From: Gramella sp. Hel_I_59
Lineage (GTDB): Bacteria > Bacteroidota > Bacteroidia > Flavobacteriales > Flavobacteriaceae
NCBI RefSeq assembly: GCF_006714895.1
Contig: NZ_VFME01000001.1
Location: 2,294,001 to 2,358,000 of the forward strand
Length of the DNA stretch: 64,000 bases
Direction of reading: 5' to 3'
Below are positions 1-64,000 of this stretch, piece by piece (within the stretch, counting starts at the first letter, position 1; every line of letters begins with the position of its first letter). The notes beneath the pieces were generated by a model that made no database searches, was not told the origin of the DNA, and saw only the letters and a list, made by a program, of their open reading frames with translations. The translations under genes were made by a program, and so were the position numbers.

Positions 1-105
1 ACTCGTGCGCAATGATTTCAGTTAAGAAGATGATTAAAGATTCAAATTTTTGATATTCCTGACAGCGGCAAATCTCCCGTTCTTACTCGGACGTATCGCA
101 ACAGC
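1..105. other. 3' tail of a cassette that begins outside the window
   Basis: No gene is visible. The segment before the attC (TATTCCTGACAGCGGCAAAT and following bases) resembles the tail of the gene-less cassette at 47555-47630, which has the same attC type. The two are probably related cassettes. Confidence 0.5.
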
Positions 106-238
106 ATATAACAACGAATATTCGCAATTGTGGCCATTTGAAATAAAATAGTATTTTTAGAATCCAACTAACAAAAACCTAAGCCGACAAATCCGAATAC
201 GTACAACCACAACTGACGATTATTCGAAACCGTTGTAG
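106..238 (+). repeat. attC site 0 (type D)
   Basis: R'' ATATAAC, R' GTTGTAG. Inner stem CGAATATTCGC / GACGATTATTCG replaces the usual CGGTTAATCGCC pair. Near-identical in type to the site at 47631. Confidence 0.85.
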
Positions 239-248
239 CGCATTTTAT

Positions 249-1226
249 ATGAAAAACACAATAATAATTTTTGCAATTCTATTTTACCCAATCATTTGTG
301 TATCACAGATTGACACTTCTAATGTTTCATTTGTTGCTTATTGGTCGATTGGCGACAGTTATGATTTCCAAATTACAAAGGTTAAAAAAGATTGGAGAAA
401 TGGCAAGCTAACGAAAATAGATTCATTAAACCAAGTAGTCAATTTTAAGGTAATAGATTCTACAGAGAGTAGCTATCAAATACAATGGACAGTCAAAAAT
501 AGTTCTGTTAATGATTTGATAACCAATTTAAGAGAGAACTATAATAAAGATGGTTCTTTAGATTCAATATTTCAAAAATATAATCTCAATTCTGTTATAT
601 ACTCAACCGATAAATTAGGGATTTTCAACCGAATTGAAAACTCAAAAGGAATTGAAATATTAGCTAAGACTGTGATTGATCAAATAGAAAAAAAATATAC
701 ATTAGAAAATCCAAAAGATTCTATTAGATTACAAAATGCTATTAAACCAATAAAGGATATATACACTTCTACGGAAGGAATAGAATCATTACTTGTATCG
801 GAAATCCAATTTTTCCATTCTCCTTTAGGTTACGAATACGATATATCAGAACCTTTAGAGTATGAACAAGAATACCCAAATTTACTTGGTGGTAAACCAA
901 TTATGGCGGATGCAGTAATGACGTTTAATTATGTTGATTTAGAAAATGGTTATATAGAATTTCAAGAAGAAATTTCACTCAATCCAGAAATGGTAAAAAA
1001 TATTACAGTCCAATATTTAAAAGCGATGGGAGCTCCTCAGGATAAACTAGAGTCAATATCTAATGAAGCCAAAGTTAACACATTTGATTCCAGTGAATAT
1101 CAATATTATTTTAATCCTGGTGTTCCTCATAAGATTAATACAATTAGAACATCTATTGTTAACCTACCAAATGAGAAAATTAAGAGTGAAAAACGGACAA
1201 CTATAGAATTGATTTACGAGGAATAA
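249..1226 (+). CDS. Exported protein of unknown function (325 aa), duplicated at 34177
   Basis: The start is an ATG 10 bases after the attC core. Residues 1-20 form a Sec signal peptide (hydrophobic IIIFAILFYPIICV, then SQ). The mature part is hydrophilic and rich in Asp, Glu and Asn, without cysteines or a motif I recognise, and is probably periplasmic or secreted. A second copy at 34177-35154 differs at only about nine residues, so this is one of four duplicated cassettes in the window. The gene is alone in its cassette and has no room for its own promoter. Function unknown. Confidence 0.85.
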   Translation: MKNTIIIFAILFYPIICVSQIDTSNVSFVAYWSIGDSYDFQITKVKKDWRNGKLTKIDSLNQVVNFKVIDSTESSYQIQWTVKNSSVNDLITNLRENYNKDGSLDSIFQKYNLNSVIYSTDKLGIFNRIENSKGIEILAKTVIDQIEKKYTLENPKDSIRLQNAIKPIKDIYTSTEGIESLLVSEIQFFHSPLGYEYDISEPLEYEQEYPNLLGGKPIMADAVMTFNYVDLENGYIEFQEEISLNPEMVKNITVQYLKAMGAPQDKLESISNEAKVNTFDSSEYQYYFNPGVPHKINTIRTSIVNLPNEKIKSEKRTTIELIYEE

Positions 1227-1392
1227 AACGCGCAACAACAACGGTTAATCGCCAATAGACGGCAGCTTTAGTAAGAAAATAATTAACTTGACAAACAAAT
1301 CAGTACTAAGCCGACAAATCCGCGTCCCTTACTCGGCCAACTGGCGATAACCGTATTCCAAGGTTAAATCCAAGCCTTTTGTGCTAATTTTT

Positions 1393-2379
1393 TCAGGCTG
1401 CAAATCTTTGTAATTCCACATAAGGCGTTCCTCTCTTCACCACTGCAAACACTCTGGATAACAGTTTATTGCGGACATTGTTTAGCGCAATCATCTTTAA
1501 CTTACCTTCCTCCCGCTTTTTCTTATAATATTGCCGTAATTCACTGTCATATTGAATGGCTGTACAGGCCGCCATGCTAAGCAGGCTCTTCATTTGCCGA
1601 TCTCCCATCGGGTGGCATTTTCGCTTTTTGTGAATACTGCTTCCCGAACTATGACCAAAGGGAGCCGTCCCACAATAACTGGAGAATTGGCGCCAGCTAT
1701 TAAAGCGTTCAAAATTATTGGTGTGATAAAGCAACTGGGCGCCTACAACTAAACCAACACCTTTTAAAGAAGTGATCAACTTATAATTTTGCGATAATGC
1801 CTCAGAAGTCTTTATCAGTGATTTTAGTTGCTTCTCTATTTTATTTATTTGAGAAGTCAGGTGAGTAATAGAGCTTACAAGCGTTTTACAACAGGTATCT
1901 GTAGAACTGCTGCTGAGCAACTTTTTCAGCTCTGAAAGGGTATTCTTCAATCCCGTACGACTACGAACCAGCTGATCACGCAAAGCCAGCAACCTGCCTA
2001 CTTCTAATAGTTCATTATCTTTCAGCTCACTCGGTGAAAGTTCCTCACGGTGAAGCCAGCCATACCTGGCGATCATCATGGCATCTACCACGTCATTCTT
2101 CTCTCTGATCACTCCGGAAGAACGTTTGATTACTACAGGATTTTCCTGTACATATACCTGCTTCTTTGAAGATAAATACAACGCTAACTTCAAGGAATAA
2201 TGACCGGTATTCTCAAAACAGAAAAACACTTTTTGTTCCTTACCGTTAGCCCATTGCAACAAGGCTTTATAACCCTTCACATCATTACTGAACTCCCGAT
2301 GGGAACTACGATTGTAAGCATAGGCATCTAACTTGTTTTTTGAAACATCAATTCCGATTACTTCTTGGTAATTTTTCAT
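1393..2379 (-). CDS. IS110-family DEDD/serine transposase, copy 1 (328 aa)
   Basis: The recombinase makes the IS circle and inserts it at a site chosen by a bridge RNA. The N-terminal RuvC-like (DEDD_Tnp_IS110) domain shows the four acidic residues: D11 in GIDVSK, E56 in FEN, and D96 and D99 in NDVVDA. The middle, residues 140-195, is a helical coiled-coil. The C-terminal Transposase_20 domain has YCGTAPFGHSSGSS with the presumed catalytic Ser at about 245. Length is typical for the family. The protein is identical to copies 2, 4 and 5; copies 3 and 6 have Ser instead of Thr at residue 203. Confidence 0.95.
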   Translation of the reverse strand: MKNYQEVIGIDVSKNKLDAYAYNRSSHREFSNDVKGYKALLQWANGKEQKVFFCFENTGHYSLKLALYLSSKKQVYVQENPVVIKRSSGVIREKNDVVDAMMIARYGWLHREELSPSELKDNELLEVGRLLALRDQLVRSRTGLKNTLSELKKLLSSSSTDTCCKTLVSSITHLTSQINKIEKQLKSLIKTSEALSQNYKLITSLKGVGLVVGAQLLYHTNNFERFNSWRQFSSYCGTAPFGHSSGSSIHKKRKCHPMGDRQMKSLLSMAACTAIQYDSELRQYYKKKREEGKLKMIALNNVRNKLLSRVFAVVKRGTPYVELQRFAA

Positions 2380-2397
2380 ATTTTTAAAAAATTATTA

Positions 2398-2560
2398 TTT
2401 GAAGGGCGCATTAACTAACTCCTTTAACGGGTCCATAATAAGACCTGGTATTCCAAATGGTTCTTGCTGCCCGTATGAAGAATGGAGGACTCTTACGGCT
2501 ATTGGATCTGTAATCTCGAGACCGTTTTAGTTCTCCTCCTTCTTCATCTCAAAGGTATAT
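2398..2560 (-). ncRNA. Putative bridge RNA of IS copy 1, programmed for attC
   Basis: Read on the minus strand, a 12-bp stem (GAAGAAGGAGGA, + strand 2534-2545, with TCCTCCATTCTTC, 2477-2489) closes a loop. The loop holds AACGGTCTCG (complement of 2517-2526) and ATAGCCGT (complement of 2495-2502). The first is complementary to the right half of the attC target, CGAGACCGTT. The second has the same sense as the left half, ATARCCG. A second loop further on, with inner hairpin GGTC/GACC, holds TTGGAATAC (complement of 2448-2456) and TAAAGGAG (complement of 2419-2426), matching the two IS ends. This is the guide layout known for IS110 bridge RNAs. RNA ends are estimates. Confidence 0.75.
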
Positions 2561-2615
2561 TTATTAATAAGCGAAGTAAAGGAGACCGTTGTATTGCATT
2601 TTTAATTAAAATAAT

Positions 2616-3197
2616 ATGATAAAACAAATACTTTCATTTCTACCTTTTCTGATACTTTTTACAAATAATCAAGTTCCTGAATACTTTTCAATTGAGGACC
2701 CCTTGGAATTTAATAGTAAAAGCTATGAACTTAAATGGTCTGACAAACCAAACGAGAATTACTATATACAAGAATACTTTTTAGCTAGTGAAGTACCAGA
2801 GGATTTTAAAGAAATGCTGACTATTCATCTTTTCGATACAGATCTTCAAATAAATGAAGCAGTTGATATTAAAATAAAGGAATTAATTGAGCGCAAGAAA
2901 AATGATCCTGTAGTACAATATCAATTGATAGAAAGCCCTGATGGAAAAGAGGCTATTGTTGACTTTATATTAAGCGAAAGTAAAGAAGGTAAAATGACAA
3001 TTGTTGAATTTAATATATATCATTATCGGGCAATTAAAATTGAAAACAAAGAATATGTAACTGTGACAGCTTATACAGAACGAGCATACGCTGAAAATAT
3101 AACTCCATTTTTAAAAGATTTAGGAGCAAATAGAAGTGAATTATTGAATGAAATGATTTCGTTCGAGAAGCCGTCAATTGAACTAAAAGAGAAGTAA
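2616..3197 (+). CDS. Exported protein of unknown function (193 aa)
   Basis: ATG start about 25 bases after the attC core. The N-terminal hydrophobic stretch ILSFLPFLILF is a probable Sec signal peptide. The rest is an acidic, mixed alpha/beta domain without cysteines and with no recognisable motif. Its cassette begins directly at the right end of IS copy 1, so any read-through transcript must cross the IS, whose transposase faces the other way. Confidence 0.75.
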   Translation: MIKQILSFLPFLILFTNNQVPEYFSIEDPLEFNSKSYELKWSDKPNENYYIQEYFLASEVPEDFKEMLTIHLFDTDLQINEAVDIKIKELIERKKNDPVVQYQLIESPDGKEAIVDFILSESKEGKMTIVEFNIYHYRAIKIENKEYVTVTAYTERAYAENITPFLKDLGANRSELLNEMISFEKPSIELKEK

Positions 3198-3205
3198 AAA
3201 ACGCA

Positions 3206-3338
3206 ACACAACATCGGTTCATCGCAAATAACGGGTATTGTAGAAAAAGAGTGATTTTAGAAACCAGGAAAGAAAATAACTAAGCCGACAAGTCCGCGTC
3301 CCTACTCCCGCAACTTGCGATAACCGTAACCGTTGTGC
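3206..3338 (+). repeat. attC site 2 (type B)
   Basis: R'' ACACAAC, R' GTTGTGC. Inner stem CGGTTCATCGCAA / TTGCGATAACCG with a CGGG / CCCG second stem. Confidence 0.9.
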
Positions 3339-3347
3339 ATAATTTTG

Positions 3348-4355
3348 ATGGAAATACAGAGAAGAATAGATAATCCGAAAAAAATTGATCAAAAATTGAT
3401 TGAAAGTCACCTAAAAGAAGGTGATCACGTATTTATTCAATTTTCTGATGAAATTTATTCTAAGAAAATACTTTCCAAACTCAATAAATTATGTTCAAAA
3501 TATGATAAAAATTTTAGTATTAGGTTTTATGGTCATTATTCCAAAATCTTTGATTGTGATATAGTAAAAAATATACCTAACGTAAAATCGCTATATATTG
3601 ATTGTATAATAAAAGGCAAAAATCTTAATCAAGTTTCAAATCTAAAAAATCTTGAAAGATTGAGTTTGGGTATTTACGAACTTGAAGAAACTGAGATACT
3701 GGATTCCAAAAATTTTAAAAATTTAACTGATTTAATTATTGGAGATACTAAGACAAAAGTCTTAAATCTTGAGTATTTAATAGAATATGAGAAGCTTAAG
3801 TTTTTAATTATTTCTGGTCATACTAAAAATATTGAAAAAGTAAAATATTTAAATAATCTAACCTATTTAAGCTTAAATTCTATTTCTAAGGTTAAGTTAG
3901 ATTTCATTAATTCTTTAATCAACTTAAAAACCTTAAAAATCATATTAGGTGGACGAGAAAATTTGGAAGAAATAGAAGAAAATAATATAGAGGAATTAGA
4001 AATAATAAGAGTAAGAGGATTTAATAGTTTTGAAAATGTTTCAAAATTTAAAAAACTTAAAAGCTTACTGATTGAAGACCAGATTAAATTAAAGGAACTT
4101 CATTTCCATACATCATTAGAATATTTAAAAAACTTCAAATTGATCAATTGTAAATCCTTTACAAAATTATCAGGTCTAATAAATCTAAAATCGCTTGAGC
4201 AATTAAGAATATATAAAACCAATGTAAATTTCGATAATTTTATAATGCAACCACTTCCCGAATCTTTAAATGTTCTAGCTTTTTACACTTCAAAAGCTAA
4301 AATCGATAAGGAAATAAAAAATAGGTTACAAAATTTAAATTACAAGGAGCATTAA
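3348..4355 (+). CDS. Leucine-rich-repeat-like protein (335 aa)
   Basis: The ATG at 3348 is preferred over an upstream TTG that lies inside the attC core. From about residue 80 the protein is a series of degenerate repeats of 22-26 residues with the LxxLxxLxL pattern (LKNLERLSL, LNNLTYLSL, LINLKTLKI, LINLKSLEQL). This predicts a curved solenoid used for protein binding. No signal peptide or catalytic domain is visible, so it is probably cytoplasmic. It is very rich in Lys, Asn and Ile. Possible roles are immunity or defence scaffold, but nothing in the sequence decides this. Confidence 0.7.
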   Translation: MEIQRRIDNPKKIDQKLIESHLKEGDHVFIQFSDEIYSKKILSKLNKLCSKYDKNFSIRFYGHYSKIFDCDIVKNIPNVKSLYIDCIIKGKNLNQVSNLKNLERLSLGIYELEETEILDSKNFKNLTDLIIGDTKTKVLNLEYLIEYEKLKFLIISGHTKNIEKVKYLNNLTYLSLNSISKVKLDFINSLINLKTLKIILGGRENLEEIEENNIEELEIIRVRGFNSFENVSKFKKLKSLLIEDQIKLKELHFHTSLEYLKNFKLINCKSFTKLSGLINLKSLEQLRIYKTNVNFDNFIMQPLPESLNVLAFYTSKAKIDKEIKNRLQNLNYKEH

Positions 4356-4364
4356 CAAAACTAT

Positions 4365-4497
4365 GCACAACATCGGTTCATCGCAAATAACGGGTTTTAT
4401 CGAAAAAGTGTAATATTAGAAACCAGGAAAGAAAATATTTAATCCGACAAGTCCGCATCCCTACTCCCGCAACTTGCGATAACCGTAACCGTTGGCT
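4365..4497 (+). repeat. attC site 3 (type B)
   Basis: R'' GCACAAC, perfectly complementary to its cassette start GTTGTGC at 3332. R' GTTGGCT. Confidence 0.9.
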
Positions 4498-4503
4498 TTA
4501 ATT

Positions 4504-4944
4504 ATGATGAAAATTCAATTCATATTAATAATCGGACTTTTCTTTTGCAGTTGTAAAATGGAAAAGAAAGATAATGTAGACAATGAAGAATTAAAGGCGG
4601 ACAAAAAAGAAGCGGAAATAATCGAGGTTAGAAAAGATTTAAAATTCAGCCTCAATAATTCGACTAATTTTGATTTAAAGAATGTTACAATCGGATTACC
4701 TGATACCGTTCTTACTTATGAAGTAGTCAAAAAACAATCTCAAACGGTTTGGGTAAATGTTCCATCGGCATATCACTATGGTTTTGTTCGATTTTTTGAT
4801 TGGAAGGACAGGAAATATTATATACAGCCTATTGATTATGTGGGTGAAACGTCTTATAAAAAAGGAGAAATGAAGTTTGTTATAAAATCTATCGATACTT
4901 TAAACCAAAACTTTGAACTCGACTTTGATTATCGACATAACTAA
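4504..4944 (+). CDS. Small lipoprotein of unknown function (147 aa)
   Basis: Start at the ATG-ATG pair (4504/4507) just past the core. A hydrophobic stretch followed by LFFCSC gives a lipobox-like signal with Cys about 17. The body is a predicted beta-rich domain of ~100 residues with no recognisable catalytic motif. The stop TAA directly abuts the attC R'' box. Confidence 0.7.
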   Translation: MMKIQFILIIGLFFCSCKMEKKDNVDNEELKADKKEAEIIEVRKDLKFSLNNSTNFDLKNVTIGLPDTVLTYEVVKKQSQTVWVNVPSAYHYGFVRFFDWKDRKYYIQPIDYVGETSYKKGEMKFVIKSIDTLNQNFELDFDYRHN

Positions 4945-5104
4945 AGCCAACAACGGTTAATCGCCAATAGCCGGCACAGTTAGAAAGAAAATAATTAACT
5001 TGATCAACAAACCAATACTAAGCCGACAAATCCGCGTCCCTTACTCCGCCAACTGGCGATAACCGTATTCCAAGGTTAAATCCAAGCCTTTTGTGCTAAT
5101 TTTT

Positions 5105-6091
5105 TCAGGCTGCAAATCTTTGTAATTCCACATAAGGCGTTCCTCTCTTCACCACTGCAAACACTCTGGATAACAGTTTATTGCGGACATTGTTTAGCGC
5201 AATCATCTTTAACTTACCTTCCTCCCGCTTTTTCTTATAATATTGCCGTAATTCACTGTCATATTGAATGGCTGTACAGGCCGCCATGCTAAGCAGGCTC
5301 TTCATTTGCCGATCTCCCATCGGGTGGCATTTTCGCTTTTTGTGAATACTGCTTCCCGAACTATGACCAAAGGGAGCCGTCCCACAATAACTGGAGAATT
5401 GGCGCCAGCTATTAAAGCGTTCAAAATTATTGGTGTGATAAAGCAACTGGGCGCCTACAACTAAACCAACACCTTTTAAAGAAGTGATCAACTTATAATT
5501 TTGCGATAATGCCTCAGAAGTCTTTATCAGTGATTTTAGTTGCTTCTCTATTTTATTTATTTGAGAAGTCAGGTGAGTAATAGAGCTTACAAGCGTTTTA
5601 CAACAGGTATCTGTAGAACTGCTGCTGAGCAACTTTTTCAGCTCTGAAAGGGTATTCTTCAATCCCGTACGACTACGAACCAGCTGATCACGCAAAGCCA
5701 GCAACCTGCCTACTTCTAATAGTTCATTATCTTTCAGCTCACTCGGTGAAAGTTCCTCACGGTGAAGCCAGCCATACCTGGCGATCATCATGGCATCTAC
5801 CACGTCATTCTTCTCTCTGATCACTCCGGAAGAACGTTTGATTACTACAGGATTTTCCTGTACATATACCTGCTTCTTTGAAGATAAATACAACGCTAAC
5901 TTCAAGGAATAATGACCGGTATTCTCAAAACAGAAAAACACTTTTTGTTCCTTACCGTTAGCCCATTGCAACAAGGCTTTATAACCCTTCACATCATTAC
6001 TGAACTCCCGATGGGAACTACGATTGTAAGCATAGGCATCTAACTTGTTTTTTGAAACATCAATTCCGATTACTTCTTGGTAATTTTTCAT
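5105..6091 (-). CDS. IS110-family transposase, copy 2 (328 aa)
   Basis: Protein identical to copy 1, with D11, E56, D96, D99 and the SG motif near residue 245 all intact. It should be functional. Confidence 0.95.
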   Translation of the reverse strand: MKNYQEVIGIDVSKNKLDAYAYNRSSHREFSNDVKGYKALLQWANGKEQKVFFCFENTGHYSLKLALYLSSKKQVYVQENPVVIKRSSGVIREKNDVVDAMMIARYGWLHREELSPSELKDNELLEVGRLLALRDQLVRSRTGLKNTLSELKKLLSSSSTDTCCKTLVSSITHLTSQINKIEKQLKSLIKTSEALSQNYKLITSLKGVGLVVGAQLLYHTNNFERFNSWRQFSSYCGTAPFGHSSGSSIHKKRKCHPMGDRQMKSLLSMAACTAIQYDSELRQYYKKKREEGKLKMIALNNVRNKLLSRVFAVVKRGTPYVELQRFAA

Positions 6092-6109
6092 ATTTTTAAA
6101 AAATTATTA

Positions 6110-6272
6110 TTTGAAGGGCGCATTAACTAACTCCTTTAACGGGTCCATAATAAGACCTGGTATTCCAAATGGTTCTTGCTGCCCGTATGAAGAATGGAGG
6201 ACTCTTACGGCTATTGGATCTGTAATCTCGAGACCGTTTTAGTTCTCCTCCTTCTTCATCTCAAAGGTATAT
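6110..6272 (-). ncRNA. Putative bridge RNA of IS copy 2
   Basis: Same sequence as in copy 1, including the closing stem and all four guide segments. Confidence 0.7.
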
Positions 6273-6321
6273 TTATTAATAAGCGAAGTAAAGGAGACCG
6301 TTGCCCACAAGTTTTCACATA

Positions 6322-6819
6322 ATGAGAATAACATATTTTATAGGACTTCTATTCTTACCCTTCCTAATATCTGGACAAAACCTTAAACCAAAATTAAAAG
6401 AGGAAGTAAATAAAATTGACTCGATAGTTTCCTTAACCAACAGGACAGAAAAAAATTACTCAGAAGGAATTGCGGAAGGACCTATTATTTATAAAAGTTT
6501 ACTTATGAAAAATGGAGGTTGGGAAGCCTATTATTTATATGAAAAACAAAATGATAATCCTCCTATCCGAATTTTATACAATGAAGCTGGTTACAAAAGA
6601 TATCAAAAATTTGAGTTTTATTATCAAAACAGAGAACTGATTTTTGCCAAACTAAAAGTAGATTTTTATCGTGGTAAAAGAAAAAACAAACCAATTGAAA
6701 AAGAATATTATTACCAAAACTCAAAATTGCTTTTAGAAACAAATTCTGAACTAAAGGGCTATGGAGAAGAATATATCAAACTGACTGAAAAATCAATTCG
6801 ACAAATGATATTTCAATAA
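6322..6819 (+). CDS. Exported protein of unknown function (165 aa)
   Basis: The ATG at 6322 begins a clear signal peptide (MRITYFIGLLFLPFLISG-Q). The mature part is Lys/Tyr-rich with alternating Y and K runs (RFYRGKRKNK-like stretch, EYYYQNSKL), probably beta-stranded. No cysteine or catalytic signature. It is the only gene of its cassette, lying right after IS copy 2. Confidence 0.75.
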   Translation: MRITYFIGLLFLPFLISGQNLKPKLKEEVNKIDSIVSLTNRTEKNYSEGIAEGPIIYKSLLMKNGGWEAYYLYEKQNDNPPIRILYNEAGYKRYQKFEFYYQNRELIFAKLKVDFYRGKRKNKPIEKEYYYQNSKLLLETNSELKGYGEEYIKLTEKSIRQMIFQ

Positions 6820-6828
6820 AAAACCAGT

Positions 6829-6961
6829 GGGCAACAACGGTTAATCGCCAATAAGCGGCAGCGTTAGAAAGAAAATAATTAACTTGACCAATGTACCAAT
6901 ACTAAGCCGACAAATCCGCGTCCCTTACTCCGCCAACTGGCGATAACCGAGACCGTTATGC
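6829..6961 (+). repeat. attC site 5 (type A)
   Basis: R'' GGGCAAC, complementary to cassette start GTTGCCC at 6300. R' GTTATGC. Confidence 0.9.
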
Positions 6962-6971
6962 CAAATAATCA

Positions 6972-8039
6972 TTGAGAGAAACTCTATTAAATAAAGACAC
7001 TTTCGAAAATCATTTTAGAGATTATCTTGATGAGATGAAAATACCTTATAAAGAGATTTATCAAAATGAAATAGAATTACCATTTCATATTCCAGTTCAA
7101 GATGGTTATAATACATTTCAGCCTTTTGAAGATTTAAATTTTTCTTCAATGCTATATTTTTCATCGAGAAAAAAAGTTTATTCCGTCAGAGTTTACGATG
7201 GAGTTGAAGATGTAGATACTAAGGTAACCGTAGTAAATTTATGTTTGTTTTCTGAAAAATTTGATTTCACAGAAATAGAGAGCGAAGACAATCCAAAAAA
7301 AACTTTTGTCCCTGAACTGCAATTTTACTTTTCAAAATCATTAGAACACCTCAATTCTATTATAACAGCCTATGCTATTCATTTTCAAGATAAAGATGTG
7401 TATAATTTAACCCGATTTGATCTAAATGAAATACAAAGTTTCGAACATATAAGAACTAGAGACTGGAAAGTTAAAAATTGGATATTATCTAATCCTAATA
7501 ATATCAATATTAATAAAGAAACTTTATCAAAACGGCAACTGGGAAACTTAGTTAGATTTCATGATTACCTAGTAACAAATGACTATATATTTTATATTCC
7601 AGAGAAGTATATTTTAAATGCACATTTTAAACTAAAGTCAGGTTTATTCTCTGAATCGATAATATTTTCTCAAATAGCTATAGAGGTAAAAATTAAAAAG
7701 CTGTATCGTTATTTCTTAGAAAAAGGACAAATAGCAATTGGCGAAATAGATGATTTAATTGAAAAAACAGCTTTTAAAACACTTATAAAAACTGAAATAC
7801 CTACTAGATTAGGAGGCAATTGGGATTTGACATTAGAATACTCGGAGGTAACAAATTGGTACAATAGAACCTATAAGATAAGAAACAGAATAGTTCATTC
7901 CGGTTTTGAACCAGGTGAGTAGGAAGCTTCAAATGCTATAGAAGCTAGTAGGGAGTTATTGATGTATATCTCAAATCTGATAAGAAAAAAGAAGAAAAGG
8001 TATCCGGAATTATTTAATCAAATTGAGATTAGAATTTAA
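6972..8039 (+). pseudogene. HEPN-like protein interrupted by an in-frame stop codon
   Basis: A TTG start near the core opens a 316-codon frame that ends at TAG 7920-7922, just after RNRIVHSGFEPGE. The same frame continues without break (EASNAIEASRELLMYISN..) for 38 more codons to a TAA at 8037, directly before the attC. The continuation reads like the normal C-terminal helix after an Rx4H motif, so the full product was probably 355 residues. RNRIVH is the RNase motif of HEPN domains, which are common in toxins and abortive-infection proteins. Alternatives are stop-codon read-through or a tolerated truncation. Confidence 0.65.
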
Positions 8040-8046
8040 TTACTTG

Positions 8047-8179
8047 GCATAACATCGGTTCATCGCAAATAACGGGTATTGCAGAAAAAGTGTAATTTTA
8101 GAAACCAGGAAAGAAAATGGTTAATCCGACAATTCCGCGTCCCTACTCCCGCAACTTGCGATAACCGTAACCGTTGTAG
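8047..8179 (+). repeat. attC site 6 (type B)
   Basis: R'' GCATAAC, complementary to cassette start GTTATGC at 6955. R' GTTGTAG. Confidence 0.9.
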
Positions 8180-8191
8180 CCAATTTTATTT

Positions 8192-8608
8192 ATGAAAAAT
8201 CCGTTTTCAATAAGATTTAATATAATATCTGAAGTACGACACGGGTCTCCTTACAACATCGCCCATTTAATAATTGATGAAGATTTTCCGTTTCAAATAA
8301 AAAGTAAAGAATCGTGGCAGGATAAGTACTGTTATTCTATAAATAAAAATGGATTAGTTCTAATAAAATGGGAGATTGTTGCAAATAACCCAGCCTTTAA
8401 AATTTATACTTTTGATTTAAAAAATAAAGAATTAGATATCTCAAATTGCATAAATGGTTGCTGCCATAAAATAAAATTAAGAAATGATTTGACTTCAAAT
8501 TATGAAGTTTACACATTATTAAATGAAAAGGAATTTGGCATCAAAATAGGAGAAAATAAAACAGGCAACAACAACGATTCATCGCAAATAGCCGGTACCG
8601 TTAGTTAG
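8192..8608 (+). CDS. Cytoplasmic protein of unknown function (138 aa)
   Basis: ATG start 12 bases after the R' box; no signal peptide. The central part is beta-rich and holds a CINGCCHK cluster (three Cys and a His within eight residues) that might bind metal or form a disulfide. The reading frame runs about 14 codons into the attC and stops at a TAG inside it, so the C-terminal tail (NNNDSSQIAGTVS) is encoded by the recombination site. Confidence 0.7.
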   Translation: MKNPFSIRFNIISEVRHGSPYNIAHLIIDEDFPFQIKSKESWQDKYCYSINKNGLVLIKWEIVANNPAFKIYTFDLKNKELDISNCINGCCHKIKLRNDLTSNYEVYTLLNEKEFGIKIGENKTGNNNDSSQIAGTVS

Positions 8609-8698
8609 AAAATAATTAAATTCACCAACAAATCAGGTCTAAGCCGACAACGCCGCGTTCCCTACTCCGCCAACTTGCGATAATCGAGACCGTTATAT
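8566..8698 (+). repeat. attC site 7 (A/B hybrid with compensatory change)
   Basis: R'' CAACAAC, R' GTTATAT. The inner stem is CGATTCATCGC / GCGATAATCG. Both arms carry the matching change (GG to GA, CC to TC), good evidence that the stem folds. Confidence 0.88.
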
Positions 8699-8708
8699 GC
8701 TATATTTT

Positions 8709-9302
8709 ATGAGAGATTCGAACTTACTATTTCTTTTATTTTTTCTTCCCATTATTAATTCGTTCGCCCAAAACGAATCTAATTTTGATCATTTTGTGAT
8801 GTCGGAAATTGGAAAAATTAATAACGATAAAACCTTAGATTCTGTTGCTGTAACTCAAGATACCATCAACGAAAAAAGACCATATAGACTGGAAATATTT
8901 TTCGGGGAGGATGATAAGAATAAGAAGCTGGTTCTAATGACCGAAAAAGCTATTCTTCCTGATTTTCCTAGTGGCAGGAATGTATCAGATGGAGAGGAAT
9001 TTTGGGAAATCGAAATTATTGATAGGAATCTCTGGATTAAACACGAACTATTACGTGGACATTTTGAACATAATTTCCAGTATAGGGATGGAAAATTTAA
9101 ATTAATGGAATATAATTCTGTAGCATCAGATGGACGAGGTAAGATCTTTTATCAAAATCTCGATTTCCTAACTGGAATCCGCAGAACTCAAACTGACAGT
9201 TATGAGCAAGATAAAGTTTTAAAGAAGGAAGAAGAATTCATCAAAATCGAAGGAAAACCCGATTTGTCAAATTTTGAACCCAAATCAAATAGATTCTATT
9301 AA
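8709..9302 (+). CDS. Exported protein of unknown function (197 aa), distant relative of 38269/53318
   Basis: The ATG at 8709 is preferred; another ATG at 8697 lies inside the attC core. Signal peptide LLFLLFFLPIINSFAQ. The mature part opens with KINNDKTLDSVAV, which resembles the calcium-loop-like start (ADVNEDGLEDCILI) of the 227-aa proteins at 38269 and 53318. It shares their later pattern of F..R/YRDG.FKLM.Y and LDFLTG. The three are therefore probably one exported family with different divergence. Function unknown. Confidence 0.7.
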   Translation: MRDSNLLFLLFFLPIINSFAQNESNFDHFVMSEIGKINNDKTLDSVAVTQDTINEKRPYRLEIFFGEDDKNKKLVLMTEKAILPDFPSGRNVSDGEEFWEIEIIDRNLWIKHELLRGHFEHNFQYRDGKFKLMEYNSVASDGRGKIFYQNLDFLTGIRRTQTDSYEQDKVLKKEEEFIKIEGKPDLSNFEPKSNRFY

Positions 9303-9311
9303 AAACACAGC

Positions 9312-9444
9312 ATATAACAACGGTTAATCGCCAATAGACGGTAGCGTTAGGAAGATAACAATTATCTTGACCAACAAACCAATACTAAGCCGACAAACCC
9401 GCGTCCCTTACTCCGCCAACTGGCGATAACCGCAACCGTTCTAT
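9312..9444 (+). repeat. attC site 8 (type A)
   Basis: R'' ATATAAC, complementary to cassette start GTTATAT at 8692. R' GTTCTAT. Confidence 0.9.
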
Positions 9445-9472
9445 GCTATTTTCTCAGAAAGATTTCTACTAA

Positions 9473-9506
9473 AAAGTTCTACTTATGAGAACTTTAATTA
9501 TCTTTG
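9473..9506 (+). promoter_or_regulatory. Promoter and operator of the higBA cassette
   Basis: A perfect inverted repeat AAAGTTCT / AGAACTTT (9473-9480, 9488-9495) lies just upstream of a Bacteroidota -7 element TATCTTTG (TAnnTTTG, 9499-9506). This arrangement suits autorepression by the antitoxin. Confidence 0.7.
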
Positions 9507-9522
9507 TTTTAGATTTTATCAA

Positions 9523-9819
9523 ATGAAGAGAATAATTGCAAAAAGTACATTACGAGAATTCTGGAAAAAACATTCTGATTCAGAACAGTATTTAAAAACT
9601 TGGTACGAAACAGCAAAAAGTTCAAATTGGGCTTCTCCAAGTGATATCAAGAAAACGTATGTAAATGCTAGCATTTTAAAAAATAGTAGAGTTGTTTTCA
9701 ACATTAAAGGAAACTCATACCGATTAGTAGTTAAGTTTAACTATGATAGACAATGGGCTTTTATTCGGTTTGTCGGAACACACACTGATTATGATAAAAT
9801 AGATGCGAACACAATTTAA
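9523..9819 (+). CDS. higB: HigB-type mRNA interferase toxin (98 aa)
   Basis: Matches the HigB_toxin (RelE-fold) family: start MKRIIAKSTLREFWKKH, the central SSNWASPSDIKKTYVNASI segment, and the C-terminal YRLVVKFNYDRQWAFIRFVGTHTDYDKID. HigB toxins cut mRNA on the ribosome. Toxin-first order with the antitoxin 11 bases downstream is typical of HigBA. The cassette has its own promoter, as an addiction module inside a mostly silent array needs. Confidence 0.93.
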   Translation: MKRIIAKSTLREFWKKHSDSEQYLKTWYETAKSSNWASPSDIKKTYVNASILKNSRVVFNIKGNSYRLVVKFNYDRQWAFIRFVGTHTDYDKIDANTI

Positions 9820-9830
9820 AAATTAGAGCT

Positions 9831-10199
9831 ATGAAAATTAAACCTATTAAAAGCGATAAAGACTACGATAAGGCTTTAGAAAGACTAGAAGTGATATTTG
9901 ACGCTCCAATTAATTCTAAAGAGGGCGACGAGGCGGAAATTCTTTCTATGATGATTGATAATTATGAAAATGAGCATTATCCAATTGAGGCTCCAGATCC
10001 GATTGAGGCTATAAAAATTAGAATGGAAGAAATGAATCTTAAACAGAAGGATTTAGTTGGTGTCATCGGAGGAAAAAGTAGAGTTTCAGAAATTTTAAAT
10101 AAAAAGAAAAGATTAACGGTAGATATGATTAGAGAACTTGAGAGAATTCTACATATTTCTGCATCTGTATTAGTAACTAATTACCAATTGTCGAAGTGA
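9831..10199 (+). CDS. higA: HigA-type antitoxin (122 aa)
   Basis: The N-terminal half (DYDKALERLEVIFDAP..EAEILSMMIDNYENEHYPIEAPDPIEAIKIRMEE) and the C-terminal helix-turn-helix (LKQKDLVGVIGGKSRVSEILNKKKRLTVDMIRELERIL) are characteristic of HigA/XRE antitoxins. It neutralises HigB and, with it, should repress the promoter at 9473-9506 through the palindrome there. Confidence 0.93.
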   Translation: MKIKPIKSDKDYDKALERLEVIFDAPINSKEGDEAEILSMMIDNYENEHYPIEAPDPIEAIKIRMEEMNLKQKDLVGVIGGKSRVSEILNKKKRLTVDMIRELERILHISASVLVTNYQLSK

Positions 10200-10208
10200 A
10201 AAAACAGC

Positions 10209-10341
10209 ATAGAACAACGGTTAATCGCCAATAAGCGGCAAGGTTAGAAAGAATGTAATTATCTTGACCAACAAACCAATACTAAGCCGATAAATCCACG
10301 TCCCTCACTCCGCCAACTGGCGATAACCGAAACCGTTGTAA
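10209..10341 (+). repeat. attC site 9 (type A)
   Basis: R'' ATAGAAC is the perfect complement of the cassette start GTTCTAT at 9438. R' GTTGTAA. Confidence 0.9.
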
Positions 10342-10383
10342 AAAATAACAACATAGAAATCTTTACAATTAAAAAAGTTTATA

Positions 10384-11301
10384 ATGAATAAATTATTACA
10401 GATTATTTTAATAAGTGCAATACTTTTAATCACTACAAATTGTAAAAATGGAAGTGAAGACAAAATTCTTTCAGCTGTGTCAGCAAAGGAAGAGAAAGGT
10501 TGTAATTATATTGAAGAATATTATCAAACTGTTTATCAAGCAGAAATTGCCTATCTGAGAAAGGAATATCAAAAATCTTTTGATCTTTTAAAAAAAGCTG
10601 AATCCAGGTGTGAACTTTTAAACCAACCTCCAATTTATGAGATTAAAATACTTGCGGAGCTTTATGTTAGATTGGAGAAACCAGAAGGTGCTTTTCCTTA
10701 TTTATATTCACTGTTAAAAAAAGGGGACTCCTTCTCCTCCATCGAAAACAACCAATTGTTTGAGGAATTGAAAGCCACACCTAAGTGGAAAAAACTTGAA
10801 AAGGAAGCACCTGAATTAGAAAAGGAATTTCAAGCAGGTATTAATATGGAAATTAGAAAGGAAATTTTAGCAATGATCGCAGAGGATCAAAGAGTAAGGA
10901 GAGTTAGAAATGTTGAACTTTGGGAAGAAATCGATAGCGTTAATCAAAAACGTTTGAAAGAAATTTTTAACCAATATGGTTATCCAAATTCAAATATCGT
11001 TGGACATGGATATTTTCAGGAACAGCCAGATATAACAGTTCTTTTAATGCATTTTGATGATACAATCTGGTTCAAACCAAGGTTAATAGATTACATTAGA
11101 AAAGGAGAAGCACCTACAGATGTTTTGGCCGCTATGATTGATAGTAGAAAAAGGGGGACTGATGAATATACATATGGGATTTATAGTTCTGCTGACAGCA
11201 CAAATATTAAGGATTTTCAAGAGTTAGATAGTAGAAGATTAAAGGTAGGTTTAAGACCATACAAAATGCAAAAAGAATATAGGAAACTAAAAGATCTATA
11301 A
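10384..11301 (+). CDS. Lipoprotein with TPR-like N-terminus and DUF6624-like C-terminus (305 aa)
   Basis: Signal peptide with lipobox LLITTNC (Cys about 20). Residues 40-140 are helical pairs reminiscent of TPR. From about residue 160 the pattern AEDQRVRRVR..DSVNQKRLKEIFNQYGYPNSNIVGHGYF..VLLMHFDD resembles DUF6624-type proteins, whose function is not known. A 42-base leader before the ATG contains no clear promoter. The downstream 108 bases before the attC look non-coding. Confidence 0.65.
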   Translation: MNKLLQIILISAILLITTNCKNGSEDKILSAVSAKEEKGCNYIEEYYQTVYQAEIAYLRKEYQKSFDLLKKAESRCELLNQPPIYEIKILAELYVRLEKPEGAFPYLYSLLKKGDSFSSIENNQLFEELKATPKWKKLEKEAPELEKEFQAGINMEIRKEILAMIAEDQRVRRVRNVELWEEIDSVNQKRLKEIFNQYGYPNSNIVGHGYFQEQPDITVLLMHFDDTIWFKPRLIDYIRKGEAPTDVLAAMIDSRKRGTDEYTYGIYSSADSTNIKDFQELDSRRLKVGLRPYKMQKEYRKLKDL

Positions 11302-11409
11302 TGATTCATTAGACTTTTAAGAGCAAATTCAATAAAATATTAGTTATACAACATGATTGGGACTAATCGGATTTGTTACTTCAAACTAATTTAATAGTGT
11401 TGTTACATT

Positions 11410-11542
11410 TTACAACATCGGTTCATCGCAAATAACGGGTATTCCGGAAAAAGTGTGATTTTAGAAACCAGGAAACAAAAATATCAATCCGACAAGTCCG
11501 CGTCCTTACTCCCGCAACTTGCGATAACCGTAACCGTTGGCA
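11410..11542 (+). repeat. attC site 10 (type B)
   Basis: R'' TTACAAC is the perfect complement of the cassette start GTTGTAA at 10335. R' GTTGGCA. Confidence 0.9.
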
Positions 11543-11564
11543 ACAAGCTAAAACATCCAAACTT

Positions 11565-12233
11565 ATGAAATACAATTTTAACCGAAATATAAAATTTGAA
11601 TTCCAAACTTTAATTGGCTTTTTAGCCATTTTTGTTGTTCTATCATGCTTTTCTTGTAAGGAAGAATCCAACTCCTTGAAAAATACAGAAAGTGATTTAA
11701 TAACGAAAATAAATGCTGTTCAGGAACAAGTGATGGCGCAAGGAAATGTGACGGCAAAAGAGGAACAGGCTTTATTAAGTTTATGCAGCATAGTATCGCA
11801 AGATGATGGTATGGCAATCTATACTTCTGACGATAGTATAATATTAAAAGATGTAGAAGTTGCGCCAGTGTATGATGGTTGTGAAGATCTCTCAGAAAAA
11901 GAAACAAAAGAATGCTTCAAGGAAAAAGTAGCGAAATTTGTAGAGAGTGAATTTAACTCAAGTTTATTGAAAGAATTAAATCTTTCAGAACCAAAGAAGG
12001 TCGAAGCCTTTTTCATAATTACTGAAAACGGAAATCTAACCGGTATGAAAGTGAGAAATACAGAATTAACGATTCAAGCTGAAATTTTGAGAGTGCTTAG
12101 AAAAATGCCAATTATGAAACCAGCTATTGACAATGGAAAAAGTGTCTCAGTGTTATGTTCTATGATAGTTCAATATAAAAATGATATCGAAATTAATTTC
12201 GTTTACATTCCTGAAAGACCAAATAACGATTAA
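11565..12233 (+). CDS. Lipoprotein with TonB-C-like domain (222 aa)
   Basis: A long N-terminus leads to the hydrophobic stretch LIGFLAIFVVLSCFSC, a probable lipoprotein signal. The second half, VAPVYDGCEDLSEKETKECFKEKVAKFVESEFN followed by a V.A.F.I..NG.. segment, has the P.Y.GCE....CF pattern of the small TonB-C-like proteins common in flavobacteria. A role as a true energy transducer is unlikely, because the Pro-rich spacer and TM anchor of TonB are missing. Confidence 0.65.
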   Translation: MKYNFNRNIKFEFQTLIGFLAIFVVLSCFSCKEESNSLKNTESDLITKINAVQEQVMAQGNVTAKEEQALLSLCSIVSQDDGMAIYTSDDSIILKDVEVAPVYDGCEDLSEKETKECFKEKVAKFVESEFNSSLLKELNLSEPKKVEAFFIITENGNLTGMKVRNTELTIQAEILRVLRKMPIMKPAIDNGKSVSVLCSMIVQYKNDIEINFVYIPERPNND

Positions 12234-12272
12234 AAGTTATAGTTCTAATTATAGAGTATAGAATTAGCCAGT

Positions 12273-12405
12273 TGCCAACAACGGTTAATCGCCAATAGAC
12301 GGCAGCGTTAGAAAGAAAATAATTATCTTGACCAACAAACCAATACTAAGCCGACAAACCCGAGTCCCTTACTCCGCCAACTGGCGATAACCGAGACCGT
12401 TGGCA
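12273..12405 (+). repeat. attC site 11 (type A)
   Basis: R'' TGCCAAC is the perfect complement of the cassette start GTTGGCA at 11536. R' GTTGGCA. Confidence 0.9.
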
Positions 12406-12502
12406 ACAAACCAATGAAAACTTGAACTTAAAGAAAATATTAAAAGTTGCTTCTTAATAAACTCAGACCAGTCTAAAAAAGTCAAATAACCCGATATATA
12501 AA

Positions 12503-12910
12503 ATGAATAAAAAATCACAACTAACCGAGCATTTAGAAAAATACTGCGAATCTTACTCTGAGATTGAGAATAACATTATAATAACAACTACAAAACCTCT
12601 CATATTTCAAGTAGATTTTTCAAATAATAAAACTGATATTTCTGCTAAACTGAAAGGCTGGAATTTTCTGACAGGTTTCTTAGAAATGAGATTTGAAAAA
12701 GTCGCAAGCTATATATCGATAATGTTGATTCTAATGATTTTGATTACTTTGTTTTCATTAGTGATGGTTGAAAATGAAATTGAAAACACCACTGTTCTAA
12801 CTTCAATTACTTGTATAGTAGTGGCTGCAGTATGGACTTGCCTATTCTATATAAATTATCGAATTAAATATGAAAACATGAAAAATAGGATTGTAGATTG
12901 GACCAACTAA
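12503..12910 (+). CDS. Small membrane protein, two TM segments (135 aa), duplicated at 23659
   Basis: A cytoplasmic-looking N-terminal domain (residues 1-70, with KPLIFQVDFSNNKTDISAKLKGWNF) is followed by two hydrophobic segments, about residues 74-95 and 103-122, and a basic tail. The cassette at 23659 encodes the same protein with Y16S and T102I-type changes, and the ~100-base leader is also shared. Function unknown. The leader before the ATG is long for this array and could hold a promoter, but no TAnnTTTG is visible. Confidence 0.75.
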   Translation: MNKKSQLTEHLEKYCESYSEIENNIIITTTKPLIFQVDFSNNKTDISAKLKGWNFLTGFLEMRFEKVASYISIMLILMILITLFSLVMVENEIENTTVLTSITCIVVAAVWTCLFYINYRIKYENMKNRIVDWTN

Positions 12911-12917
12911 GGTCAGT

Positions 12918-13050
12918 TGCCAACATCGGTTGATCGCAAATAACGGGTTTAATCGGAAAAGCGTAATTTTAGAAACCAGGAAATAAAATAGTTAATCCGA
13001 CAAGTCCGCGTCCCTACTCCCGCAACTTGCGATAACCGAGACCGTTAGGG
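12918..13050 (+). repeat. attC site 12 (type B)
   Basis: R'' TGCCAAC complements cassette start GTTGGCA at 12399. R' GTTAGGG. Confidence 0.9.
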
Positions 13051-13060
13051 CAAATTATCA

Positions 13061-14212
13061 ATGAAGAATCAAATAGCCTACATAGATGAGTTCGGAAATA
13101 ACGGACTCGATTTCGAAAAAGAAGGAGTTAGCACTCATTTTATAGTTACAGCTATTTTAATCGATAGTAGTAAAAAAGAGAACGTAGAAGAAAAAATTGA
13201 AACTATTCGAAAAACGAATTTCCAAACTGGAGAAATGAAATCTTCTGGTTTAGGAGATAATGATACGAGAAGGTTAAAGGTTCTCAAAGAATTAAATGAC
13301 ATAGATTACCATATATTTTCTGTTGTAATTGATAAAAGAGAATTAAAAGGCGAAGGCTTTAATTACAAAGGTTCATTTTATAAATTTCTTCATTCTCTAG
13401 TAGATAGAGAAATCTTTAAAGTTTTTCCTGATTTAGAAGTTGTCGCAGATGAACACGGAGGTCAGGAATTTAAAGAAGGTTTTATCAAATATATCAATCG
13501 AAAACATATTCCAAATTTATTTGAACAGGCAGAGTTTAAGTTATCTAATAGCAAATCAAGTTTAATAGTCCAATTAGCAGATATCATTACCGGGACTTTA
13601 GCAAGATGCTATGAAACTAAAAAATTAAGTGATAATATATCAAAATTCCTCGAAACCTTAAAAGACAAAATAACAGAAATTAAATTCTGGCCACCTGATT
13701 ACAAACCTTACGCGTATGATCCAGGAAGAGATTTTGAAAATTTTAATCCAACAATTTCAGATCTAGGAATTAATCTAGCCAGTCAATTTTTAGATGACAC
13801 CAAAGATTCAACTGATCCAGCTACAATTGACCAAAGAAGTTTTCTCAAGTATTTGATATTCCATTTCACCAACATTAATCCAGAAACATATGTTTCCACA
13901 TATGAATTAATTAATCATATTGATCAATTTCGCAGCACTACAATTACTATGCATTACTTTAGAAGTAAAGTTGTCGCAAAATTGAGAGATAAAGGCATTC
14001 TAATTTCAAGTTCAAACAAAGGATATAAATTGCCAAGTTCAAGTAAAGATTTATATGAATTTGTAAATCATAGCAATTCCTACATACAGCCAATGATTGA
14101 AAGATTGATAAAGTGTAGAAATAGAATCAAATTGGCAACGAAAAACGAAATGGATATTTTAGATCACGAAGAATTTAAATATTTAAGCATTATAAAAGAT
14201 AACTTGCCCTAA
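13061..14212 (+). CDS. DUF3800-domain protein (383 aa), putative defence nuclease
   Basis: The N-terminal domain starts with IAYIDEFGNNG (D9) and contains VVADEHGGQEFKEGFIKYIN and IVQLADIITGTLAR. Together these are the acidic/RNase-H-like signature of DUF3800, a family often found beside restriction and abortive-infection genes. The C-terminal ~130 residues look like a winged-helix region (YELINHIDQFRSTTITMHYFRSKVVAKLRDKGIL). ATG 10 bases after the core. The stop codon TAA is part of the attC R'' box (CCCTAAC). Confidence 0.8.
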   Translation: MKNQIAYIDEFGNNGLDFEKEGVSTHFIVTAILIDSSKKENVEEKIETIRKTNFQTGEMKSSGLGDNDTRRLKVLKELNDIDYHIFSVVIDKRELKGEGFNYKGSFYKFLHSLVDREIFKVFPDLEVVADEHGGQEFKEGFIKYINRKHIPNLFEQAEFKLSNSKSSLIVQLADIITGTLARCYETKKLSDNISKFLETLKDKITEIKFWPPDYKPYAYDPGRDFENFNPTISDLGINLASQFLDDTKDSTDPATIDQRSFLKYLIFHFTNINPETYVSTYELINHIDQFRSTTITMHYFRSKVVAKLRDKGILISSSNKGYKLPSSSKDLYEFVNHSNSYIQPMIERLIKCRNRIKLATKNEMDILDHEEFKYLSIIKDNLP

Positions 14213-14339
14213 CATCGGTTCATCGCAAATAACGGGTATTGTCGAAAAAGTGTAATTTTAGAAACCAAGAAAGAAAATGGTTAATCCGACAAGTCCTCGT
14301 CCCTACTCCCGCAACTTGCGATAACCGTAACCGTTGTAA
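14207..14339 (+). repeat. attC site 13 (type B)
   Basis: R'' CCCTAAC is the perfect complement of cassette start GTTAGGG at 13044 and supplies the stop codon of the upstream gene. R' GTTGTAA. Confidence 0.9.
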
Positions 14340-14490
14340 ACAAGAGCTCCACATAATTTTCGCTTCTAAAAGACCATATTCTATACTGTTTTTTAATTAA
14401 AAATTGCCAAATAATTTTATTAACAAAATGAATATTTTAAAGTTAGCATGTTAAATTTTGATTGATATTTGCCGGGGAAAATCAAAATTA

Positions 14491-15000
14491 ATGGCAAAAA
14501 CAGAACAAAAACCAATTTTTAAAAAATCAATTCTTGCCTGTTTACTTATTACAGTTTTTGGATTATATCTTACAACAAGAGGAACCAAGGACAAATCCGA
14601 ATTCGAGAGTATCAAAGGAAAAATAGACTATTTCGACAAGACTTTTCAGGAGATAAATTATAGGAATAAAGGGAATCATAGATTCATACACATTGTAGAT
14701 TTTCCTGTTATTTTTGACATCTTTGTGGGAAAAGAAACAGGAGATTTTAGTCCTAAATTTGAGAAATTAGATGAGCTTAAAATCGGAGATGAAATAACTG
14801 TTTACTACGCAGAGAAAACCCCATTTCAAAAGAATACTGATTCAAGATTAAATAAAACGGTACAATTTATTGATAGAAATGAGCAACCTTATTTTATCCG
14901 TGGAAATAAAGATAAATATGGAGGCTATGCAGCAATTGCATTTGGAATAATAATGTCTATAATTCTATTGATTTTAAAAAAAGTAGGAAAAATAAAATAG
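14491..15000 (+). CDS. Membrane protein of unknown function (169 aa)
   Basis: The ATG at 14491 is chosen; an in-frame TTG at 14458 is possible. TM helices at about residues 13-30 and 145-163 flank a ~110-residue extracytoplasmic domain (GKIDYFDKTFQEINY.., KIGDEITVYYAEK) that looks beta-rich. It is the first gene of a two-gene cassette (14334-15573), 59 bases before the next gene. The 150-base leader between the core and this ATG is AT-rich and may contain the cassette's promoter. Confidence 0.7.
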   Translation: MAKTEQKPIFKKSILACLLITVFGLYLTTRGTKDKSEFESIKGKIDYFDKTFQEINYRNKGNHRFIHIVDFPVIFDIFVGKETGDFSPKFEKLDELKIGDEITVYYAEKTPFQKNTDSRLNKTVQFIDRNEQPYFIRGNKDKYGGYAAIAFGIIMSIILLILKKVGKIK

Positions 15001-15059
15001 AAACCAATTATCTATTTAACTATTTTTTCGTGGTTCAAAATTCAATAACTTAAACTTAT

Positions 15060-15509
15060 ATGAAAATAAAATTCTTTTCTTTAATAGGGATACTTCTTTT
15101 GGTAAGCTCATGTAAAACCTATACCGTTCCAGTAGAAAGTTTTAAAAAACAAATGACAGAATCTGATTCTGGACAACTCAAAACAGTTGAAATAAACCAT
15201 CCTGGTTTTTATTCACAATCCAATTCTAATCGAAACCTTAATTACGAAGCTAATAGTATAAAATCTATTGAGGTTTTCGATAAAAAAGGTAATAAAGTGA
15301 AATTGGAAAACTCCCCTAAACTAGAAATGAGAATCACAAAAAAAGATGGAAAAAAGAATATATTACTATTTGACACTGTAATCGTACAAAATGATACGCT
15401 AAAAGGCGCTAGATCAAGATTAATACAGAACCTGACTAGAGAAATAGCTTTGATCGATATAGAAAAGATTGAAATTCAAGACAGCGGAAAAGTTTATGAG
15501 TATCAGTAA
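15060..15509 (+). CDS. Small lipoprotein of unknown function (149 aa)
   Basis: Signal peptide with lipobox LLLVSSC (Cys about 19) followed by KTYTVPVESFKKQM. The body is beta-rich (VKLENSPKLEMRITKKDGKKNILLFDTVIV), of a kind frequently seen in flavobacterial lipoproteins. Second gene of a two-gene cassette, presumably cotranscribed with 14491-15000. Confidence 0.75.
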   Translation: MKIKFFSLIGILLLVSSCKTYTVPVESFKKQMTESDSGQLKTVEINHPGFYSQSNSNRNLNYEANSIKSIEVFDKKGNKVKLENSPKLEMRITKKDGKKNILLFDTVIVQNDTLKGARSRLIQNLTREIALIDIEKIEIQDSGKVYEYQ

Positions 15510-15566
15510 AAAACAGAATATTAAAGTATTTATTTTCTAATTTAAGTTAATTTCTGTCGCTCCAGT

Positions 15567-15702
15567 TTACAACAACGTATATCGCAAATGGCGGGTTTGA
15601 AAGAAAAGTATTAAATTAGTTTTCATAATAAACATAATTACTAAGCCGACAAATCCGCATCCATTATTCCGCGCCACTTGTCGATATACGTACCCGTTCT
15701 AC
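15567..15702 (+). repeat. attC site 14 (type E)
   Basis: R'' TTACAAC complements cassette start GTTGTAA at 14333. R' GTTCTAC. Inner stem CGTATATCGC / TCGATATACG, a different sequence keeping the same fold. Confidence 0.85.
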
Positions 15703-15720
15703 GCAATTTTTTAGAAAAAT

Positions 15721-16110
15721 TTGAACATAAAAATTAAATACGGATTAATAGTTCTGACAATTTCAATCTTTGCTTTGATTGGTTTTATAGGATTAGGATT
15801 CTATACGATGGAAATAGAAGATCAATATGGAGATTATCAAGAGTTATTTTATAAAGTAGAATCTAATGATATAATTATAAATAAGTCAAATTTAAACTAC
15901 GGCGTTATTGAAAAAAGCTGGAAAAGAATAAATATCAAACAGAGAAGTATCGACTCAACAGATTTATATCAATTTATTAAAGATGATTATTCTGTAGGGA
16001 ATTTTGAAATTTATAGACCTTTAAATAGAATAGATATTTCAAATGCTAACTATTCGGATTTAGAAAATTTGATAAAAAATAATAGATTGAAATTAATCTT
16101 CAAAAGATAA
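15721..16110 (+). CDS. Membrane-anchored protein of unknown function (129 aa)
   Basis: A TTG start is inferred, since no ATG precedes the hydrophobic segment GLIVLTISIFALIGFIGLGFY. The rest is a ~95-residue extracytoplasmic domain. First gene of a two-gene cassette; the next ATG follows its stop by one base, so translation is probably coupled. Confidence 0.65.
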   Translation: MNIKIKYGLIVLTISIFALIGFIGLGFYTMEIEDQYGDYQELFYKVESNDIIINKSNLNYGVIEKSWKRINIKQRSIDSTDLYQFIKDDYSVGNFEIYRPLNRIDISNANYSDLENLIKNNRLKLIFKR

Positions 16111-16111
16111 A

Positions 16112-16450
16112 ATGTCTACTCTTCAAAAGATAGCACTACCAACATTGATTCTTGCTTATTCTCTATTGGTTCTAGCTTTTATTTTCGATAGTACAAATAT
16201 GAACAGTGATTATTTACTCTTCGCGGGCTGGATAATAGGAGTCACAAATGCTATCTCAAATAATCTGTTAGCCGAGAAAATTGACATAAATAAATGGCTG
16301 ATAATTTTATTTATTATTAGCGGTATACTATGGATTTTCCCACCTCTATTTTTTACATATTTTGGAATACCTTGTTTATTCATATTCTTAGGAATTGGAA
16401 TTTATACACATATAAAAGCTTTCAAATTAAGAGAGAAAAAAACAGCGTAG
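16112..16450 (+). CDS. Small integral membrane protein, four TM segments (112 aa)
   Basis: Almost the whole protein is hydrophobic: about residues 7-25, 32-50, 62-80 and 83-103, then a basic tail LREKKTA. Its stop TAG lies inside the attC R'' box. Partner of 15721-16110 in one cassette. Function unknown; immunity-type proteins have this shape, but that is speculation. Confidence 0.7.
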   Translation: MSTLQKIALPTLILAYSLLVLAFIFDSTNMNSDYLLFAGWIIGVTNAISNNLLAEKIDINKWLIILFIISGILWIFPPLFFTYFGIPCLFIFLGIGIYTHIKAFKLREKKTA

Positions 16451-16579
16451 AACAACGGTTCATCGCCAATAAGCGGCAGCGTTAGAAAGAAAATAATTAT
16501 CTTGACCAATAACAAAATACTAAGCCGACAAATCCGCGTCCCTTACTCCGCCAACTGGCGATAACCGGGACCGTTGTGC
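16447..16579 (+). repeat. attC site 15 (type A)
   Basis: R'' GTAGAAC is the perfect complement of cassette start GTTCTAC at 15696 and carries the stop codon of the upstream gene. R' GTTGTGC. Confidence 0.9.
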
Positions 16580-16604
16580 AGCATTTAATATTAAACTAGT
16601 TCAA

Positions 16605-18167
16605 ATGAACGATTTAACCAAAGAAGAAGTTTTTGAAAAGTTATTAGACTACGGATTATTTCCTGAAAAAATTGATAAAATTTTTACTAGTCATACTTTC
16701 GGATCTTGGGTAAGAGAAAATGATATTAAAAAATATCAAAAAAATGAATTCTCCAACATAGTTTTCCACCTAACAAGAAATAATAATGCTCCAAGAATTT
16801 TAAATATTCCACATCCGATTGCATATCATAGATTAGCAAAAGCTATTCGAAATAATTGGATGGAAATTTCAAATAAAATAGGAGAAGTTGATGATTATTT
16901 CGATAGAAGTATGATTATTCCTAAACCGAATAATCTTAGTAAAAGATTAGTTTCAATGTTATCTTATGATCAAACAAACGATCAGAAGTTTCTAACTCTT
17001 GAAAAATCCTTTGAAGCTAAATATTTAGTACATGCTGATATTGCTAATTGCTATCCTAGTATTTATTCTCACGCAGTACCTTGGGCTTTAGTTGGGAAAA
17101 AAGAAGCTAAGGGAAATAATGATAAAAGATTATGGTATAATAAACTAGATTTTGCAATAAGAAGTACACAAAGAAACGAAACAGTTGGAATACCAATTGG
17201 CCCAGACACTTCAAGTGTATTCTCTGAACTAATATTATCACAAATAGACAAAAAACTATCTGATTACAAATATTTTAGATATATCGATGATTTTAAATGT
17301 TATTGTAAATCAAAAGAGGAGGCAGATACTTTTATTAATAAATTGAGTAAGGAATTAGAAAATTTCAATTTGCGTTTAAATCAAAAAAAGACGGAAATAA
17401 TCGAACTTCCAGTACCAATAGAAGAAGATTGGATTAGACAACTAAAATCATATGCGAATACTTTCCTTGAAGAGGATGAATTAAAAAATAAGCATACAAA
17501 CTACGTTAGTGAGTTTATAGACTTAGCAATACGTTTGGCCCAGAAAGATCCAAATGATTCTGCTATTAAATATGCCGTAAAAATCTTATCTAAAAAAGTA
17601 TATAATGATAGAGATCTATACATACTGCTTATAATGTACTTATCCAGAGTTTGCTTTATATATCCATATTTTATTGATGTCTTTGATGAAATACTTTCAA
17701 AGAACTCTTTGCATTATGATATAATTGAGTTAATAGAAAAAGAGATTAATTCTATTTTAAAAGAACATAAAGAATATTCCCGATCCGATGTCGCATTATG
17801 GGGAATACATCTTTCGCTTAAATATGATTTTCAAATCGAAGATTTTGAAAATTATTCTAAATATTTGATTGAAGATCGAGATTGTTTACCCGTTCTACTT
17901 TGCTATGAATATTCAAAAAAAAATGATCTGAAATTAGATAAATATTTTGCTCTCGTTAAAGAACTAATAGATGAAAAGTTAGAGGAAGAATGGTGGGTAT
18001 ACATCTACTCTCTTTATTTTGATTATCCCAACAAACCAGCACTAAAAACAATTAGAACTAAAGATGTTTTTTTTGAAATGAGAAAAGGAGAAGTACAATT
18101 TATAAGACAAAATATAAATCAAAAATTATTTAATTCCGTTTTTGAAGAAGAGGAATTACCTTTCTAA
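16605..18167 (+). CDS. Abi/DRT-like reverse transcriptase (520 aa)
   Basis: RT palm motifs are clear: motif A HADIANCYPSIY (D145), motif B GIPIGPDTSS (195-204) and motif C YIDDF (226-230). Residues 1-110 are an N-terminal extension with IPHPIAYHRLAKAI. After about residue 290 comes a ~230-residue all-helical region with no group II maturase or endonuclease domain. This architecture is that of the Abi and DRT (unknown-group) RTs that defend against phages rather than retrotransposons. Alone in its cassette. The exact DRT type cannot be assigned by eye. Confidence 0.82.
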   Translation: MNDLTKEEVFEKLLDYGLFPEKIDKIFTSHTFGSWVRENDIKKYQKNEFSNIVFHLTRNNNAPRILNIPHPIAYHRLAKAIRNNWMEISNKIGEVDDYFDRSMIIPKPNNLSKRLVSMLSYDQTNDQKFLTLEKSFEAKYLVHADIANCYPSIYSHAVPWALVGKKEAKGNNDKRLWYNKLDFAIRSTQRNETVGIPIGPDTSSVFSELILSQIDKKLSDYKYFRYIDDFKCYCKSKEEADTFINKLSKELENFNLRLNQKKTEIIELPVPIEEDWIRQLKSYANTFLEEDELKNKHTNYVSEFIDLAIRLAQKDPNDSAIKYAVKILSKKVYNDRDLYILLIMYLSRVCFIYPYFIDVFDEILSKNSLHYDIIELIEKEINSILKEHKEYSRSDVALWGIHLSLKYDFQIEDFENYSKYLIEDRDCLPVLLCYEYSKKNDLKLDKYFALVKELIDEKLEEEWWVYIYSLYFDYPNKPALKTIRTKDVFFEMRKGEVQFIRQNINQKLFNSVFEEEELPF

Positions 18168-18194
18168 AAAACAAAATTGCATTTATTAAACGCA

Positions 18195-18328
18195 GCACAA
18201 CAACGGCTCATCGCAAATAACGGGTAGTTAGCCGAAAATTGCTATTTTAGAGACCAATTATTAAAACAACTAATCCGACAAATCCGCGTCCTTACTCCCG
18301 CAACTTGCGATAGCCGGGACCGTTGTGC
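18195..18328 (+). repeat. attC site 16 (type C)
   Basis: R'' GCACAAC complements cassette start GTTGTGC at 16573. R' GTTGTGC. Inner stem CGGCTCATCGC / GCGATAGCCG, a compensatory GCT / AGC change compared with types A and B. Confidence 0.9.
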
Positions 18329-18353
18329 ACAATATGAAAACAGAAATTCTGCA

Positions 18354-18815
18354 ATGAAGAAATTACTAGCTTTACTTATAATATCTATAGTTTCAATTGG
18401 TCATTTGAATTCTCAAAATAAAATTATTAAAGGAAGAGTAATTGATAATAATTTGGAAACTTTACCTGGTGTTCCAATCTTTATAAATGATACTATTAAA
18501 ATTGGAAAAACAGATTTAGATGGTTTCTTTAAAATTGAAATACCCGCTAACAAAAATAAAATTTCCTTTAAATATGTTGGAATAGATCCTGCAACTATAG
18601 AGCTTGATGACCGATGTGAACAAATAGAAGTAATTATGATGTTAACCGGAACCCACGATTTTGAATCTTTAAAACGATCTGAGAAGGAAAGAAAAAAGAA
18701 TTTTAAAATGCTTCCAGAAATACATAAACAAGCTTACAACAAAGGAATATTTAAAATAGAGCAGCCCTGCTACAGTCGTGAATTTGAACCCTACTATCTA
18801 GATAAGAGAATTTAA
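18354..18815 (+). CDS. Exported CarboxypepD_reg-like protein (153 aa)
   Basis: Signal peptide LLALLIISIVSIGHLNSQ. Residues 25-100 read KIIKGRVIDNNLETLPGVPIFINDTIKIGKTDLDGFFKIEIPANKNKISFKYVG, the prealbumin-like carboxypeptidase-regulatory fold found at the start of TonB-dependent receptors. Here it stands alone, followed by a short charged tail. Likely periplasmic or surface; function unknown. The gene at 33307 has the same fold. Confidence 0.75.
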   Translation: MKKLLALLIISIVSIGHLNSQNKIIKGRVIDNNLETLPGVPIFINDTIKIGKTDLDGFFKIEIPANKNKISFKYVGIDPATIELDDRCEQIEVIMMLTGTHDFESLKRSEKERKKNFKMLPEIHKQAYNKGIFKIEQPCYSREFEPYYLDKRI

Positions 18816-18846
18816 ATAATAATATTTAGAATCATAGTCATACTGT

Positions 18847-18981
18847 GCACAACAGCGGTTCATCTCAAATTCCGGGTAATTGTGGAAAAAGTGTAATTTA
18901 GAAAACCAAGAAAGAAAATGGTTAATCTGACAAATCTGCATCCCTACTCCCGCAACTTGCGATAACCGCAAACCGTTGTGC
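18847..18981 (+). repeat. attC site 17 (type B, diverged)
   Basis: R'' GCACAAC complements cassette start GTTGTGC at 18322. R' GTTGTGC. The inner stem has mismatches (CATCTCAAATTCCGGG), so this site may fold less well. Confidence 0.85.
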
Positions 18982-19016
18982 AGCATAATTTAGAATGCTT
19001 TCGATAAAATATTTGA

Positions 19017-19993
19017 ATGAAAATTAACAAAACTTACCAAAGTTTACTGGATAAATCTATAAACTCAATGCTCTCAGCAATTGAGATTTATAATAAACCT
19101 GACTTCAAATATCGGGAGGAAACTTTTGCTATTCTCACCATAAATAGTTGGGAACTTCTTTTTAAAGCTAGGATTTTGAAATTGTCCAAATATAATATGA
19201 AATCCATATATCAATTGGAAGCTAGAAAAAAGAAGAATGGAGAAAAGTCTAAATTGATGCAGCCTAAATTGAATAGAGCTAAAAACCCTATGACAATTAG
19301 CTTAGCCGAGTCAATATATATATATTAAGAGCAAAAAATGAAACTCTAAGCCTTAACTTGATCAAGAGTTTATTCGCTTTAATAGAGCTTCGGGACAATG
19401 CTATTCACTTTCATAATGATTCCGAAATTGAAAAAGAAATACAAGAATTAGGTTTCGCTTGTATTAAGAACTTTATGGAACTAATTAAAAAATGGGAACC
19501 TAAGGTTAATCTTTCAAATTATAATTTTTATCTAATGCCGTTAGCTTACGTAGATTCGAAAATAGAGGCCAATGCTATTCTAACTGACGAAGTAAAAAAT
19601 TACTTGAATTACCTTAAGAAAAAAGTTTCAGAAACGGATGGAGAAGATTTAGATTTCAGCGTAGCAATAGGAATTGATATTAACTTTAAAAAGAACACAA
19701 CACTTGAGGGTATTGGAATGAGATACGATTCTGACGGTGTCCCAATCAATTTATCAGAGGAAGATATTACAAAGAAATATCCATTGACTTATAATGAGAT
19801 TGTCCAAAAAAGTAGAAAGCGTTATAAGGATTTCAAACAAAATTCAGATTTCCATTCAATTATGAGAGAAATAAAAAAAGAAGACAAATTCGCCCATAAT
19901 AGAAAACTGGATCCAAAAAGTGCAAAATCACAAATTAAAACGTTTTTCAATCCAAATGTTTGGCAAGAACTTGACAAACATTATTCTAAGTAA
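19017..19993 (+). pseudogene. DUF3644-like HEPN protein with (AT)6 frameshift
   Basis: Two frames together make one protein: 19017-19328 (NSMLSAIEIYNKPDFKYREETFAILTINSWELLFKARIL, the DUF3644 start) and 19358-19993 (LFALIELRDNAIHFHN..., with the RDNAIH motif, an Rx4H-type HEPN signature). The switch is at the run ATATATATATAT (19314-19325). Removing one AT unit restores SIYILRAKNETLSLNLIKS without a stop. Either a recent inactivating slip or a phase-variable switch. DUF3644 proteins are often found in defence loci. Confidence 0.75.
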
Positions 19994-20001
19994 ATTACGC
20001 A

Positions 20002-20134
20002 GCACAACAACGGTTAATCGCCAATAGACGGCAGCGTTAGAAAGAAAATAATTAAATTGACCAACAAACCAATACTAAGCCGACAAATCCGCGTCCCTTA
20101 CTCCGCCAACTGGCGATAACCGAGACCGTTGGCA
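20002..20134 (+). repeat. attC site 18 (type A)
   Basis: R'' GCACAAC complements cassette start GTTGTGC at 18975. R' GTTGGCA. Confidence 0.9.
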
Positions 20135-20176
20135 AACATTAAAATTTATGTACTTAACTAATAATTAAATAATTGA

Positions 20177-20821
20177 ATGAAAAGATTCTTATTCTTACTT
20201 ATTGCATTAACTACTTCGATTAATATAAATGCTCAAGATCAATACGATTTTAAAATTGGAGTTAATGCAGGATTAAATTATCCAGATATAAGAGGAAATG
20301 AATATGCAAAATATAATAATTTCAAAGTAGGATACTTAGTAGGTGTTTCTCTTGAGTATTACTTGAATCAAAATCTTTCATTAAAATCAAATCTAAATTA
20401 TGAAAGAAAAATTAAAAAACTTCAATTAACCTATTATGATTATAACGCGGAGGAAACAGGAAAAGAAAATTTTAGAGAAATAACTCAATTTATAAACTTC
20501 CCAGTTTTATTAAAATATGAATTTATGAATTCCAAATTCTTTTTAAATGGTGGAGGTTTTTTGAATATCTTTTTAGATAATGCCTATAAACCAGATTTTC
20601 CAATTGATAATATTAATGAATATACAGAGAAGAATAATATAGATGCTGGATTCTCAGCTGGTGCCGGAATAAATATACCACTAAATGAAAAAAATTGGTT
20701 AATTCTAGAAATTAGAGATGATTTCGGAATAATAGATATTGGAGGAGTTCCGCAAAGTATAGATGGAAAAGTACAAACTAACTCTATAAAACTAATCTTA
20801 AGTTGGAATTTCGGTATTTAA
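20177..20821 (+). CDS. PorT-like outer-membrane beta-barrel protein (214 aa)
   Basis: Signal peptide ending at NINAQ, then FKIGVNAGLNYPDIRG and about eight amphipathic strands (VGYLVGVSLEYYLNQNLSLKSNLNYERKI, INFPVLLKYEF, FLNGGGFLNIF, INIPLNEKNWLILEIRDDFGI). It ends in the beta-signal-like SIKLILSWNFGI. This is the outer-membrane beta-barrel (OMP_b-brl_2/PorT) fold, usual length ~200 residues. An outer-membrane protein is an uncommon integron cargo, but the cassette boundaries are normal. Confidence 0.8.
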   Translation: MKRFLFLLIALTTSININAQDQYDFKIGVNAGLNYPDIRGNEYAKYNNFKVGYLVGVSLEYYLNQNLSLKSNLNYERKIKKLQLTYYDYNAEETGKENFREITQFINFPVLLKYEFMNSKFFLNGGGFLNIFLDNAYKPDFPIDNINEYTEKNNIDAGFSAGAGINIPLNEKNWLILEIRDDFGIIDIGGVPQSIDGKVQTNSIKLILSWNFGI

Positions 20822-20825
20822 CGTT

Positions 20826-20958
20826 TGCCAACATCGGTTCATCGCAAATAACGGGTATTGTCAAAAAAGTGTAATTTTAGAAACCAGGAAAGAAAATGGT
20901 TAAGCCGACAAGTCCGCGTCCCTACTCCCGCAACTTGCGATAACCGTAACCGTTGCCC
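20826..20958 (+). repeat. attC site 19 (type B)
   Basis: R'' TGCCAAC complements cassette start GTTGGCA at 20128. R' GTTGCCC. Confidence 0.9.
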
Positions 20959-20964
20959 ACAATT

Positions 20965-22080
20965 ATGAGAAAAATTCGATTATATATAATAATTTTTAAC
21001 TCTCTATTCTTTTCAATAAATGGGTTTTCACAAGACGTATCATTTTTTAATGCTGACGGTGTTTTTTCAATTGGAACACAATCAAACAGAACTGCATCAA
21101 TAACATTATTTGATATTGACCAGGATGGAGATTTAGACGCTCTTGTTGCGAATGGAAGACACTGGGCAGAACAGAACTACCTTTTTTATAATGACAGCAA
21201 AGGAGGCTTTAAAATGGCAATTCCAATAGGAAACATTCTTGACGCATCTTACGCTGTAAAAAGTGCGGATTTCAATAATGACGGATTTATGGACATTGCA
21301 GTTGCTAATGACAATATTGACAATAAACTATATTTCGGTTCAGCTAATAACAATTTTGAGAAAGGAATTTCTTTTGGTTCCATATCTCCTTCAAGAAATC
21401 TTGAAATAGCAGATATTGACAATGATGGAGATTTTGACCTTATACTTTCAAATAGAAAAGCTGAAAACGAAATTTGTCTAAACGACGGAAAAGGAAATTT
21501 TGAGAAAATTATAGCGTTTGGAAATCAATCCAACCAGACAATTCAAACTAAAATAATAGACATAAACAAAGATGGTTTTTTAGACTTAATTACAGCAGAA
21601 AGACAAACTAAGAACAAGATATATCTTAATGATGGAAAACAGAATTTTTCAAAGAAAATAGAATTCGGTAATGAGGAAGATGAAACTCGTTCTATTGATA
21701 TTGGTGATTTTGATAAAGACGGATATTTAGATATTGTTACAGGAAATCTAGGCTCAAAAAATATTATTCATTTTGGCGATAAGGAAATGACATTCGATAG
21801 AACATTCGAATTTAAAGAAGATCGTATGACTTCATCTATAAAAGTTGCGGATCTAGACAAAGACGGAAACTTAGACATAGTAGAAGGAAATTCAGAAGAA
21901 CGGAATTATGTTTTTATGGGCAGAGATAATGGAGGATTTCAAGAAATTGGATTGAGGGAAGATTTAAATGATGATACATACAACATAGAAATTGGAGATT
22001 TGAACAGTGATGGACTTCTAGATATCATTGAATCAAACTCAGGCAGTTGGAATTTGTATTATAGAACCCATAAAAAATAA
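20965..22080 (+). CDS. Exported FG-GAP/VCBS beta-propeller protein (371 aa)
   Basis: The ATG at 20965 begins a signal peptide ending at INGFSQ. Seven repeats of ~45 residues each carry a calcium loop DxDxDGxxD: DIDQDGDLD, DFNNDGFMD, DIDNDGDFD, DINKDGFLD, DFDKDGYLD, DLDKDGNLD, DLNSDGLLD. These build a seven-bladed integrin-type propeller that fills the whole mature protein. No C-terminal sorting domain follows, so it is probably secreted or periplasmic. Likely a binding protein; ligand unknown. Confidence 0.88.
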   Translation: MRKIRLYIIIFNSLFFSINGFSQDVSFFNADGVFSIGTQSNRTASITLFDIDQDGDLDALVANGRHWAEQNYLFYNDSKGGFKMAIPIGNILDASYAVKSADFNNDGFMDIAVANDNIDNKLYFGSANNNFEKGISFGSISPSRNLEIADIDNDGDFDLILSNRKAENEICLNDGKGNFEKIIAFGNQSNQTIQTKIIDINKDGFLDLITAERQTKNKIYLNDGKQNFSKKIEFGNEEDETRSIDIGDFDKDGYLDIVTGNLGSKNIIHFGDKEMTFDRTFEFKEDRMTSSIKVADLDKDGNLDIVEGNSEERNYVFMGRDNGGFQEIGLREDLNDDTYNIEIGDLNSDGLLDIIESNSGSWNLYYRTHKK

Positions 22081-22084
22081 CTGT

Positions 22085-22218
22085 GGGCAACATCGGTTAA
22101 GCGCAAATAGCGGGCAATCAGTTGAAAAGTGATATTTTAGACATCAAGTAAAAACCAACAAAGCCGACAAGAACGCGTCCCTAATCCACGCCACTTGCGT
22201 TAACCAAGACCGTTGTAG
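22085..22218 (+). repeat. attC site 20 (type F)
   Basis: R'' GGGCAAC complements cassette start GTTGCCC at 20952. R' GTTGTAG. Inner stem GGTTAAGCGCAA / TTGCGTTAACC, changed on both arms. Confidence 0.87.
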
Positions 22219-22248
22219 TGCATTTTCAAGAACGAAATCTCATTAAAT

Positions 22249-22662
22249 ATGGAGACGGAAAAAGATTTTATAAAGCGAGAGATTGAAAAACTCAATTTGG
22301 TACTGATAAGCCTAATTAATAAAATCATAGGAGCAAAATCAATAAATATAGAAAGTGAAATTCAGAATACAAATCAGACTCTTAATGATCAAATTGGATT
22401 CACTCTTCTAGAAATAAGTGAGATGAATAATTCTGATCTGATTCTACATTTAAGAAAGCTTCACTCAACAAACCTTGAGAAACTAATGCAGTTGATGTAT
22501 GAGATTATCCAAAAGTTAGAATTAGATAATTCTTATGAAATTTACAACAAGAGAAAAATTGCTCAAAAAGCGATACTGATATCGGAGTTTCTAGATGAAA
22601 ATTCTACAACCTTTTCAATTGAAAGATCAAATATAAAAATTGCTCTGAAGCAAAAGATCTGA
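22249..22662 (+). CDS. Small helical cytoplasmic protein of unknown function (137 aa)
   Basis: ATG about 30 bases after the core; no signal peptide. The sequence is strongly alpha-helical with heptad-like spacing of Leu and Ile (EKLNLVLISLINKIIG, LHLRKLHSTNLEKLMQLMYEIIQKLEL). No known motif. A 115-base AT-rich stretch without a gene lies between the stop and the attC. Confidence 0.65.
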   Translation: METEKDFIKREIEKLNLVLISLINKIIGAKSINIESEIQNTNQTLNDQIGFTLLEISEMNNSDLILHLRKLHSTNLEKLMQLMYEIIQKLELDNSYEIYNKRKIAQKAILISEFLDENSTTFSIERSNIKIALKQKI

Positions 22663-22777
22663 GTTCTATAAAAACACATTATTGCAATCGAATAATATTT
22701 AAATGAAAGTGGTACAGTATCAATTAATTCCAATTAGATTATAGGATTATCGAACAAAATTGTAACAAGAAAACGCA

Positions 22778-22910
22778 CAACAACAACGGTTAATCGCCAA
22801 TAGACGGCAGCGTTAGAAAGAAAATAATTAACTTGACCTACAACAAAATACTAAGCCGACAAATCCGCGTCCCCTACTCCGCCAACTGGCGATAACCGAG
22901 ACCGTTGGCA
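22778..22910 (+). repeat. attC site 21 (type A)
   Basis: R'' CAACAAC within GCACAACAAC, matching cassette start GTTGTAGTGC. R' GTTGGCA. Confidence 0.9.
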
Positions 22911-22913
22911 CGC

Positions 22914-23444
22914 ATGCATAAGATTATGAGTAAAGAAGAATATTTCAATCAATACGAATCATATATCGCGGAGAAAATTTCTCTTACTGATGAAACTTCT
23001 CAAGTAGAAAATGAGATTTATGAAAATATGCTATCATTTACTATTTCTAAAAAGCATTTGGCTAAACTCAAGGTTACCGATTTTATAAGTTTTCTGTCTC
23101 GCATAAAGAAGAATAGAAAGTCACAAATTAATGTTTCTCAAACTATCTCCAATTTAATTTACTACATATGGTTTGATGAAATGGCCGGACAACTCCGATT
23201 AAACTTTATCAATTCTAATCACTCCGAATTACCATTTGAAGCAGATTTAGAATTCACTTCGAACGAGGTTGATATTATTGATGAATTTCTACACTCCGAA
23301 TATCTTAATGAAATAACCTGGGATAAACTATCTGATGATACCGGAGACCAGCAAAACGAGAAAAGCACTGAAATAATTGATTTTAAATTAAAAGTTTATA
23401 GAGAAATAATTAGAAAAGATGCACGTCGTGCCAACATCGGTTAA
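22914..23444 (+). CDS. Cytoplasmic protein of unknown function (176 aa)
   Basis: ATG at 22914 (22926 also possible) directly behind the core. No signal peptide; mostly helical, acidic, with a long Glu/Asp-rich C-terminal third. The frame enters the attC and ends at the TAA of its CGGTTAATCGC stem, so the last residues (RRANIG) are encoded by the recombination site. Confidence 0.65.
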   Translation: MHKIMSKEEYFNQYESYIAEKISLTDETSQVENEIYENMLSFTISKKHLAKLKVTDFISFLSRIKKNRKSQINVSQTISNLIYYIWFDEMAGQLRLNFINSNHSELPFEADLEFTSNEVDIIDEFLHSEYLNEITWDKLSDDTGDQQNEKSTEIIDFKLKVYREIIRKDARRANIG

Positions 23445-23561
23445 TCGCAAATAACGGGTTTAACCGAAAAAGTGTAATTTTAGAAACCAGGAAAGAAAAT
23501 AGTTAATCCGACAAGTCCGCGTCCCTACTCCCGCAACTTGCGATAACCGTAACCGTTGGCA
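23429..23561 (+). repeat. attC site 22 (type B)
   Basis: R'' TGCCAAC complements cassette start GTTGGCA at 22904. R' GTTGGCA. Supplies the stop codon of the upstream gene. Confidence 0.9.
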
Positions 23562-23658
23562 ACAAACCAATGAAAACTTGAACTTAAAGAAAATATTAAA
23601 AGCTGCTTCTTAATAAACTCAGACCAGTCTAGAAAAGTCAAATAATTCGATTTATAAA

Positions 23659-24066
23659 ATGAATAAAAAATCACAACTAACCGAGCATTTAGAAAAATCC
23701 TGCGAATCTTACTCTGAGATTGAAAATAATATTATAATAACAACTACAAAACCTCTCATATTTCAAGTAGATTTTTCAAATAATAAAACTGATATTTCTG
23801 CTAAACTGAAAGGCTGGAATTTTCTAACGGGTTTCTTAGAAATGAGATTTGAAAAAGTCGCAAGCTATATATCGATAATGTTGATTCTAATGATTTTGAT
23901 TACTTTGTTTTCATTAGTGATGGTTGAGAATGAAATTGAAAACACCACTGTTCTAATTTCAATTACTTGTATAGTAGTGGCTGCAGTATGGACTTGCCTA
24001 TTCTATATAAATTATCGAATTAAATATGAAAATATGAAAAATAGGATTGTAGATTGGACCAACTAA
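23659..24066 (+). CDS. Small membrane protein, two TM segments (135 aa), copy of 12503
   Basis: Differs from the product of 12503-12910 at two residues only (Y16S, T to I in TVLISITC). The ~100-base leader and the attC are also nearly the same, so the unit that was duplicated is the entire cassette. The 5' neighbour is a different cassette, as expected for integrase-mediated insertion rather than tandem duplication. Confidence 0.75.
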   Translation: MNKKSQLTEHLEKSCESYSEIENNIIITTTKPLIFQVDFSNNKTDISAKLKGWNFLTGFLEMRFEKVASYISIMLILMILITLFSLVMVENEIENTTVLISITCIVVAAVWTCLFYINYRIKYENMKNRIVDWTN

Positions 24067-24073
24067 GGTCAGT

Positions 24074-24207
24074 TGCCAACATCGGTTGATCGCAAATAAC
24101 GGGTTTAATCGGAAAAGGGGTAATTTTAGAAACCAGGAAATAAAATAGTTAATCCGACAAGTCCGCGTCCATACTCCCGCAACTTGCGATAACCGTAACC
24201 GTTGCCT
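24074..24207 (+). repeat. attC site 23 (type B)
   Basis: R'' TGCCAAC complements cassette start GTTGGCA at 23555. R' GTTGCCT. Confidence 0.9.
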
Positions 24208-24239
24208 GCAATTCACAAATAGTATTACAAAGAAGAAAA

Positions 24240-24772
24240 ATGAAATGTTATATAATAGTTGAGAATATCCAAACTGACATCATTGAAAAAGTGTTGATGA
24301 ATTTAGCAAATTTGTATGCTAGTACAGAGTTTGTTAAAGGAATTCAGCTATTTAGAAAAAAAGGTTCTACTGATTCGTTTTTAATCATATTCACCAATAC
24401 TCCTGACATTGAACGCTTCAATTACTTCGTAAATTATATTGAATATCAATAGGGCTTGAAAATCACTCACCATTTACTCGGGGTTTTTATAGAACTGATC
24501 AGATTGATAAAAATTACGACTTTAACAATGGCGAATGGATAATGGTTTTCGTTTCTAAGGCTGATAAAGAATATGACAATGTTCATATTACGAATAGCTC
24601 TAATCGAAACTACGTCTTTGATTTTGGAGGCTCAGTAAAAGCCCTTAATTCAATTGAGGAAAAATTTGAATTAATCGCTACAGATATTGAAAATTATAAC
24701 CATATAATTGATATTTATCCAAGTGAGGACTTTGAACAGAAAAATCACAAAGCCTGGTGGAAGTTTTGGTGA
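24240..24772 (+). pseudogene. Frameshifted gene of unknown function (~177 aa when repaired)
   Basis: The first frame (24240-24452, MKCYIIVENIQTDIIEKVLMNL...) ends at TAG 24450. The frame that carries the rest (GLENHSPFTRGFYRTDQIDKNYDFNNGEWIMVFVSKADKEY... to 24772, ending AWWKFW) is open from before that stop. The two parts join sensibly around YIEYQ/GLENHS, so one indel near 24440-24452 broke a single gene. No family recognised; no signal peptide. A sequencing error is the main alternative. Confidence 0.6.
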
Positions 24773-24832
24773 AAAGTAAAGGCTAGTTAACTATTAACTT
24801 TTTTAATAATATTTAGTATCCTAAAGAACTGC

Positions 24833-24965
24833 AGGCAACATCGGTTGATCGCAAATAACGGGTTTTGTCGAAAAAGTGTAATTTTAGAAACCAGGAGAGA
24901 AAACATCTAATCCGACAAGTCCGCGTCCTTACTCCCGCAACTTGCGATAACCGAGACCGTTGGCA
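24833..24965 (+). repeat. attC site 24 (type B)
   Basis: R'' AGGCAAC complements cassette start GTTGCCT at 24201. R' GTTGGCA. Confidence 0.9.
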
Positions 24966-25104
24966 ACCATTTAAATGAAAAATTTTCCATCAAAAAAAAT
25001 TAGAATTTCAAACTCAAATGATAAAAAGCCGAGGAAATTTTGATGAAAGCTCTAAATTGAAATAGTTCTTCAAGTATAATTGCCTTTGTTTATATTTAAC
25101 AATT

Positions 25105-25608
25105 ATGAAGTACGTAAAGAGTTCTTTTCTAATAGCGATTATCTTATTTTTTATTAGTAGTTGTGCAGAGGAAGAAAATGTAATTATTACAAATAATTAT
25201 ATTATCAATCCGAATTGGGACAAAGTTGACAATTCCTTACTATTAGAAAGAATGATCGTAAAAGATGGTGAAACAATCAATATTTCAAATCTTGATCCAT
25301 CTGAACTTTTTGAAAAATTAAAAACCGATACTAGTTTCGCATTTACTGCAAATGTTCATCATAATGGAGTTGATTATTCTAAACGAAAGATCTATTTCAA
25401 CAAAGAAAATGGATTTAAATGGAGAAAGAGGCCAGATCTAGATCCAAGCAGAAATTTTACATTGACAACATTAGGAAAATTAGAGCAAAATACTTGGTAC
25501 TTTTTAGGTGGATTATCTAAAATAAAGACTTTGTATTACATATACATAGATTCATCGAATAAACTACATCAATTTAGAGTTCCAGCTGTGCATTGGACAA
25601 ATATATAG
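25105..25608 (+). CDS. Lipoprotein of unknown function (167 aa)
   Basis: Signal peptide with lipobox FFISSC (Cys about 20) followed by AEEENVIITNNY. A compact mature domain ends in IYIDSSNKLHQFRVPAVHWTNI. No recognised family. The 139-base leader between core and ATG is unusually long and AT-rich, so the gene may have its own promoter, though I see no clean TAnnTTTG. Confidence 0.7.
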   Translation: MKYVKSSFLIAIILFFISSCAEEENVIITNNYIINPNWDKVDNSLLLERMIVKDGETINISNLDPSELFEKLKTDTSFAFTANVHHNGVDYSKRKIYFNKENGFKWRKRPDLDPSRNFTLTTLGKLEQNTWYFLGGLSKIKTLYYIYIDSSNKLHQFRVPAVHWTNI

Positions 25609-25640
25609 TTTGATTAAGTATAGGGGTAACAATAAACGTT

Positions 25641-25774
25641 TGCCAACAACGGCTCATCGCAAATAACGGGTAGTTTGCTGAAAATAGTTATTTTAGAGAC
25701 CAATTATTAAAACAACTAATCCGACAAATCCTCGTCCTTACTCCCGCAACTTGCGATAGCCGGGACCGTTACCT
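25641..25774 (+). repeat. attC site 25 (type C)
   Basis: R'' TGCCAAC complements cassette start GTTGGCA at 24959. R' GTTACCT. Stem CGGCTCATCGC / GCGATAGCCG. Confidence 0.9.
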
Positions 25775-25791
25775 GCAAGCTCCTCAGAAGA

Positions 25792-27207
25792 ATGATTAAA
25801 ATTTATTTAGATTGGAACGTATTGTCCCAAATGAAAAATGGACAACATACAGAATTAAAAGAAATTCTAGAAAACGATAATTTATTTTTAAAATTTTATT
25901 CGACATCACATATAACAGATATTTATTCCAGCTTTAAAGAAACAGATGAACAAAGAAAATTGATAGATTCTGATCTAGACTTCATCTCTCAAATAACTAA
26001 AAATAAATGTTTGTATAATTCTACAGATGGTAAAGTTATAGCTGGAGATTATGATCCCAAAGAGTTATTTCAAGAACGCGTCGAACAAAAAGACTTATTT
26101 AATGATATAAGTATTGATGGATTAAGTGAATTATTTAACTCAAGCGAAGTTGGTAAAGAACTAGGAATTCCAATTATGGAATCTCTAAAAAATATACCAC
26201 TGGACCCGTCATTCAAAGAAGCTTTCGAAAAACCAGAAAGTAAAGAAATGATGAACCGATTATTTCCAGGATTAAAGGATAATCTAACAATGGAAGGATG
26301 GTTTAATTACTTTAATAAGATGCTTAAAGGATTGAACGATGGTGAAGATTATAAGGAGCTGAGAAATATTATTCAAGAGAGTACTAATTTGAATAGAGAT
26401 AAAATTTTTAATAGTTCAGATCCATATTCTTTTTTAGATAATCATTACAAAAAATTTGGGGGCGAAAGGAAGACACCTAGCTTAGAGTCAAAGCATAGTC
26501 CTGAATGGTTCAATGAAATTTCAAATGAATATGTTCAGTTAGACATGCATGGTTATCAAGAAGATAGGGTTAAAATAAACAAAGGAAGAAAAGAAACATT
26601 TCAAAATACAACAGAAGATTCATTTCATGCGGCCTTCGCTTCCACTTGTGATTTTTACTTATTAAATGATAAAAAAGCGTTCAATAAAACTTCTAAAGTG
26701 TATGATGAACTAAAAATTAATACTTGGGTACAAAAACCAAAAGAATTTATAGATCATTATAATAAATTTTTGAGTAGTAGAGATTACAAACTTCACTTAC
26801 AGATTTTTATGGATTTAATTTCATCCAATAATTTCATAGAACAGAAAACAGACAGTGGACTATTTTACACAATGTATCCTCCAATTTACTTATTTGATTT
26901 TTTTAATAAAATTACGAGATTTGAGGGTGTTGATGGGGCAAAACTTACTTATTTAAGTCAAAATAAGCCAACGAATTATTTTGTGACATTTTTGGAGATA
27001 AAAAATTTAGTGCAACGATTAGAAGAATTCTTTGGTTTAGATAACGATGGTTCTGGAGAACTTACTAAGGATGAATTCTATAAAGAAGAATGGAAAAAGA
27101 GAGTATGGAGCATTAATGAAAGTTTAAGCTTACGATTTCAAGCAAATAACTATCATGCACAATTGTATTTTGATATAGAAAAGGAGCCAGCAGGTAACAA
27201 CGGTTAA
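25792..27207 (+). CDS. PIN-like-domain protein (471 aa), putative defence ribonuclease
   Basis: The N-terminus IKIYLDWNVLSQ (D7) and STSHITDI look like the first PIN motifs. Further on, DSFHAAFASTCDFYLLNDKKAFNKTSKVYDELKINTW gives the later acidic/Asn positions (..A..CD..L..DK.F). The ~200 residues between are a large helical insertion, and a C-terminal ~130-residue domain (with an EF-hand-like DNDGSGELTKDEF) follows. The size is far above a VapC toxin (~130 aa), fitting stand-alone PIN-like defence proteins. The stop codon lies in the attC (..AGNNG*). Confidence 0.65.
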   Translation: MIKIYLDWNVLSQMKNGQHTELKEILENDNLFLKFYSTSHITDIYSSFKETDEQRKLIDSDLDFISQITKNKCLYNSTDGKVIAGDYDPKELFQERVEQKDLFNDISIDGLSELFNSSEVGKELGIPIMESLKNIPLDPSFKEAFEKPESKEMMNRLFPGLKDNLTMEGWFNYFNKMLKGLNDGEDYKELRNIIQESTNLNRDKIFNSSDPYSFLDNHYKKFGGERKTPSLESKHSPEWFNEISNEYVQLDMHGYQEDRVKINKGRKETFQNTTEDSFHAAFASTCDFYLLNDKKAFNKTSKVYDELKINTWVQKPKEFIDHYNKFLSSRDYKLHLQIFMDLISSNNFIEQKTDSGLFYTMYPPIYLFDFFNKITRFEGVDGAKLTYLSQNKPTNYFVTFLEIKNLVQRLEEFFGLDNDGSGELTKDEFYKEEWKKRVWSINESLSLRFQANNYHAQLYFDIEKEPAGNNG

Positions 27208-27324
27208 TCGCCAATAGGCGGTAACGTTAGAAAGAAAATAATTAACTTGACCAACAAATCAATACTAAGCCGACAAATCCGCGTCCCCTACTCCGCCAAC
27301 TGGCGATAACCGGGACCGTTGCCC
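27192..27324 (+). repeat. attC site 26 (type A)
   Basis: R'' AGGTAAC within GCAGGTAAC is the perfect complement of cassette start GTTACCTGC at 25768. R' GTTGCCC. Provides the stop codon of the upstream gene. Confidence 0.92.
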
Positions 27325-27333
27325 TCAATTTAT

Positions 27334-28029
27334 ATGAATGCTTTTTACATCATATCGAGTTTAATATTATGCTGTTTAACAATATTATGTTTTTATTTCC
27401 CATATAAAAAAGGAAAAAAAGGGATAGCTATAATAACAGCTGGAATCTTAGGAATAATAATATTATGGACATTAATTGGTCAATTAGATTTTCTCGTGAT
27501 TTTTATCTGGCCACTAATATTAGGTTTCCAAATAATATTTCTAAGCTACTGGATATTCAATTTTTACGGTAAAAATAAAATCGGAAAAATAATTTCAGCA
27601 TCACTGACCTTTTTAGTAATACTAGTGATTTATTATCCTTGGATAAATGATTGGATGTTCAATTCTAAAGAAGCCAAACAACTATTAGCATTTCAAAAAA
27701 TATATTTAAAACAAGATTTTGAAATAATTGATAACGAAAGTGGAGGATTTACAGATTATGCCCACACTTTCAAACTAAAAATATCAGAGTCGGACAAAAA
27801 GAGAATTGTCGACAGCATAAGAAACACAACAAATTACCTTGGAATAATAGAAGGCTATAATATTCCAATGGCGAATCCAAATACATATGAACATTTAAAT
27901 TATGAAACAGATGATTATATAAATTGGGAATACTATTTAAAGGAACCTATCGAAGATGGAACTTATCATTTTCACTTTCAACTTTCAAAGGAAAATAATG
28001 TACTTTCATACTTTGGTAATAACGAATAA
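27334..28029 (+). CDS. Membrane protein of unknown function (231 aa)
   Basis: The ATG at 27334 is chosen over the TTG in the core. Four hydrophobic helices fill residues 1-120 (FYIISSLILCCLTILCFYF, IAIITAGILGIIILWTLI, FLVIFIWPLILGFQIIFLSYWIF, IISASLTFLVILVIYY). A ~110-residue soluble domain follows (KIYLKQDFEIIDNESGGFTDYAHTFKLKISESDKKRIVDSI). The soluble part resembles small stress-type domains of flavobacterial membrane proteins, but I cannot name it. Confidence 0.7.
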   Translation: MNAFYIISSLILCCLTILCFYFPYKKGKKGIAIITAGILGIIILWTLIGQLDFLVIFIWPLILGFQIIFLSYWIFNFYGKNKIGKIISASLTFLVILVIYYPWINDWMFNSKEAKQLLAFQKIYLKQDFEIIDNESGGFTDYAHTFKLKISESDKKRIVDSIRNTTNYLGIIEGYNIPMANPNTYEHLNYETDDYINWEYYLKEPIEDGTYHFHFQLSKENNVLSYFGNNE

Positions 28030-28034
28030 ACTGC

Positions 28035-28167
28035 GGGCAACAACGGTTAATCGCCAATAAGCGGCAACGTAAGTAAGAAAATAATTAACTTGACCAACAA
28101 ACCAATACTAAGCCGACAAATCCGCGTCCCTTACTCCGCCAACTGGCGATAACCGAGACCGTTGTGT
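28035..28167 (+). repeat. attC site 27 (type A)
   Basis: R'' GGGCAAC complements cassette start GTTGCCC at 27318. R' GTTGTGT. Confidence 0.9.
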
Positions 28168-28177
28168 GCAATACTTT

Positions 28178-28633
28178 TTGAAAGATTTTAGATACATATT
28201 ACTTATTTTACTATTCTCAGTTTCTTCCTGTAAAACATCTGATAAATTCCTCAATAATATATCCTGTAACGGAGATCTAACTATTCAATGGGATAGAAAA
28301 GTTATAAATGAAAACCCTCGAGCGGACAAGAAATCACATTATTTCCAAGTTATATTTTTATCTGACTTCAATGAGAGAATAAAAGGGTACGTAAATGACA
28401 AATTAGTATTTGATGAATACGTAAAAATAGGAGCGGATTCTCATAAAATTGATAGAACTTTCGGATACAATTATCAAAAGGATTTTAAAACTCCAGTATT
28501 AAAAGTCGAATCAATTCAAAAAGGAACTTGTTTCGATATTAAAATTGACAAAAGTTATAAAATCATATATCTATTTATTGATGAAAATGGTAAATGGATA
28601 GTTAGATTTTCCAATGAATACTATTTAAATTAA
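28178..28633 (+). CDS. Small lipoprotein of unknown function (151 aa)
   Basis: No ATG is available. TTG at 28178 gives KDFRYILLILLFSVSSC with a proper lipobox; a GTG at 28166 inside the attC core would add four residues. The mature part is beta-rich with two more cysteines (NNISCNGDL, KGTCFDIK). About 150 AT-rich bases without a gene follow before the attC. Confidence 0.6.
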   Translation: MKDFRYILLILLFSVSSCKTSDKFLNNISCNGDLTIQWDRKVINENPRADKKSHYFQVIFLSDFNERIKGYVNDKLVFDEYVKIGADSHKIDRTFGYNYQKDFKTPVLKVESIQKGTCFDIKIDKSYKIIYLFIDENGKWIVRFSNEYYLN

Positions 28634-28786
28634 ATCAAACCAGAATATGGTGCAAAACATAATTTAATTCGGATTAAAATAAGAATAGTTTGAAAGCAGA
28701 GATCTCTTGAAATAACATTAGGAATCGTTTTTAATAAAATTTATTCACTGATTCTACACTAGAAAGATTATCCTATAAAGTACAGC

Positions 28787-28918
28787 ACACAACAACGGTT
28801 AATCGCCAATAAGCGGCACCTTAGAAAGAAAATAATTAACTTGACCAACGAACCAATACTAAGCCGACAAATCCGCGTCCCCTAGTCCACCAACTGGCGA
28901 TAACCGAGACCGTTAGCT
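28787..28918 (+). repeat. attC site 28 (type A)
   Basis: R'' ACACAAC complements cassette start GTTGTGT at 28161. R' GTTAGCT. Confidence 0.9.
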
Positions 28919-28936
28919 GCAAGTCAAATCAAGATT

Positions 28937-29731
28937 ATGGGTAGACATAAGATGAAATCTGGAATTTGCCGACTTTGTGGTATGAAAACAATGTTGTCAT
29001 TTGAACACGTTCCGCCAAAAACCACATTTAATAGTAGTACCAAGTATTCATCAGTAGCATTCGAAGATTTTATCAAAGTTGAAAATCCCATAGCAGATCC
29101 TCCAAAAGGAAAAATTAAGCAAGGTGGAATAGGTTACAATTCTTTTTGTGAGAGATGCAATAACTTCTTAGGAGCAGAATATGTGCCAGCCTATAAAAAA
29201 TGGGTGATTGGGGGATTTGAAATTTTATTAGACAAAGAATATCATTTGCATTATTACACAATTAAACAAGTTGAGCCTCTAAAAATTTTGAAACAAATAA
29301 TCTCAATGTTTTTAGCAATTAACGATGAATGGTATTTGGACGCTTACTCTGAACTCTCGACATTTGTTTCAGATAAAGAATCGAAAATATTACCAGATAA
29401 ATTTAAGGTTTTTAGTTACCTAACTAGAGCCGAAGAAATTAGGTATATGCATCATGTGGTAAAAGGTAATTTTAAAACTGGTATACCTATAAATTGTTCA
29501 GAAATAGCATATCCTCCTTATGGTTACGTTTTGACAATTGACTCTGAACAAGAAATAGATAAACTTAACAATATTACTAGTTTTAAAAACTTTGATAAAC
29601 CAATGGATTTAAATTTCAAAATGTTTCAATTATCTACCTATATGCCATTTCCCCTAGATTATCGTACCAAAAGTGAAATTGAGATAGGAATAGAAAGTAA
29701 TATCAAGTTTAGAAATAAGACCAGCAGCTAA
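28937..29731 (+). CDS. HNH-endonuclease-like zinc protein (264 aa)
   Basis: The N-terminus CRLCGMKTMLSFEHVPPKTTFN has a CxxC pair followed by EHVPPK. Then FCERCNNFLGAEYVPAYKKW supplies the second CxxC pair and the Asn. This order (CxxC, xEHxPP, CxxCN) is that of HNH-like proteins of the 'EHVPPK' type seen in mobile and defence contexts. The C-terminal 170 residues have no known domain. The stop TAA is part of the attC R'' box (AGCTAAC). Confidence 0.7.
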   Translation: MGRHKMKSGICRLCGMKTMLSFEHVPPKTTFNSSTKYSSVAFEDFIKVENPIADPPKGKIKQGGIGYNSFCERCNNFLGAEYVPAYKKWVIGGFEILLDKEYHLHYYTIKQVEPLKILKQIISMFLAINDEWYLDAYSELSTFVSDKESKILPDKFKVFSYLTRAEEIRYMHHVVKGNFKTGIPINCSEIAYPPYGYVLTIDSEQEIDKLNNITSFKNFDKPMDLNFKMFQLSTYMPFPLDYRTKSEIEIGIESNIKFRNKTSS

Positions 29732-29857
29732 CAACGGTTAATCGCCAATAGACGGTAGCGTTAGAAGGAAAATAATTATCTTGATCAACAAAACACACTA
29801 AGCCGACAAATCCGCGTCCCTTACTCCGCCAACTGGCGATAACCGTGACCGTTGGCT
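29726..29857 (+). repeat. attC site 29 (type A)
   Basis: R'' AGCTAAC is the perfect complement of cassette start GTTAGCT at 28912. R' GTTGGCT. Confidence 0.92.
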
Positions 29858-29884
29858 GCAAGCAAACATGCTACGATAAGGAAG

Positions 29885-30406
29885 ATGAAAGAAAATTTTA
29901 AAAATATTGAATATTTAAAAATCGGAAATTCTAAACAAAAAGAAGTTTATAGAATTTTAAAAGATAATTTAATATTAGAAAAACTTGAAAAATATTCTCC
30001 TATACTAGTTGGAACAATCCCAATAAGAATTGACATTGAAGATAGCGATTTAGATATTATATGTTTTTTCAGGAATCTAGAGAAATTCGAAACTGATATA
30101 AAGTCTAATTTTTCAAAAGAAAATAAATTCATGATTTCAAATAAAAATATTAATCAAAAAAAAAGTGTAGTTGCTAAATTCAGATTGGAGAATTATGATT
30201 TCGAAATATTTGGACAAAATATACCTACTAATCAACAAGATGCCTTTCTCCACATGATTAAAGAAAATGAAATATTGAAAAGTAAAGATGCCGAGTTTAG
30301 AAAATCTATAATTGAATTAAAAAGAAGAGGTTTAAAAACTGAACCAGCGTTCGCAAAATTATTGGACATACAAGGAGATCCGTATTCTGGTTTATTAAAC
30401 TACTAA
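29885..30406 (+). CDS. DUF4269-like nucleotidyltransferase-fold protein (173 aa)
   Basis: The ATG at 29885 is preferred over TTG in the core. The segment YSPILVGTIPIRIDIEDSDLDIICFF has the G(T)..IxxxxSDLD pattern of the nucleotidyltransferase superfamily. Later come FRLENYDFEIFGQ (third acidic position) and AFLHMIKENEILK, as in DUF4269 proteins, which have about this length. Activity is not established for the family. Possible roles include RNA or protein modification in defence. Confidence 0.7.
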   Translation: MKENFKNIEYLKIGNSKQKEVYRILKDNLILEKLEKYSPILVGTIPIRIDIEDSDLDIICFFRNLEKFETDIKSNFSKENKFMISNKNINQKKSVVAKFRLENYDFEIFGQNIPTNQQDAFLHMIKENEILKSKDAEFRKSIIELKRRGLKTEPAFAKLLDIQGDPYSGLLNY

Positions 30407-30573
30407 TGCCAGCAGCCAACAACGGCTCATCGCAAATAACGGGTATTACCGAAAATGTGTAATTTTAGAAACCAGGAAAGAAAACAAATAAACCGACAAC
30501 TCCGCGTCCCAACTCCCGCAACTTACGATAGCCGTATTCCAAGGTTAAATCCAAGCCTTTTGTGCTAATTTTT

Positions 30574-31560
30574 TCAGGCTGCAAATCTTTGTAATTCCAC
30601 ATAAGGCGTTCCTCTCTTCACCACTGCAAACACTCTGGATAACAGTTTATTGCGGACATTGTTTAGCGCAATCATCTTTAACTTACCTTCCTCCCGCTTT
30701 TTCTTATAATATTGCCGTAATTCACTGTCATATTGAATGGCTGTACAGGCCGCCATGCTAAGCAGGCTCTTCATTTGCCGATCTCCCATCGGGTGGCATT
30801 TTCGCTTTTTGTGAATACTGCTTCCCGAACTATGACCAAAGGGAGCCGTCCCACAATAACTGGAGAATTGGCGCCAGCTATTAAAGCGTTCAAAATTATT
30901 GGTGTGATAAAGCAACTGGGCGCCTACAACTAAACCAACACCTTTTAAAGAACTGATCAACTTATAATTTTGCGATAATGCCTCAGAAGTCTTTATCAGT
31001 GATTTTAGTTGCTTCTCTATTTTATTTATTTGAGAAGTCAGGTGAGTAATAGAGCTTACAAGCGTTTTACAACAGGTATCTGTAGAACTGCTGCTGAGCA
31101 ACTTTTTCAGCTCTGAAAGGGTATTCTTCAATCCCGTACGACTACGAACCAGCTGATCACGCAAAGCCAGCAACCTGCCTACTTCTAATAGTTCATTATC
31201 TTTCAGCTCACTCGGTGAAAGTTCCTCACGGTGAAGCCAGCCATACCTGGCGATCATCATGGCATCTACCACGTCATTCTTCTCTCTGATCACTCCGGAA
31301 GAACGTTTGATTACTACAGGATTTTCCTGTACATATACCTGCTTCTTTGAAGATAAATACAACGCTAACTTCAAGGAATAATGACCGGTATTCTCAAAAC
31401 AGAAAAACACTTTTTGTTCCTTACCGTTAGCCCATTGCAACAAGGCTTTATAACCCTTCACATCATTACTGAACTCCCGATGGGAACTACGATTGTAAGC
31501 ATAGGCATCTAACTTGTTTTTTGAAACATCAATTCCGATTACTTCTTGGTAATTTTTCAT
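30574..31560 (-). CDS. IS110-family transposase, copy 3 (328 aa)
   Basis: As copy 1, but KLISSLKG instead of KLITSLKG (T203S). All catalytic residues intact. Confidence 0.95.
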   Translation of the reverse strand: MKNYQEVIGIDVSKNKLDAYAYNRSSHREFSNDVKGYKALLQWANGKEQKVFFCFENTGHYSLKLALYLSSKKQVYVQENPVVIKRSSGVIREKNDVVDAMMIARYGWLHREELSPSELKDNELLEVGRLLALRDQLVRSRTGLKNTLSELKKLLSSSSTDTCCKTLVSSITHLTSQINKIEKQLKSLIKTSEALSQNYKLISSLKGVGLVVGAQLLYHTNNFERFNSWRQFSSYCGTAPFGHSSGSSIHKKRKCHPMGDRQMKSLLSMAACTAIQYDSELRQYYKKKREEGKLKMIALNNVRNKLLSRVFAVVKRGTPYVELQRFAA

Positions 31561-31578
31561 ATTTTTAAAAAATTATTA

Positions 31579-31741
31579 TTTGAAGGGCGCATTAACTAAC
31601 TCCTTTAACGGGTCCATAATAAGACCTGGTATTCCAAATGGTTCTTGCTGCCCGTATGAAGAATGGAGGACTCTTACGGCTATTGGATCTGTAATCTCGA
31701 GACCGTTTTAGTTCTCCTCCTTCTTCATCTCAAAGGTATAT
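31579..31741 (-). ncRNA. Putative bridge RNA of IS copy 3
   Basis: Same stem and guide segments as in copy 1. Confidence 0.7.
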
Positions 31742-31788
31742 TTATTAATAAGCGAAGTAAAGGAGACCGTTGGTTGCAATACCTCACT

Positions 31789-33141
31789 ATGATAACTACT
31801 AAGACATACAAGGGAAAATTTAAAACTCCAGATTCAGACGAATGGTTTAATGGAACATTAATATATGATCATGAAAGAGGTTCTGAATTAGAAATTTTCG
31901 GAAGTTTTAATCCCTTTCTTTTTGATAGATCGACTCAGCCTATAATAATTGGACATACTTCAGAAGGTAAAGTTACTTTAATTGACAATTGGTATAAAAA
32001 AACTAAGACTACTCGAGATAATGTAGTTATTGGAACCTATCAACCTAACATAATATTAGAAGGTCATAATTTTAAAAATATTGATGAAATAAGTTTTGAT
32101 AAAGTCATTTTTCAAGTTTTTAATCTTTTCGAATGGATTGGGAAAACAGGTCAGAAAACTGATTTTAAATATTACAATTCTGACGAATATTCTATCTCTT
32201 ACAAGGCTATTAATGATATTAATTTTTCTTTAAACAATGAAATAGATGGGAGTATAACTTTTGATGGTCCTGTTAGCTTAGGAGGAAAAGCAAATAAAAT
32301 GGAATTGCATGAAGAAGCTTATGTCACCTTGAAATATCAAAAAAGTAAGAAGTTAGAACTTATTATAAAAGATATTATAACTTTTATAGACGCAATTACA
32401 ATCTTTACAAATGAACAAAGCTATCCAACTAAAATCACATTGAAAGACAGCTCTCTTAAAAAAGAGAAATCAAAAATAGAACAACAAAAACTAATCCATT
32501 GTAATTATCAAAATAGCTTCTATAATTCTCAGCATAAAACTAGAAATGTAGGTGAGTTTATCGTCGACTTTGATGATGTAGAATCTGATTTTCCAGCTTT
32601 AATTTCGAAATGGTTTGATCTTTATGAAACTTTAGATTCAGTTCTTTTATTATTTTTAAAGCATTTCAAAGATAAATATAGATTTTCATCTGATAAATTC
32701 ATGGATACGATTCGTGCGGTTGAAAATTTTCATCGAATAAATTTTAATAATGAGAGGATACCTCAAGAGAGATTTGAAGAATTAGTTAATAGAATTCTTA
32801 ATGATGTTAATTTAGATCTCAAAGATTCCGAATGGTTGGCTGGAAGATTACAAGGTAATGAACCTACTTTAAAAAATAGATTAATGGAACTTATCAAAGA
32901 AAGTGATTCTACAACTATTAAAAATAGAGTTGGTAAATTTAAAAAGTTTTGCTGGGCAGTTACATCTTCAAGAAATTATTATACTCATTATGACCAAAAA
33001 TTAGAAGGAACAGCGAAAAAAGGATCAGAACTTTTTGAATTAACTCGTACACTAAGAGCAATATTAACTTTGTACATATTGAAAGAAATAGGGATAAATT
33101 ATAAAGATTTTAGTAATAATTTAAGATATCATTTCGGTTAA
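31789..33141 (+). CDS. apeA: ApeA-like anti-phage HEPN protein (450 aa)
   Basis: An open frame starts inside the IS, but the ATG at 31789, 20 bases after the attC core, is the natural start. The N-terminal ~230 residues (KGKFKTPDSDEWFNGTLIYDHERGSELEIFGSF..IIIGHTSEGKVTLIDNW) match the beta-rich ApeA N-terminal domain. The C-terminus contains TSSRNYYTHYDQ, an Rx4H HEPN ribonuclease motif. ApeA proteins are single-gene phage-defence systems thought to act by abortive infection. Being next to an IS, its supply of read-through transcript is uncertain. Confidence 0.78.
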   Translation: MITTKTYKGKFKTPDSDEWFNGTLIYDHERGSELEIFGSFNPFLFDRSTQPIIIGHTSEGKVTLIDNWYKKTKTTRDNVVIGTYQPNIILEGHNFKNIDEISFDKVIFQVFNLFEWIGKTGQKTDFKYYNSDEYSISYKAINDINFSLNNEIDGSITFDGPVSLGGKANKMELHEEAYVTLKYQKSKKLELIIKDIITFIDAITIFTNEQSYPTKITLKDSSLKKEKSKIEQQKLIHCNYQNSFYNSQHKTRNVGEFIVDFDDVESDFPALISKWFDLYETLDSVLLLFLKHFKDKYRFSSDKFMDTIRAVENFHRINFNNERIPQERFEELVNRILNDVNLDLKDSEWLAGRLQGNEPTLKNRLMELIKESDSTTIKNRVGKFKKFCWAVTSSRNYYTHYDQKLEGTAKKGSELFELTRTLRAILTLYILKEIGINYKDFSNNLRYHFG

Positions 33142-33149
33142 AGTACTGC

Positions 33150-33282
33150 AACCAACATCGGTTGATCGCCAATAAGCGGCACCGTTAGTAAGAAAATAAT
33201 TATCTTGACCAACAATCCAATAATAAGCCGACAAATCCGCGTCCCACACTCCGCCAACTGGCGATAACCGTGAACGTTAGCA
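33150..33282 (+). repeat. attC site 31 (type A)
   Basis: R'' AACCAAC is the perfect complement of cassette start GTTGGTT at 31769. R' GTTAGCA, preceded by the unusual TGAAC spacer. Confidence 0.9.
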
Positions 33283-33306
33283 ATAATTATTTAACCGAGA
33301 AACTGC

Positions 33307-34020
33307 TTGAGAATATTTATAATCTTAATTCTAATTTGTGTTCGAAGTCTAACAGCTCAGGAAATCAGAGGTATCGTTTACGATTCAGACGAAAGAGTAT
33401 CGGATTTTGAAATTGTAAATATGAATAGCGGAATTTCTTCTACTACAAATCAAGAAGGATATTTTTCTATATCAAGTGACTTAGGAGACACTTTAGTATT
33501 TAATTCGATACAATTTGAACAACAAATACTGATTGTTGATGAAAATCATTTACAAACAACTTTAGTAATTGAACTTAAGAAGATAATTAACTTATTAGAT
33601 GAAGTAATTATTAGTTCGTCTTCAAAGGTATTTAATGTGAAAACGGCAAATAGAGAATTAAAAAAAACATTTCAAACGGATCTAGAAAAGAATTGGTTTA
33701 TATACTATCCACCAAATCCTAAAGGAAATCTATTAGCTAGTATTATACCAGGTAACAAGAAGTCAATTCCTAAAAAATCTGAGATACGAATTATTCACTT
33801 AAGTGATTATGTAGAATTATTTGCGTCGGACGATACTTTAAATTGTGAGTATTTAAAAAATTCTTTGGGGATTCCCGAAAACGGATGTAATCTATTTTTT
33901 GATTATTTAGAATCTAAATCATTAAATTATGAGTTATTAGGCCCAACAAGGCGTCTAGATTTGATACAAAAGATTTATGAAGCAAGCCAAGAATATATAG
34001 TTATACAAGAAAGTAAGTAA
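33307..34020 (+). CDS. Exported CarboxypepD_reg-like protein (237 aa)
   Basis: TTG start inferred; no ATG lies upstream of the signal peptide RIFIILILICVRSLTAQ. Residues 18-95 (EIRGIVYDSDERVSDFEIVNMNSGISSTTNQEGYFSISSDLGDTLVFNSIQFEQQIL) form the carboxypeptidase-regulatory beta-sandwich. LKKIINLLDEVIIS follows, the usual link to a plug domain in TonB-dependent receptors. Here a ~130-residue unknown domain takes its place. Confidence 0.75.
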   Translation: MRIFIILILICVRSLTAQEIRGIVYDSDERVSDFEIVNMNSGISSTTNQEGYFSISSDLGDTLVFNSIQFEQQILIVDENHLQTTLVIELKKIINLLDEVIISSSSKVFNVKTANRELKKTFQTDLEKNWFIYYPPNPKGNLLASIIPGNKKSIPKKSEIRIIHLSDYVELFASDDTLNCEYLKNSLGIPENGCNLFFDYLESKSLNYELLGPTRRLDLIQKIYEASQEYIVIQESK

Positions 34021-34033
34021 CGTAAATAACTAT

Positions 34034-34166
34034 TGATAACATCGGTTCATCGCCAATAAGCGGTACCGTTAGAAAGAAAATAATTATCTTGACCAACAAT
34101 CCAACACTAAGCCGACAAATCCGCGTCTCTTACTCCGCCAACTGGCGATAACCGAGACCGTTGTAG
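34034..34166 (+). repeat. attC site 32 (type A)
   Basis: R'' TGATAAC against cassette start GTTAGCA (imperfect). R' GTTGTAG. Confidence 0.87.
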
Positions 34167-34176
34167 CGCATTTTAT

Positions 34177-35154
34177 ATGAAAAATACGATATTAATATTT
34201 GCAATTCTATTTTACCCAATCATTTGTGTATCACAGATTGACACTTCTAATGTTTCATTTGTTGCTTATTGGTCGATTGGTGACAGTTATGATTTCCAAA
34301 TTACAAAGGTTAAAAAAGATTGGAGAAATGGTAAGCTAACGAAAATAGATTCGTCAAACCAAGTAGTCAATTTTAAGGTAATAGATTCTACAGAGAGTAG
34401 CTATCAAATACAATGGACAGTCAAAAATAGTTCTGTTAATGATTGGATAACCAATTTAAGAGATAACTATAATAAAGATGGTTCTTTAGATTCAATATTT
34501 CAAAAATATAATCTTAATTCTGTTATATACTCAACCGATGAATTAGGGATTTTCAACCGAATTGAAAACTCAAAAGGAATTGAAATATTAGCTAAGACTG
34601 TGATTGATCAAATAGAAAAAAAATATTCATTAGAAAATCCAAAAGATTCTATTAGATTACAAAATGCTATTAAACCAATAAAGAATATATACACTTCTAC
34701 AGAAGGAATAGAATCATTACTTGTATCGGAAATCCAATTTTTTCATTCTCCTTTAGGATACGAATACGATATATCAGAACCTTTAGAGTATGAACAAGAA
34801 TACCCAAATTTACTTGGTGGTAAACCAATTATGGCGGATGCAGTAATGACGTTTAATTATGTTGATTTAGAAAATGGTTATATAGAATTTCAAGAAGAAA
34901 TTTCACTCAATCCAGAAATGGTAAAAAATATTACAGTCCAATATTTAAAAGCGATGGGAGCTCCTCAGGATAAACTAGAGTCAATATCTAAGGAAGCCAA
35001 AGTTAACACATTTGATTCCAGTGAATATCAATATTATTTTAATCCTGGTGTTCCTCATAAGATTAATACAATTAGAACATCTATTGTTAACCTACCAAAT
35101 GAGAAAATTAAGAGTGAAAAACGGACAACTATAGAATTGATTTACGAGGAATAA
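34177..35154 (+). CDS. Exported protein of unknown function (325 aa), copy of 249
   Basis: Same length and about 97% identical to the product of 249-1226 (differences such as L98W and E103D in NDWITNLRDNY). The flanking cassettes differ. The following attC differs from the one behind the other copy more than the genes do (VTS loop changed), suggesting faster drift of the loop. Confidence 0.85.
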   Translation: MKNTILIFAILFYPIICVSQIDTSNVSFVAYWSIGDSYDFQITKVKKDWRNGKLTKIDSSNQVVNFKVIDSTESSYQIQWTVKNSSVNDWITNLRDNYNKDGSLDSIFQKYNLNSVIYSTDELGIFNRIENSKGIEILAKTVIDQIEKKYSLENPKDSIRLQNAIKPIKNIYTSTEGIESLLVSEIQFFHSPLGYEYDISEPLEYEQEYPNLLGGKPIMADAVMTFNYVDLENGYIEFQEEISLNPEMVKNITVQYLKAMGAPQDKLESISKEAKVNTFDSSEYQYYFNPGVPHKINTIRTSIVNLPNEKIKSEKRTTIELIYEE

Positions 35155-35160
35155 AACGCG

Positions 35161-35293
35161 CAACAACAACGGTTAATCGCCAATAAGCGGCAACACTAGT
35201 AAGAAAATAATTTACTTGACCAACAACAAAATACTAAGCCGACAAATCCGCGTCTCATACTCCGCCAACTGGCGATAACCGAGACCGTTACAA
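35161..35293 (+). repeat. attC site 33 (type A)
   Basis: R'' CAACAAC within GCGCAACAAC, matching cassette start GTTGTAGCGC. R' GTTACAA. Confidence 0.9.
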
Positions 35294-35357
35294 GCAATAG
35301 CTCCAAAGCCGTATTCAGCGGACAAATTCGAACAAAAAATTATAAATTTGGAATTAA

Positions 35358-35459
35358 ATGGACGTATTAAACATGATGAATTCTTCTCTTAAAGGATTTA
35401 ATAAATTTGCAAAAGGAACAAAAAGTTTATTCTCTGGTGTAGATCATGATAAAGTCTGA
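35358..35459 (+). CDS. Possible 33-aa peptide
   Basis: ATG to TGA, product MDVLNMMNSSLKGFNKFAKG followed by TKSLFSGVDHDKV. Amphipathic, weakly basic in the middle. Found in a cassette that has no long gene. It could be real or chance; only its position ahead of the 55-aa ORF supports it. Confidence 0.3.
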   Translation: MDVLNMMNSSLKGFNKFAKGTKSLFSGVDHDKV

Positions 35460-35584
35460 TGTAAATCATACAAGACTATGATTGATAGGCAAAATGCAAA
35501 TTATTATAAATAAAAAAACAACTAGAAAGAATATCGGTCTTTCAATAAAGAACTTGAAGTAATATAAGTAAAAGATTAAAAAAC

Positions 35585-35752
35585 ATGTTTGGAGGATTAT
35601 ACTTTATGAGACTTGTTGGGGCATTATTAATCTGGGTATTTACAGGGTTTCGAGATAGTCTTGAAGATCATTTACATCGTTTTTATTCTTTGATAGTAGG
35701 AATTCTTTTTTTCGGAATTTTATTTTTTATTCTCTATTTAAAATTGAGTTAA
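35585..35752 (+). CDS. Small membrane protein (55 aa)
   Basis: ATG to TAA; product MFGGLYFMRLVGALLIWVFT, then GFRDSLEDHLHRFYS, then the hydrophobic LIVGILFFGILFFILYLKLS. Two TM segments joined by a short charged loop. It is the best coding candidate of cassette 35288-35913, which otherwise holds only AT-rich sequence. Small membrane proteins of this kind are easily missed by gene finders. Confidence 0.6.
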   Translation: MFGGLYFMRLVGALLIWVFTGFRDSLEDHLHRFYSLIVGILFFGILFFILYLKLS

Positions 35753-35906
35753 GTTCTATAGAAACAAATTCAAGAAATTAAAAGCGTATTATCATTCCGA
35801 TGTATTTTATTATTATAAAAAAGAAAATTGTTTCGATTGAATTACAAAAATTTGCCCTATTCTACTGCGAGCAACTTTTGTACTCACTCAAGTGCGTCGC
35901 TACAGC

Positions 35907-36039
35907 TTGTAACAACGGTTCATCGCCAATAAGCGGCAGCGTTAGAAAGAAAATAATTAACTTGACCAACAAACCAATACTAAGCCGACAAATCCACGTT
36001 CCTTACTCCGCCAACTGGCGATAACCGAGACCGTTGCCC
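35907..36039 (+). repeat. attC site 34 (type A)
   Basis: R'' TTGTAAC within GCTTGTAAC is the complement of cassette start GTTACAAGC at 35287. R' GTTGCCC. Confidence 0.9.
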
Positions 36040-36051
36040 ACAATTTTAGAA

Positions 36052-36966
36052 ATGAGAAACTTCATATTAATTTTAGCTGTAGTTCTAATTTCCTGTAAAG
36101 GAAAAGACAAAGAAGAAAATAAGTCAACTGAAAAACTTAACTCTGAAAGAGTTTCAACTTCTGATTTTGAATTAATCAAGTCAGAAAAAAAAAATGGTCT
36201 TTTGATTCTATTCCCATGTCTTCCTTGTGATGCTAAAAACACGTTGTCAGAACTTGAAATTGGAGAAATAAGTGTAGAAAATGGATTTTCAGTTCTATCA
36301 ATGAACTTTAATCACCATTTATATTTAAACCTATCAGAAAAAAAAGAATTAAAAAAACAGCTAGAAAAAATAGTTTCAGAGTATGATTTACCAAACAAAA
36401 ATATATTCATTGGGGGATTTTCTAGTGGTGGAAATGTAAGTTTAATCATGAGCGATTATCTTATGGAAAGTGAAAGCCAAATTCAACCAAAAGGAGTTTT
36501 TGTGGTGGATTCCCCAATTGATCTCTTAGCACTCTATAAAACGGCTCAAAAAAACTTAGATATGAATTTTTCAGAGGCATCAATTCAAGAAGCTAGTTGG
36601 ATAAAGAATTCTTTTGACAAGGAGTTTGGAAATCCTGAAAACGGAATTGGTAATTATGAAGAATATTCACCTTTTATTCTAGAGACTCAAAATATCCAAA
36701 ATTTAAAAAACCTGGAAAAATTAAAAATAAGATTTTACACAGAACCGGATCTAGAATGGTGGAAAAAAAATAGAAATAATGATTATGAAGATCTAAATGC
36801 CTATTATCTCAAAAAGCTTTCGGAAAAATTAAGAGATGAATTTGACAATAAAAATATAGAACTTATAGAAACAGTAAATCAAGGCTATCGTGCAGATGGA
36901 GTAAGACATCCTCACTCTTGGGGAATTGTAAATGAAGAAGAACTTATAAAATGGATGAAAGAATAA
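36052..36966 (+). CDS. Alpha/beta-hydrolase-like lipoprotein (304 aa)
   Basis: The ATG at 36052 gives a lipoprotein signal ILILAVVLISC (Cys about 15). NIFIGGFSSGGNVSLIMSDYL holds a G-x-S-x-G nucleophile elbow (GFSSG). GVFVVDSPIDLL is the next strand. The C-terminal GVRHPHSWGIV places a His at the position expected of a catalytic triad. LLILFPCLPCDAKNTL near residue 50 replaces the usual oxyanion strand and contains a CxxC. Substrate unknown. Confidence 0.7.
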   Translation: MRNFILILAVVLISCKGKDKEENKSTEKLNSERVSTSDFELIKSEKKNGLLILFPCLPCDAKNTLSELEIGEISVENGFSVLSMNFNHHLYLNLSEKKELKKQLEKIVSEYDLPNKNIFIGGFSSGGNVSLIMSDYLMESESQIQPKGVFVVDSPIDLLALYKTAQKNLDMNFSEASIQEASWIKNSFDKEFGNPENGIGNYEEYSPFILETQNIQNLKNLEKLKIRFYTEPDLEWWKKNRNNDYEDLNAYYLKKLSEKLRDEFDNKNIELIETVNQGYRADGVRHPHSWGIVNEEELIKWMKE

Positions 36967-36974
36967 AAAACTGT

Positions 36975-37107
36975 GGGCAACATCGGTTCATCGCAAATAA
37001 CGGGTTTAACCGAAAAAGGGTAATTTTAAAAACCAGGAAAGAAAATAACTAAGCCGACAAGTCCGCGTCCCTACTCCCGCAACTTGCGATAACCGTAACC
37101 GTTGGGC
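36975..37107 (+). repeat. attC site 35 (type B)
   Basis: R'' GGGCAAC complements cassette start GTTGCCC at 36033. R' GTTGGGC. Confidence 0.9.
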
Positions 37108-37128
37108 ACAAGTTTTAAACAAGATTCG

Positions 37129-38115
37129 ATGATCGATAATAAGCCTCTAGAAGAACAAGCTGAAAATTATATTAAATCACAATTATTAAAGTTCAATTTC
37201 AATGTTTTAAAACCTACATATGACCAATACGGAAGTGATTTAATTCTTCTTGAAAATAAAGGTGCAAAAAAAACTAGATTTTTAAATGTACAATCTAAAG
37301 GAAGAACACTAAAAAATGAAAGTACAAATGTGAGAATTCCAAAAGATTATGTAAACGATAACTTTGTTCTTTTTATCTATTTGATAACAGAAAAAACTAA
37401 AGAGGAAAATTTATTTCTATTCTTGAAGAATGATATTGATGATTGGACTTTAAACAGTAAAAATGAATATACCTTATCAATAAGTATTCAAGGAATTAAA
37501 AATGAATATTTCATAGAAAAAGTTTTCGATTCAAAACAAGCTGAAAAGCTAGAAAAGAAACTTCAGCAAGTTGAGATAAAAGATTATACAACATTATTGA
37601 TTGATGGCGTTTTTCTTAGAAATGCACTAATAAAAACACAAAATGTCTACTCAGAAATTTGGCCTGATAAGGAATTCATTAAACCTGATTTGAAAACAAT
37701 AGTGGAACAAATTCTAATAAAATATGATAGATTTAAGACAGATAAGAAAATCGTAAACTGTTACGTAATTGAAAGTAGTTATCATCCACTAAAGGAGTTG
37801 GTAAGCTTTGATTGCCAAACCTCATTTATTTCAAAACACAATAATCAGGTCAATATTTTTAAAAATGAAACCGATTCTTTTGTTTCCTTTGAGATCGTAG
37901 ATCAATTAGAAAGATTAATTAATAATGATAATATTATACTTGTTGCGGACGATATTATTTATGAAAGTGTTTTAAAAGGATATAAGGAAATGGGTGTAGA
38001 AATTATAATGGTTCTATTTGGAAAACAAGGAAGAAATATGTTCGTCGATTTCAGATGGGGAGATATAATTTATCCTTTAGGTATATCAATTGGTCTAGAA
38101 CATCACGAATTATAA
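37129..38115 (+). CDS. PD-(D/E)XK-like nuclease with unknown C-terminal domain (328 aa)
   Basis: ATG at 37129, about 20 bases past the core. Residues 5-100 read EEQAENYIKSQLLKFNF..YDQYGSDLILLEN..TRFLNVQSKGR. Glu in the first helix, GxD in the turn and QxK at the end of the strand are the restriction-endonuclease-like core of the kind seen in DUF4365-type proteins. The C-terminal half (LLIDGVFLRNALIKTQN, IILVADDIIYESVLKGYKEMGVEIIMVLFGKQGRNMFVDFRW) has an alternating Rossmann-like pattern I cannot name. Probably a stand-alone defence nuclease. Confidence 0.6.
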   Translation: MIDNKPLEEQAENYIKSQLLKFNFNVLKPTYDQYGSDLILLENKGAKKTRFLNVQSKGRTLKNESTNVRIPKDYVNDNFVLFIYLITEKTKEENLFLFLKNDIDDWTLNSKNEYTLSISIQGIKNEYFIEKVFDSKQAEKLEKKLQQVEIKDYTTLLIDGVFLRNALIKTQNVYSEIWPDKEFIKPDLKTIVEQILIKYDRFKTDKKIVNCYVIESSYHPLKELVSFDCQTSFISKHNNQVNIFKNETDSFVSFEIVDQLERLINNDNIILVADDIIYESVLKGYKEMGVEIIMVLFGKQGRNMFVDFRWGDIIYPLGISIGLEHHEL

Positions 38116-38122
38116 AACCAGT

Positions 38123-38255
38123 GCCCAACATCGGTTCATCGCAAATAACGGGTATCGCCGAAAAAGTGTAATTATAAATCCCAAGGAAGAAAATAGTTAA
38201 TCCGACAAGTCCGCGTCCCTACTCCCGCAACTTGCGATAACCGGGACCGTTGTGA
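38123..38255 (+). repeat. attC site 36 (type B)
   Basis: R'' GCCCAAC is the perfect complement of cassette start GTTGGGC at 37101. R' GTTGTGA. Confidence 0.9.
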
Positions 38256-38268
38256 GCAATTTGTAAAA

Positions 38269-38952
38269 ATGAGAATAACAAAAATGAAACAAAATATCAA
38301 TTTTTTAATTTTACTAAGTTTACTTTTCAATAACGGTCTTGGAAATGCTCAGACCGAATCAACAACTGGATTTATTCCTAATGGACATGTATTGTTTGAA
38401 GAGTATAGTGCAGATGTTAATGAAGATGGATTAGAGGATTGTATTTTAATTATAAAGAATTCAAAAGAGGAAAATATAATTGAAAATAGATTTGGAGATG
38501 TAGTTGACCGTAATAGAAGAGGAATAATTGTGCTATTAGGCACTGAAAATGGTTATGAATCAATTTTAAAGAATTTAGATTGTTTCTCCTCTGAAAATGA
38601 AGATGGCGGCGTTTATTATCCTCCAGAACTTTCAATTGATCTTCATAACAACATTTTAAAAATTCATTACGGACATGGCCGATATGGAAATTGGGAGTAT
38701 ATTTTTAGATATGATGAATCAGACTTTAAATTGATTGGATATGAATCAAGTGAAAATCGTGGACCGATTGTGAATTACAAAACAAGTATTAATTTTCTAA
38801 CAAAGAAAAAACAAGTTTTAGAAAATGGAAATATGAATTCCCAAGATAAAGAGGAAGTTTTTAAAGAAACTTGGGAGAAAATTAAAATTGAAAACTTGAT
38901 AAAGTTGTCTGAAATACAAGATTTCGATGAAATTGATATGCATAAATATTAG
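38269..38952 (+). CDS. Exported protein of unknown function (227 aa), duplicated at 53318
   Basis: ATG at 38269 (38284 also possible). Signal peptide INFLILLSLLFNNGLGNAQ. The mature start FEEYSADVNEDGLEDCILIIKN is a calcium-loop-like DVNEDGLED, as in VCBS/FG-GAP openings, then a ~150-residue domain with GHGRYGNWEYIFRYDESDFKLIGYE. A near-identical copy is at 53318 and a distant relative at 8709. Probably periplasmic; function unknown. Confidence 0.78.
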   Translation: MRITKMKQNINFLILLSLLFNNGLGNAQTESTTGFIPNGHVLFEEYSADVNEDGLEDCILIIKNSKEENIIENRFGDVVDRNRRGIIVLLGTENGYESILKNLDCFSSENEDGGVYYPPELSIDLHNNILKIHYGHGRYGNWEYIFRYDESDFKLIGYESSENRGPIVNYKTSINFLTKKKQVLENGNMNSQDKEEVFKETWEKIKIENLIKLSEIQDFDEIDMHKY

Positions 38953-38965
38953 TGTAACAAACAGC

Positions 38966-39098
38966 TCACAACATCGGTTCATCGCAAATAACGGGATTAA
39001 TCGAAAAAGTATAATTTTAGAAACCAGGAATGAAAATAGTTAATCCGACAAGTCCGCGTCCCTACTCCCGCAACTTGCGATAACCGTAACCGTTGCCA
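38966..39098 (+). repeat. attC site 37 (type B)
   Basis: R'' TCACAAC within GCTCACAAC is the complement of cassette start GTTGTGAGC at 38249. R' GTTGCCA. Appears identical, apart from its flank, to the attC behind the other copy of this cassette (54015). Confidence 0.92.
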
Positions 39099-39258
39099 AA
39101 AATACTCAAGCAATATTCGTCTTAATAACTTTCTACCTAATTAATCATTCTATTTTACAATTTAATATTAAGATTTGATAAATAAAGGCACACTAAAAAC
39201 GAGTTTAATGACTAACAATTAATATCCTTGGCTAAAATTCTATGGAGAAATTATTCTT

Positions 39259-39266
39259 TACTTTTG
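39259..39266 (+). promoter_or_regulatory. Possible -7 element of the LytTR/CPBP cassette
   Basis: TACTTTTG fits TAnnTTTG and lies 30 bases before the ATG, within a 200-base leader that is long for this array. A well-spaced -33 TTG is not evident (the nearest, 39228-39230, is 28 bases upstream). Confidence 0.45.
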
Positions 39267-39295
39267 GATCTGATTGATAAAAGAGCTTTTAATTC

Positions 39296-40132
39296 ATGAG
39301 CACGACACCACCAACCAAGAATACAGCAAAATCAGTATGGCATTCAATTATTAAAAGTTCAGAATGGCGTTGGTTTCAGAAAGCAATTGTATTAATTATC
39401 TTCTTTTTAGTGGTAAATCATTTAACCACACGCGATAGTTTTCCAGATAGTGAGTCGTATAGATTTCCCATAGAAGGTTTTCTGTCTTCTATGGCTTTAT
39501 GTATTCTCATTGGAATCATAACAGAATTTAATTTTAAATTTTACAAGAAAAAGCATTTCACTAGAAAAGTAGAAATGGGCACTATTGTATGGTTTATGGC
39601 TTCTACTTTAGGATATATTACAATCATGTATATCCCTATAAATATTATTTTCAATATAGTTGCGGGTGGAAATACAGAGTTCTATTATTTATTAATCGGT
39701 TTGCTAATTACCTTATTACTGAGTTTCATTCTTATAGGCTCTATGTATGCACAAGACATATACAATTTATATAAGTTATCCATAAAAGATGCTGAAATCA
39801 ACATTGAAAGTGGCCCGAAAATGACCAAACTTACCTATGAAGATATTGCTTGCTTTTACAGCGAAAACAAAATTGTGTATACAGTTCAAAATGATGGCAC
39901 AACATTAAATACCGATTTTACATTAAATCAACTCGAAGAAAAAATAAACAATCAATTGTTTTTTAGAGCCAATCGGCAAATTATTATACACAAAAATGCT
40001 GTAACCCAAATTGAAAAAATTGAAAATGGCAAATTGCGCATTAGGTTAAAAGATTCCATAGAGAACGATGCGATTGCTGAAATCAATATCAGTCGTTACA
40101 AGCGAAAAGAATTTAAGAATTGGTTTCAATAA
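39296..40132 (+). CDS. Membrane-bound LytTR-domain transcription regulator (278 aa)
   Basis: Four TM helices in residues 28-160 (AIVLIIFFLVVNHL, SSMALCILIGIITEF, MASTLGYITIMYIPINIIFNIV, LLIGLLITLLLSFILIGSMY). A C-terminal LytTR DNA-binding domain follows: YEDIACFYSENKIVYTVQNDGTTLNTDFTLNQLEEKI, FFRANRQIIIHKNAVTQIEKI, ISRYKRKEFKNWF. FRANRQ..I is the family hallmark. It probably regulates the CPBP protease gene 125 bases downstream. Its codon choice (CGT/CGC Arg, less A-biased) differs from most cassettes. Confidence 0.85.
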   Translation: MSTTPPTKNTAKSVWHSIIKSSEWRWFQKAIVLIIFFLVVNHLTTRDSFPDSESYRFPIEGFLSSMALCILIGIITEFNFKFYKKKHFTRKVEMGTIVWFMASTLGYITIMYIPINIIFNIVAGGNTEFYYLLIGLLITLLLSFILIGSMYAQDIYNLYKLSIKDAEINIESGPKMTKLTYEDIACFYSENKIVYTVQNDGTTLNTDFTLNQLEEKINNQLFFRANRQIIIHKNAVTQIEKIENGKLRIRLKDSIENDAIAEINISRYKRKEFKNWFQ

Positions 40133-40257
40133 AATAAGCCAAAAACTAACGACTATTCAGTTATAATTTCACGACCATTCAGTAAAACCATAAGTATTTA
40201 AAGGGATTTTAAAAGATTTTGTTCATTATTTCGCCTAGAATTTAAAATCAAAAAATA

Positions 40258-40920
40258 ATGAACAAAATTACCTTAAGACAAACATTAATTCCATTAATTA
40301 CCATTGGAATCATCTGCTTTTTATGGTTTGGACCAATACGTTTAAGTTATATTGAAAACATCGTTGTTGCTATATTAATCATTATAGCGAATTATATAGA
40401 ATACAAAGGAAAACCATTTTCAGCACTTGGATTTCAACGTAAAAAATTCACACTAAAGAACATCTTAGTACTTGCTCCATTAGTCTCACTAGGACTCTTT
40501 ATTTTTTATGTGCTTGTATTGGTTCCAGGAATTACAAAACTCACAGGCGCACCTATAGATTATTCAAGTTTTGATCAATTGGAAGGAGATCTTTCAGCCT
40601 GTTTAATTGCATTGTTATTAGTTTGGGCTACTGCGGGATTTGGAGAAGAAATCATCTTTCGCGGTTATTTTATGCGACAATTCGTGAAATTCTTTGGTGA
40701 AAGCAATGTGAGTATTGTTTTTAATATTGTCCTACTTGCCTGTTTTTTTGGCTTCATGCATAGTTACCAAGGAATTACGGGGCAACTTGTTACAGGAATT
40801 GTCGGAGCGATTTTAGCACTGTTATTCTACCTGCGCAAATACGATTTGTGGTTTGTTGTTGCTGTACACGGTTTTTTTGACACTATAGCATTAATTTGTA
40901 TTTACTTTGGATTGACGTAA
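40258..40920 (+). CDS. CPBP-family (CAAX-like) intramembrane metalloprotease (220 aa)
   Basis: Six or more TM segments. The catalytic signatures are complete: GEEIIFRGYFMRQF (EExxxR), FFGFMHSYQG (conserved His) and VVAVHGFFDT (second His). Such Abi/CPBP proteases process prenylated-type or signal-type peptides; in bacteria some give bacteriocin immunity. Preceded by a LytTR regulator in the same cassette, a pairing also seen on flavobacterial chromosomes. This suggests an ordinary chromosomal gene pair captured as a cassette. Confidence 0.88.
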   Translation: MNKITLRQTLIPLITIGIICFLWFGPIRLSYIENIVVAILIIIANYIEYKGKPFSALGFQRKKFTLKNILVLAPLVSLGLFIFYVLVLVPGITKLTGAPIDYSSFDQLEGDLSACLIALLLVWATAGFGEEIIFRGYFMRQFVKFFGESNVSIVFNIVLLACFFGFMHSYQGITGQLVTGIVGAILALLFYLRKYDLWFVVAVHGFFDTIALICIYFGLT

Positions 40921-40974
40921 CTAATTTGACTTGAAAATAATTGAGATAATTACAGTTGATATGTTTCGTACTTT

Positions 40975-41108
40975 AGGCAACAACGGCTCATCGCAAATAA
41001 CGGGTAGATTGCTGAAAATTGTTATTTTAGAAACCAATTATTAAAACCACTAATCCGACAAATCCGCGTCCTTATTCCCGCAACTTGCGATAGCCGGGAC
41101 CGTTGTGC
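40975..41108 (+). repeat. attC site 38 (type C)
   Basis: R'' AGGCAAC against cassette start GTTGCCA (one mismatch). R' GTTGTGC. Stem CGGCTCATCGC / GCGATAGCCG. Confidence 0.88.
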
Positions 41109-41129
41109 ACAATTTAAAAAGCAAGATTT

Positions 41130-41798
41130 TTGATTAAATACAAGCTGCTAATAATTATATTTCCACTCTTTTTAGGTTGTGAATTTTCAAATAATACAAA
41201 TAGTTTTTCCGGAGAAAATTATCAAAAATCAGGAAATGATATTATTTCTTTCAAAAAAGATAATGAGTTTGGTTTTAAGGAAGGCAGTAAAGTCCAAAAA
41301 TTAAATAGTAAAGGAGTTGATTTAGGTATAAAGAAAAAATACCAAGAAGCAGAAAAAGTTCTGAAGAAAGCTCTTCTTGAAGAACCGAAAAATCCAATAA
41401 TTCTAAACAACATTGGATTAACATATTATAATCGAGGTATATATAATACTGCAATAAAATATTTTAATCAATCTTTAATGTTTTCTGACTCTACAAGCAT
41501 AATGGCCGCAACAAATCTAGGTTTAACTTACTATGATCAAATGGATTATGCAAGAGCATTGGAAATAATGAATTTTAGCCTTTCAAAGCAGAATGGCGAT
41601 AATGTAGAAAAACTTACTGTAAGACTGAATAGAATAATGGTGAATATTGAATTAGAAGATTGTGATGAAATATTCGCAGATAGAAAAGCTATAGAATATC
41701 TACGTCATAACAACGAATTAGGAGATTATGCCGCTTACCTTGAAGAAGTAGATGAACAATTATTTAAACTGTGCACAACAACGGTTCATCGCCAATAA
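41130..41798 (+). CDS. TPR lipoprotein (222 aa), copy with altered start codon
   Basis: Lipobox IFPLFLGC (Cys about 15). Two to three TPR-type repeats follow: LNSKGVDLGIKKKYQEAEKVLKKALLEEPKNPIILNNIGLTYYNRGIYNTAIKYFNQSL. The second copy at 50283 begins TTGATGAAA; here the ATG has become ATT (TTGATTAAA), leaving only TTG as a start, so expression may be lower. The last ten residues (CTTTVHRQ) and the stop are encoded by the attC. Function unknown; a protein-protein scaffold in the envelope is likely. Confidence 0.75.
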   Translation: MIKYKLLIIIFPLFLGCEFSNNTNSFSGENYQKSGNDIISFKKDNEFGFKEGSKVQKLNSKGVDLGIKKKYQEAEKVLKKALLEEPKNPIILNNIGLTYYNRGIYNTAIKYFNQSLMFSDSTSIMAATNLGLTYYDQMDYARALEIMNFSLSKQNGDNVEKLTVRLNRIMVNIELEDCDEIFADRKAIEYLRHNNELGDYAAYLEEVDEQLFKLCTTTVHRQ

Positions 41799-41932
41799 GC
41801 GGCACCGTTAGTAAGAAAATAATTAACTTGACCAACGAACCAATACTAAGCCGACAAATCCGCGTCCCTTACTCCGCCAACTGGCGATAACCGTATTCCA
41901 AGGTTAAATCCAAGCCTTTTGTGCTAATTTTT

Positions 41933-42919
41933 TCAGGCTGCAAATCTTTGTAATTCCACATAAGGCGTTCCTCTCTTCACCACTGCAAACACTCTGGATA
42001 ACAGTTTATTGCGGACATTGTTTAGCGCAATCATCTTTAACTTACCTTCCTCCCGCTTTTTCTTATAATATTGCCGTAATTCACTGTCATATTGAATGGC
42101 TGTACAGGCCGCCATGCTAAGCAGGCTCTTCATTTGCCGATCTCCCATCGGGTGGCATTTTCGCTTTTTGTGAATACTGCTTCCCGAACTATGACCAAAG
42201 GGAGCCGTCCCACAATAACTGGAGAATTGGCGCCAGCTATTAAAGCGTTCAAAATTATTGGTGTGATAAAGCAACTGGGCGCCTACAACTAAACCAACAC
42301 CTTTTAAAGAAGTGATCAACTTATAATTTTGCGATAATGCCTCAGAAGTCTTTATCAGTGATTTTAGTTGCTTCTCTATTTTATTTATTTGAGAAGTCAG
42401 GTGAGTAATAGAGCTTACAAGCGTTTTACAACAGGTATCTGTAGAACTGCTGCTGAGCAACTTTTTCAGCTCTGAAAGGGTATTCTTCAATCCCGTACGA
42501 CTACGAACCAGCTGATCACGCAAAGCCAGCAACCTGCCTACTTCTAATAGTTCATTATCTTTCAGCTCACTCGGTGAAAGTTCCTCACGGTGAAGCCAGC
42601 CATACCTGGCGATCATCATGGCATCTACCACGTCATTCTTCTCTCTGATCACTCCGGAAGAACGTTTGATTACTACAGGATTTTCCTGTACATATACCTG
42701 CTTCTTTGAAGATAAATACAACGCTAACTTCAAGGAATAATGACCGGTATTCTCAAAACAGAAAAACACTTTTTGTTCCTTACCGTTAGCCCATTGCAAC
42801 AAGGCTTTATAACCCTTCACATCATTACTGAACTCCCGATGGGAACTACGATTGTAAGCATAGGCATCTAACTTGTTTTTTGAAACATCAATTCCGATTA
42901 CTTCTTGGTAATTTTTCAT
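41933..42919 (-). CDS. IS110-family transposase, copy 4 (328 aa)
   Basis: Protein identical to copy 1; catalytic residues intact. Confidence 0.95.
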   Translation of the reverse strand: MKNYQEVIGIDVSKNKLDAYAYNRSSHREFSNDVKGYKALLQWANGKEQKVFFCFENTGHYSLKLALYLSSKKQVYVQENPVVIKRSSGVIREKNDVVDAMMIARYGWLHREELSPSELKDNELLEVGRLLALRDQLVRSRTGLKNTLSELKKLLSSSSTDTCCKTLVSSITHLTSQINKIEKQLKSLIKTSEALSQNYKLITSLKGVGLVVGAQLLYHTNNFERFNSWRQFSSYCGTAPFGHSSGSSIHKKRKCHPMGDRQMKSLLSMAACTAIQYDSELRQYYKKKREEGKLKMIALNNVRNKLLSRVFAVVKRGTPYVELQRFAA

Positions 42920-42937
42920 ATTTTTAAAAAATTATTA

Positions 42938-43100
42938 TTTGAAGGGCGCATTAACTAACTCCTTTAACGGGTCCATAATAAGACCTGGTATTCCAAATGG
43001 TTCTTGCTGCCCGTATGAAGAATGGAGGACTCTTACGGCTATTGGATCTGTAATCTCGAGACCGTTTTAGTTCTCCTCCTTCTTCATCTCAAAGGTATAT
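42938..43100 (-). ncRNA. Putative bridge RNA of IS copy 4
   Basis: Same stem and guide segments as in copy 1. Confidence 0.7.
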
Positions 43101-43148
43101 TTATTAATAAGCGAAGTAAAGGAGACCGTTGGCTAGCATATTAATACT

Positions 43149-43811
43149 ATGAGTCGAATTATAATTTTTCTTCTGTCTTTCCTATATATGAGCTGTTCAT
43201 CTCTAGAAAAGAAAAGTAAGACTAATGAAAATACTAATAGAAAAGAGGTACATCCGTATAAAGTCCTCATTAATGATTTTGAGAAAAATAAGCTTCATAA
43301 AATTTATCCAAATTTAGAAACGAGTAAGGCTTATCATCGTCTTCTTAAAGATATTCTAGATAGAAAGATTGAGATATCAGATTTGAAAACAAAAATGGGA
43401 AAGACTCTATTTCAGAATACTTTGAAAAAAGAATTGCAATGCTCAACAGATTCTGTTTGGATCGATGAAAATCTTTCCATTGTACACTTGAAAGAAAAAT
43501 GTTGGGATTACTCAACGCAGAATTACAAATACAAAAATAGTGATTTCGGGTATTTTAAACCTGGAATGGATAAAGACTCAATTGTAAAATCATTTAAAAA
43601 TAAAATTTCTTTCAATTATTATAGTAATTACATTAATGAATTAAAATCTCATGATCCGAAAAGTGATTTTTTAAACGATTATATTTATCTGAAAGAAGCT
43701 GCTGGCGATATAGCCTTTTACATTATAGCGGAGAATATGATAAAAGCAAATGTGAGCTTCAATCAACAAATAATTAAGCGAATATTTATAACAGAAATTG
43801 TGTACAATTAA
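43149..43811 (+). CDS. Lipoprotein of unknown function (220 aa)
   Basis: Signal IIIFLLSFLYMSC gives a lipobox with Cys about 16. The mature part is helical and charged (KTKMGKTLFQNTLKKELQCSTDSVWID), with two further Cys, and ends in IKRIFITEIVYN. No recognised family. Alone in its cassette, which starts at the right end of IS copy 4. Confidence 0.7.
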   Translation: MSRIIIFLLSFLYMSCSSLEKKSKTNENTNRKEVHPYKVLINDFEKNKLHKIYPNLETSKAYHRLLKDILDRKIEISDLKTKMGKTLFQNTLKKELQCSTDSVWIDENLSIVHLKEKCWDYSTQNYKYKNSDFGYFKPGMDKDSIVKSFKNKISFNYYSNYINELKSHDPKSDFLNDYIYLKEAAGDIAFYIIAENMIKANVSFNQQIIKRIFITEIVYN

Positions 43812-43817
43812 GACGCT

Positions 43818-43950
43818 AGCCAACATCGGTTAATCGCCAATAAGCGGCAGCGTTAGTAAGAAAATAATCATCTTGATCAACAAACTAAGACTAAGCCGAC
43901 AAATCCGCGTCCCTTACTCCGCCAACTGGCGATAACCGTAACCGTTAGGC
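43818..43950 (+). repeat. attC site 40 (type A)
   Basis: R'' AGCCAAC complements cassette start GTTGGCT at 43128. R' GTTAGGC, the classical integron core sequence. Confidence 0.92.
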
Positions 43951-43969
43951 AGCATAATTTTTATCGTGC

Positions 43970-44012
43970 TTGAAACTTCTAATTTTTTACTTATCTTTGA
44001 CGTTAGTAACGT
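43970..44012 (+). promoter_or_regulatory. Promoter and operator of the second higBA cassette
   Basis: TTG (43970-43972), 19 bases, then TATCTTTG (43992-43999): a clean Bacteroidota promoter. A perfect palindrome ACGTTA-G-TAACGT (44000-44012) abuts the -7 element at the likely start of transcription, a good place for HigA to bind. Confidence 0.8.
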
Positions 44013-44027
44013 AAAACAAAATTATTT

Positions 44028-44309
44028 GTGATTAAATCTTTTGCAGACAAAGAAGCTGACAAAATTTGGAATGGAACCCAATCAAGAAAGCTTCCTGCTA
44101 ATATTCAAAACGTAGCTAGAAGAAAACTAAGAATGGTAAATAATGCTCAAAATATAAATGACTTAAGAATTCCTCCAGCTAATCATTTGGAAAAGCTGAG
44201 TGGAAATTTAGAAGGTTTTCATAGCATTAGAATTAATAAACAATGGAGAATAATGTTCAAATGGAAAAATGACAATGCTTTTGAGGTGCAAATTGTTGAC
44301 TACCATTAA
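44028..44309 (+). CDS. higB: HigB/RelE-family toxin (93 aa)
   Basis: GTG start 16 bases after the palindrome. MIKSFADKEADKIWNGTQSRKLP, LRMVNNAQNINDLRIPPANHLEKLSGNLEGFHSIRINKQWRIMFKW and VQIVDYH are the textbook features of the plasmid-maintenance HigB toxin, including the Arg/Trp segment RINKQWRI. It cuts ribosome-bound mRNA. The antitoxin follows 18 bases downstream. Confidence 0.95.
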   Translation: MIKSFADKEADKIWNGTQSRKLPANIQNVARRKLRMVNNAQNINDLRIPPANHLEKLSGNLEGFHSIRINKQWRIMFKWKNDNAFEVQIVDYH

Positions 44310-44327
44310 ACTTAAAAAAATAGAAAA

Positions 44328-44627
44328 ATGAAAAAACTTGAAAACATACATCCTGGAGAAATCTTAAAAGAAGAGTTTTTAGATCCGATGGAAATTACAG
44401 CATACCGACTTTCCAAAGAAACATTTATCCCGCAGACAAGAATAAGTGAAATCATTAAAAAGAAAAGAAGAATAACTGCTGATACAGCTCTTCGTCTTTC
44501 AAAATATTTTGGAACTACTGCAAAATTTTGGTTGGGATTGCAAGATGATTATGATTTGGAAGAGGAAAGATTTTTAAAAGAGAAAGAGTTTAATAACATA
44601 AAGCCGTTAGAAAATAACGCAGCCTAA
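44328..44627 (+). CDS. higA: HigA/VapI-family antitoxin (99 aa)
   Basis: IHPGEILKEEFLDPMEITAYRLSKET..RISEIIKKKRRITADTALRLSKYFGTTAKFWLGLQDDYDL is the full HigA helix-turn-helix signature, and the length is typical. It neutralises HigB and represses the promoter upstream. The stop codon TAA is inside the attC R'' box GCCTAAC. Confidence 0.95.
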   Translation: MKKLENIHPGEILKEEFLDPMEITAYRLSKETFIPQTRISEIIKKKRRITADTALRLSKYFGTTAKFWLGLQDDYDLEEERFLKEKEFNNIKPLENNAA

Positions 44628-44755
44628 CAGCGGTTCATCGCAAATAACGGGTATTGCCGAAAAAGTGTAATTTTAATGATCAAGAAAGAAAATGTTTAAG
44701 CCGACAAGTCCGCGTCCCTACTCCCGCAACTTGCGATAACCGCAAACCGTTGCCC
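44622..44755 (+). repeat. attC site 41 (type B)
   Basis: R'' GCCTAAC is the perfect complement of cassette start GTTAGGC at 43944 and matches the integron consensus exactly. R' GTTGCCC. Confidence 0.93.
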
Positions 44756-44794
44756 ACAATTTATAACGAGCTGATTAACTACTAAATATTTATA

Positions 44795-46390
44795 ATGAGG
44801 AAACATTTTAAAAAAGCTTTATCAAATATTATAAAACATGGAGATACTGATATTTTTCCTTTTCCATTTGAAAGATATTTATTTGAAGACAAAAAAAAGG
44901 AATCATTAGACATATTAGAAAGTATCCATAAAGATTTAGAAAAGTCTATAAGTGAAAATCCACCATTAACTTTAGTAAAATTAAGCCCAGTTGGATATTA
45001 TGGATTTAGACAGGCCACGATGATTGAACCATTCTGGAATGCTTACTTTCTAGGCCTTGTAATTTCCTTAGCCCAGAAAATTGAAAAAACTAGAATAAAT
45101 GAAAATGAAAATAAAATTTTTTCTTACCGCTATGATTGGGATGATGACAAAGCTTCCTTATTTAAAGACACCACCTGGATAAGTTATAAAATGCAATGTA
45201 TCGAATACTCAAAATCCTATAATTATGTATTACAAACTGATATATCAAATTTTTATCCACGGATAAACCATCATAAGCTTGAAAATGAATTAAAGCGAGT
45301 TGATCCAGATACAGATATTCCAAAAAGAATTATAAAGCTTTTGAGCATATTCACTGGGACTATTTCATACGGACTACCTGTTGGCGGTCCAGCATCTAGA
45401 ATTTTGGCTGAGCTTGCTCTTAACCATACTGATTTTCATTTAAAATCTAGAGGTATTAATTTTTGTCGTTATGCAGATGATTATACAATTTTTTGTAATT
45501 CTGAATCAGAAGCATATAAAATTCTTGTTTTACTTTCGGAGAAATTATCCAATGATCAGTTGAGCCTGCAAAAGGGAAAAACAAAAATAATGTCAAGCTC
45601 AGAATATCAAGAAATTCATCAATTTCTTGATCCAAAACCTGCTGATGACGAAATTTCAGAAGAAGAACAAAAATTATTGAGTATTTCTATTCGTTTTGAT
45701 CCTTACTCTGCAACAGCAGTTGAAGATTATGAATCACTAAAAGTTGCTGTCAGACAAATCGATATTATTGGAATCTTATCACGAGAAGTTAATAAAACTA
45801 AAATTGACCAAACAGTTACCAAACAAGCAATCAATTCAGTAAAAGCTCTAACATCTGAAAATCAAGTTCAAGCGGTTAAAATTTTATTAGATAAAGATAA
45901 CCTCACAACGCTTTCCCCAGTATTTACAACAATAATGAGATCTGTAAGAAGTATTTATGATGAGCTTTCAGAGGAAGGTAAAGATATTGTAGATAATTCT
46001 TTAATAGAACTATTTGCCACAGAGAATTATTTGACTAAAATTGAACTAAATATTAATTATATAGTCCAAATACTTTCTATTCGCCATTCCCATCAAAAAG
46101 AAGAATTATTCGTGAAACTTTACGAGTCGGAAACAAATCATTTCTTAAAAAGACAGATTATTATTGCTATGACTAATTGGGAAAATCACTATTGGTTAGT
46201 AGATATCAAAAACCAATTTACGACTTTGACAATTTGGGAGCGTAGAGCATTTATTTATGGTTCCTATTGTTTAGGAGATGAAGGATCCCATTGGAGAAAA
46301 AATAATAGAGGTTTATTCAGCAAAGAAGAATTGTTGATTAGGGATTGGTGTTCAGATAGAAAAAATTCTAAAAGACCTATTTTAGTATGA
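44795..46390 (+). CDS. Abi/DRT-like reverse transcriptase (531 aa), paired with a nuclease-like gene
   Basis: RT motifs: A QTDISNFYPRINHHKL (D149), B GLPVGGPASRILAELALN (about 193-210), C RYADDYTIFC (D228, D229). An unusual N-terminal ~140 residues (FPFPFERYLFED.., YDWDDDKASLFKD) precedes motif A. After residue 300 comes a ~230-residue helical region in place of maturase or nuclease domains. Its last codons overlap the next gene's start (ATGA), so both are made from one message. The two-gene cassette resembles phage-defence RT operons; the subtype is not clear. Confidence 0.82.
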   Translation: MRKHFKKALSNIIKHGDTDIFPFPFERYLFEDKKKESLDILESIHKDLEKSISENPPLTLVKLSPVGYYGFRQATMIEPFWNAYFLGLVISLAQKIEKTRINENENKIFSYRYDWDDDKASLFKDTTWISYKMQCIEYSKSYNYVLQTDISNFYPRINHHKLENELKRVDPDTDIPKRIIKLLSIFTGTISYGLPVGGPASRILAELALNHTDFHLKSRGINFCRYADDYTIFCNSESEAYKILVLLSEKLSNDQLSLQKGKTKIMSSSEYQEIHQFLDPKPADDEISEEEQKLLSISIRFDPYSATAVEDYESLKVAVRQIDIIGILSREVNKTKIDQTVTKQAINSVKALTSENQVQAVKILLDKDNLTTLSPVFTTIMRSVRSIYDELSEEGKDIVDNSLIELFATENYLTKIELNINYIVQILSIRHSHQKEELFVKLYESETNHFLKRQIIIAMTNWENHYWLVDIKNQFTTLTIWERRAFIYGSYCLGDEGSHWRKNNRGLFSKEELLIRDWCSDRKNSKRPILV

Positions 46391-47118
46391 TAAGTGAAAG
46401 AGATATATCTGAGAAATTTAGTGCAATTTGGAAACAAAATTTTCCTTTAATGACTCCTAGTTTTATGAGAGTTTTTAACGAAGCTCAAGTAAAGAAGATA
46501 AATTCAGAGTCAATTCCTGTAAAAGCAAATGTCAGATATGATATTGTTGCCGAAACATCATTTAATTTGACTCAAATTGTATATCAAAAAAACAAAAAAA
46601 TAGATACAATAATTGCCGACCAGGAACAACTAGATGAAATAGTTAGAGAAACAGCTCTTACGATATGGTCATCAGGGAATTATACTGATAAAGATCTCAA
46701 GCTAAATGAAGCAGAGATGAATGAGATTGAAAAAATCTCAAACAATACGTTAGAGTTTATAAGCATAGTTAAGAAATCTGACGTCCTTTTCCAGCCAAAA
46801 CTAACTGGTTATAGTTTTATACCTGACTTAACCGCTGATTTATCTATAGATGATACACTTTACGAGATTAAAACTGTAAATCGAAATTTTCAATCTAGTG
46901 ATATAAAACAACTTTTCATTTACTTGGCTTTAAAACAAGTAAGTGATTCCCAAAATTGGAAGTATGCAGGCTTATATAATCCTAGAAAAGGTACTTATTG
47001 CAAATTCAATATTAAGAGTTTAATTTATAACATTACTGGTGGGCGATCATCAAATGAAACATTTGAAGATTTATTAGATGGCTTAATTAGGGATTTCGAA
47101 ATAGATAGTAAATTTTAA
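46387..47118 (+). CDS. PD-(D/E)XK-like protein partner of the reverse transcriptase (243 aa)
   Basis: Starts four bases inside the RT gene (translational coupling). After a ~130-residue helical N-terminus comes FIPDLTADLSIDDTLYEIKTVNRNFQSSDIKQLFIYLAL. The D....YEIK pattern followed by a helix with Q..Y is the restriction-endonuclease fold, with D about 140, E and K as likely catalytic residues. Probably the effector or processing nuclease of the RT system. Alternatively it could bind without cutting. Confidence 0.68.
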   Translation: MISERDISEKFSAIWKQNFPLMTPSFMRVFNEAQVKKINSESIPVKANVRYDIVAETSFNLTQIVYQKNKKIDTIIADQEQLDEIVRETALTIWSSGNYTDKDLKLNEAEMNEIEKISNNTLEFISIVKKSDVLFQPKLTGYSFIPDLTADLSIDDTLYEIKTVNRNFQSSDIKQLFIYLALKQVSDSQNWKYAGLYNPRKGTYCKFNIKSLIYNITGGRSSNETFEDLLDGLIRDFEIDSKF

Positions 47119-47127
47119 ATAAACTGT

Positions 47128-47260
47128 GGGCAACATCGGTTCATCGCAAATAACGGGTTTAATCGAAAAAGTGAAATTTTGGAGACCAAGAAAGAAAGTG
47201 GTTAATCCGACAAATCCGCGTCACTACTCCCGCAACTTGCGATAACCGTAACCGTTATAC
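47128..47260 (+). repeat. attC site 42 (type B)
   Basis: R'' GGGCAAC complements cassette start GTTGCCC at 44749. R' GTTATAC. Confidence 0.9.
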
Positions 47261-47630
47261 ACAAGTGCTCCGCAACGATTTTAGCTACTAAAAACAATAA
47301 GAATCCAATCTGAAAAATTCGGTTTTTGAAAGCTTCAATTGATAATTCTCAACTAAGAATCTTTTGTAAATTGTAAACTTAGAAAATCCTGGTTCTATCG
47401 AAAATTCTAAAAGATCGTTCAGGAAAAATTTAATAAGTAAAGAAGCTTTTGGTAGCTGCTCAAAAACAAATTAGCTACTAAGAACTTCATCAAAAAGAAG
47501 CTTAGTACCAAGAAACGGACGCTTACTCGGTCGCAATAATTATTACAAAACGAGCAAGATTTTTCATAAAAGTCAGAGTATTCCTGACAGTGGCATATCT
47601 GAAGTTCTCACTCGGCTCTGTCGCACCAGT
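47261..47630. other. Gene-less cassette
   Basis: A full cassette by its ends (GTTATACAC at the start, GTGTATAAC before the attC), but I see no open frame of useful length on either strand. It contains two copies of TTAGCTACTAA (about 47278 and 47470) and a third, looser match near 47500. The tail resembles positions 55-105 of the window. It might encode a small RNA, provide a promoter, or be a decayed gene. Confidence 0.6.
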
Positions 47631-47763
47631 GTATAACAACGAATATTCGCAATTGTGGCCATTTGAAATAAAATAGTATTTTTAGAATCCAACTAACAAA
47701 AACCTAAGCCGACAAATCCGAATACGTACAACCACAACTGACGATTATTCGAAATCGTTAGCC
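47631..47763 (+). repeat. attC site 43 (type D)
   Basis: R'' GTATAAC is the perfect complement of cassette start GTTATAC at 47254. R' GTTAGCC. Stem CGAATATTCGC / GACGATTATTCG, nearly identical to site 0. Confidence 0.88.
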
Positions 47764-47775
47764 ACAATTTTAATA

Positions 47776-48888
47776 ATGAAAGCCCTAGTAATTATAATCT
47801 CCCTTTTACCGCTATTTACATTTTGTCAAGTTGATCAAACTAATGCATTAATTGATTCAAAAATTGACTTAGCATTTGAACACCCAGTCCAAAACATCTT
47901 AATACAACTAGATCATTTGAACCAAAGAAGAAGTTTTAGCGCAGGAGTAAGAATAAAAGAAGAAGAATTAATTCCAGTTACAGGTAATGAGCAATTTAGA
48001 ATTGCAAGTAGTACAAAACTTTTTGTATCGACAATAGTTCTCCAACTTATGGAGGAGGGAAAATTGGAGTTAGACGAAAAAGCATCAAAATATCTGAAAA
48101 GTATTTCATTTCTTGATTTTGAAAACTTGCATACGATAAATGATAGAAAATTTGCAGATGAAATAACCATAAAAAATTTACTTTCTCACCGAACAGGCCT
48201 AGCAGATATCTATACTGATAAAGAAGAAGAGTTTTTCGATAATTTTCTTAAGAATCCAGACAAAAGATACTCTTCAGAATTAATCATTGATTTGTACTAT
48301 AATTTGGACTTAAATAAGATGTCTCATAACGAACCCAATAAAGGGTGGTATTATTCAGATATGAATTATGTCCTATTGGGTTTAATAATTGAGCAAATTG
48401 AAAAAAAATCGCTAGCGCAGATTGTACGCAATAGAATATTAGAACCTCTCCAAATGAGAGAAACGTACTTCGAGTTCTATGAGGAACCTTTACAGAATCC
48501 TAATTTAATTGATCAGTATGTAGGAAATTTGAACTTTTCAAAAATGAATACTTCTTTCGATTGGTCAGGTGGAGGTTTAGTTTCCACCAATAATGATATG
48601 ATAATATTCATAAAATCACTCTTTAATTCGAAACTAGTAAATCGACAGTCTTTAGAAAAAATGATAGACGTAAAATTTAGTAAAAGCAATGAGGATCGAT
48701 ATGGTTTAGGAATCTATGAAACAAATTACAATGGGAATATCTATTTTGGACATTATGGATTTTACGGCACGTATGTCGGATATTGTCCTGAGACTAAAAC
48801 AGCTCTCTCTTATTCTATTAATCAAGCGATGACTAAATTTAGTAATCACGATTTGATTAGTGAAATTCTTGAACTAAATGAAGAGTAA
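47776..48888 (+). CDS. Exported beta-lactamase-family serine hydrolase (370 aa)
   Basis: Signal peptide LVIIISLLPLFTFCQ. The class C/penicillin-binding fold motifs are present: SxxK as FRIASSTKLF (S78, K81), YxN-like as WYYSDMNYVLLG (Tyr-Ser-Asp instead of YxN), and a C-terminal HYGFYGTYVGY (HxG). The context LMEEGKLELDEKASKYL, ITIKNLLSHRTGLADIY is typical of EstB/AmpC-like esterases and D-aminopeptidases. Periplasmic; substrate unknown. Not evidence of antibiotic resistance. Confidence 0.85.
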   Translation: MKALVIIISLLPLFTFCQVDQTNALIDSKIDLAFEHPVQNILIQLDHLNQRRSFSAGVRIKEEELIPVTGNEQFRIASSTKLFVSTIVLQLMEEGKLELDEKASKYLKSISFLDFENLHTINDRKFADEITIKNLLSHRTGLADIYTDKEEEFFDNFLKNPDKRYSSELIIDLYYNLDLNKMSHNEPNKGWYYSDMNYVLLGLIIEQIEKKSLAQIVRNRILEPLQMRETYFEFYEEPLQNPNLIDQYVGNLNFSKMNTSFDWSGGGLVSTNNDMIIFIKSLFNSKLVNRQSLEKMIDVKFSKSNEDRYGLGIYETNYNGNIYFGHYGFYGTYVGYCPETKTALSYSINQAMTKFSNHDLISEILELNEE

Positions 48889-49056
48889 AAAACTGTGGCT
48901 AACAACGGTTAATCGCCAATAAGCGGCAGCGTTAGTAAGAAAATAATTAACTTGACCAACAAACCAATACTAAGCCGACAAAGCCGCGTCACCTACTCCG
49001 CCAACTGGCGATAACCGTATTCCAAGGTTAAATCCAAGCCTTTTGTGCTAATTTTT

Positions 49057-50043
49057 TCAGGCTGCAAATCTTTGTAATTCCACATAAGGCGTTCCTCTCT
49101 TCACCACTGCAAACACTCTGGATAACAGTTTATTGCGGACATTGTTTAGCGCAATCATCTTTAACTTACCTTCCTCCCGCTTTTTCTTATAATATTGCCG
49201 TAATTCACTGTCATATTGAATGGCTGTACAGGCCGCCATGCTAAGCAGGCTCTTCATTTGCCGATCTCCCATCGGGTGGCATTTTCGCTTTTTGTGAATA
49301 CTGCTTCCCGAACTATGACCAAAGGGAGCCGTCCCACAATAACTGGAGAATTGGCGCCAGCTATTAAAGCGTTCAAAATTATTGGTGTGATAAAGCAACT
49401 GGGCGCCTACAACTAAACCAACACCTTTTAAAGAAGTGATCAACTTATAATTTTGCGATAATGCCTCAGAAGTCTTTATCAGTGATTTTAGTTGCTTCTC
49501 TATTTTATTTATTTGAGAAGTCAGGTGAGTAATAGAGCTTACAAGCGTTTTACAACAGGTATCTGTAGAACTGCTGCTGAGCAACTTTTTCAGCTCTGAA
49601 AGGGTATTCTTCAATCCCGTACGACTACGAACCAGCTGATCACGCAAAGCCAGCAACCTGCCTACTTCTAATAGTTCATTATCTTTCAGCTCACTCGGTG
49701 AAAGTTCCTCACGGTGAAGCCAGCCATACCTGGCGATCATCATGGCATCTACCACGTCATTCTTCTCTCTGATCACTCCGGAAGAACGTTTGATTACTAC
49801 AGGATTTTCCTGTACATATACCTGCTTCTTTGAAGATAAATACAACGCTAACTTCAAGGAATAATGACCGGTATTCTCAAAACAGAAAAACACTTTTTGT
49901 TCCTTACCGTTAGCCCATTGCAACAAGGCTTTATAACCCTTCACATCATTACTGAACTCCCGATGGGAACTACGATTGTAAGCATAGGCATCTAACTTGT
50001 TTTTTGAAACATCAATTCCGATTACTTCTTGGTAATTTTTCAT
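49057..50043 (-). CDS. IS110-family transposase, copy 5 (328 aa)
   Basis: Protein identical to copy 1; catalytic residues intact. Confidence 0.95.
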   Translation of the reverse strand: MKNYQEVIGIDVSKNKLDAYAYNRSSHREFSNDVKGYKALLQWANGKEQKVFFCFENTGHYSLKLALYLSSKKQVYVQENPVVIKRSSGVIREKNDVVDAMMIARYGWLHREELSPSELKDNELLEVGRLLALRDQLVRSRTGLKNTLSELKKLLSSSSTDTCCKTLVSSITHLTSQINKIEKQLKSLIKTSEALSQNYKLITSLKGVGLVVGAQLLYHTNNFERFNSWRQFSSYCGTAPFGHSSGSSIHKKRKCHPMGDRQMKSLLSMAACTAIQYDSELRQYYKKKREEGKLKMIALNNVRNKLLSRVFAVVKRGTPYVELQRFAA

Positions 50044-50061
50044 ATTTTTAAAAAATTATTA

Positions 50062-50224
50062 TTTGAAGGGCGCATTAACTAACTCCTTTAACGGGTCCAT
50101 AATAAGACCTGGTATTCCAAATGGTTCTTGCTGCCCGTATGAAGAATGGAGGACTCTTACGGCTATTGGATCTGTAATCTCGAGACCGTTTTAGTTCTCC
50201 TCCTTCTTCATCTCAAAGGTATAT
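50062..50224 (-). ncRNA. Putative bridge RNA of IS copy 5
   Basis: Same stem and guide segments as in copy 1. Confidence 0.7.
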
Positions 50225-50282
50225 TTATTAATAAGCGAAGTAAAGGAGACCGTTGTGCACAATTTAAAAAGCAAGATTTTTG

Positions 50283-50948
50283 ATGAAATACAAGCTGCTA
50301 ATAATTATATTTCCACTCTTTTTAGGTTGTGAATTTTCAAATAATAAAAATAGTTTTTCCGGAGAAAATTATCAAAAATCAGGAAATGATATTATTTCTT
50401 TCAAAAAAGATAATGAGTTTGGTTTTAAGGAAGGCAGTAAAGTCCAAAAATTAAATAGTAAAGGAGTTGATTTAGGTATAAAGAAAAAATACCAAGAAGC
50501 AGAAAAAGTTCTGAAGAAAGCTCTTCTTGAAGAACCGAAAAATCCAATAATTCTAAACAACATTGGATTAACATATTATAATCGAGGTATATATAATACT
50601 GCAATAAAATATTTTAATCAATCTTTAATGTTTTCTGACTCTACAAGCATAATGGCCGCAACAAATCTAGGTTTAACTTACTATGATCAAATGGATTATG
50701 CAAGAGCATTGGAAATAATGAATTTTAGCCTTTCAAAGCAGAATGGCGATAATGTAGAAAAACTTACTGTAAGACTAAATAGAATAATGGTGAATATTGA
50801 ATTAGAAGATTGTGATGAAATATTCGCAGATAGAAAAGCTATAGAATATCTACGTCATAACAACGAATTAGGAGATTATGCCGCTTACCTTGAAGAAGTA
50901 GATGAACAATTATTTAAACTGTGCACAACAACGGTTCATCGCCAATAA
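50283..50948 (+). CDS. TPR lipoprotein (221 aa), copy of 41130 with intact ATG
   Basis: The same protein as at 41130 apart from the start and one residue (NNKNSFS against NNTNSFS). The ATG at 50283 is intact here. Lipobox LFLGC, two to three TPRs, and a C-terminus running into the attC (CTTTVHRQ*). The cassette begins at the right end of IS copy 5. Confidence 0.78.
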   Translation: MKYKLLIIIFPLFLGCEFSNNKNSFSGENYQKSGNDIISFKKDNEFGFKEGSKVQKLNSKGVDLGIKKKYQEAEKVLKKALLEEPKNPIILNNIGLTYYNRGIYNTAIKYFNQSLMFSDSTSIMAATNLGLTYYDQMDYARALEIMNFSLSKQNGDNVEKLTVRLNRIMVNIELEDCDEIFADRKAIEYLRHNNELGDYAAYLEEVDEQLFKLCTTTVHRQ

Positions 50949-51055
50949 GCGGCAGCGTTAGTAAGAAAATAATTAACTTGACCAACGAACCAATACTAAG
51001 CCGACAAATCCGCGTCCCTTACTCCGCCAACTGGCGATAACCGGGACCGTTATGC
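50923..51055 (+). repeat. attC site 45 (type A)
   Basis: R'' GCACAAC complements cassette start GTTGTGC at 50252. R' GTTATGC. One base different from the uninterrupted part of site 39, its sister copy. Confidence 0.9.
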
Positions 51056-51073
51056 TGCATTTAAAAACAGGCG

Positions 51074-51110
51074 AATAAGAACTTAAATAAAGCTAGAATT
51101 CTTATTTTTG
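51074..51110 (+). promoter_or_regulatory. Promoter and operator of the relBE-like cassette
   Basis: Inverted repeat AATAAGAA (51074-51081) / TTCTTATT (51099-51106), the right arm overlapping a -7 element TATTTTTG (51103-51110). Confidence 0.65.
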
Positions 51111-51127
51111 TTTTAAATCATTATAAG

Positions 51128-51349
51128 ATGAATATTCAAGCTGAAAAAATAGAATTGGCAAAATTGTTATTAAACACTGACAATCCAAAGATTATTCAAT
51201 CTATAAAACAAATTTTTAAGAAAGAAAAAACTGCTGATTTTTGGGACGAACTAACTTCAGAACAAAAGAAGGAAATTAAAACTGCTAAAAAGCAGATTAA
51301 AGAAGGTAAATCTTCCGACTACGAATCATTTATGGCCAAACATAGATAA
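51128..51349 (+). CDS. Antitoxin of a RelE/ParE-type module (73 aa)
   Basis: IQAEKIELAKLLLNTDNPKIIQSIKQIFKKEKTADFWDELTSEQKKEIKTAKKQIKEGKSSDYESFMAKH matches the small addiction-module antitoxins of Bacteroidota, with the conserved FWDELT..QK.EI..A..QI..G. Antitoxin-first order. The stop and the toxin's ATG overlap by one base (TAATG). Confidence 0.88.
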   Translation: MNIQAEKIELAKLLLNTDNPKIIQSIKQIFKKEKTADFWDELTSEQKKEIKTAKKQIKEGKSSDYESFMAKHR

Positions 51350-51651
51350 TGAGTAGAAAAATTAAAATTTCTCAAATAGCTGAGAAAAAGCTAGTATTAC
51401 TTTTTGAATATTTATTAGAAGAATGGTCTTACAAAGTGAAATCTGACTTCGTAAAAAAACTAGACAAGAATATTCAAATCATCAGAAATCAGCCAGAAAG
51501 TTTTCCAGAATCTGATAAACAAGATGGTTTAAGGAAATGTGTAATAACAAAACAAACAACTTTGTTTTACAAATTTGATGATACAGAAATTCATATTCTT
51601 ACCTTTTTTGATACAAGACAGGATCCAAAAAAGTTAAAAAAAGATTTGTAA
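51349..51651 (+). CDS. RelE/ParE-family toxin (100 aa)
   Basis: KIKISQIAEKKLVLLFEYLLEEWSYKVKSDFVKKLDKNIQIIRNQPESFPESDKQDGLRKCVITKQTTLFYKFDDTEIHILTFFDTRQDPKKL fits the ParE/RelE fold: helical start, ..P..FP.s....glRk.vv.k.t.lfY.., ending in D.R.dP. Depending on subfamily the target is mRNA or gyrase. Partner of 51128-51349. Confidence 0.92.
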   Translation: MSRKIKISQIAEKKLVLLFEYLLEEWSYKVKSDFVKKLDKNIQIIRNQPESFPESDKQDGLRKCVITKQTTLFYKFDDTEIHILTFFDTRQDPKKLKKDL

Positions 51652-51659
51652 AAAACGCA

Positions 51660-51792
51660 GCATAACATCGGTTCATCGCAAATAACGGGTATTGCAGGAA
51701 AAGTGTAATTTTAGAAACCAGGAAAGAAAATGGTTAAGCCGACAAGTCCGCGTACCTACTCCCGCAACTTGCGATAACCGTAACCGTTAGGT
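51660..51792 (+). repeat. attC site 46 (type B)
   Basis: R'' GCATAAC is the perfect complement of cassette start GTTATGC at 51049. R' GTTAGGT. Confidence 0.92.
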
Positions 51793-51804
51793 GTAATTTT
51801 TCAA

Positions 51805-51836
51805 TTTGTAAAAGTTACCAATTTTGGGTATATTTG
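51805..51836 (+). promoter_or_regulatory. Promoter of the parDE cassette
   Basis: TTTG (51805-51808), 20 bases, TATATTTG (51829-51836): consensus Bacteroidota promoter, 13 bases before the ATG. An imperfect palindrome TTACC..GGGTA lies between the boxes. Confidence 0.75.
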
Positions 51837-51849
51837 AAAAAAGAGGAAA

Positions 51850-52101
51850 ATGAATAAAAATACATCCATATCATTAGGTGATTACTTTGATCAATTCGTG
51901 AGAGGTAGAATAAATGAAGGCAGATACAAAAATGTTAGCGAAGTAATTCGTGCTGGATTGAGATTATTAGAAGAGGAAGAAAGTAAAGTTGCTGCTTTGA
52001 AAAACGCAATTCAAGAAGGAATTGATAGTGGAATTGATTACAATTTTGATCCAAAAACACATCTTGAATCTTTAAAATCAAATAAACGTCTGAATGGCTA
52101 A
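51850..52101 (+). CDS. parD: ParD-family antitoxin (83 aa)
   Basis: NTSISLGDYFDQFVRGRINEGRYKNVSEVIRAGLRLLEEEESKVAALKNAIQEGIDSG is the ribbon-helix-helix ParD signature in full. It binds its own promoter and ParE. Overlaps the toxin gene by eight bases (ATGGCTAA). Confidence 0.96.
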   Translation: MNKNTSISLGDYFDQFVRGRINEGRYKNVSEVIRAGLRLLEEEESKVAALKNAIQEGIDSGIDYNFDPKTHLESLKSNKRLNG

Positions 52102-52393
52102 GTACTATTTAACCAAAAAGGCCGTCGCTGATTTGACTAATATTTGGGAATATACACTAGAAAAATGGTCAGAACAACAAGCTGACTATTACTACCAAAA
52201 TCTGATTGAAAGTTTTGAGGAAATAACTGAAAAGCCATTCCTAGGGAAAAACTATGAAGGAATTACTTCTGGATTACTCGGATTAAGAGTAAAGAAACAT
52301 ATTATATTTTATCGCGAAATTTCTAAAGATGAGATCGAAATCACAAGAATATTACACGGTAGTATGGATTTAAAAAGAAGGATTCGAGAATAA
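52094..52393 (+). CDS. parE: ParE-family toxin (99 aa)
   Basis: YYLTKKAVADLTNIWEYTLEKWSEQQADYYYQNLIESFEEITEKPFLGKNYEGITSGLLGLRVKKHIIFYREISKDEIEITRILHGSMDLKRRI has the ParE pattern: ..A..DL..IW.Yt...W...QA..Y, then G.r......H.IfYr.....ieI.RILH..MD. ParE toxins inhibit DNA gyrase. Confidence 0.96.
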   Translation: MAKYYLTKKAVADLTNIWEYTLEKWSEQQADYYYQNLIESFEEITEKPFLGKNYEGITSGLLGLRVKKHIIFYREISKDEIEITRILHGSMDLKRRIRE

Positions 52394-52401
52394 AAAACTA
52401 C

Positions 52402-52533
52402 ACCTAACATCGGTTGATCGCCAATAAGCGGCAGCATTATAAGAATATAATTAACTTGACCAACAAAACAATGCTAAGCCGACAAATCCGCGTCCCCTAC
52501 TCCGCCAACTGGCGATAACCGAGACCGTTACCT
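52402..52533 (+). repeat. attC site 47 (type A)
   Basis: R'' ACCTAAC is the perfect complement of cassette start GTTAGGT at 51786. R' GTTACCT. Confidence 0.92.
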
Positions 52534-52597
52534 GCAATTATTGCATCGAGATACGCAACCATTTTTAAAATTGAGTATCTATAAAGAAACAACTACA

Positions 52598-53116
52598 ATG
52601 AAAAAGTATCTATTTTCTCTCCTTTCAGTAATATCCATTTTATCTTGTTCTAAAAATGACGACAACACAGAACCAGAAACTCAACAAGTAGACAAAGTAA
52701 TATTTGGAGGAATATATGGAATGTGCGCAGGAGACTGCAGGGATTTATACATGATCAATAAAAAAGTGTTATTGAAAGATGCGGATAGTGAATTAGACGA
52801 ATATGGAGAATGGTCAAGTACAACATTCAATGAAGAATTAGATCTGGAAAATTTCAACAATAGCTCTGATTTATTGAAAGTGCCTTCCGAACTATTGGAT
52901 GGAGATTTAACTCAAGAAGACTTAGTTCAATCGTGGGCCGATGTTGATTACTATATATACATAGAAAAAGACGGTAAATCAGAAGAAATAATTTTAGATC
53001 ATATTCATAAAAATGCTAGTCCTGCTGTAAAAAAATATTTTAAGAATTTTCTTAAAAGCTATAAAGAATTAGGCGGATATATGATAGATACAACAAATGT
53101 TGAGAGATACTATTAA
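52598..53116 (+). CDS. Lipoprotein of unknown function (172 aa)
   Basis: The ATG at 52598 gives YLFSLLSVISILSCSKNDD, a typical flavobacterial lipoprotein signal (SCSKNDD). The mature region includes GMCAGDCRDLYMI, a Cys pair that could form a disulfide. The rest is acidic and helical. An in-frame TTG 57 bases upstream is less likely as start. No known family. Confidence 0.75.
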   Translation: MKKYLFSLLSVISILSCSKNDDNTEPETQQVDKVIFGGIYGMCAGDCRDLYMINKKVLLKDADSELDEYGEWSSTTFNEELDLENFNNSSDLLKVPSELLDGDLTQEDLVQSWADVDYYIYIEKDGKSEEIILDHIHKNASPAVKKYFKNFLKSYKELGGYMIDTTNVERYY

Positions 53117-53171
53117 TAAGTTCAATTAATCAATTTTCAACTTAGAACAACTGATTAATAGCAATAACGGC

Positions 53172-53304
53172 AGGTAACAACGGTTAATCGCCAATAAGCG
53201 GTAGCGTTATAGAGAAATTATTTACATTGTCCAACAAACCAATTCTAAGCCGACAAATCCGCGTCCCTTACTCCGCCAACTGGCGATAACCGAAACCGTT
53301 GTGA
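53172..53304 (+). repeat. attC site 48 (type A)
   Basis: R'' AGGTAAC within GCAGGTAAC is the perfect complement of cassette start GTTACCTGC at 52527. R' GTTGTGA. Confidence 0.92.
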
Positions 53305-53317
53305 GCAATTTGTAAAA

Positions 53318-54001
53318 ATGAGAATAACAAAAATGAAACAAAATATCAATTTTTTAATTTTACTAACTTTACTTTTCAATAACAGTCTTGGAAATGCTCA
53401 GACCGAATCTACAACTGGATTTATTCCAAACGGATATGTATTGTTTGAAGAGTATAGTGCAGATGTTAATGAAGATGGATTAGAGGATTGTATTTTAATT
53501 ATAAAGAATTCAAAAGAGGAAAATATAATTGAAAATAGATTTGGAGATGTAGTTGACCGTAATAGAAGAGGAATAATTGTGCTATTAGGCACTGAAAATG
53601 GTTATGAATCAATTTTAAAGAATTTAGATTGCTTCTCCTCTGAAAATGAAGATGGCGGCGTTTATTATCCTCCAGAACTTTCAATTGATCTTCATAACAA
53701 CATTTTAAAAATTCATTACGGACATGGCCGATATGGAAATTGGGAGTATATTTTTAGATACGATGAATCAGACTTTAAATTGATTGGATATGAATCAAGT
53801 GAAAATCGTGGACCGATTGTGAATTACAAAACAAGTATTAATTTTCTAACAAAGAAAAAACAAGTTTTAGAAAATGAAAATATGAATTCCCAAGATAAAG
53901 AGGAAGTTTTTAAAGAAACTTGGGAGAAAATTAAAATTGAAAACTTGATAAAGTTGTCTGAAATACAAGATTTCGATGAAATTGATATGCATAAATATTA
54001 G
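53318..54001 (+). CDS. Exported protein of unknown function (227 aa), copy of 38269
   Basis: About five residues differ from the product of 38269-38952 (for example LLTLLFNNSLG against LLSLLFNNGLG). Cassette start and attC are also the same, so the complete cassette was duplicated. Flanking cassettes differ. Confidence 0.78.
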   Translation: MRITKMKQNINFLILLTLLFNNSLGNAQTESTTGFIPNGYVLFEEYSADVNEDGLEDCILIIKNSKEENIIENRFGDVVDRNRRGIIVLLGTENGYESILKNLDCFSSENEDGGVYYPPELSIDLHNNILKIHYGHGRYGNWEYIFRYDESDFKLIGYESSENRGPIVNYKTSINFLTKKKQVLENENMNSQDKEEVFKETWEKIKIENLIKLSEIQDFDEIDMHKY

Positions 54002-54014
54002 TGTAACAAACAGC

Positions 54015-54147
54015 TCACAACATCGGTTCATCGCAAATAACGGGATTAATCGAAAAAGTATAATTTTAGAAACCAGGAATGAAAATAGTTAATCCGACAA
54101 GTCCGCGTCCCTACTCCCGCAACTTGCGATAACCGTAACCGTTGCAA
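54015..54147 (+). repeat. attC site 49 (type B)
   Basis: R'' TCACAAC within GCTCACAAC complements cassette start GTTGTGAGC at 53298. R' GTTGCAA. Confidence 0.92.
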
Positions 54148-54167
54148 ACAATTTTAAACCAAAATTC

Positions 54168-54911
54168 ATGTCAAAAAACAATTCTCTTTTATTACTTCTA
54201 TTCACATTTTTAATCCTTTCGTGCTCAGAATCTGATAATGAAATAAAAGAAGAAAGGAACCAAGAAGAAAAAGTATACTTAAAATCAATTAATCTGGGTA
54301 GTTCTGCATTTTACAATTTTTATTATAACAATGAAAACAGTGTTGATTACATAGAATTAGAGGGTACTCAAAATGATTTCACTAAAAAATTCTATTACGA
54401 AAATGGTAAAATAAAAAGTGCTGAATACTTTGACGAAAATGGAAATCCAACTGGAAGTAAAGAAGTTTATGTATACGAAAACAATCAGATAATAGAAAGA
54501 CAAGATTATTTATCCAGTGGTGAAGTTGATGAAATATACCAATATAATTACAATGAAAATCTACTTGAAACAATAAATTATAAAGGTTTCAACCAAACTG
54601 AATTATCACCATTAGAAAAAATTGAATATGATTCAGAAGGAAGAATTATTTCTAGAGAAAATTTGCAATCTAATATCATTACCAATTACTCATACGATCA
54701 TCAGAAAAGTCCATTCTTAAACTTTGAACCTAACATCGTTTTGATAGATGATTTCACAGGTTTTGTAAATAATCCTATTTCTATAGAAAAGATTAATGGA
54801 GAAAGTACCGAAATAATTAACCAAATAAATTTAAGCTATGAATACAACATTTTAAATTTTCCAATAAAGAGAACTGGAAATGATCAAAATTGGGAATATA
54901 TTTATTATTAA
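54168..54911 (+). CDS. Lipoprotein with YD/RHS-like beta repeats (247 aa)
   Basis: Signal LLLLLFTFLILSCSESDNE (lipobox Cys about 19). From residue 60 come repeated beta-hairpin motifs of the type FYYENGKIKSAEYFDENGNPTGSK, YVYENNQIIERQDYLSSGE, YNYNENLLETINYKG, IEYDSEGRIISREN. These are the pattern of short RHS/YD-like repeats in flavobacterial lipoproteins. Length far below true RHS toxins and no toxin tip. Probably a surface beta-solenoid or folded sheet. Confidence 0.72.
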   Translation: MSKNNSLLLLLFTFLILSCSESDNEIKEERNQEEKVYLKSINLGSSAFYNFYYNNENSVDYIELEGTQNDFTKKFYYENGKIKSAEYFDENGNPTGSKEVYVYENNQIIERQDYLSSGEVDEIYQYNYNENLLETINYKGFNQTELSPLEKIEYDSEGRIISRENLQSNIITNYSYDHQKSPFLNFEPNIVLIDDFTGFVNNPISIEKINGESTEIINQINLSYEYNILNFPIKRTGNDQNWEYIYY

Positions 54912-54931
54912 TGATTGATATCTAAAACTGT

Positions 54932-55064
54932 TTGCAACAACGGTTAATCGCCAATAAGCGGGACCGTTAGAAGGAAAATAATTATCTTGACCAACGAACA
55001 AATTCTAAGCCGACAAATCCACGTCCCTTACTCCGCCAACTGGCGATAACCGAGACCGTTGTAG
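54932..55064 (+). repeat. attC site 50 (type A)
   Basis: R'' TTGCAAC is the perfect complement of cassette start GTTGCAA at 54141. R' GTTGTAG. Confidence 0.92.
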
Positions 55065-55127
55065 CAAATTTTATAATTGAATCTGGAAATTAAAACTAAA
55101 GAAAAATAGAAATCTTCAAGGTTACAA

Positions 55128-55601
55128 TTAATTAAATATTAAGCCTAAAACTCCACCCAAAATAGCTTCCTTGAAGTTAGAGGCTCCATGAGGATTAAAT
55201 GAATCACGAACTGGGTAATTAACGTTTTCTCCTAATAATACTGAGGTACGAGGTAAAAGAATATTATTCTCCATTCCTGAATTATTCCCTAAAAACGCAG
55301 TAGTAAAAAAATTAGACTTAGATCTGAACATACTCGTTGAACCGCTGTAACTATAAGTATTATCAACGTCCAAATAAACATCGTATAAATTAGTTGTTGA
55401 ATTATATAGTACGAGATCTTGTCCTTCTAAATTTATGTTCAAATTTTTAAGAACATAAGGTTGATCTATCAAAGATTGGCTAGAAGTATAAAAATGAGAG
55501 TTTAAAGCCTTGACGTTTTGCGTAGAATCATTTATTTGTCCATAAAAAGACACACTTAGAAATAAGCAAAATATAATTAATACGGATCTAATAAGTTTCA
55601 T
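55128..55601 (-). CDS. Exported protein of unknown function (157 aa), opposite orientation to the array
   Basis: On the minus strand, ATG at 55601; signal peptide LIRSVLIIFCLFLSVSFYGQ. The mature part is beta-rich (LKNLNINLEGQDLVLYNSTTNLYDVYLDVDNTYSYSGS) and ends in FKEAILGGVLGLIFN, a glycine-rich hydrophobic C-terminus. It is one of two cassettes whose gene opposes the others. Because read-through from the left cannot express it, it must have its own promoter in the AT-rich 55602-55755. Confidence 0.72.
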   Translation of the reverse strand: MKLIRSVLIIFCLFLSVSFYGQINDSTQNVKALNSHFYTSSQSLIDQPYVLKNLNINLEGQDLVLYNSTTNLYDVYLDVDNTYSYSGSTSMFRSKSNFFTTAFLGNNSGMENNILLPRTSVLLGENVNYPVRDSFNPHGASNFKEAILGGVLGLIFN

Positions 55602-55915
55602 AAGACATTTACTTAGGTAATTAGATGGCTTTCATGTAATAATAGAAGAATATAGGCTGTTAAATTAAAAAATATAAGCCTTAAATAAAACAAAGTTCTT
55701 AGATAATTAAGCTTTAGTGATTAGTTAAAATCATAATTATACTATATGAAACTGGCAACAACAACGGTTAATCGCCAATAAGCGGCACCGTTAGAAAGAA
55801 AATAATTAACTTGACCAACAAAAACAAACTAAGCCGACAAATCCGAGTCCCTTACTCCGCCAACTGGCGATAACCGTATTCCAAGGTTAAATCCAAGCCT
55901 TTTGTGCTAATTTTT

Positions 55916-56902
55916 TCAGGCTGCAAATCTTTGTAATTCCACATAAGGCGTTCCTCTCTTCACCACTGCAAACACTCTGGATAACAGTTTATTGCGGACA
56001 TTGTTTAGCGCAATCATCTTTAACTTACCTTCCTCCCGCTTTTTCTTATAATATTGCCGTAATTCACTGTCATATTGAATGGCTGTACAGGCCGCCATGC
56101 TAAGCAGGCTCTTCATTTGCCGATCTCCCATCGGGTGGCATTTTCGCTTTTTGTGAATACTGCTTCCCGAACTATGACCAAAGGGAGCCGTCCCACAATA
56201 ACTGGAGAATTGGCGCCAGCTATTAAAGCGTTCAAAATTATTGGTGTGATAAAGCAACTGGGCGCCTACAACTAAACCAACACCTTTTAAAGAACTGATC
56301 AACTTATAATTTTGCGATAATGCCTCAGAAGTCTTTATCAGTGATTTTAGTTGCTTCTCTATTTTATTTATTTGAGAAGTCAGGTGAGTAATAGAGCTTA
56401 CAAGCGTTTTACAACAGGTATCTGTAGAACTGCTGCTGAGCAACTTTTTCAGCTCTGAAAGGGTATTCTTCAATCCCGTACGACTACGAACCAGCTGATC
56501 ACGCAAAGCCAGCAACCTGCCTACTTCTAATAGTTCATTATCTTTCAGCTCACTCGGTGAAAGTTCCTCACGGTGAAGCCAGCCATACCTGGCGATCATC
56601 ATGGCATCTACCACGTCATTCTTCTCTCTGATCACTCCGGAAGAACGTTTGATTACTACAGGATTTTCCTGTACATATACCTGCTTCTTTGAAGATAAAT
56701 ACAACGCTAACTTCAAGGAATAATGACCGGTATTCTCAAAACAGAAAAACACTTTTTGTTCCTTACCGTTAGCCCATTGCAACAAGGCTTTATAACCCTT
56801 CACATCATTACTGAACTCCCGATGGGAACTACGATTGTAAGCATAGGCATCTAACTTGTTTTTTGAAACATCAATTCCGATTACTTCTTGGTAATTTTTC
56901 AT
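55916..56902 (-). CDS. IS110-family transposase, copy 6 (328 aa)
   Basis: Identical to copy 3 (Ser at 203); catalytic residues intact. Confidence 0.95.
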   Translation of the reverse strand: MKNYQEVIGIDVSKNKLDAYAYNRSSHREFSNDVKGYKALLQWANGKEQKVFFCFENTGHYSLKLALYLSSKKQVYVQENPVVIKRSSGVIREKNDVVDAMMIARYGWLHREELSPSELKDNELLEVGRLLALRDQLVRSRTGLKNTLSELKKLLSSSSTDTCCKTLVSSITHLTSQINKIEKQLKSLIKTSEALSQNYKLISSLKGVGLVVGAQLLYHTNNFERFNSWRQFSSYCGTAPFGHSSGSSIHKKRKCHPMGDRQMKSLLSMAACTAIQYDSELRQYYKKKREEGKLKMIALNNVRNKLLSRVFAVVKRGTPYVELQRFAA

Positions 56903-56920
56903 ATTTTTAAAAAATTATTA

Positions 56921-57083
56921 TTTGAAGGGCGCATTAACTAACTCCTTTAACGGGTCCATAATAAGACCTGGTATTCCAAATGGTTCTTGCTGCCCGTATG
57001 AAGAATGGAGGACTCTTACGGCTATTGGATCTGTAATCTCGAGACCGTTTTAGTTCTCCTCCTTCTTCATCTCAAAGGTATAT
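56921..57083 (-). ncRNA. Putative bridge RNA of IS copy 6
   Basis: Same stem and guide segments as in copy 1. Confidence 0.7.
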
Positions 57084-57193
57084 TTATTAATAAGCGAAGT
57101 AAAGGAGACCGTTGTGCGTCATTTTGAAAAAAATCGTGTTTTGTAACAAAATGCAAGTTAAATCGTCATTGAAGAGAACCGAAAAAATGAAAA

Positions 57194-58276
57194 ATGAAAA
57201 ATATTTTACTAAGCATCTTCCCATTATTAATTCTTTTCAGTTGCAACTTAATTACCAAAGAGCCAGAGACCATTGATGGAAAAATCATTAAAGCATTAAA
57301 AGAGAATAACGTTCCAAGTTTATCAATTGGTGTAATCAAAAAGGGAAAAATAGATTTATTGAAAGGCTTCGGTAATATTTCAAGAGCTGATAGTACTAAA
57401 GTAAATGAGTATTCGATATTTCAAATTGCATCTCAAAGCAAAATGTTTACAGGCATTATAGTTAGAAACTTATTAAAGGAAGGAAAGCTAAACCTAAATG
57501 AACCTATTACTACATACTTACCGGATGGAATACAGGGAAAAAATAAAACGCGTTTGAAAAAGATTAAATTAAAAAATCTTTTAAACCATACTGCTGGTTT
57601 ATCAAGAGATGGCTTTTCTATCTACAGAGATAGAGTTGAAGGAGAGGCGTGGAGAAATGGTTATCCCAGAACGAAGTTAATAGATGACATTAACAACATT
57701 GAACTCGAAACTGAACCCGGAAAAACATTTCAATATTCAAATTCTGGATATGCAGTAGTCGGTCTTATTTGTGAGAACGTAAGCGGTCTTAAATTCGAGG
57801 AACTTTTAAAAAAATATGTAACCAAAAAATATGATCTAAAAAATACCGTAATAAATTTGGACACTCAACAACAAAAAATGTTTGTTACACCTTATAAAAA
57901 AACTGAGAGAGTTATAGAAACTCAAGCATCCCTGATGGGAATGGCTACACCTGCAAGCGCCATTTATTCTAATGCAAATGACCTAACCAAAATACTATAT
58001 GAACAAATAAACGCATATCGAGAAAATGAAATACAAAACCCTCTCTTTTTGACAAATCAAACATCAAAAATGGATGAAGGCTTACACTATGGTTTTGGTC
58101 TTATCGAAGAAACAAAAGGCGATAATATTAAATATGGACACGGAGGCGATGCTGACGGATTTGCTTGTGAATATTTCTTTAACCCAAAAAAGAATATTGG
58201 TGTAGTATTACTAACCTCAAGTGGAGGAAGCTGGGTGGGAGAATTAGCCAATGAAATTATGGAGGATTTAAAGTAG
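57194..58276 (+). CDS. Beta-lactamase-family serine hydrolase lipoprotein (360 aa)
   Basis: Lipobox LLILFSC (Cys about 17). All three fold motifs are present: SxxK in FQIASQSKMF (S80, K83), YxN in FQYSNSGYAVVG, and HGGDADG (HxG) near residue 315. The surrounding IKLKNLLNHTAGLSRDGF is standard for the beta-lactamase class C/esterase family (PF00144). Anchored in the envelope; substrate unknown. Only distantly similar to the enzyme at 47776. Confidence 0.88.
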   Translation: MKNILLSIFPLLILFSCNLITKEPETIDGKIIKALKENNVPSLSIGVIKKGKIDLLKGFGNISRADSTKVNEYSIFQIASQSKMFTGIIVRNLLKEGKLNLNEPITTYLPDGIQGKNKTRLKKIKLKNLLNHTAGLSRDGFSIYRDRVEGEAWRNGYPRTKLIDDINNIELETEPGKTFQYSNSGYAVVGLICENVSGLKFEELLKKYVTKKYDLKNTVINLDTQQQKMFVTPYKKTERVIETQASLMGMATPASAIYSNANDLTKILYEQINAYRENEIQNPLFLTNQTSKMDEGLHYGFGLIEETKGDNIKYGHGGDADGFACEYFFNPKKNIGVVLLTSSGGSWVGELANEIMEDLK

Positions 58277-58294
58277 ATATCGAAACAAAACGTC

Positions 58295-58427
58295 GCACAA
58301 CAACGGTTAATCGCCAATAGACGGTAGCGTTAGTAAGAAAATAATTAACTTGACCAACAAACCAATACTAAGCCGACAAAGCCGCGTCACCTACTCCGCC
58401 AACTGGCGATAACCGAGACCGTTGTAA
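58295..58427 (+). repeat. attC site 52 (type A)
   Basis: R'' GCACAAC complements cassette start GTTGTGC at 57111. R' GTTGTAA. Confidence 0.9.
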
Positions 58428-58433
58428 AGCATT

Positions 58434-59069
58434 TTGAAGAAAGTTTACTACATACTATTATTATCTCTGACTCTATTTAATTGTGATAAAACAGTTAAAC
58501 AAGATCATACTTCTACAACAGAAACTTTTTATTATCCAACTGTTGCAAATTTTCAAAACGATACATTACTAAAAAAAGTAGAGCTCGACAGCTTAGATAA
58601 TTTTGAAGAATTATTGAACATAGCAGATGAAATTGTCTGTGATACAAAATCACCTTTAATTTATTTCGAGAATAAAGACGCCATATTTAAATTTTTAATA
58701 GATAAAGATTGTTCAATCGCTTTTAATATTGCCGATTACAAAGAACGAAACATCATATTTATACAAGGAGACTCAATTATTATTAACGATAAGATGTCAA
58801 AACCATTTGATAGCATTGAGAAAGTATTGAATAATCATATTTTGAATAAAGGAAAGAATCCAAAATACTCAACGAGTATTGAAAAGGCAATTATATTTTA
58901 TCACCAAGATTCCTTATTTAAATCTATAGATATTAAGGAGCAACTTTTAAAGATTTCCAATGCTTTCAACGGAATAAGAAATACAAACGGAGATTCGATA
59001 CCACTTAAAATAAAATTACAGGAATACGGGTATATTTATATTGAAGAACCACCAATACCAATTAAATAA
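58434..59069 (+). CDS. Lipoprotein of unknown function (211 aa)
   Basis: TTG start inferred (no ATG before the signal), only seven bases after the attC R' box. Signal VYYILLLSLTLFNC gives a lipobox with Cys about 17. The mature part has one further Cys pair (EIVCDTK, DKDCSIAF) and an alpha/beta pattern; it ends in YIEEPPIPIK. No family recognised. Confidence 0.68.
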   Translation: MKKVYYILLLSLTLFNCDKTVKQDHTSTTETFYYPTVANFQNDTLLKKVELDSLDNFEELLNIADEIVCDTKSPLIYFENKDAIFKFLIDKDCSIAFNIADYKERNIIFIQGDSIIINDKMSKPFDSIEKVLNNHILNKGKNPKYSTSIEKAIIFYHQDSLFKSIDIKEQLLKISNAFNGIRNTNGDSIPLKIKLQEYGYIYIEEPPIPIK

Positions 59070-59078
59070 CAAAACGCT

Positions 59079-59211
59079 TTACAACAACGGTTAATCGCCA
59101 ATAAGCGGCACCGTTAGTAAGAAAATAATTAACTTGACCAACAAACCAATACTAAGCCGACAAATCCACGTCCCCTACTCCGCCAACTGGCGATAACCGT
59201 AACCGTTGGCA
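59079..59211 (+). repeat. attC site 53 (type A)
   Basis: R'' TTACAAC within GCTTTACAAC is the complement of cassette start GTTGTAAAGC at 58421. R' GTTGGCA. Confidence 0.92.
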
Positions 59212-59247
59212 ACAATATTTTCAAGAAAAATTTGTATTTGATTCGAT

Positions 59248-59269
59248 TTTGATGCAATTTTACATCAAA
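59248..59269 (+). promoter_or_regulatory. Operator palindrome of the second parDE-like cassette
   Basis: TTTGATG (59248-59254) / CATCAAA (59263-59269), ten bases before the ATG of the antitoxin. Probably the ParD binding site. A clean TAnnTTTG is not visible here. Confidence 0.6.
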
Positions 59270-59279
59270 TAATAAAATT

Positions 59280-59519
59280 ATGTCAAGACAAAGTATTTCA
59301 TTCACAAAGCCAAACGATGAATGGTTAAAATCACAAGTTGATAATCAAGAATATTCTAGCAAAAGCGAATTGGTAAATGACCTAATAAGACAAGCCCGTA
59401 ATCAACAAATTCAAATTGATTATATCAAAAATAAGATTGAAAAAGCTGAGAAAAGTGGATTTACAAGAGATAGTAAAGAACAGATTTTAGCACAAGCGAA
59501 ATCTATGCTTAATGAGTAA
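59280..59519 (+). CDS. ParD/CopG-type antitoxin (79 aa)
   Basis: SISFTKPNDEWLKSQVDNQEYSSKSELVNDLIRQARNQQIQIDYIKNKIEKAEKSGF is a ribbon-helix-helix antitoxin of the ParD class, including the typical S.SE.V...IR.A pattern. Overlaps the toxin gene by eight bases. Confidence 0.93.
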   Translation: MSRQSISFTKPNDEWLKSQVDNQEYSSKSELVNDLIRQARNQQIQIDYIKNKIEKAEKSGFTRDSKEQILAQAKSMLNE

Positions 59520-59796
59520 ATACAGATTAAGTAATGTTGCTAAAGAAGATTTGATTAGAATACATCAATTTGGAGTAAAAAGATTTGGACTAACTCAAGC
59601 CGACAAATACTTTAATAGATTTTTTGAATATTTTGATTTGATTGCTGAGCAGCCTTTTACTTTCGAATCTGTTGATTTTATAAAACCTGGATATAGAAGA
59701 TGCGTGTGTGGATCAGACTCAATTTATTATAGAATAGAAGATAATCTCGTTGAGATAATGACCATAATAGGCAGACAAGATCTTAGTAATATTTAA
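59512..59796 (+). CDS. ParE-family toxin (94 aa)
   Basis: YRLSNVAKEDLIRIHQFGVKRFGLTQADKYFNRFFEYFDLIAEQPFTFESVDFIKPGYRRCVCGSDSIYYRIEDNLVEIMTIIGRQD shows the ParE layout (L...A..DL..I...g...fG..QAd.Y, P......i..gyRr.......iyYri....veI..IigRqd). The G-rich HxxMD end of 52094 is replaced by IGRQD, which is common. Confidence 0.93.
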   Translation: MSKYRLSNVAKEDLIRIHQFGVKRFGLTQADKYFNRFFEYFDLIAEQPFTFESVDFIKPGYRRCVCGSDSIYYRIEDNLVEIMTIIGRQDLSNI

Positions 59797-59820
59797 AAAG
59801 ATACAGTAAGAAAATACAGT

Positions 59821-59952
59821 TGCCAACAACGCATATTCGCAATTGCGGTCGTTGAGCTAAAAGAAAGTTTATAGAATTCAAGAAATAAAATCTTAATCGG
59901 ACAAATCCGTATCTTCACTACCACAACTGACGAATATACGAGACCGTTGTAG
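59821..59952 (+). repeat. attC site 54 (type G)
   Basis: R'' TGCCAAC complements cassette start GTTGGCA at 59205. R' GTTGTAG. Stem CGCATATTCGC / GACGAATATACG, related to type D. Confidence 0.85.
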
Positions 59953-60069
59953 CAAATTTTATCAGTGCGATTCGTTTTATAATTAATAAAATAAATCGTT
60001 TAATAATAAAACGGACTCCAATCAATCTTATCTAAAAAATTTAACCATTAATTCAATTCTAACTTACTT

Positions 60070-60468
60070 ATGAAATATCTTAAAATCACTGTTCTATTAT
60101 TACTTATCACAAACATTACTTACGCCCAAGATTACCAGACAAAAGATGAATTAGCAAAACAGATTATCGGGTCTTGGCATCTAGAAAACAGCGCTGAAGA
60201 CAGATTAACTTTTTTTAAAGATGGAACTTTAGAAAGATCTGATGAAACTGGATCAATGTCATCCGACAAATATGAAATTACTAAAGACTGTGATGGAGAG
60301 AAGCTCTCCAATAAAGATTTCTTTTTAAAAATAATAGATGAAAATGGAATTTCATCCTGTGCCTACATAGAAGGTATAAATTATGATGAAAATGGAACTT
60401 TCTCATTGATGACAAAAAATCAAGGTAAAATCATAGTTTATAAAAAAGATCAAAAGTCCGTGAAATAA
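60070..60468 (+). CDS. Exported lipocalin-like protein (132 aa)
   Basis: Signal peptide LLLLITNITYAQ. The mature part IIGSWHLENSAEDRLTFFKDGTLERSD is the GxW start and first strands of a lipocalin-like small barrel, of a kind frequent in Bacteroidota. The Cys pair (KDCDGE, SSCAYIE) could bridge. Ligand unknown. The leader of 117 bases is longer than usual and might hold a promoter. Confidence 0.7.
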   Translation: MKYLKITVLLLLITNITYAQDYQTKDELAKQIIGSWHLENSAEDRLTFFKDGTLERSDETGSMSSDKYEITKDCDGEKLSNKDFFLKIIDENGISSCAYIEGINYDENGTFSLMTKNQGKIIVYKKDQKSVK

Positions 60469-60474
60469 AACTTG

Positions 60475-60607
60475 CAACAACAACGGTTAATCACCAATAA
60501 GCGGTAGCGTAAATAAGAAAATAATTAACTTGATCAAAAAACTATTTCTAAGCCGACAAATCCGCGTCCCTTACTCCGCCAACTGGCGATAACCGGGACC
60601 GTTGTGC
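60475..60607 (+). repeat. attC site 55 (type A)
   Basis: R'' CAACAAC within TTGCAACAAC, cassette start GTTGTAGCAA. R' GTTGTGC. The left arm reads AATCACC, one mismatch in the stem. Confidence 0.88.
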
Positions 60608-60700
60608 TTAATTATCTACGGAATTAAATAATTTTAATATAATTTTTATTTAAAACCGTTAAAGAATAAATTCGCCCTCCTAATCTTTAAAACTTCAAAA

Positions 60701-61339
60701 TTGAAAAAACTCATCCTTTTAGTATTTATCCTATTTTCCACCAAAACATTTAGTCAAGGATTACAATTACGAATTTCACCAAAAATTGAAAGTAAAATTT
60801 TTTTTAAAGATGGAAGCGAAGAAAAAGGCCTGATTAGAATGAGTAGCTCCGTATTTGATATTAGATTCAGAGACTCAGAGGAAGCTGACGAGAGAAAAAT
60901 TGACTACGAAGAGGTTGAAAAAATTATAACTTATCCTGATTCTACTAATTCTAGAGTTTTCCAATACTTAAATAATTATAAGCATAGGTATAAGATGTTC
61001 GCCGAACTGATTAAAAAAGATAAATTAAGTATTTATATTAATTCTCCTAAGGAACTAGAATTATTCTATTCAGATTATGATTTAAGATCTGCAGAAGAAT
61101 GGATGAACGATATGAGGACTAAAAATGGATTTTCATTAAAAATAGCCAAAACCGAATATTTATATTTAGCAAAGGAAGATCAAATACTTATCCCTGTAGA
61201 GAAAAGAAGAAAATTCACTAGAAAGTATTTGGAATATTTTTCTGATTGTCCAGAATTAGTTCGAGCATATAAAAATGAAGAAATTAGTTTAGAAAAACTA
61301 TCCGACTTTATAGAGTTCTATAAAGAGGCTTGCGATTAG
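60701..61339 (+). CDS. Exported protein of unknown function (212 aa)
   Basis: TTG start inferred: TTGAAAAAACTC directly opens the signal peptide LILLVFILFSTKTFSQ and no ATG is available. The mature start KIESKIFFKDGSEEKGLIRMSSSVFDIRFRDSEEADERKIDYEEVEKIITYPD is a small beta-barrel-like domain. A helical C-terminus rich in Glu and Lys follows. The 93-base leader has no clear promoter. Confidence 0.72.
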   Translation: MKKLILLVFILFSTKTFSQGLQLRISPKIESKIFFKDGSEEKGLIRMSSSVFDIRFRDSEEADERKIDYEEVEKIITYPDSTNSRVFQYLNNYKHRYKMFAELIKKDKLSIYINSPKELELFYSDYDLRSAEEWMNDMRTKNGFSLKIAKTEYLYLAKEDQILIPVEKRRKFTRKYLEYFSDCPELVRAYKNEEISLEKLSDFIEFYKEACD

Positions 61340-61347
61340 ATAACTAA

Positions 61348-61480
61348 GCACAACATCGGTTCATCGCAAATAACGGGTATTGCCGAAAAAGTGTAATTTT
61401 AGAAACCAGGAATGAAAATAGTTAATCCGACAAGTCCGCATCCCTACTCCCGCAACTTGCGATAACCGTAACCGTTGGCT
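61348..61480 (+). repeat. attC site 56 (type B)
   Basis: R'' GCACAAC complements cassette start GTTGTGC at 60601. R' GTTGGCT. Confidence 0.9.
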
Positions 61481-61507
61481 GTAAGTTTAAAGAAAATACA
61501 GAAATAA

Positions 61508-62365
61508 ATGATAGAAAAAAAAGATCAAGAGGAAATGGGGCAAGTAGCACTTCCATTTAATGAAAATCAATTTAAAGATTTCTTGGTAAGCCTTCTAGGC
61601 AAACCTCAAACAATAACTAAAAATTTTAATGGTAGCTTTGAATTCACAAAAGATGATATTATCTCTTTACATCAATTATTGGATAATAGAATACTTCAGC
61701 AAAATGATGCCAGATTAATTCAATTTAGAGCTACAGTAAGCTACAACGATAGTTCGTCAGTTACTTTATCTGGATTCGATCATCTTGTAAATTATAATGA
61801 GACTTTGCCAATTGTCTCTACGTCCATTCACTTAACTTGGCAATATTTAATTAAATTTCGTGATAAAAAAAACTATGAAATGCAAGAAGTTACTATATCT
61901 CTTGTAGGAAATAGTCAAGATTCAATAAGTTACGACGAAGATTTCGGGGGTTACTATCCAGGGCATAATCGGATTTTTATAAGAATCAAACATACAGCTA
62001 GGACTTGGGGTGCGGATATCGAAAATTTGATAATTAAACATTTAAAGACCTATGTAAATAAAGATCCGAAAATTTTAAATTTCTTTAGGTTCAATCCTGA
62101 ACGAATTGAATATTTATTATTCTCTTTACTATTTATTATTAATCTATGTTTTGCCTTTATCTGGCAAACGAACCTCAATTCCAGTGACATATCATATCTG
62201 CTATCCAACTATTTTCAAATCGCTACTTCCTTTATTGTAACACTAATAATTTATAAAATTACTGCCGTATTTTTAGATTCATTTGAAGTTTTTAATAGAC
62301 CTAGCTTCATACTTCTAACTAAAGAATCAGAAAAAAATAAAACGAAAAGCATTAGAAAATATTGA
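61508..62365 (+). CDS. Membrane protein with cytoplasmic N-terminal domain (285 aa)
   Basis: ATG 28 bases past the core box. A ~200-residue soluble domain (LVSLLGKPQTITKNFNGSFEFTKDDIISLHQLLDNRI.., VTISLVGNSQDSISYDEDFGGYYPGHNRIFIRIKHTARTWGADIENLI) is followed by two TM helices, about residues 207-223 and 238-258, and a basic tail. Domains of this kind with two terminal TM helices occur in small defence or signalling proteins. A 29-codon ORF begins right at its stop codon. Confidence 0.7.
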   Translation: MIEKKDQEEMGQVALPFNENQFKDFLVSLLGKPQTITKNFNGSFEFTKDDIISLHQLLDNRILQQNDARLIQFRATVSYNDSSSVTLSGFDHLVNYNETLPIVSTSIHLTWQYLIKFRDKKNYEMQEVTISLVGNSQDSISYDEDFGGYYPGHNRIFIRIKHTARTWGADIENLIIKHLKTYVNKDPKILNFFRFNPERIEYLLFSLLFIINLCFAFIWQTNLNSSDISYLLSNYFQIATSFIVTLIIYKITAVFLDSFEVFNRPSFILLTKESEKNKTKSIRKY

Positions 62366-62455
62366 ATGAGATGGGGTAAATATTTTATTACATTATTGCT
62401 TAGTATTATCCTAAATATTATCTCTAATTATATCTATACCACCTATTTCCAGTAA
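62366..62455 (+). CDS. Possible 29-aa membrane peptide
   Basis: The ATG immediately follows the TGA of the upstream gene, so it could be translated by re-initiation. Product MRWGKYFITLLLSIILNIIS followed by NYIYTTYFQ: basic start and one TM helix. It fills the space up to the attC. Small size makes chance possible. Confidence 0.45.
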   Translation: MRWGKYFITLLLSIILNIISNYIYTTYFQ

Positions 62456-62463
62456 AAACCTAC

Positions 62464-62596
62464 AGCCAACATCGGTTAATCGCAAATAACGGGTCTTGTC
62501 GAAAAAGTGTGGTTTTAAAAACCAAGAAACAAAAGAGTTAATCCGACAAGTCCGCGTACCTAATCCCGCAACTTGCGATAACCGTAACCGTTGCCC
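62464..62596 (+). repeat. attC site 57 (type B)
   Basis: R'' AGCCAAC complements cassette start GTTGGCT at 61474. R' GTTGCCC. Confidence 0.9.
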
Positions 62597-62602
62597 ACAA
62601 TT

Positions 62603-63592
62603 ATGAAACAAGCATTTTTAGTAACGACTTTATTCTTAGCTGTAAATCTGATTTCTGCACAAACAGAAAAACCGATTGATAAAATTGTATCAGAAAAGTT
62701 TGAAAATAACTTCAATTCAAATGATTTTGAGAAAATCTTTAATTCCTTTTCAAATGAGATGCAGAAAGCTTTACCAAACGATCAAGCAATCAAATTTCTA
62801 TCTGATTTTAAGAATCAGGCAGGAGAAATAAAATTTCGAGAATTTAGAAAATATGTAAAAGGAACTTTTGCATCCTACAAAACAGTTTTTGAAAATGGAG
62901 TTTTCGCTCTGAACATATCAACTGATAATAAATCAAAAATAAATGGATTTTATATTGAACCATTTAAAGAAGATAATTTTCCTATAATTGATCGAAATTT
63001 AACTAAACTAATTTTGCCATTTCAAGATGAATGGACCGTAACTTGGGGCGGAGATACTGCAGAATTAAATTACCACGTTGAAAATAAAGCTCAGAAAAAT
63101 GCTTTTGATTTCGTAGTGACTGATGAAAATGGAAAATCATATAAAACAGACGGAAGGACAAACGAAGATTATTACGCATTTGGAAAAAAGTTAATTTCAC
63201 CTTGTGACGGAGAAGTTGTTTTAAAAGTAGATGGGATTGAAGATAATCTGCCAGGAGAATTAAATCCAATTTATGTACCTGGAAATACGGTAATTTTAAA
63301 AACCGTGAATAATGAATATTTGTTTTTTGCACATTTTAAACAAAATACGATCAAAGTTGAACAGGGACAAAAAGTAAAAAAAGGAGAAGTTTTAGGGCTT
63401 TGTGGTAACTCGGGTAATTCCTCTGAACCACATTTACATTTTCATATTCAAAACGTAAAAAACATGAATGTCGCAACTGGTGTAAAATGTTATTTTGAAG
63501 AAATAAATGCGAACGGAGAAATTAAGAGGGATTATTCAACAATCAAAGGCGACAAGATTAGTAACATCATAACGGTGGGCAACAACGGTTAA
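62603..63592 (+). CDS. Exported M23-family zinc metallopeptidase with DUF3887-like N-terminus (329 aa)
   Basis: The ATG at 62603 gives signal peptide FLVTTLFLAVNLISAQ. Residues 20-115 (IVSEKFENNFNSNDFEKIFNSFSNEMQKALP..) look like DUF3887. The M23 (LytM) domain follows: NYHVENKAQKNAFDFVV (first His and Asp ligands), SPCDGEVV, YVPGNTVILKT, FFAHFKQNTIKVEQGQKVKKGEVLGLCGNSGNSSEPHLHFHI (HxH). All zinc ligands are present, so it may cut peptidoglycan cross-links. The stop codon is in the attC (..VGNNG*). Confidence 0.88.
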   Translation: MKQAFLVTTLFLAVNLISAQTEKPIDKIVSEKFENNFNSNDFEKIFNSFSNEMQKALPNDQAIKFLSDFKNQAGEIKFREFRKYVKGTFASYKTVFENGVFALNISTDNKSKINGFYIEPFKEDNFPIIDRNLTKLILPFQDEWTVTWGGDTAELNYHVENKAQKNAFDFVVTDENGKSYKTDGRTNEDYYAFGKKLISPCDGEVVLKVDGIEDNLPGELNPIYVPGNTVILKTVNNEYLFFAHFKQNTIKVEQGQKVKKGEVLGLCGNSGNSSEPHLHFHIQNVKNMNVATGVKCYFEEINANGEIKRDYSTIKGDKISNIITVGNNG

Positions 63593-63709
63593 TCGCCAAT
63601 AAGCGGCACCGTTAGTAAGAAAATATTTAACTTGACCAACAAACCAACACTAAGCCGACAAATCCGCGTCCCTCACTCCGCCAACTGGCGATAACCGAGA
63701 CCGTTGTGC
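63577..63709 (+). repeat. attC site 58 (type A)
   Basis: R'' GGGCAAC complements cassette start GTTGCCC at 62590. R' GTTGTGC. Supplies the stop codon of the peptidase gene. Last attC in the window. Confidence 0.9.
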
Positions 63710-63792
63710 GCAATCCCTTAGAAAATAATCTGATAACATTACTGATATCGATTTAAAATAAAACTCAGAAGAGGATCAAAACACTAAAATAT

Positions 63793-64000
63793 CTACCATA
63801 ATTTTCGTTCACGTTTGGCTTTTCTTCTGTCGGATAAAGACGATATAGCAATGTATAAAGTGAAAAATGGTATATAGAAATAATATTCACCAAAGAAATA
63901 AGCTAACAAAATGTCTAGAGGTAGAATCATTAAAGAAGCGAAAAACCAAACATAATTTGTTGTATAGCCGGTTTCTCTCAATTTGCCATCAATACTAGGT
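63793..64000 (-). CDS. Membrane protein, partial, opposite orientation to the array
   Basis: Minus-strand frame with its stop at 63793, still open at the window's right edge (..PSIDGKLRETGYTTNYVW), so its start lies outside. The visible ~68 residues contain two hydrophobic segments (FFASLMILPLDILLAYFF, FYIPFFTLYIAISSL) and a very basic C-terminus (SDRRKAKRERKLW). It sits in the last, incomplete cassette. Confidence 0.6.
   Translation of the reverse strand, partial: PSIDGKLRETGYTTNYVWFFASLMILPLDILLAYFFGEYYFYIPFFTLYIAISSLSDRRKAKRERKLW

Follow-up and report, generated by a model that had tools for sequence, protein, structure and literature searches.

The insertion sequence that occurs six times in the window, the whole 64,000-nt stretch of the Gramella sp. 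Hel_I_59 chromosome analysed here, appears from its sequence to be a marine Flavobacteriaceae element carrying a guide RNA programmed to cassette recombination sites. We consider it highly probable (roughly 90%) that every copy represents a complete IS110-group element, with a predicted bridge RNA encoded in its upstream non-coding end and guiding insertion to attC.

The 1,229-bp element is present in 13 near-identical genomic copies, eight identical across the element and the remaining five differing by one to four substitutions. All 13 lie on one strand, inside 2,243,816-2,379,103 of the 3.44-Mb chromosome, within a ~190-kb integron-type cassette array and in one orientation, each inside an attC-like site, with the R' box on one side and the L' box on the other. 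A preliminary description of this locus would have taken insertions elsewhere in the genome, at sites unrelated to the guides, as evidence against such programming; 13/13 copies are in the array. The transposase (Table 1) scores 84.3 bits against DEDD_Tnp_IS110 (cut-off 29), 71 bits against Transposase_20 (cut-off 21.3) and 187.7 bits against NCBIfam NF033542 (cut-off 140), and the only PDB sequences it matches at E <= 0.01 are IS621 and ISCro4. Its residues D11, E56, D96, D99 and S245 are invariant among 12 aligned transposase rows and stand, in an alignment read by eye, opposite the IS621 residues named in the available text of PMC11208158. The non-coding region (NCR) upstream of the gene spans about 200 bp from the element end to the ATG, and the 70-bp ends share no inverted word longer than 5 bp in exact match and thus no long subterminal inverted repeat. 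Judged by its domains, catalytic residues and upstream NCR, the element is a member of the IS110 group.

Table 1. Features of the element and its target in the window (window coordinates; RNA features refer to copy 1).
Feature	Position	Strand	Basis or remark
IS110-group element copy 1, 1,229 bp, CTTTACTTCG...CCTTGGAATAC in element orientation	1353..2581	-	Boundaries from 13 copies compared with intact attC-like sites
IS110 transposase, 328 aa, DEDD and Tnp domains, the element's one gene	1393..2379	-	PF01548, PF02371, NF033542
Predicted bridge RNA	2393..2558	-	Covariance-model match 143.6 bits (sequence in training set), fold z -3.65, compensatory changes
Stem (2534-2545 with 2477-2489) and target-binding loop	2477..2545	-	
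Left target guide (LTG) AACGGTCTC: R' AAC, G, spacer GTCT, C	2518..2526	-	
Right target guide (RTG) ATAGCCGTA; GTA matches donor TAC end	2494..2502	-	Weak statistically
Left donor guide (LDG) TTGGAATACC, matches RE end	2447..2456	-	
Right donor guide (RDG) TAAAGGAG, pairs LE plus target bases CTC	2419..2426	-	
R' side of attC-like site broken by copy 1: G-AGAC-C-GTT (x, spacer, conserved base, R' start)	2582..2590	+	
L' side of attC-like site broken by copy 1: ACTGGCGATAACC	1340..1352	+	
attC-like target sequence with spacer GTCT: AACGGTCTCGGTTATCG			
Copy 2	5065..6293	-	Copy search
Copy 3; sole one of 13 in a class-B, GATAGCC-type site	30534..31762	-	
Copy 4	41893..43121	-	
Copy 5	49017..50245	-	
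Copy 6	55876..57104	-	

The array holds 146 intact and 13 interrupted attC-like sites, 159 altogether. The intact sites, at 2,191,213-2,380,627, were counted with a pattern allowing at most three substitutions (127 are exact); a first, loose count of 223 sites contained spurious matches and was replaced by this stricter one. In 89/134 cassettes the bases after GTT at the cassette start are the reverse complement of the cassette's own R'' box at 5/5 positions, and the mean match is 4.28 against 1.75 in shuffles (maximum 2.11 in 2,000), a score lowered because the loose start list held some spurious sites. By this cassette-start/R'' signature the array is integron-type. At its upstream end lies a 385-aa, XerA-like tyrosine recombinase (L018:405-1562), which scores 228.7 against the XerA/integron-integrase model NF040815, above 220. 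Against the IntI model TIGR02249 it scores 195.3, below 265, and leaves profile positions 181-238 unmatched, which we take to be the place of the integron-specific insert of IntI. The nearby recombinase is not a canonical IntI, and 'attC' therefore denotes here an integron-type cassette site with such a recombinase nearby.

Two attC classes alternate in the window, one with ACTGGCGATAACC (mostly AG/GG spacers) and one with ACTTGCGATAACC (mostly TA spacers). At window positions 12385, 23541, 41088 and 50043 identical cassette starts stand alongside different attC spacer classes. The cassette start that follows copy 5 recurs after 41088 beside an intact site, so that the same start is found with and without the element. 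Recurring starts of this kind can be read as a sign of cassette duplication or shuffling.

Such plasticity, with the same cassette starts at several places, could favour the idea that the copies arose through duplication or shuffling of integron cassettes rather than by guided insertion. This is extremely improbable, given that the 13 copies have 13 distinct flanks on each side and that identical flanking cassettes are not seen around them. The copies also break the attC-like site internally and in one orientation relative to it, and the clade of related attC-located elements is scattered over other genomes too, with, for example, nine copies over genome G346. The 13 different sites are therefore taken to reflect separate insertions.

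Comparison of intact and interrupted sites defines the insertion point. Written in the orientation of the element, an intact site has the form (R') ..AAC-G-s1s2s3s4-x-G..(L'), and an interrupted one reads AACG-s1s2s3s4-x, then CTTTAC ... TTGGAATAC, then G..; with the element taken as CTTTAC..GGAATAC, insertion neither duplicates nor removes any base. Boundaries that would place a duplicated core, CT or CG, at each end were abandoned, as the NN bases are present in all listed intact sites; they are also contradicted by x, which varies among one element's copies on the left only. The idea that the extra NN of attC is a scar left by excision was likewise given up because intact sites carry NN in class-specific forms.

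The preliminary description placed a bridge RNA at 2398-2560, and these bounds are about right: the covariance model, trained on the attC-clade alignment with the window sequence included, matches 2393-2558 and finds the same RNA in 13/13 own copies. Rfam at gathering scores gave no match within the window. Folding gives -47.5 kcal/mol for 2396-2572 (z = -3.65), with 0/200 shuffles equally stable. The 12-bp stem said to enclose the target segments is present and does enclose both, reading GAAGAAGGAGGA / TCCTCC-A-TTCTTC in RNA sense, with 12 pairs and one bulged base. Ahead of it, at 2550-2557, is the TAnnTTTG word TACCTTTG, a putative Bacteroidota promoter motif.

A two-loop structure, drawn manually with alignment and fold as guides, was scored on 30 relatives, in which 94.8% of cells are paired and 55 cells are compensatory, against 14.7 in shuffles. 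Sliding by 1-3 columns lowers pairing to 37-48%, a control that favours the drawn structure because this was drawn from alignment and fold. One of the five structure measures points the other way, further pair types numbering 17, fewer than in every shuffle (21.5), and one inner target-loop helix pair breaks in 17/30 rows. RNAalifold alone yields 24 pairs, six of them changed on both sides. With two internal loops, each holding guides for opposite strands, the modelled structure has the features of a predicted bridge RNA, of which RTG and RDG are the weaker guides.

As a control for the guide matches, the NCR (2380-2560) was dinucleotide-shuffled 2,000 times. LTG, AACGGTCTC, is the complement of the site's GAGACCGTT, and its 10-nt match was equalled in 0/2,000 shuffles. 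In the second loop, segments described as matching the two IS ends were found, TTGGAATACC with a 10-nt match (6/2,000) and TAAAGGAG with an 8-nt match (127/2,000 shuffles as long). RTG matches the GATAGCC-type site over 9 nt (28/2,000); against the commoner GATAACC-type site it matches 5 contiguous nt (1,904/2,000), which is at chance level, the match being short because of one G.T wobble that RTG needs at most sites in the host. Of the two attC-side guides proposed earlier, the left one stands, and the right one is weakly supported as a target determinant. In the mechanism that we propose, the transposase-RNA complex would pair through its left guide with the R'/spacer side of attC and through its right guide with the L' side, inserting the circular element directionally between the R' and L' boxes. 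The left guide ends at the constant AAC and skips the cassette-specific R' bases, and one RNA could therefore address all attC of a spacer class.

Site choice inside the host array follows the guide. Among the 159 attC-like sites, the 13 that are occupied have a spacer of the guide's class, 12 exactly and one nearly: 12/13 insertions are in the AG class (CT in element sense, as encoded by the guide) and 1/13 in AA, while these classes make up 53/146 and 7/146 of the intact sites, respectively. The probability of at least 12/13 insertions in the AG class is 9.8e-5, or 1.7e-4 when restricted to the copies' stretch (102 intact sites). With at most one mismatch allowed, the 14-bp target is matched 138 times in the genome on the strand of the array and 3 times on the opposite strand (location in the array was read for the first places listed); read backwards as a control, it is matched 3 and 7 times.

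Guide and target also change together across the clade. The pair test used 59 loci, 16 from genome searches (including 3/13 own copies) and 43 of another 80, of which 57 were readable, the L106 guide and the L107 left flank being missed by the patterns. Over the G and spacer, guide equals target exactly in 31/37 distinct (species, guide, target) pairs, against a mean of 10.7 and a maximum of 21/37 in 20,000 shuffles, rows within genera not being independent and some genomes possibly present twice. The guides GTCT, TGTT, TTGT, GTTT and AGTT each occur with their own target spacer. Five of the six inexact pairs (L013, L034, L066, L087 and L119) differ by one spacer base each, those of L034, L066 and L087 being compatible with U.G pairing; the sixth, L108, is also out of register.

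For a tree, the 59 loci were reduced to 52 proteins by removing two of the host's own copies together with five proteins of fewer than 290 aa, and then to 31, one per species label; the guide of L106 was read off the alignment manually, and the target count excludes L107. This tree requires at least seven guide changes and at least eight target changes, and related elements would be tracking attC drift through single-base changes where the guide reads the spacer. In genome G168 the guide is TGTT and both insertions are at TGTT, and the 40 kb around these two copies hold 14 intact sites (one pattern, counted by hand), none with TGTT. Genome G346 holds two clade elements with different guides (L064-L067; L033, L057, L060, L062, L063); copies with guide TGTT are at TGTT sites in 5/5 cases, and those with guide TTGT at TTGT in 3/4, L066 being at CTGT.

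On the right side, RTG and its target (RT) agree at 160/228 letters against 149.3 when shuffled (91/20,000 shuffles as high), or 171 against 159.0 with wobble allowed (35/20,000). By eye, the right flanks of L066, L084, L091 and L106 do not resemble the L' side of attC, and may reflect off-target insertion or later rearrangement.

Could the matching spacer bases belong to the element's end, the 'guide' matching only the element itself? CTC or TTT does stand beside the element end in 54/68 left junctions read. The same bases are found at that position in intact sites, however, and they vary among copies of one element (L013; L066; G346, where x is C or T), leaving this explanation with an almost negligible probability.

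The same RNA extends beyond the attC clade. Given 20 relatives outside it, the covariance model locates the RNA in 16, all among the 18 with 37-42% identity and immediately 5' of the transposase; no match was found in L143 (38%), L144 (37%), or L146 and L169 (about 32%). L128 has an extra weak match on the other strand, and in Salegentibacter sp. oa5 (L136:2726-2981) a long model match coincides with a tandem duplication in the bridge-RNA region, about 110 bp by eye. Guide and left flank are both readable in 8/16 distant relatives. In six of these eight, 8-9 of 9 guide letters equal the left flank in the same register, two of the six having the same guide and target; in the other two the guide does not match the left flank. 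Taken together, the eight agree at 58/72 letters against 36.6 when shuffled (3/20,000 as high). The six matching flanks are GACTTCCGC (in two), ACCTCTGTC, GACGCGAGC, CGCGCCAGC and AGCGCTAGC, the last with one mismatch, and are without the AACG of attC. With relatives at ~40% identity carrying other guides at non-attC flanks, attC use thus looks like a property of the clade above about 55% identity.

A second IS110-type lineage, at about 32% identity (L169-L172, genome G113), is located at the R''-L'', opposite side of attC-like sites. Its left flank is ATTATACACG or ATTATAAACG in 3/4 copies examined, and its upstream region has AGTATACACGG. The two ends of attC may thus each be the target of a different IS110-type lineage.

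These comparisons bear on a further alternative, namely that the transposase itself reads the folded attC hairpin, through structure or protein contacts, and that the similarity in the NCR is incidental. Nearly all readable left flanks of the clade keep the same AACG position, as such readout would have it, and potentially folded targets (attC, REP) are described for relatives in the available text of PMC11187229. We nevertheless regard it as very improbable, as the choice among sites tracks the four spacer bases lying between R' and L', with which the guide co-varies, and as distant relatives having the same RNA with other guides occupy unrelated sequences. RNA-guided insertion is the reading that we retain: co-variation, spacer selectivity, confinement to the array and compensatory structural changes together support the programming to attC first suggested in the preliminary description.

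The core dinucleotides depart from the known pattern. In IS621, as far as the text available to us goes, positions 8-9 of the nine-base register form the core (PMC11208160); both ends have CT there, and once strands have been exchanged RTG and RDG pair with the incoming partner (PMC11208158). The elements studied here have AC as donor core and TC or TT as target core, and the identical donor and target core dinucleotides of the IS621 type were not found. Junctions were read in 69 copies, the left in 68 and the right in 61. Left junctions are TTT in 28, CTC in 26, GTT in 5, TTC in 4, CTT in 4 and TAC in one (L108), giving a TT or TC core in 67/68; right junctions are TAC in 60/61 and AAT in 1/61. 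The left core is thus target-type and the right donor-type nearly throughout, a pattern that strand bias or a flush cut would produce. In the window's subclade, RTG has GTA (donor TAC) and RDG has GAG (target CTC), following a post-exchange logic. The notion that RDG invariably specifies the target core was rejected, the RDG of the Lutibacter/Gillisia/Gelidibacter subclade having T (donor-type) there. A plausible, still tentative reading is that the clade recombines at non-identical cores, with an RNA as if written for the post-exchange (handshake) state and with the outcome of one strand apparently kept every time. If so, unmatched cores would reveal a strand bias in the completion of IS110 recombination.

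An IS1111-attC group is reportedly the subject of Tetu and Holmes 2008 and of Post and Hall 2009. RNA-guided attC targeting has been published for the IS1111-group elements ISKpn4, ISPst6 and ISPa25 (seekRNA, available text of PMC11187229), and guide-RNA targeting of attC is hence not new in principle. The present element resembles that group in RNA-guided insertion at one attC end. It differs in its upstream NCR; the downstream NCR, 11-13 bp subterminal inverted repeats and reverse guide order that the same text gives for IS1111 set that group apart, and neither such an NCR nor such repeats were found here. ISEc21, an IS110-type element with a seekRNA, is similar in its upstream NCR and programmable target, and is not called attC-targeting in the part of PMC11187229 available. 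Like IS621 and ISCro4 (the latter by PDB entry name alone), the element combines a DEDD and serine-type Tnp transposase with a two-loop RNA from the upstream end, as far as described in the available parts of PMC11208160 and PMC11208158. In the same sources, IS621 shares with it a nine-base left target guide in the same register, a left donor guide that has the sense of the RE end, and an RTG and RDG that, once strands are exchanged, can pair with bases of the partner. Unlike IS621, with CT at both ends, it has attC as its target and cores of AC against TC/TT. Among the matches listed in the open-licence literature, as far as its available text goes, no IS110-group (non-IS1111) element is described as attC-targeting. 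Within that scope, attC use by the IS110 group, clade-long guide re-tuning and unmatched cores are new as far as shown.

The clade offers a natural, many-species record of a bridge RNA following a moving target, with guide and spacer changing together. Elements with unmatched cores could ease the constraint that the core imposes on bridge-RNA tools, and could show the fate of the strands during the reaction. The guide would read the part of attC that is kept by cassette recombination along with the drifting spacer, which appears to explain how the element lives inside cassette arrays. By this record, RNA guidance to attC seems to occur in the IS110 group as it does in IS1111, and bridge RNAs are tied to the evolution of cassette arrays in Bacteroidota.
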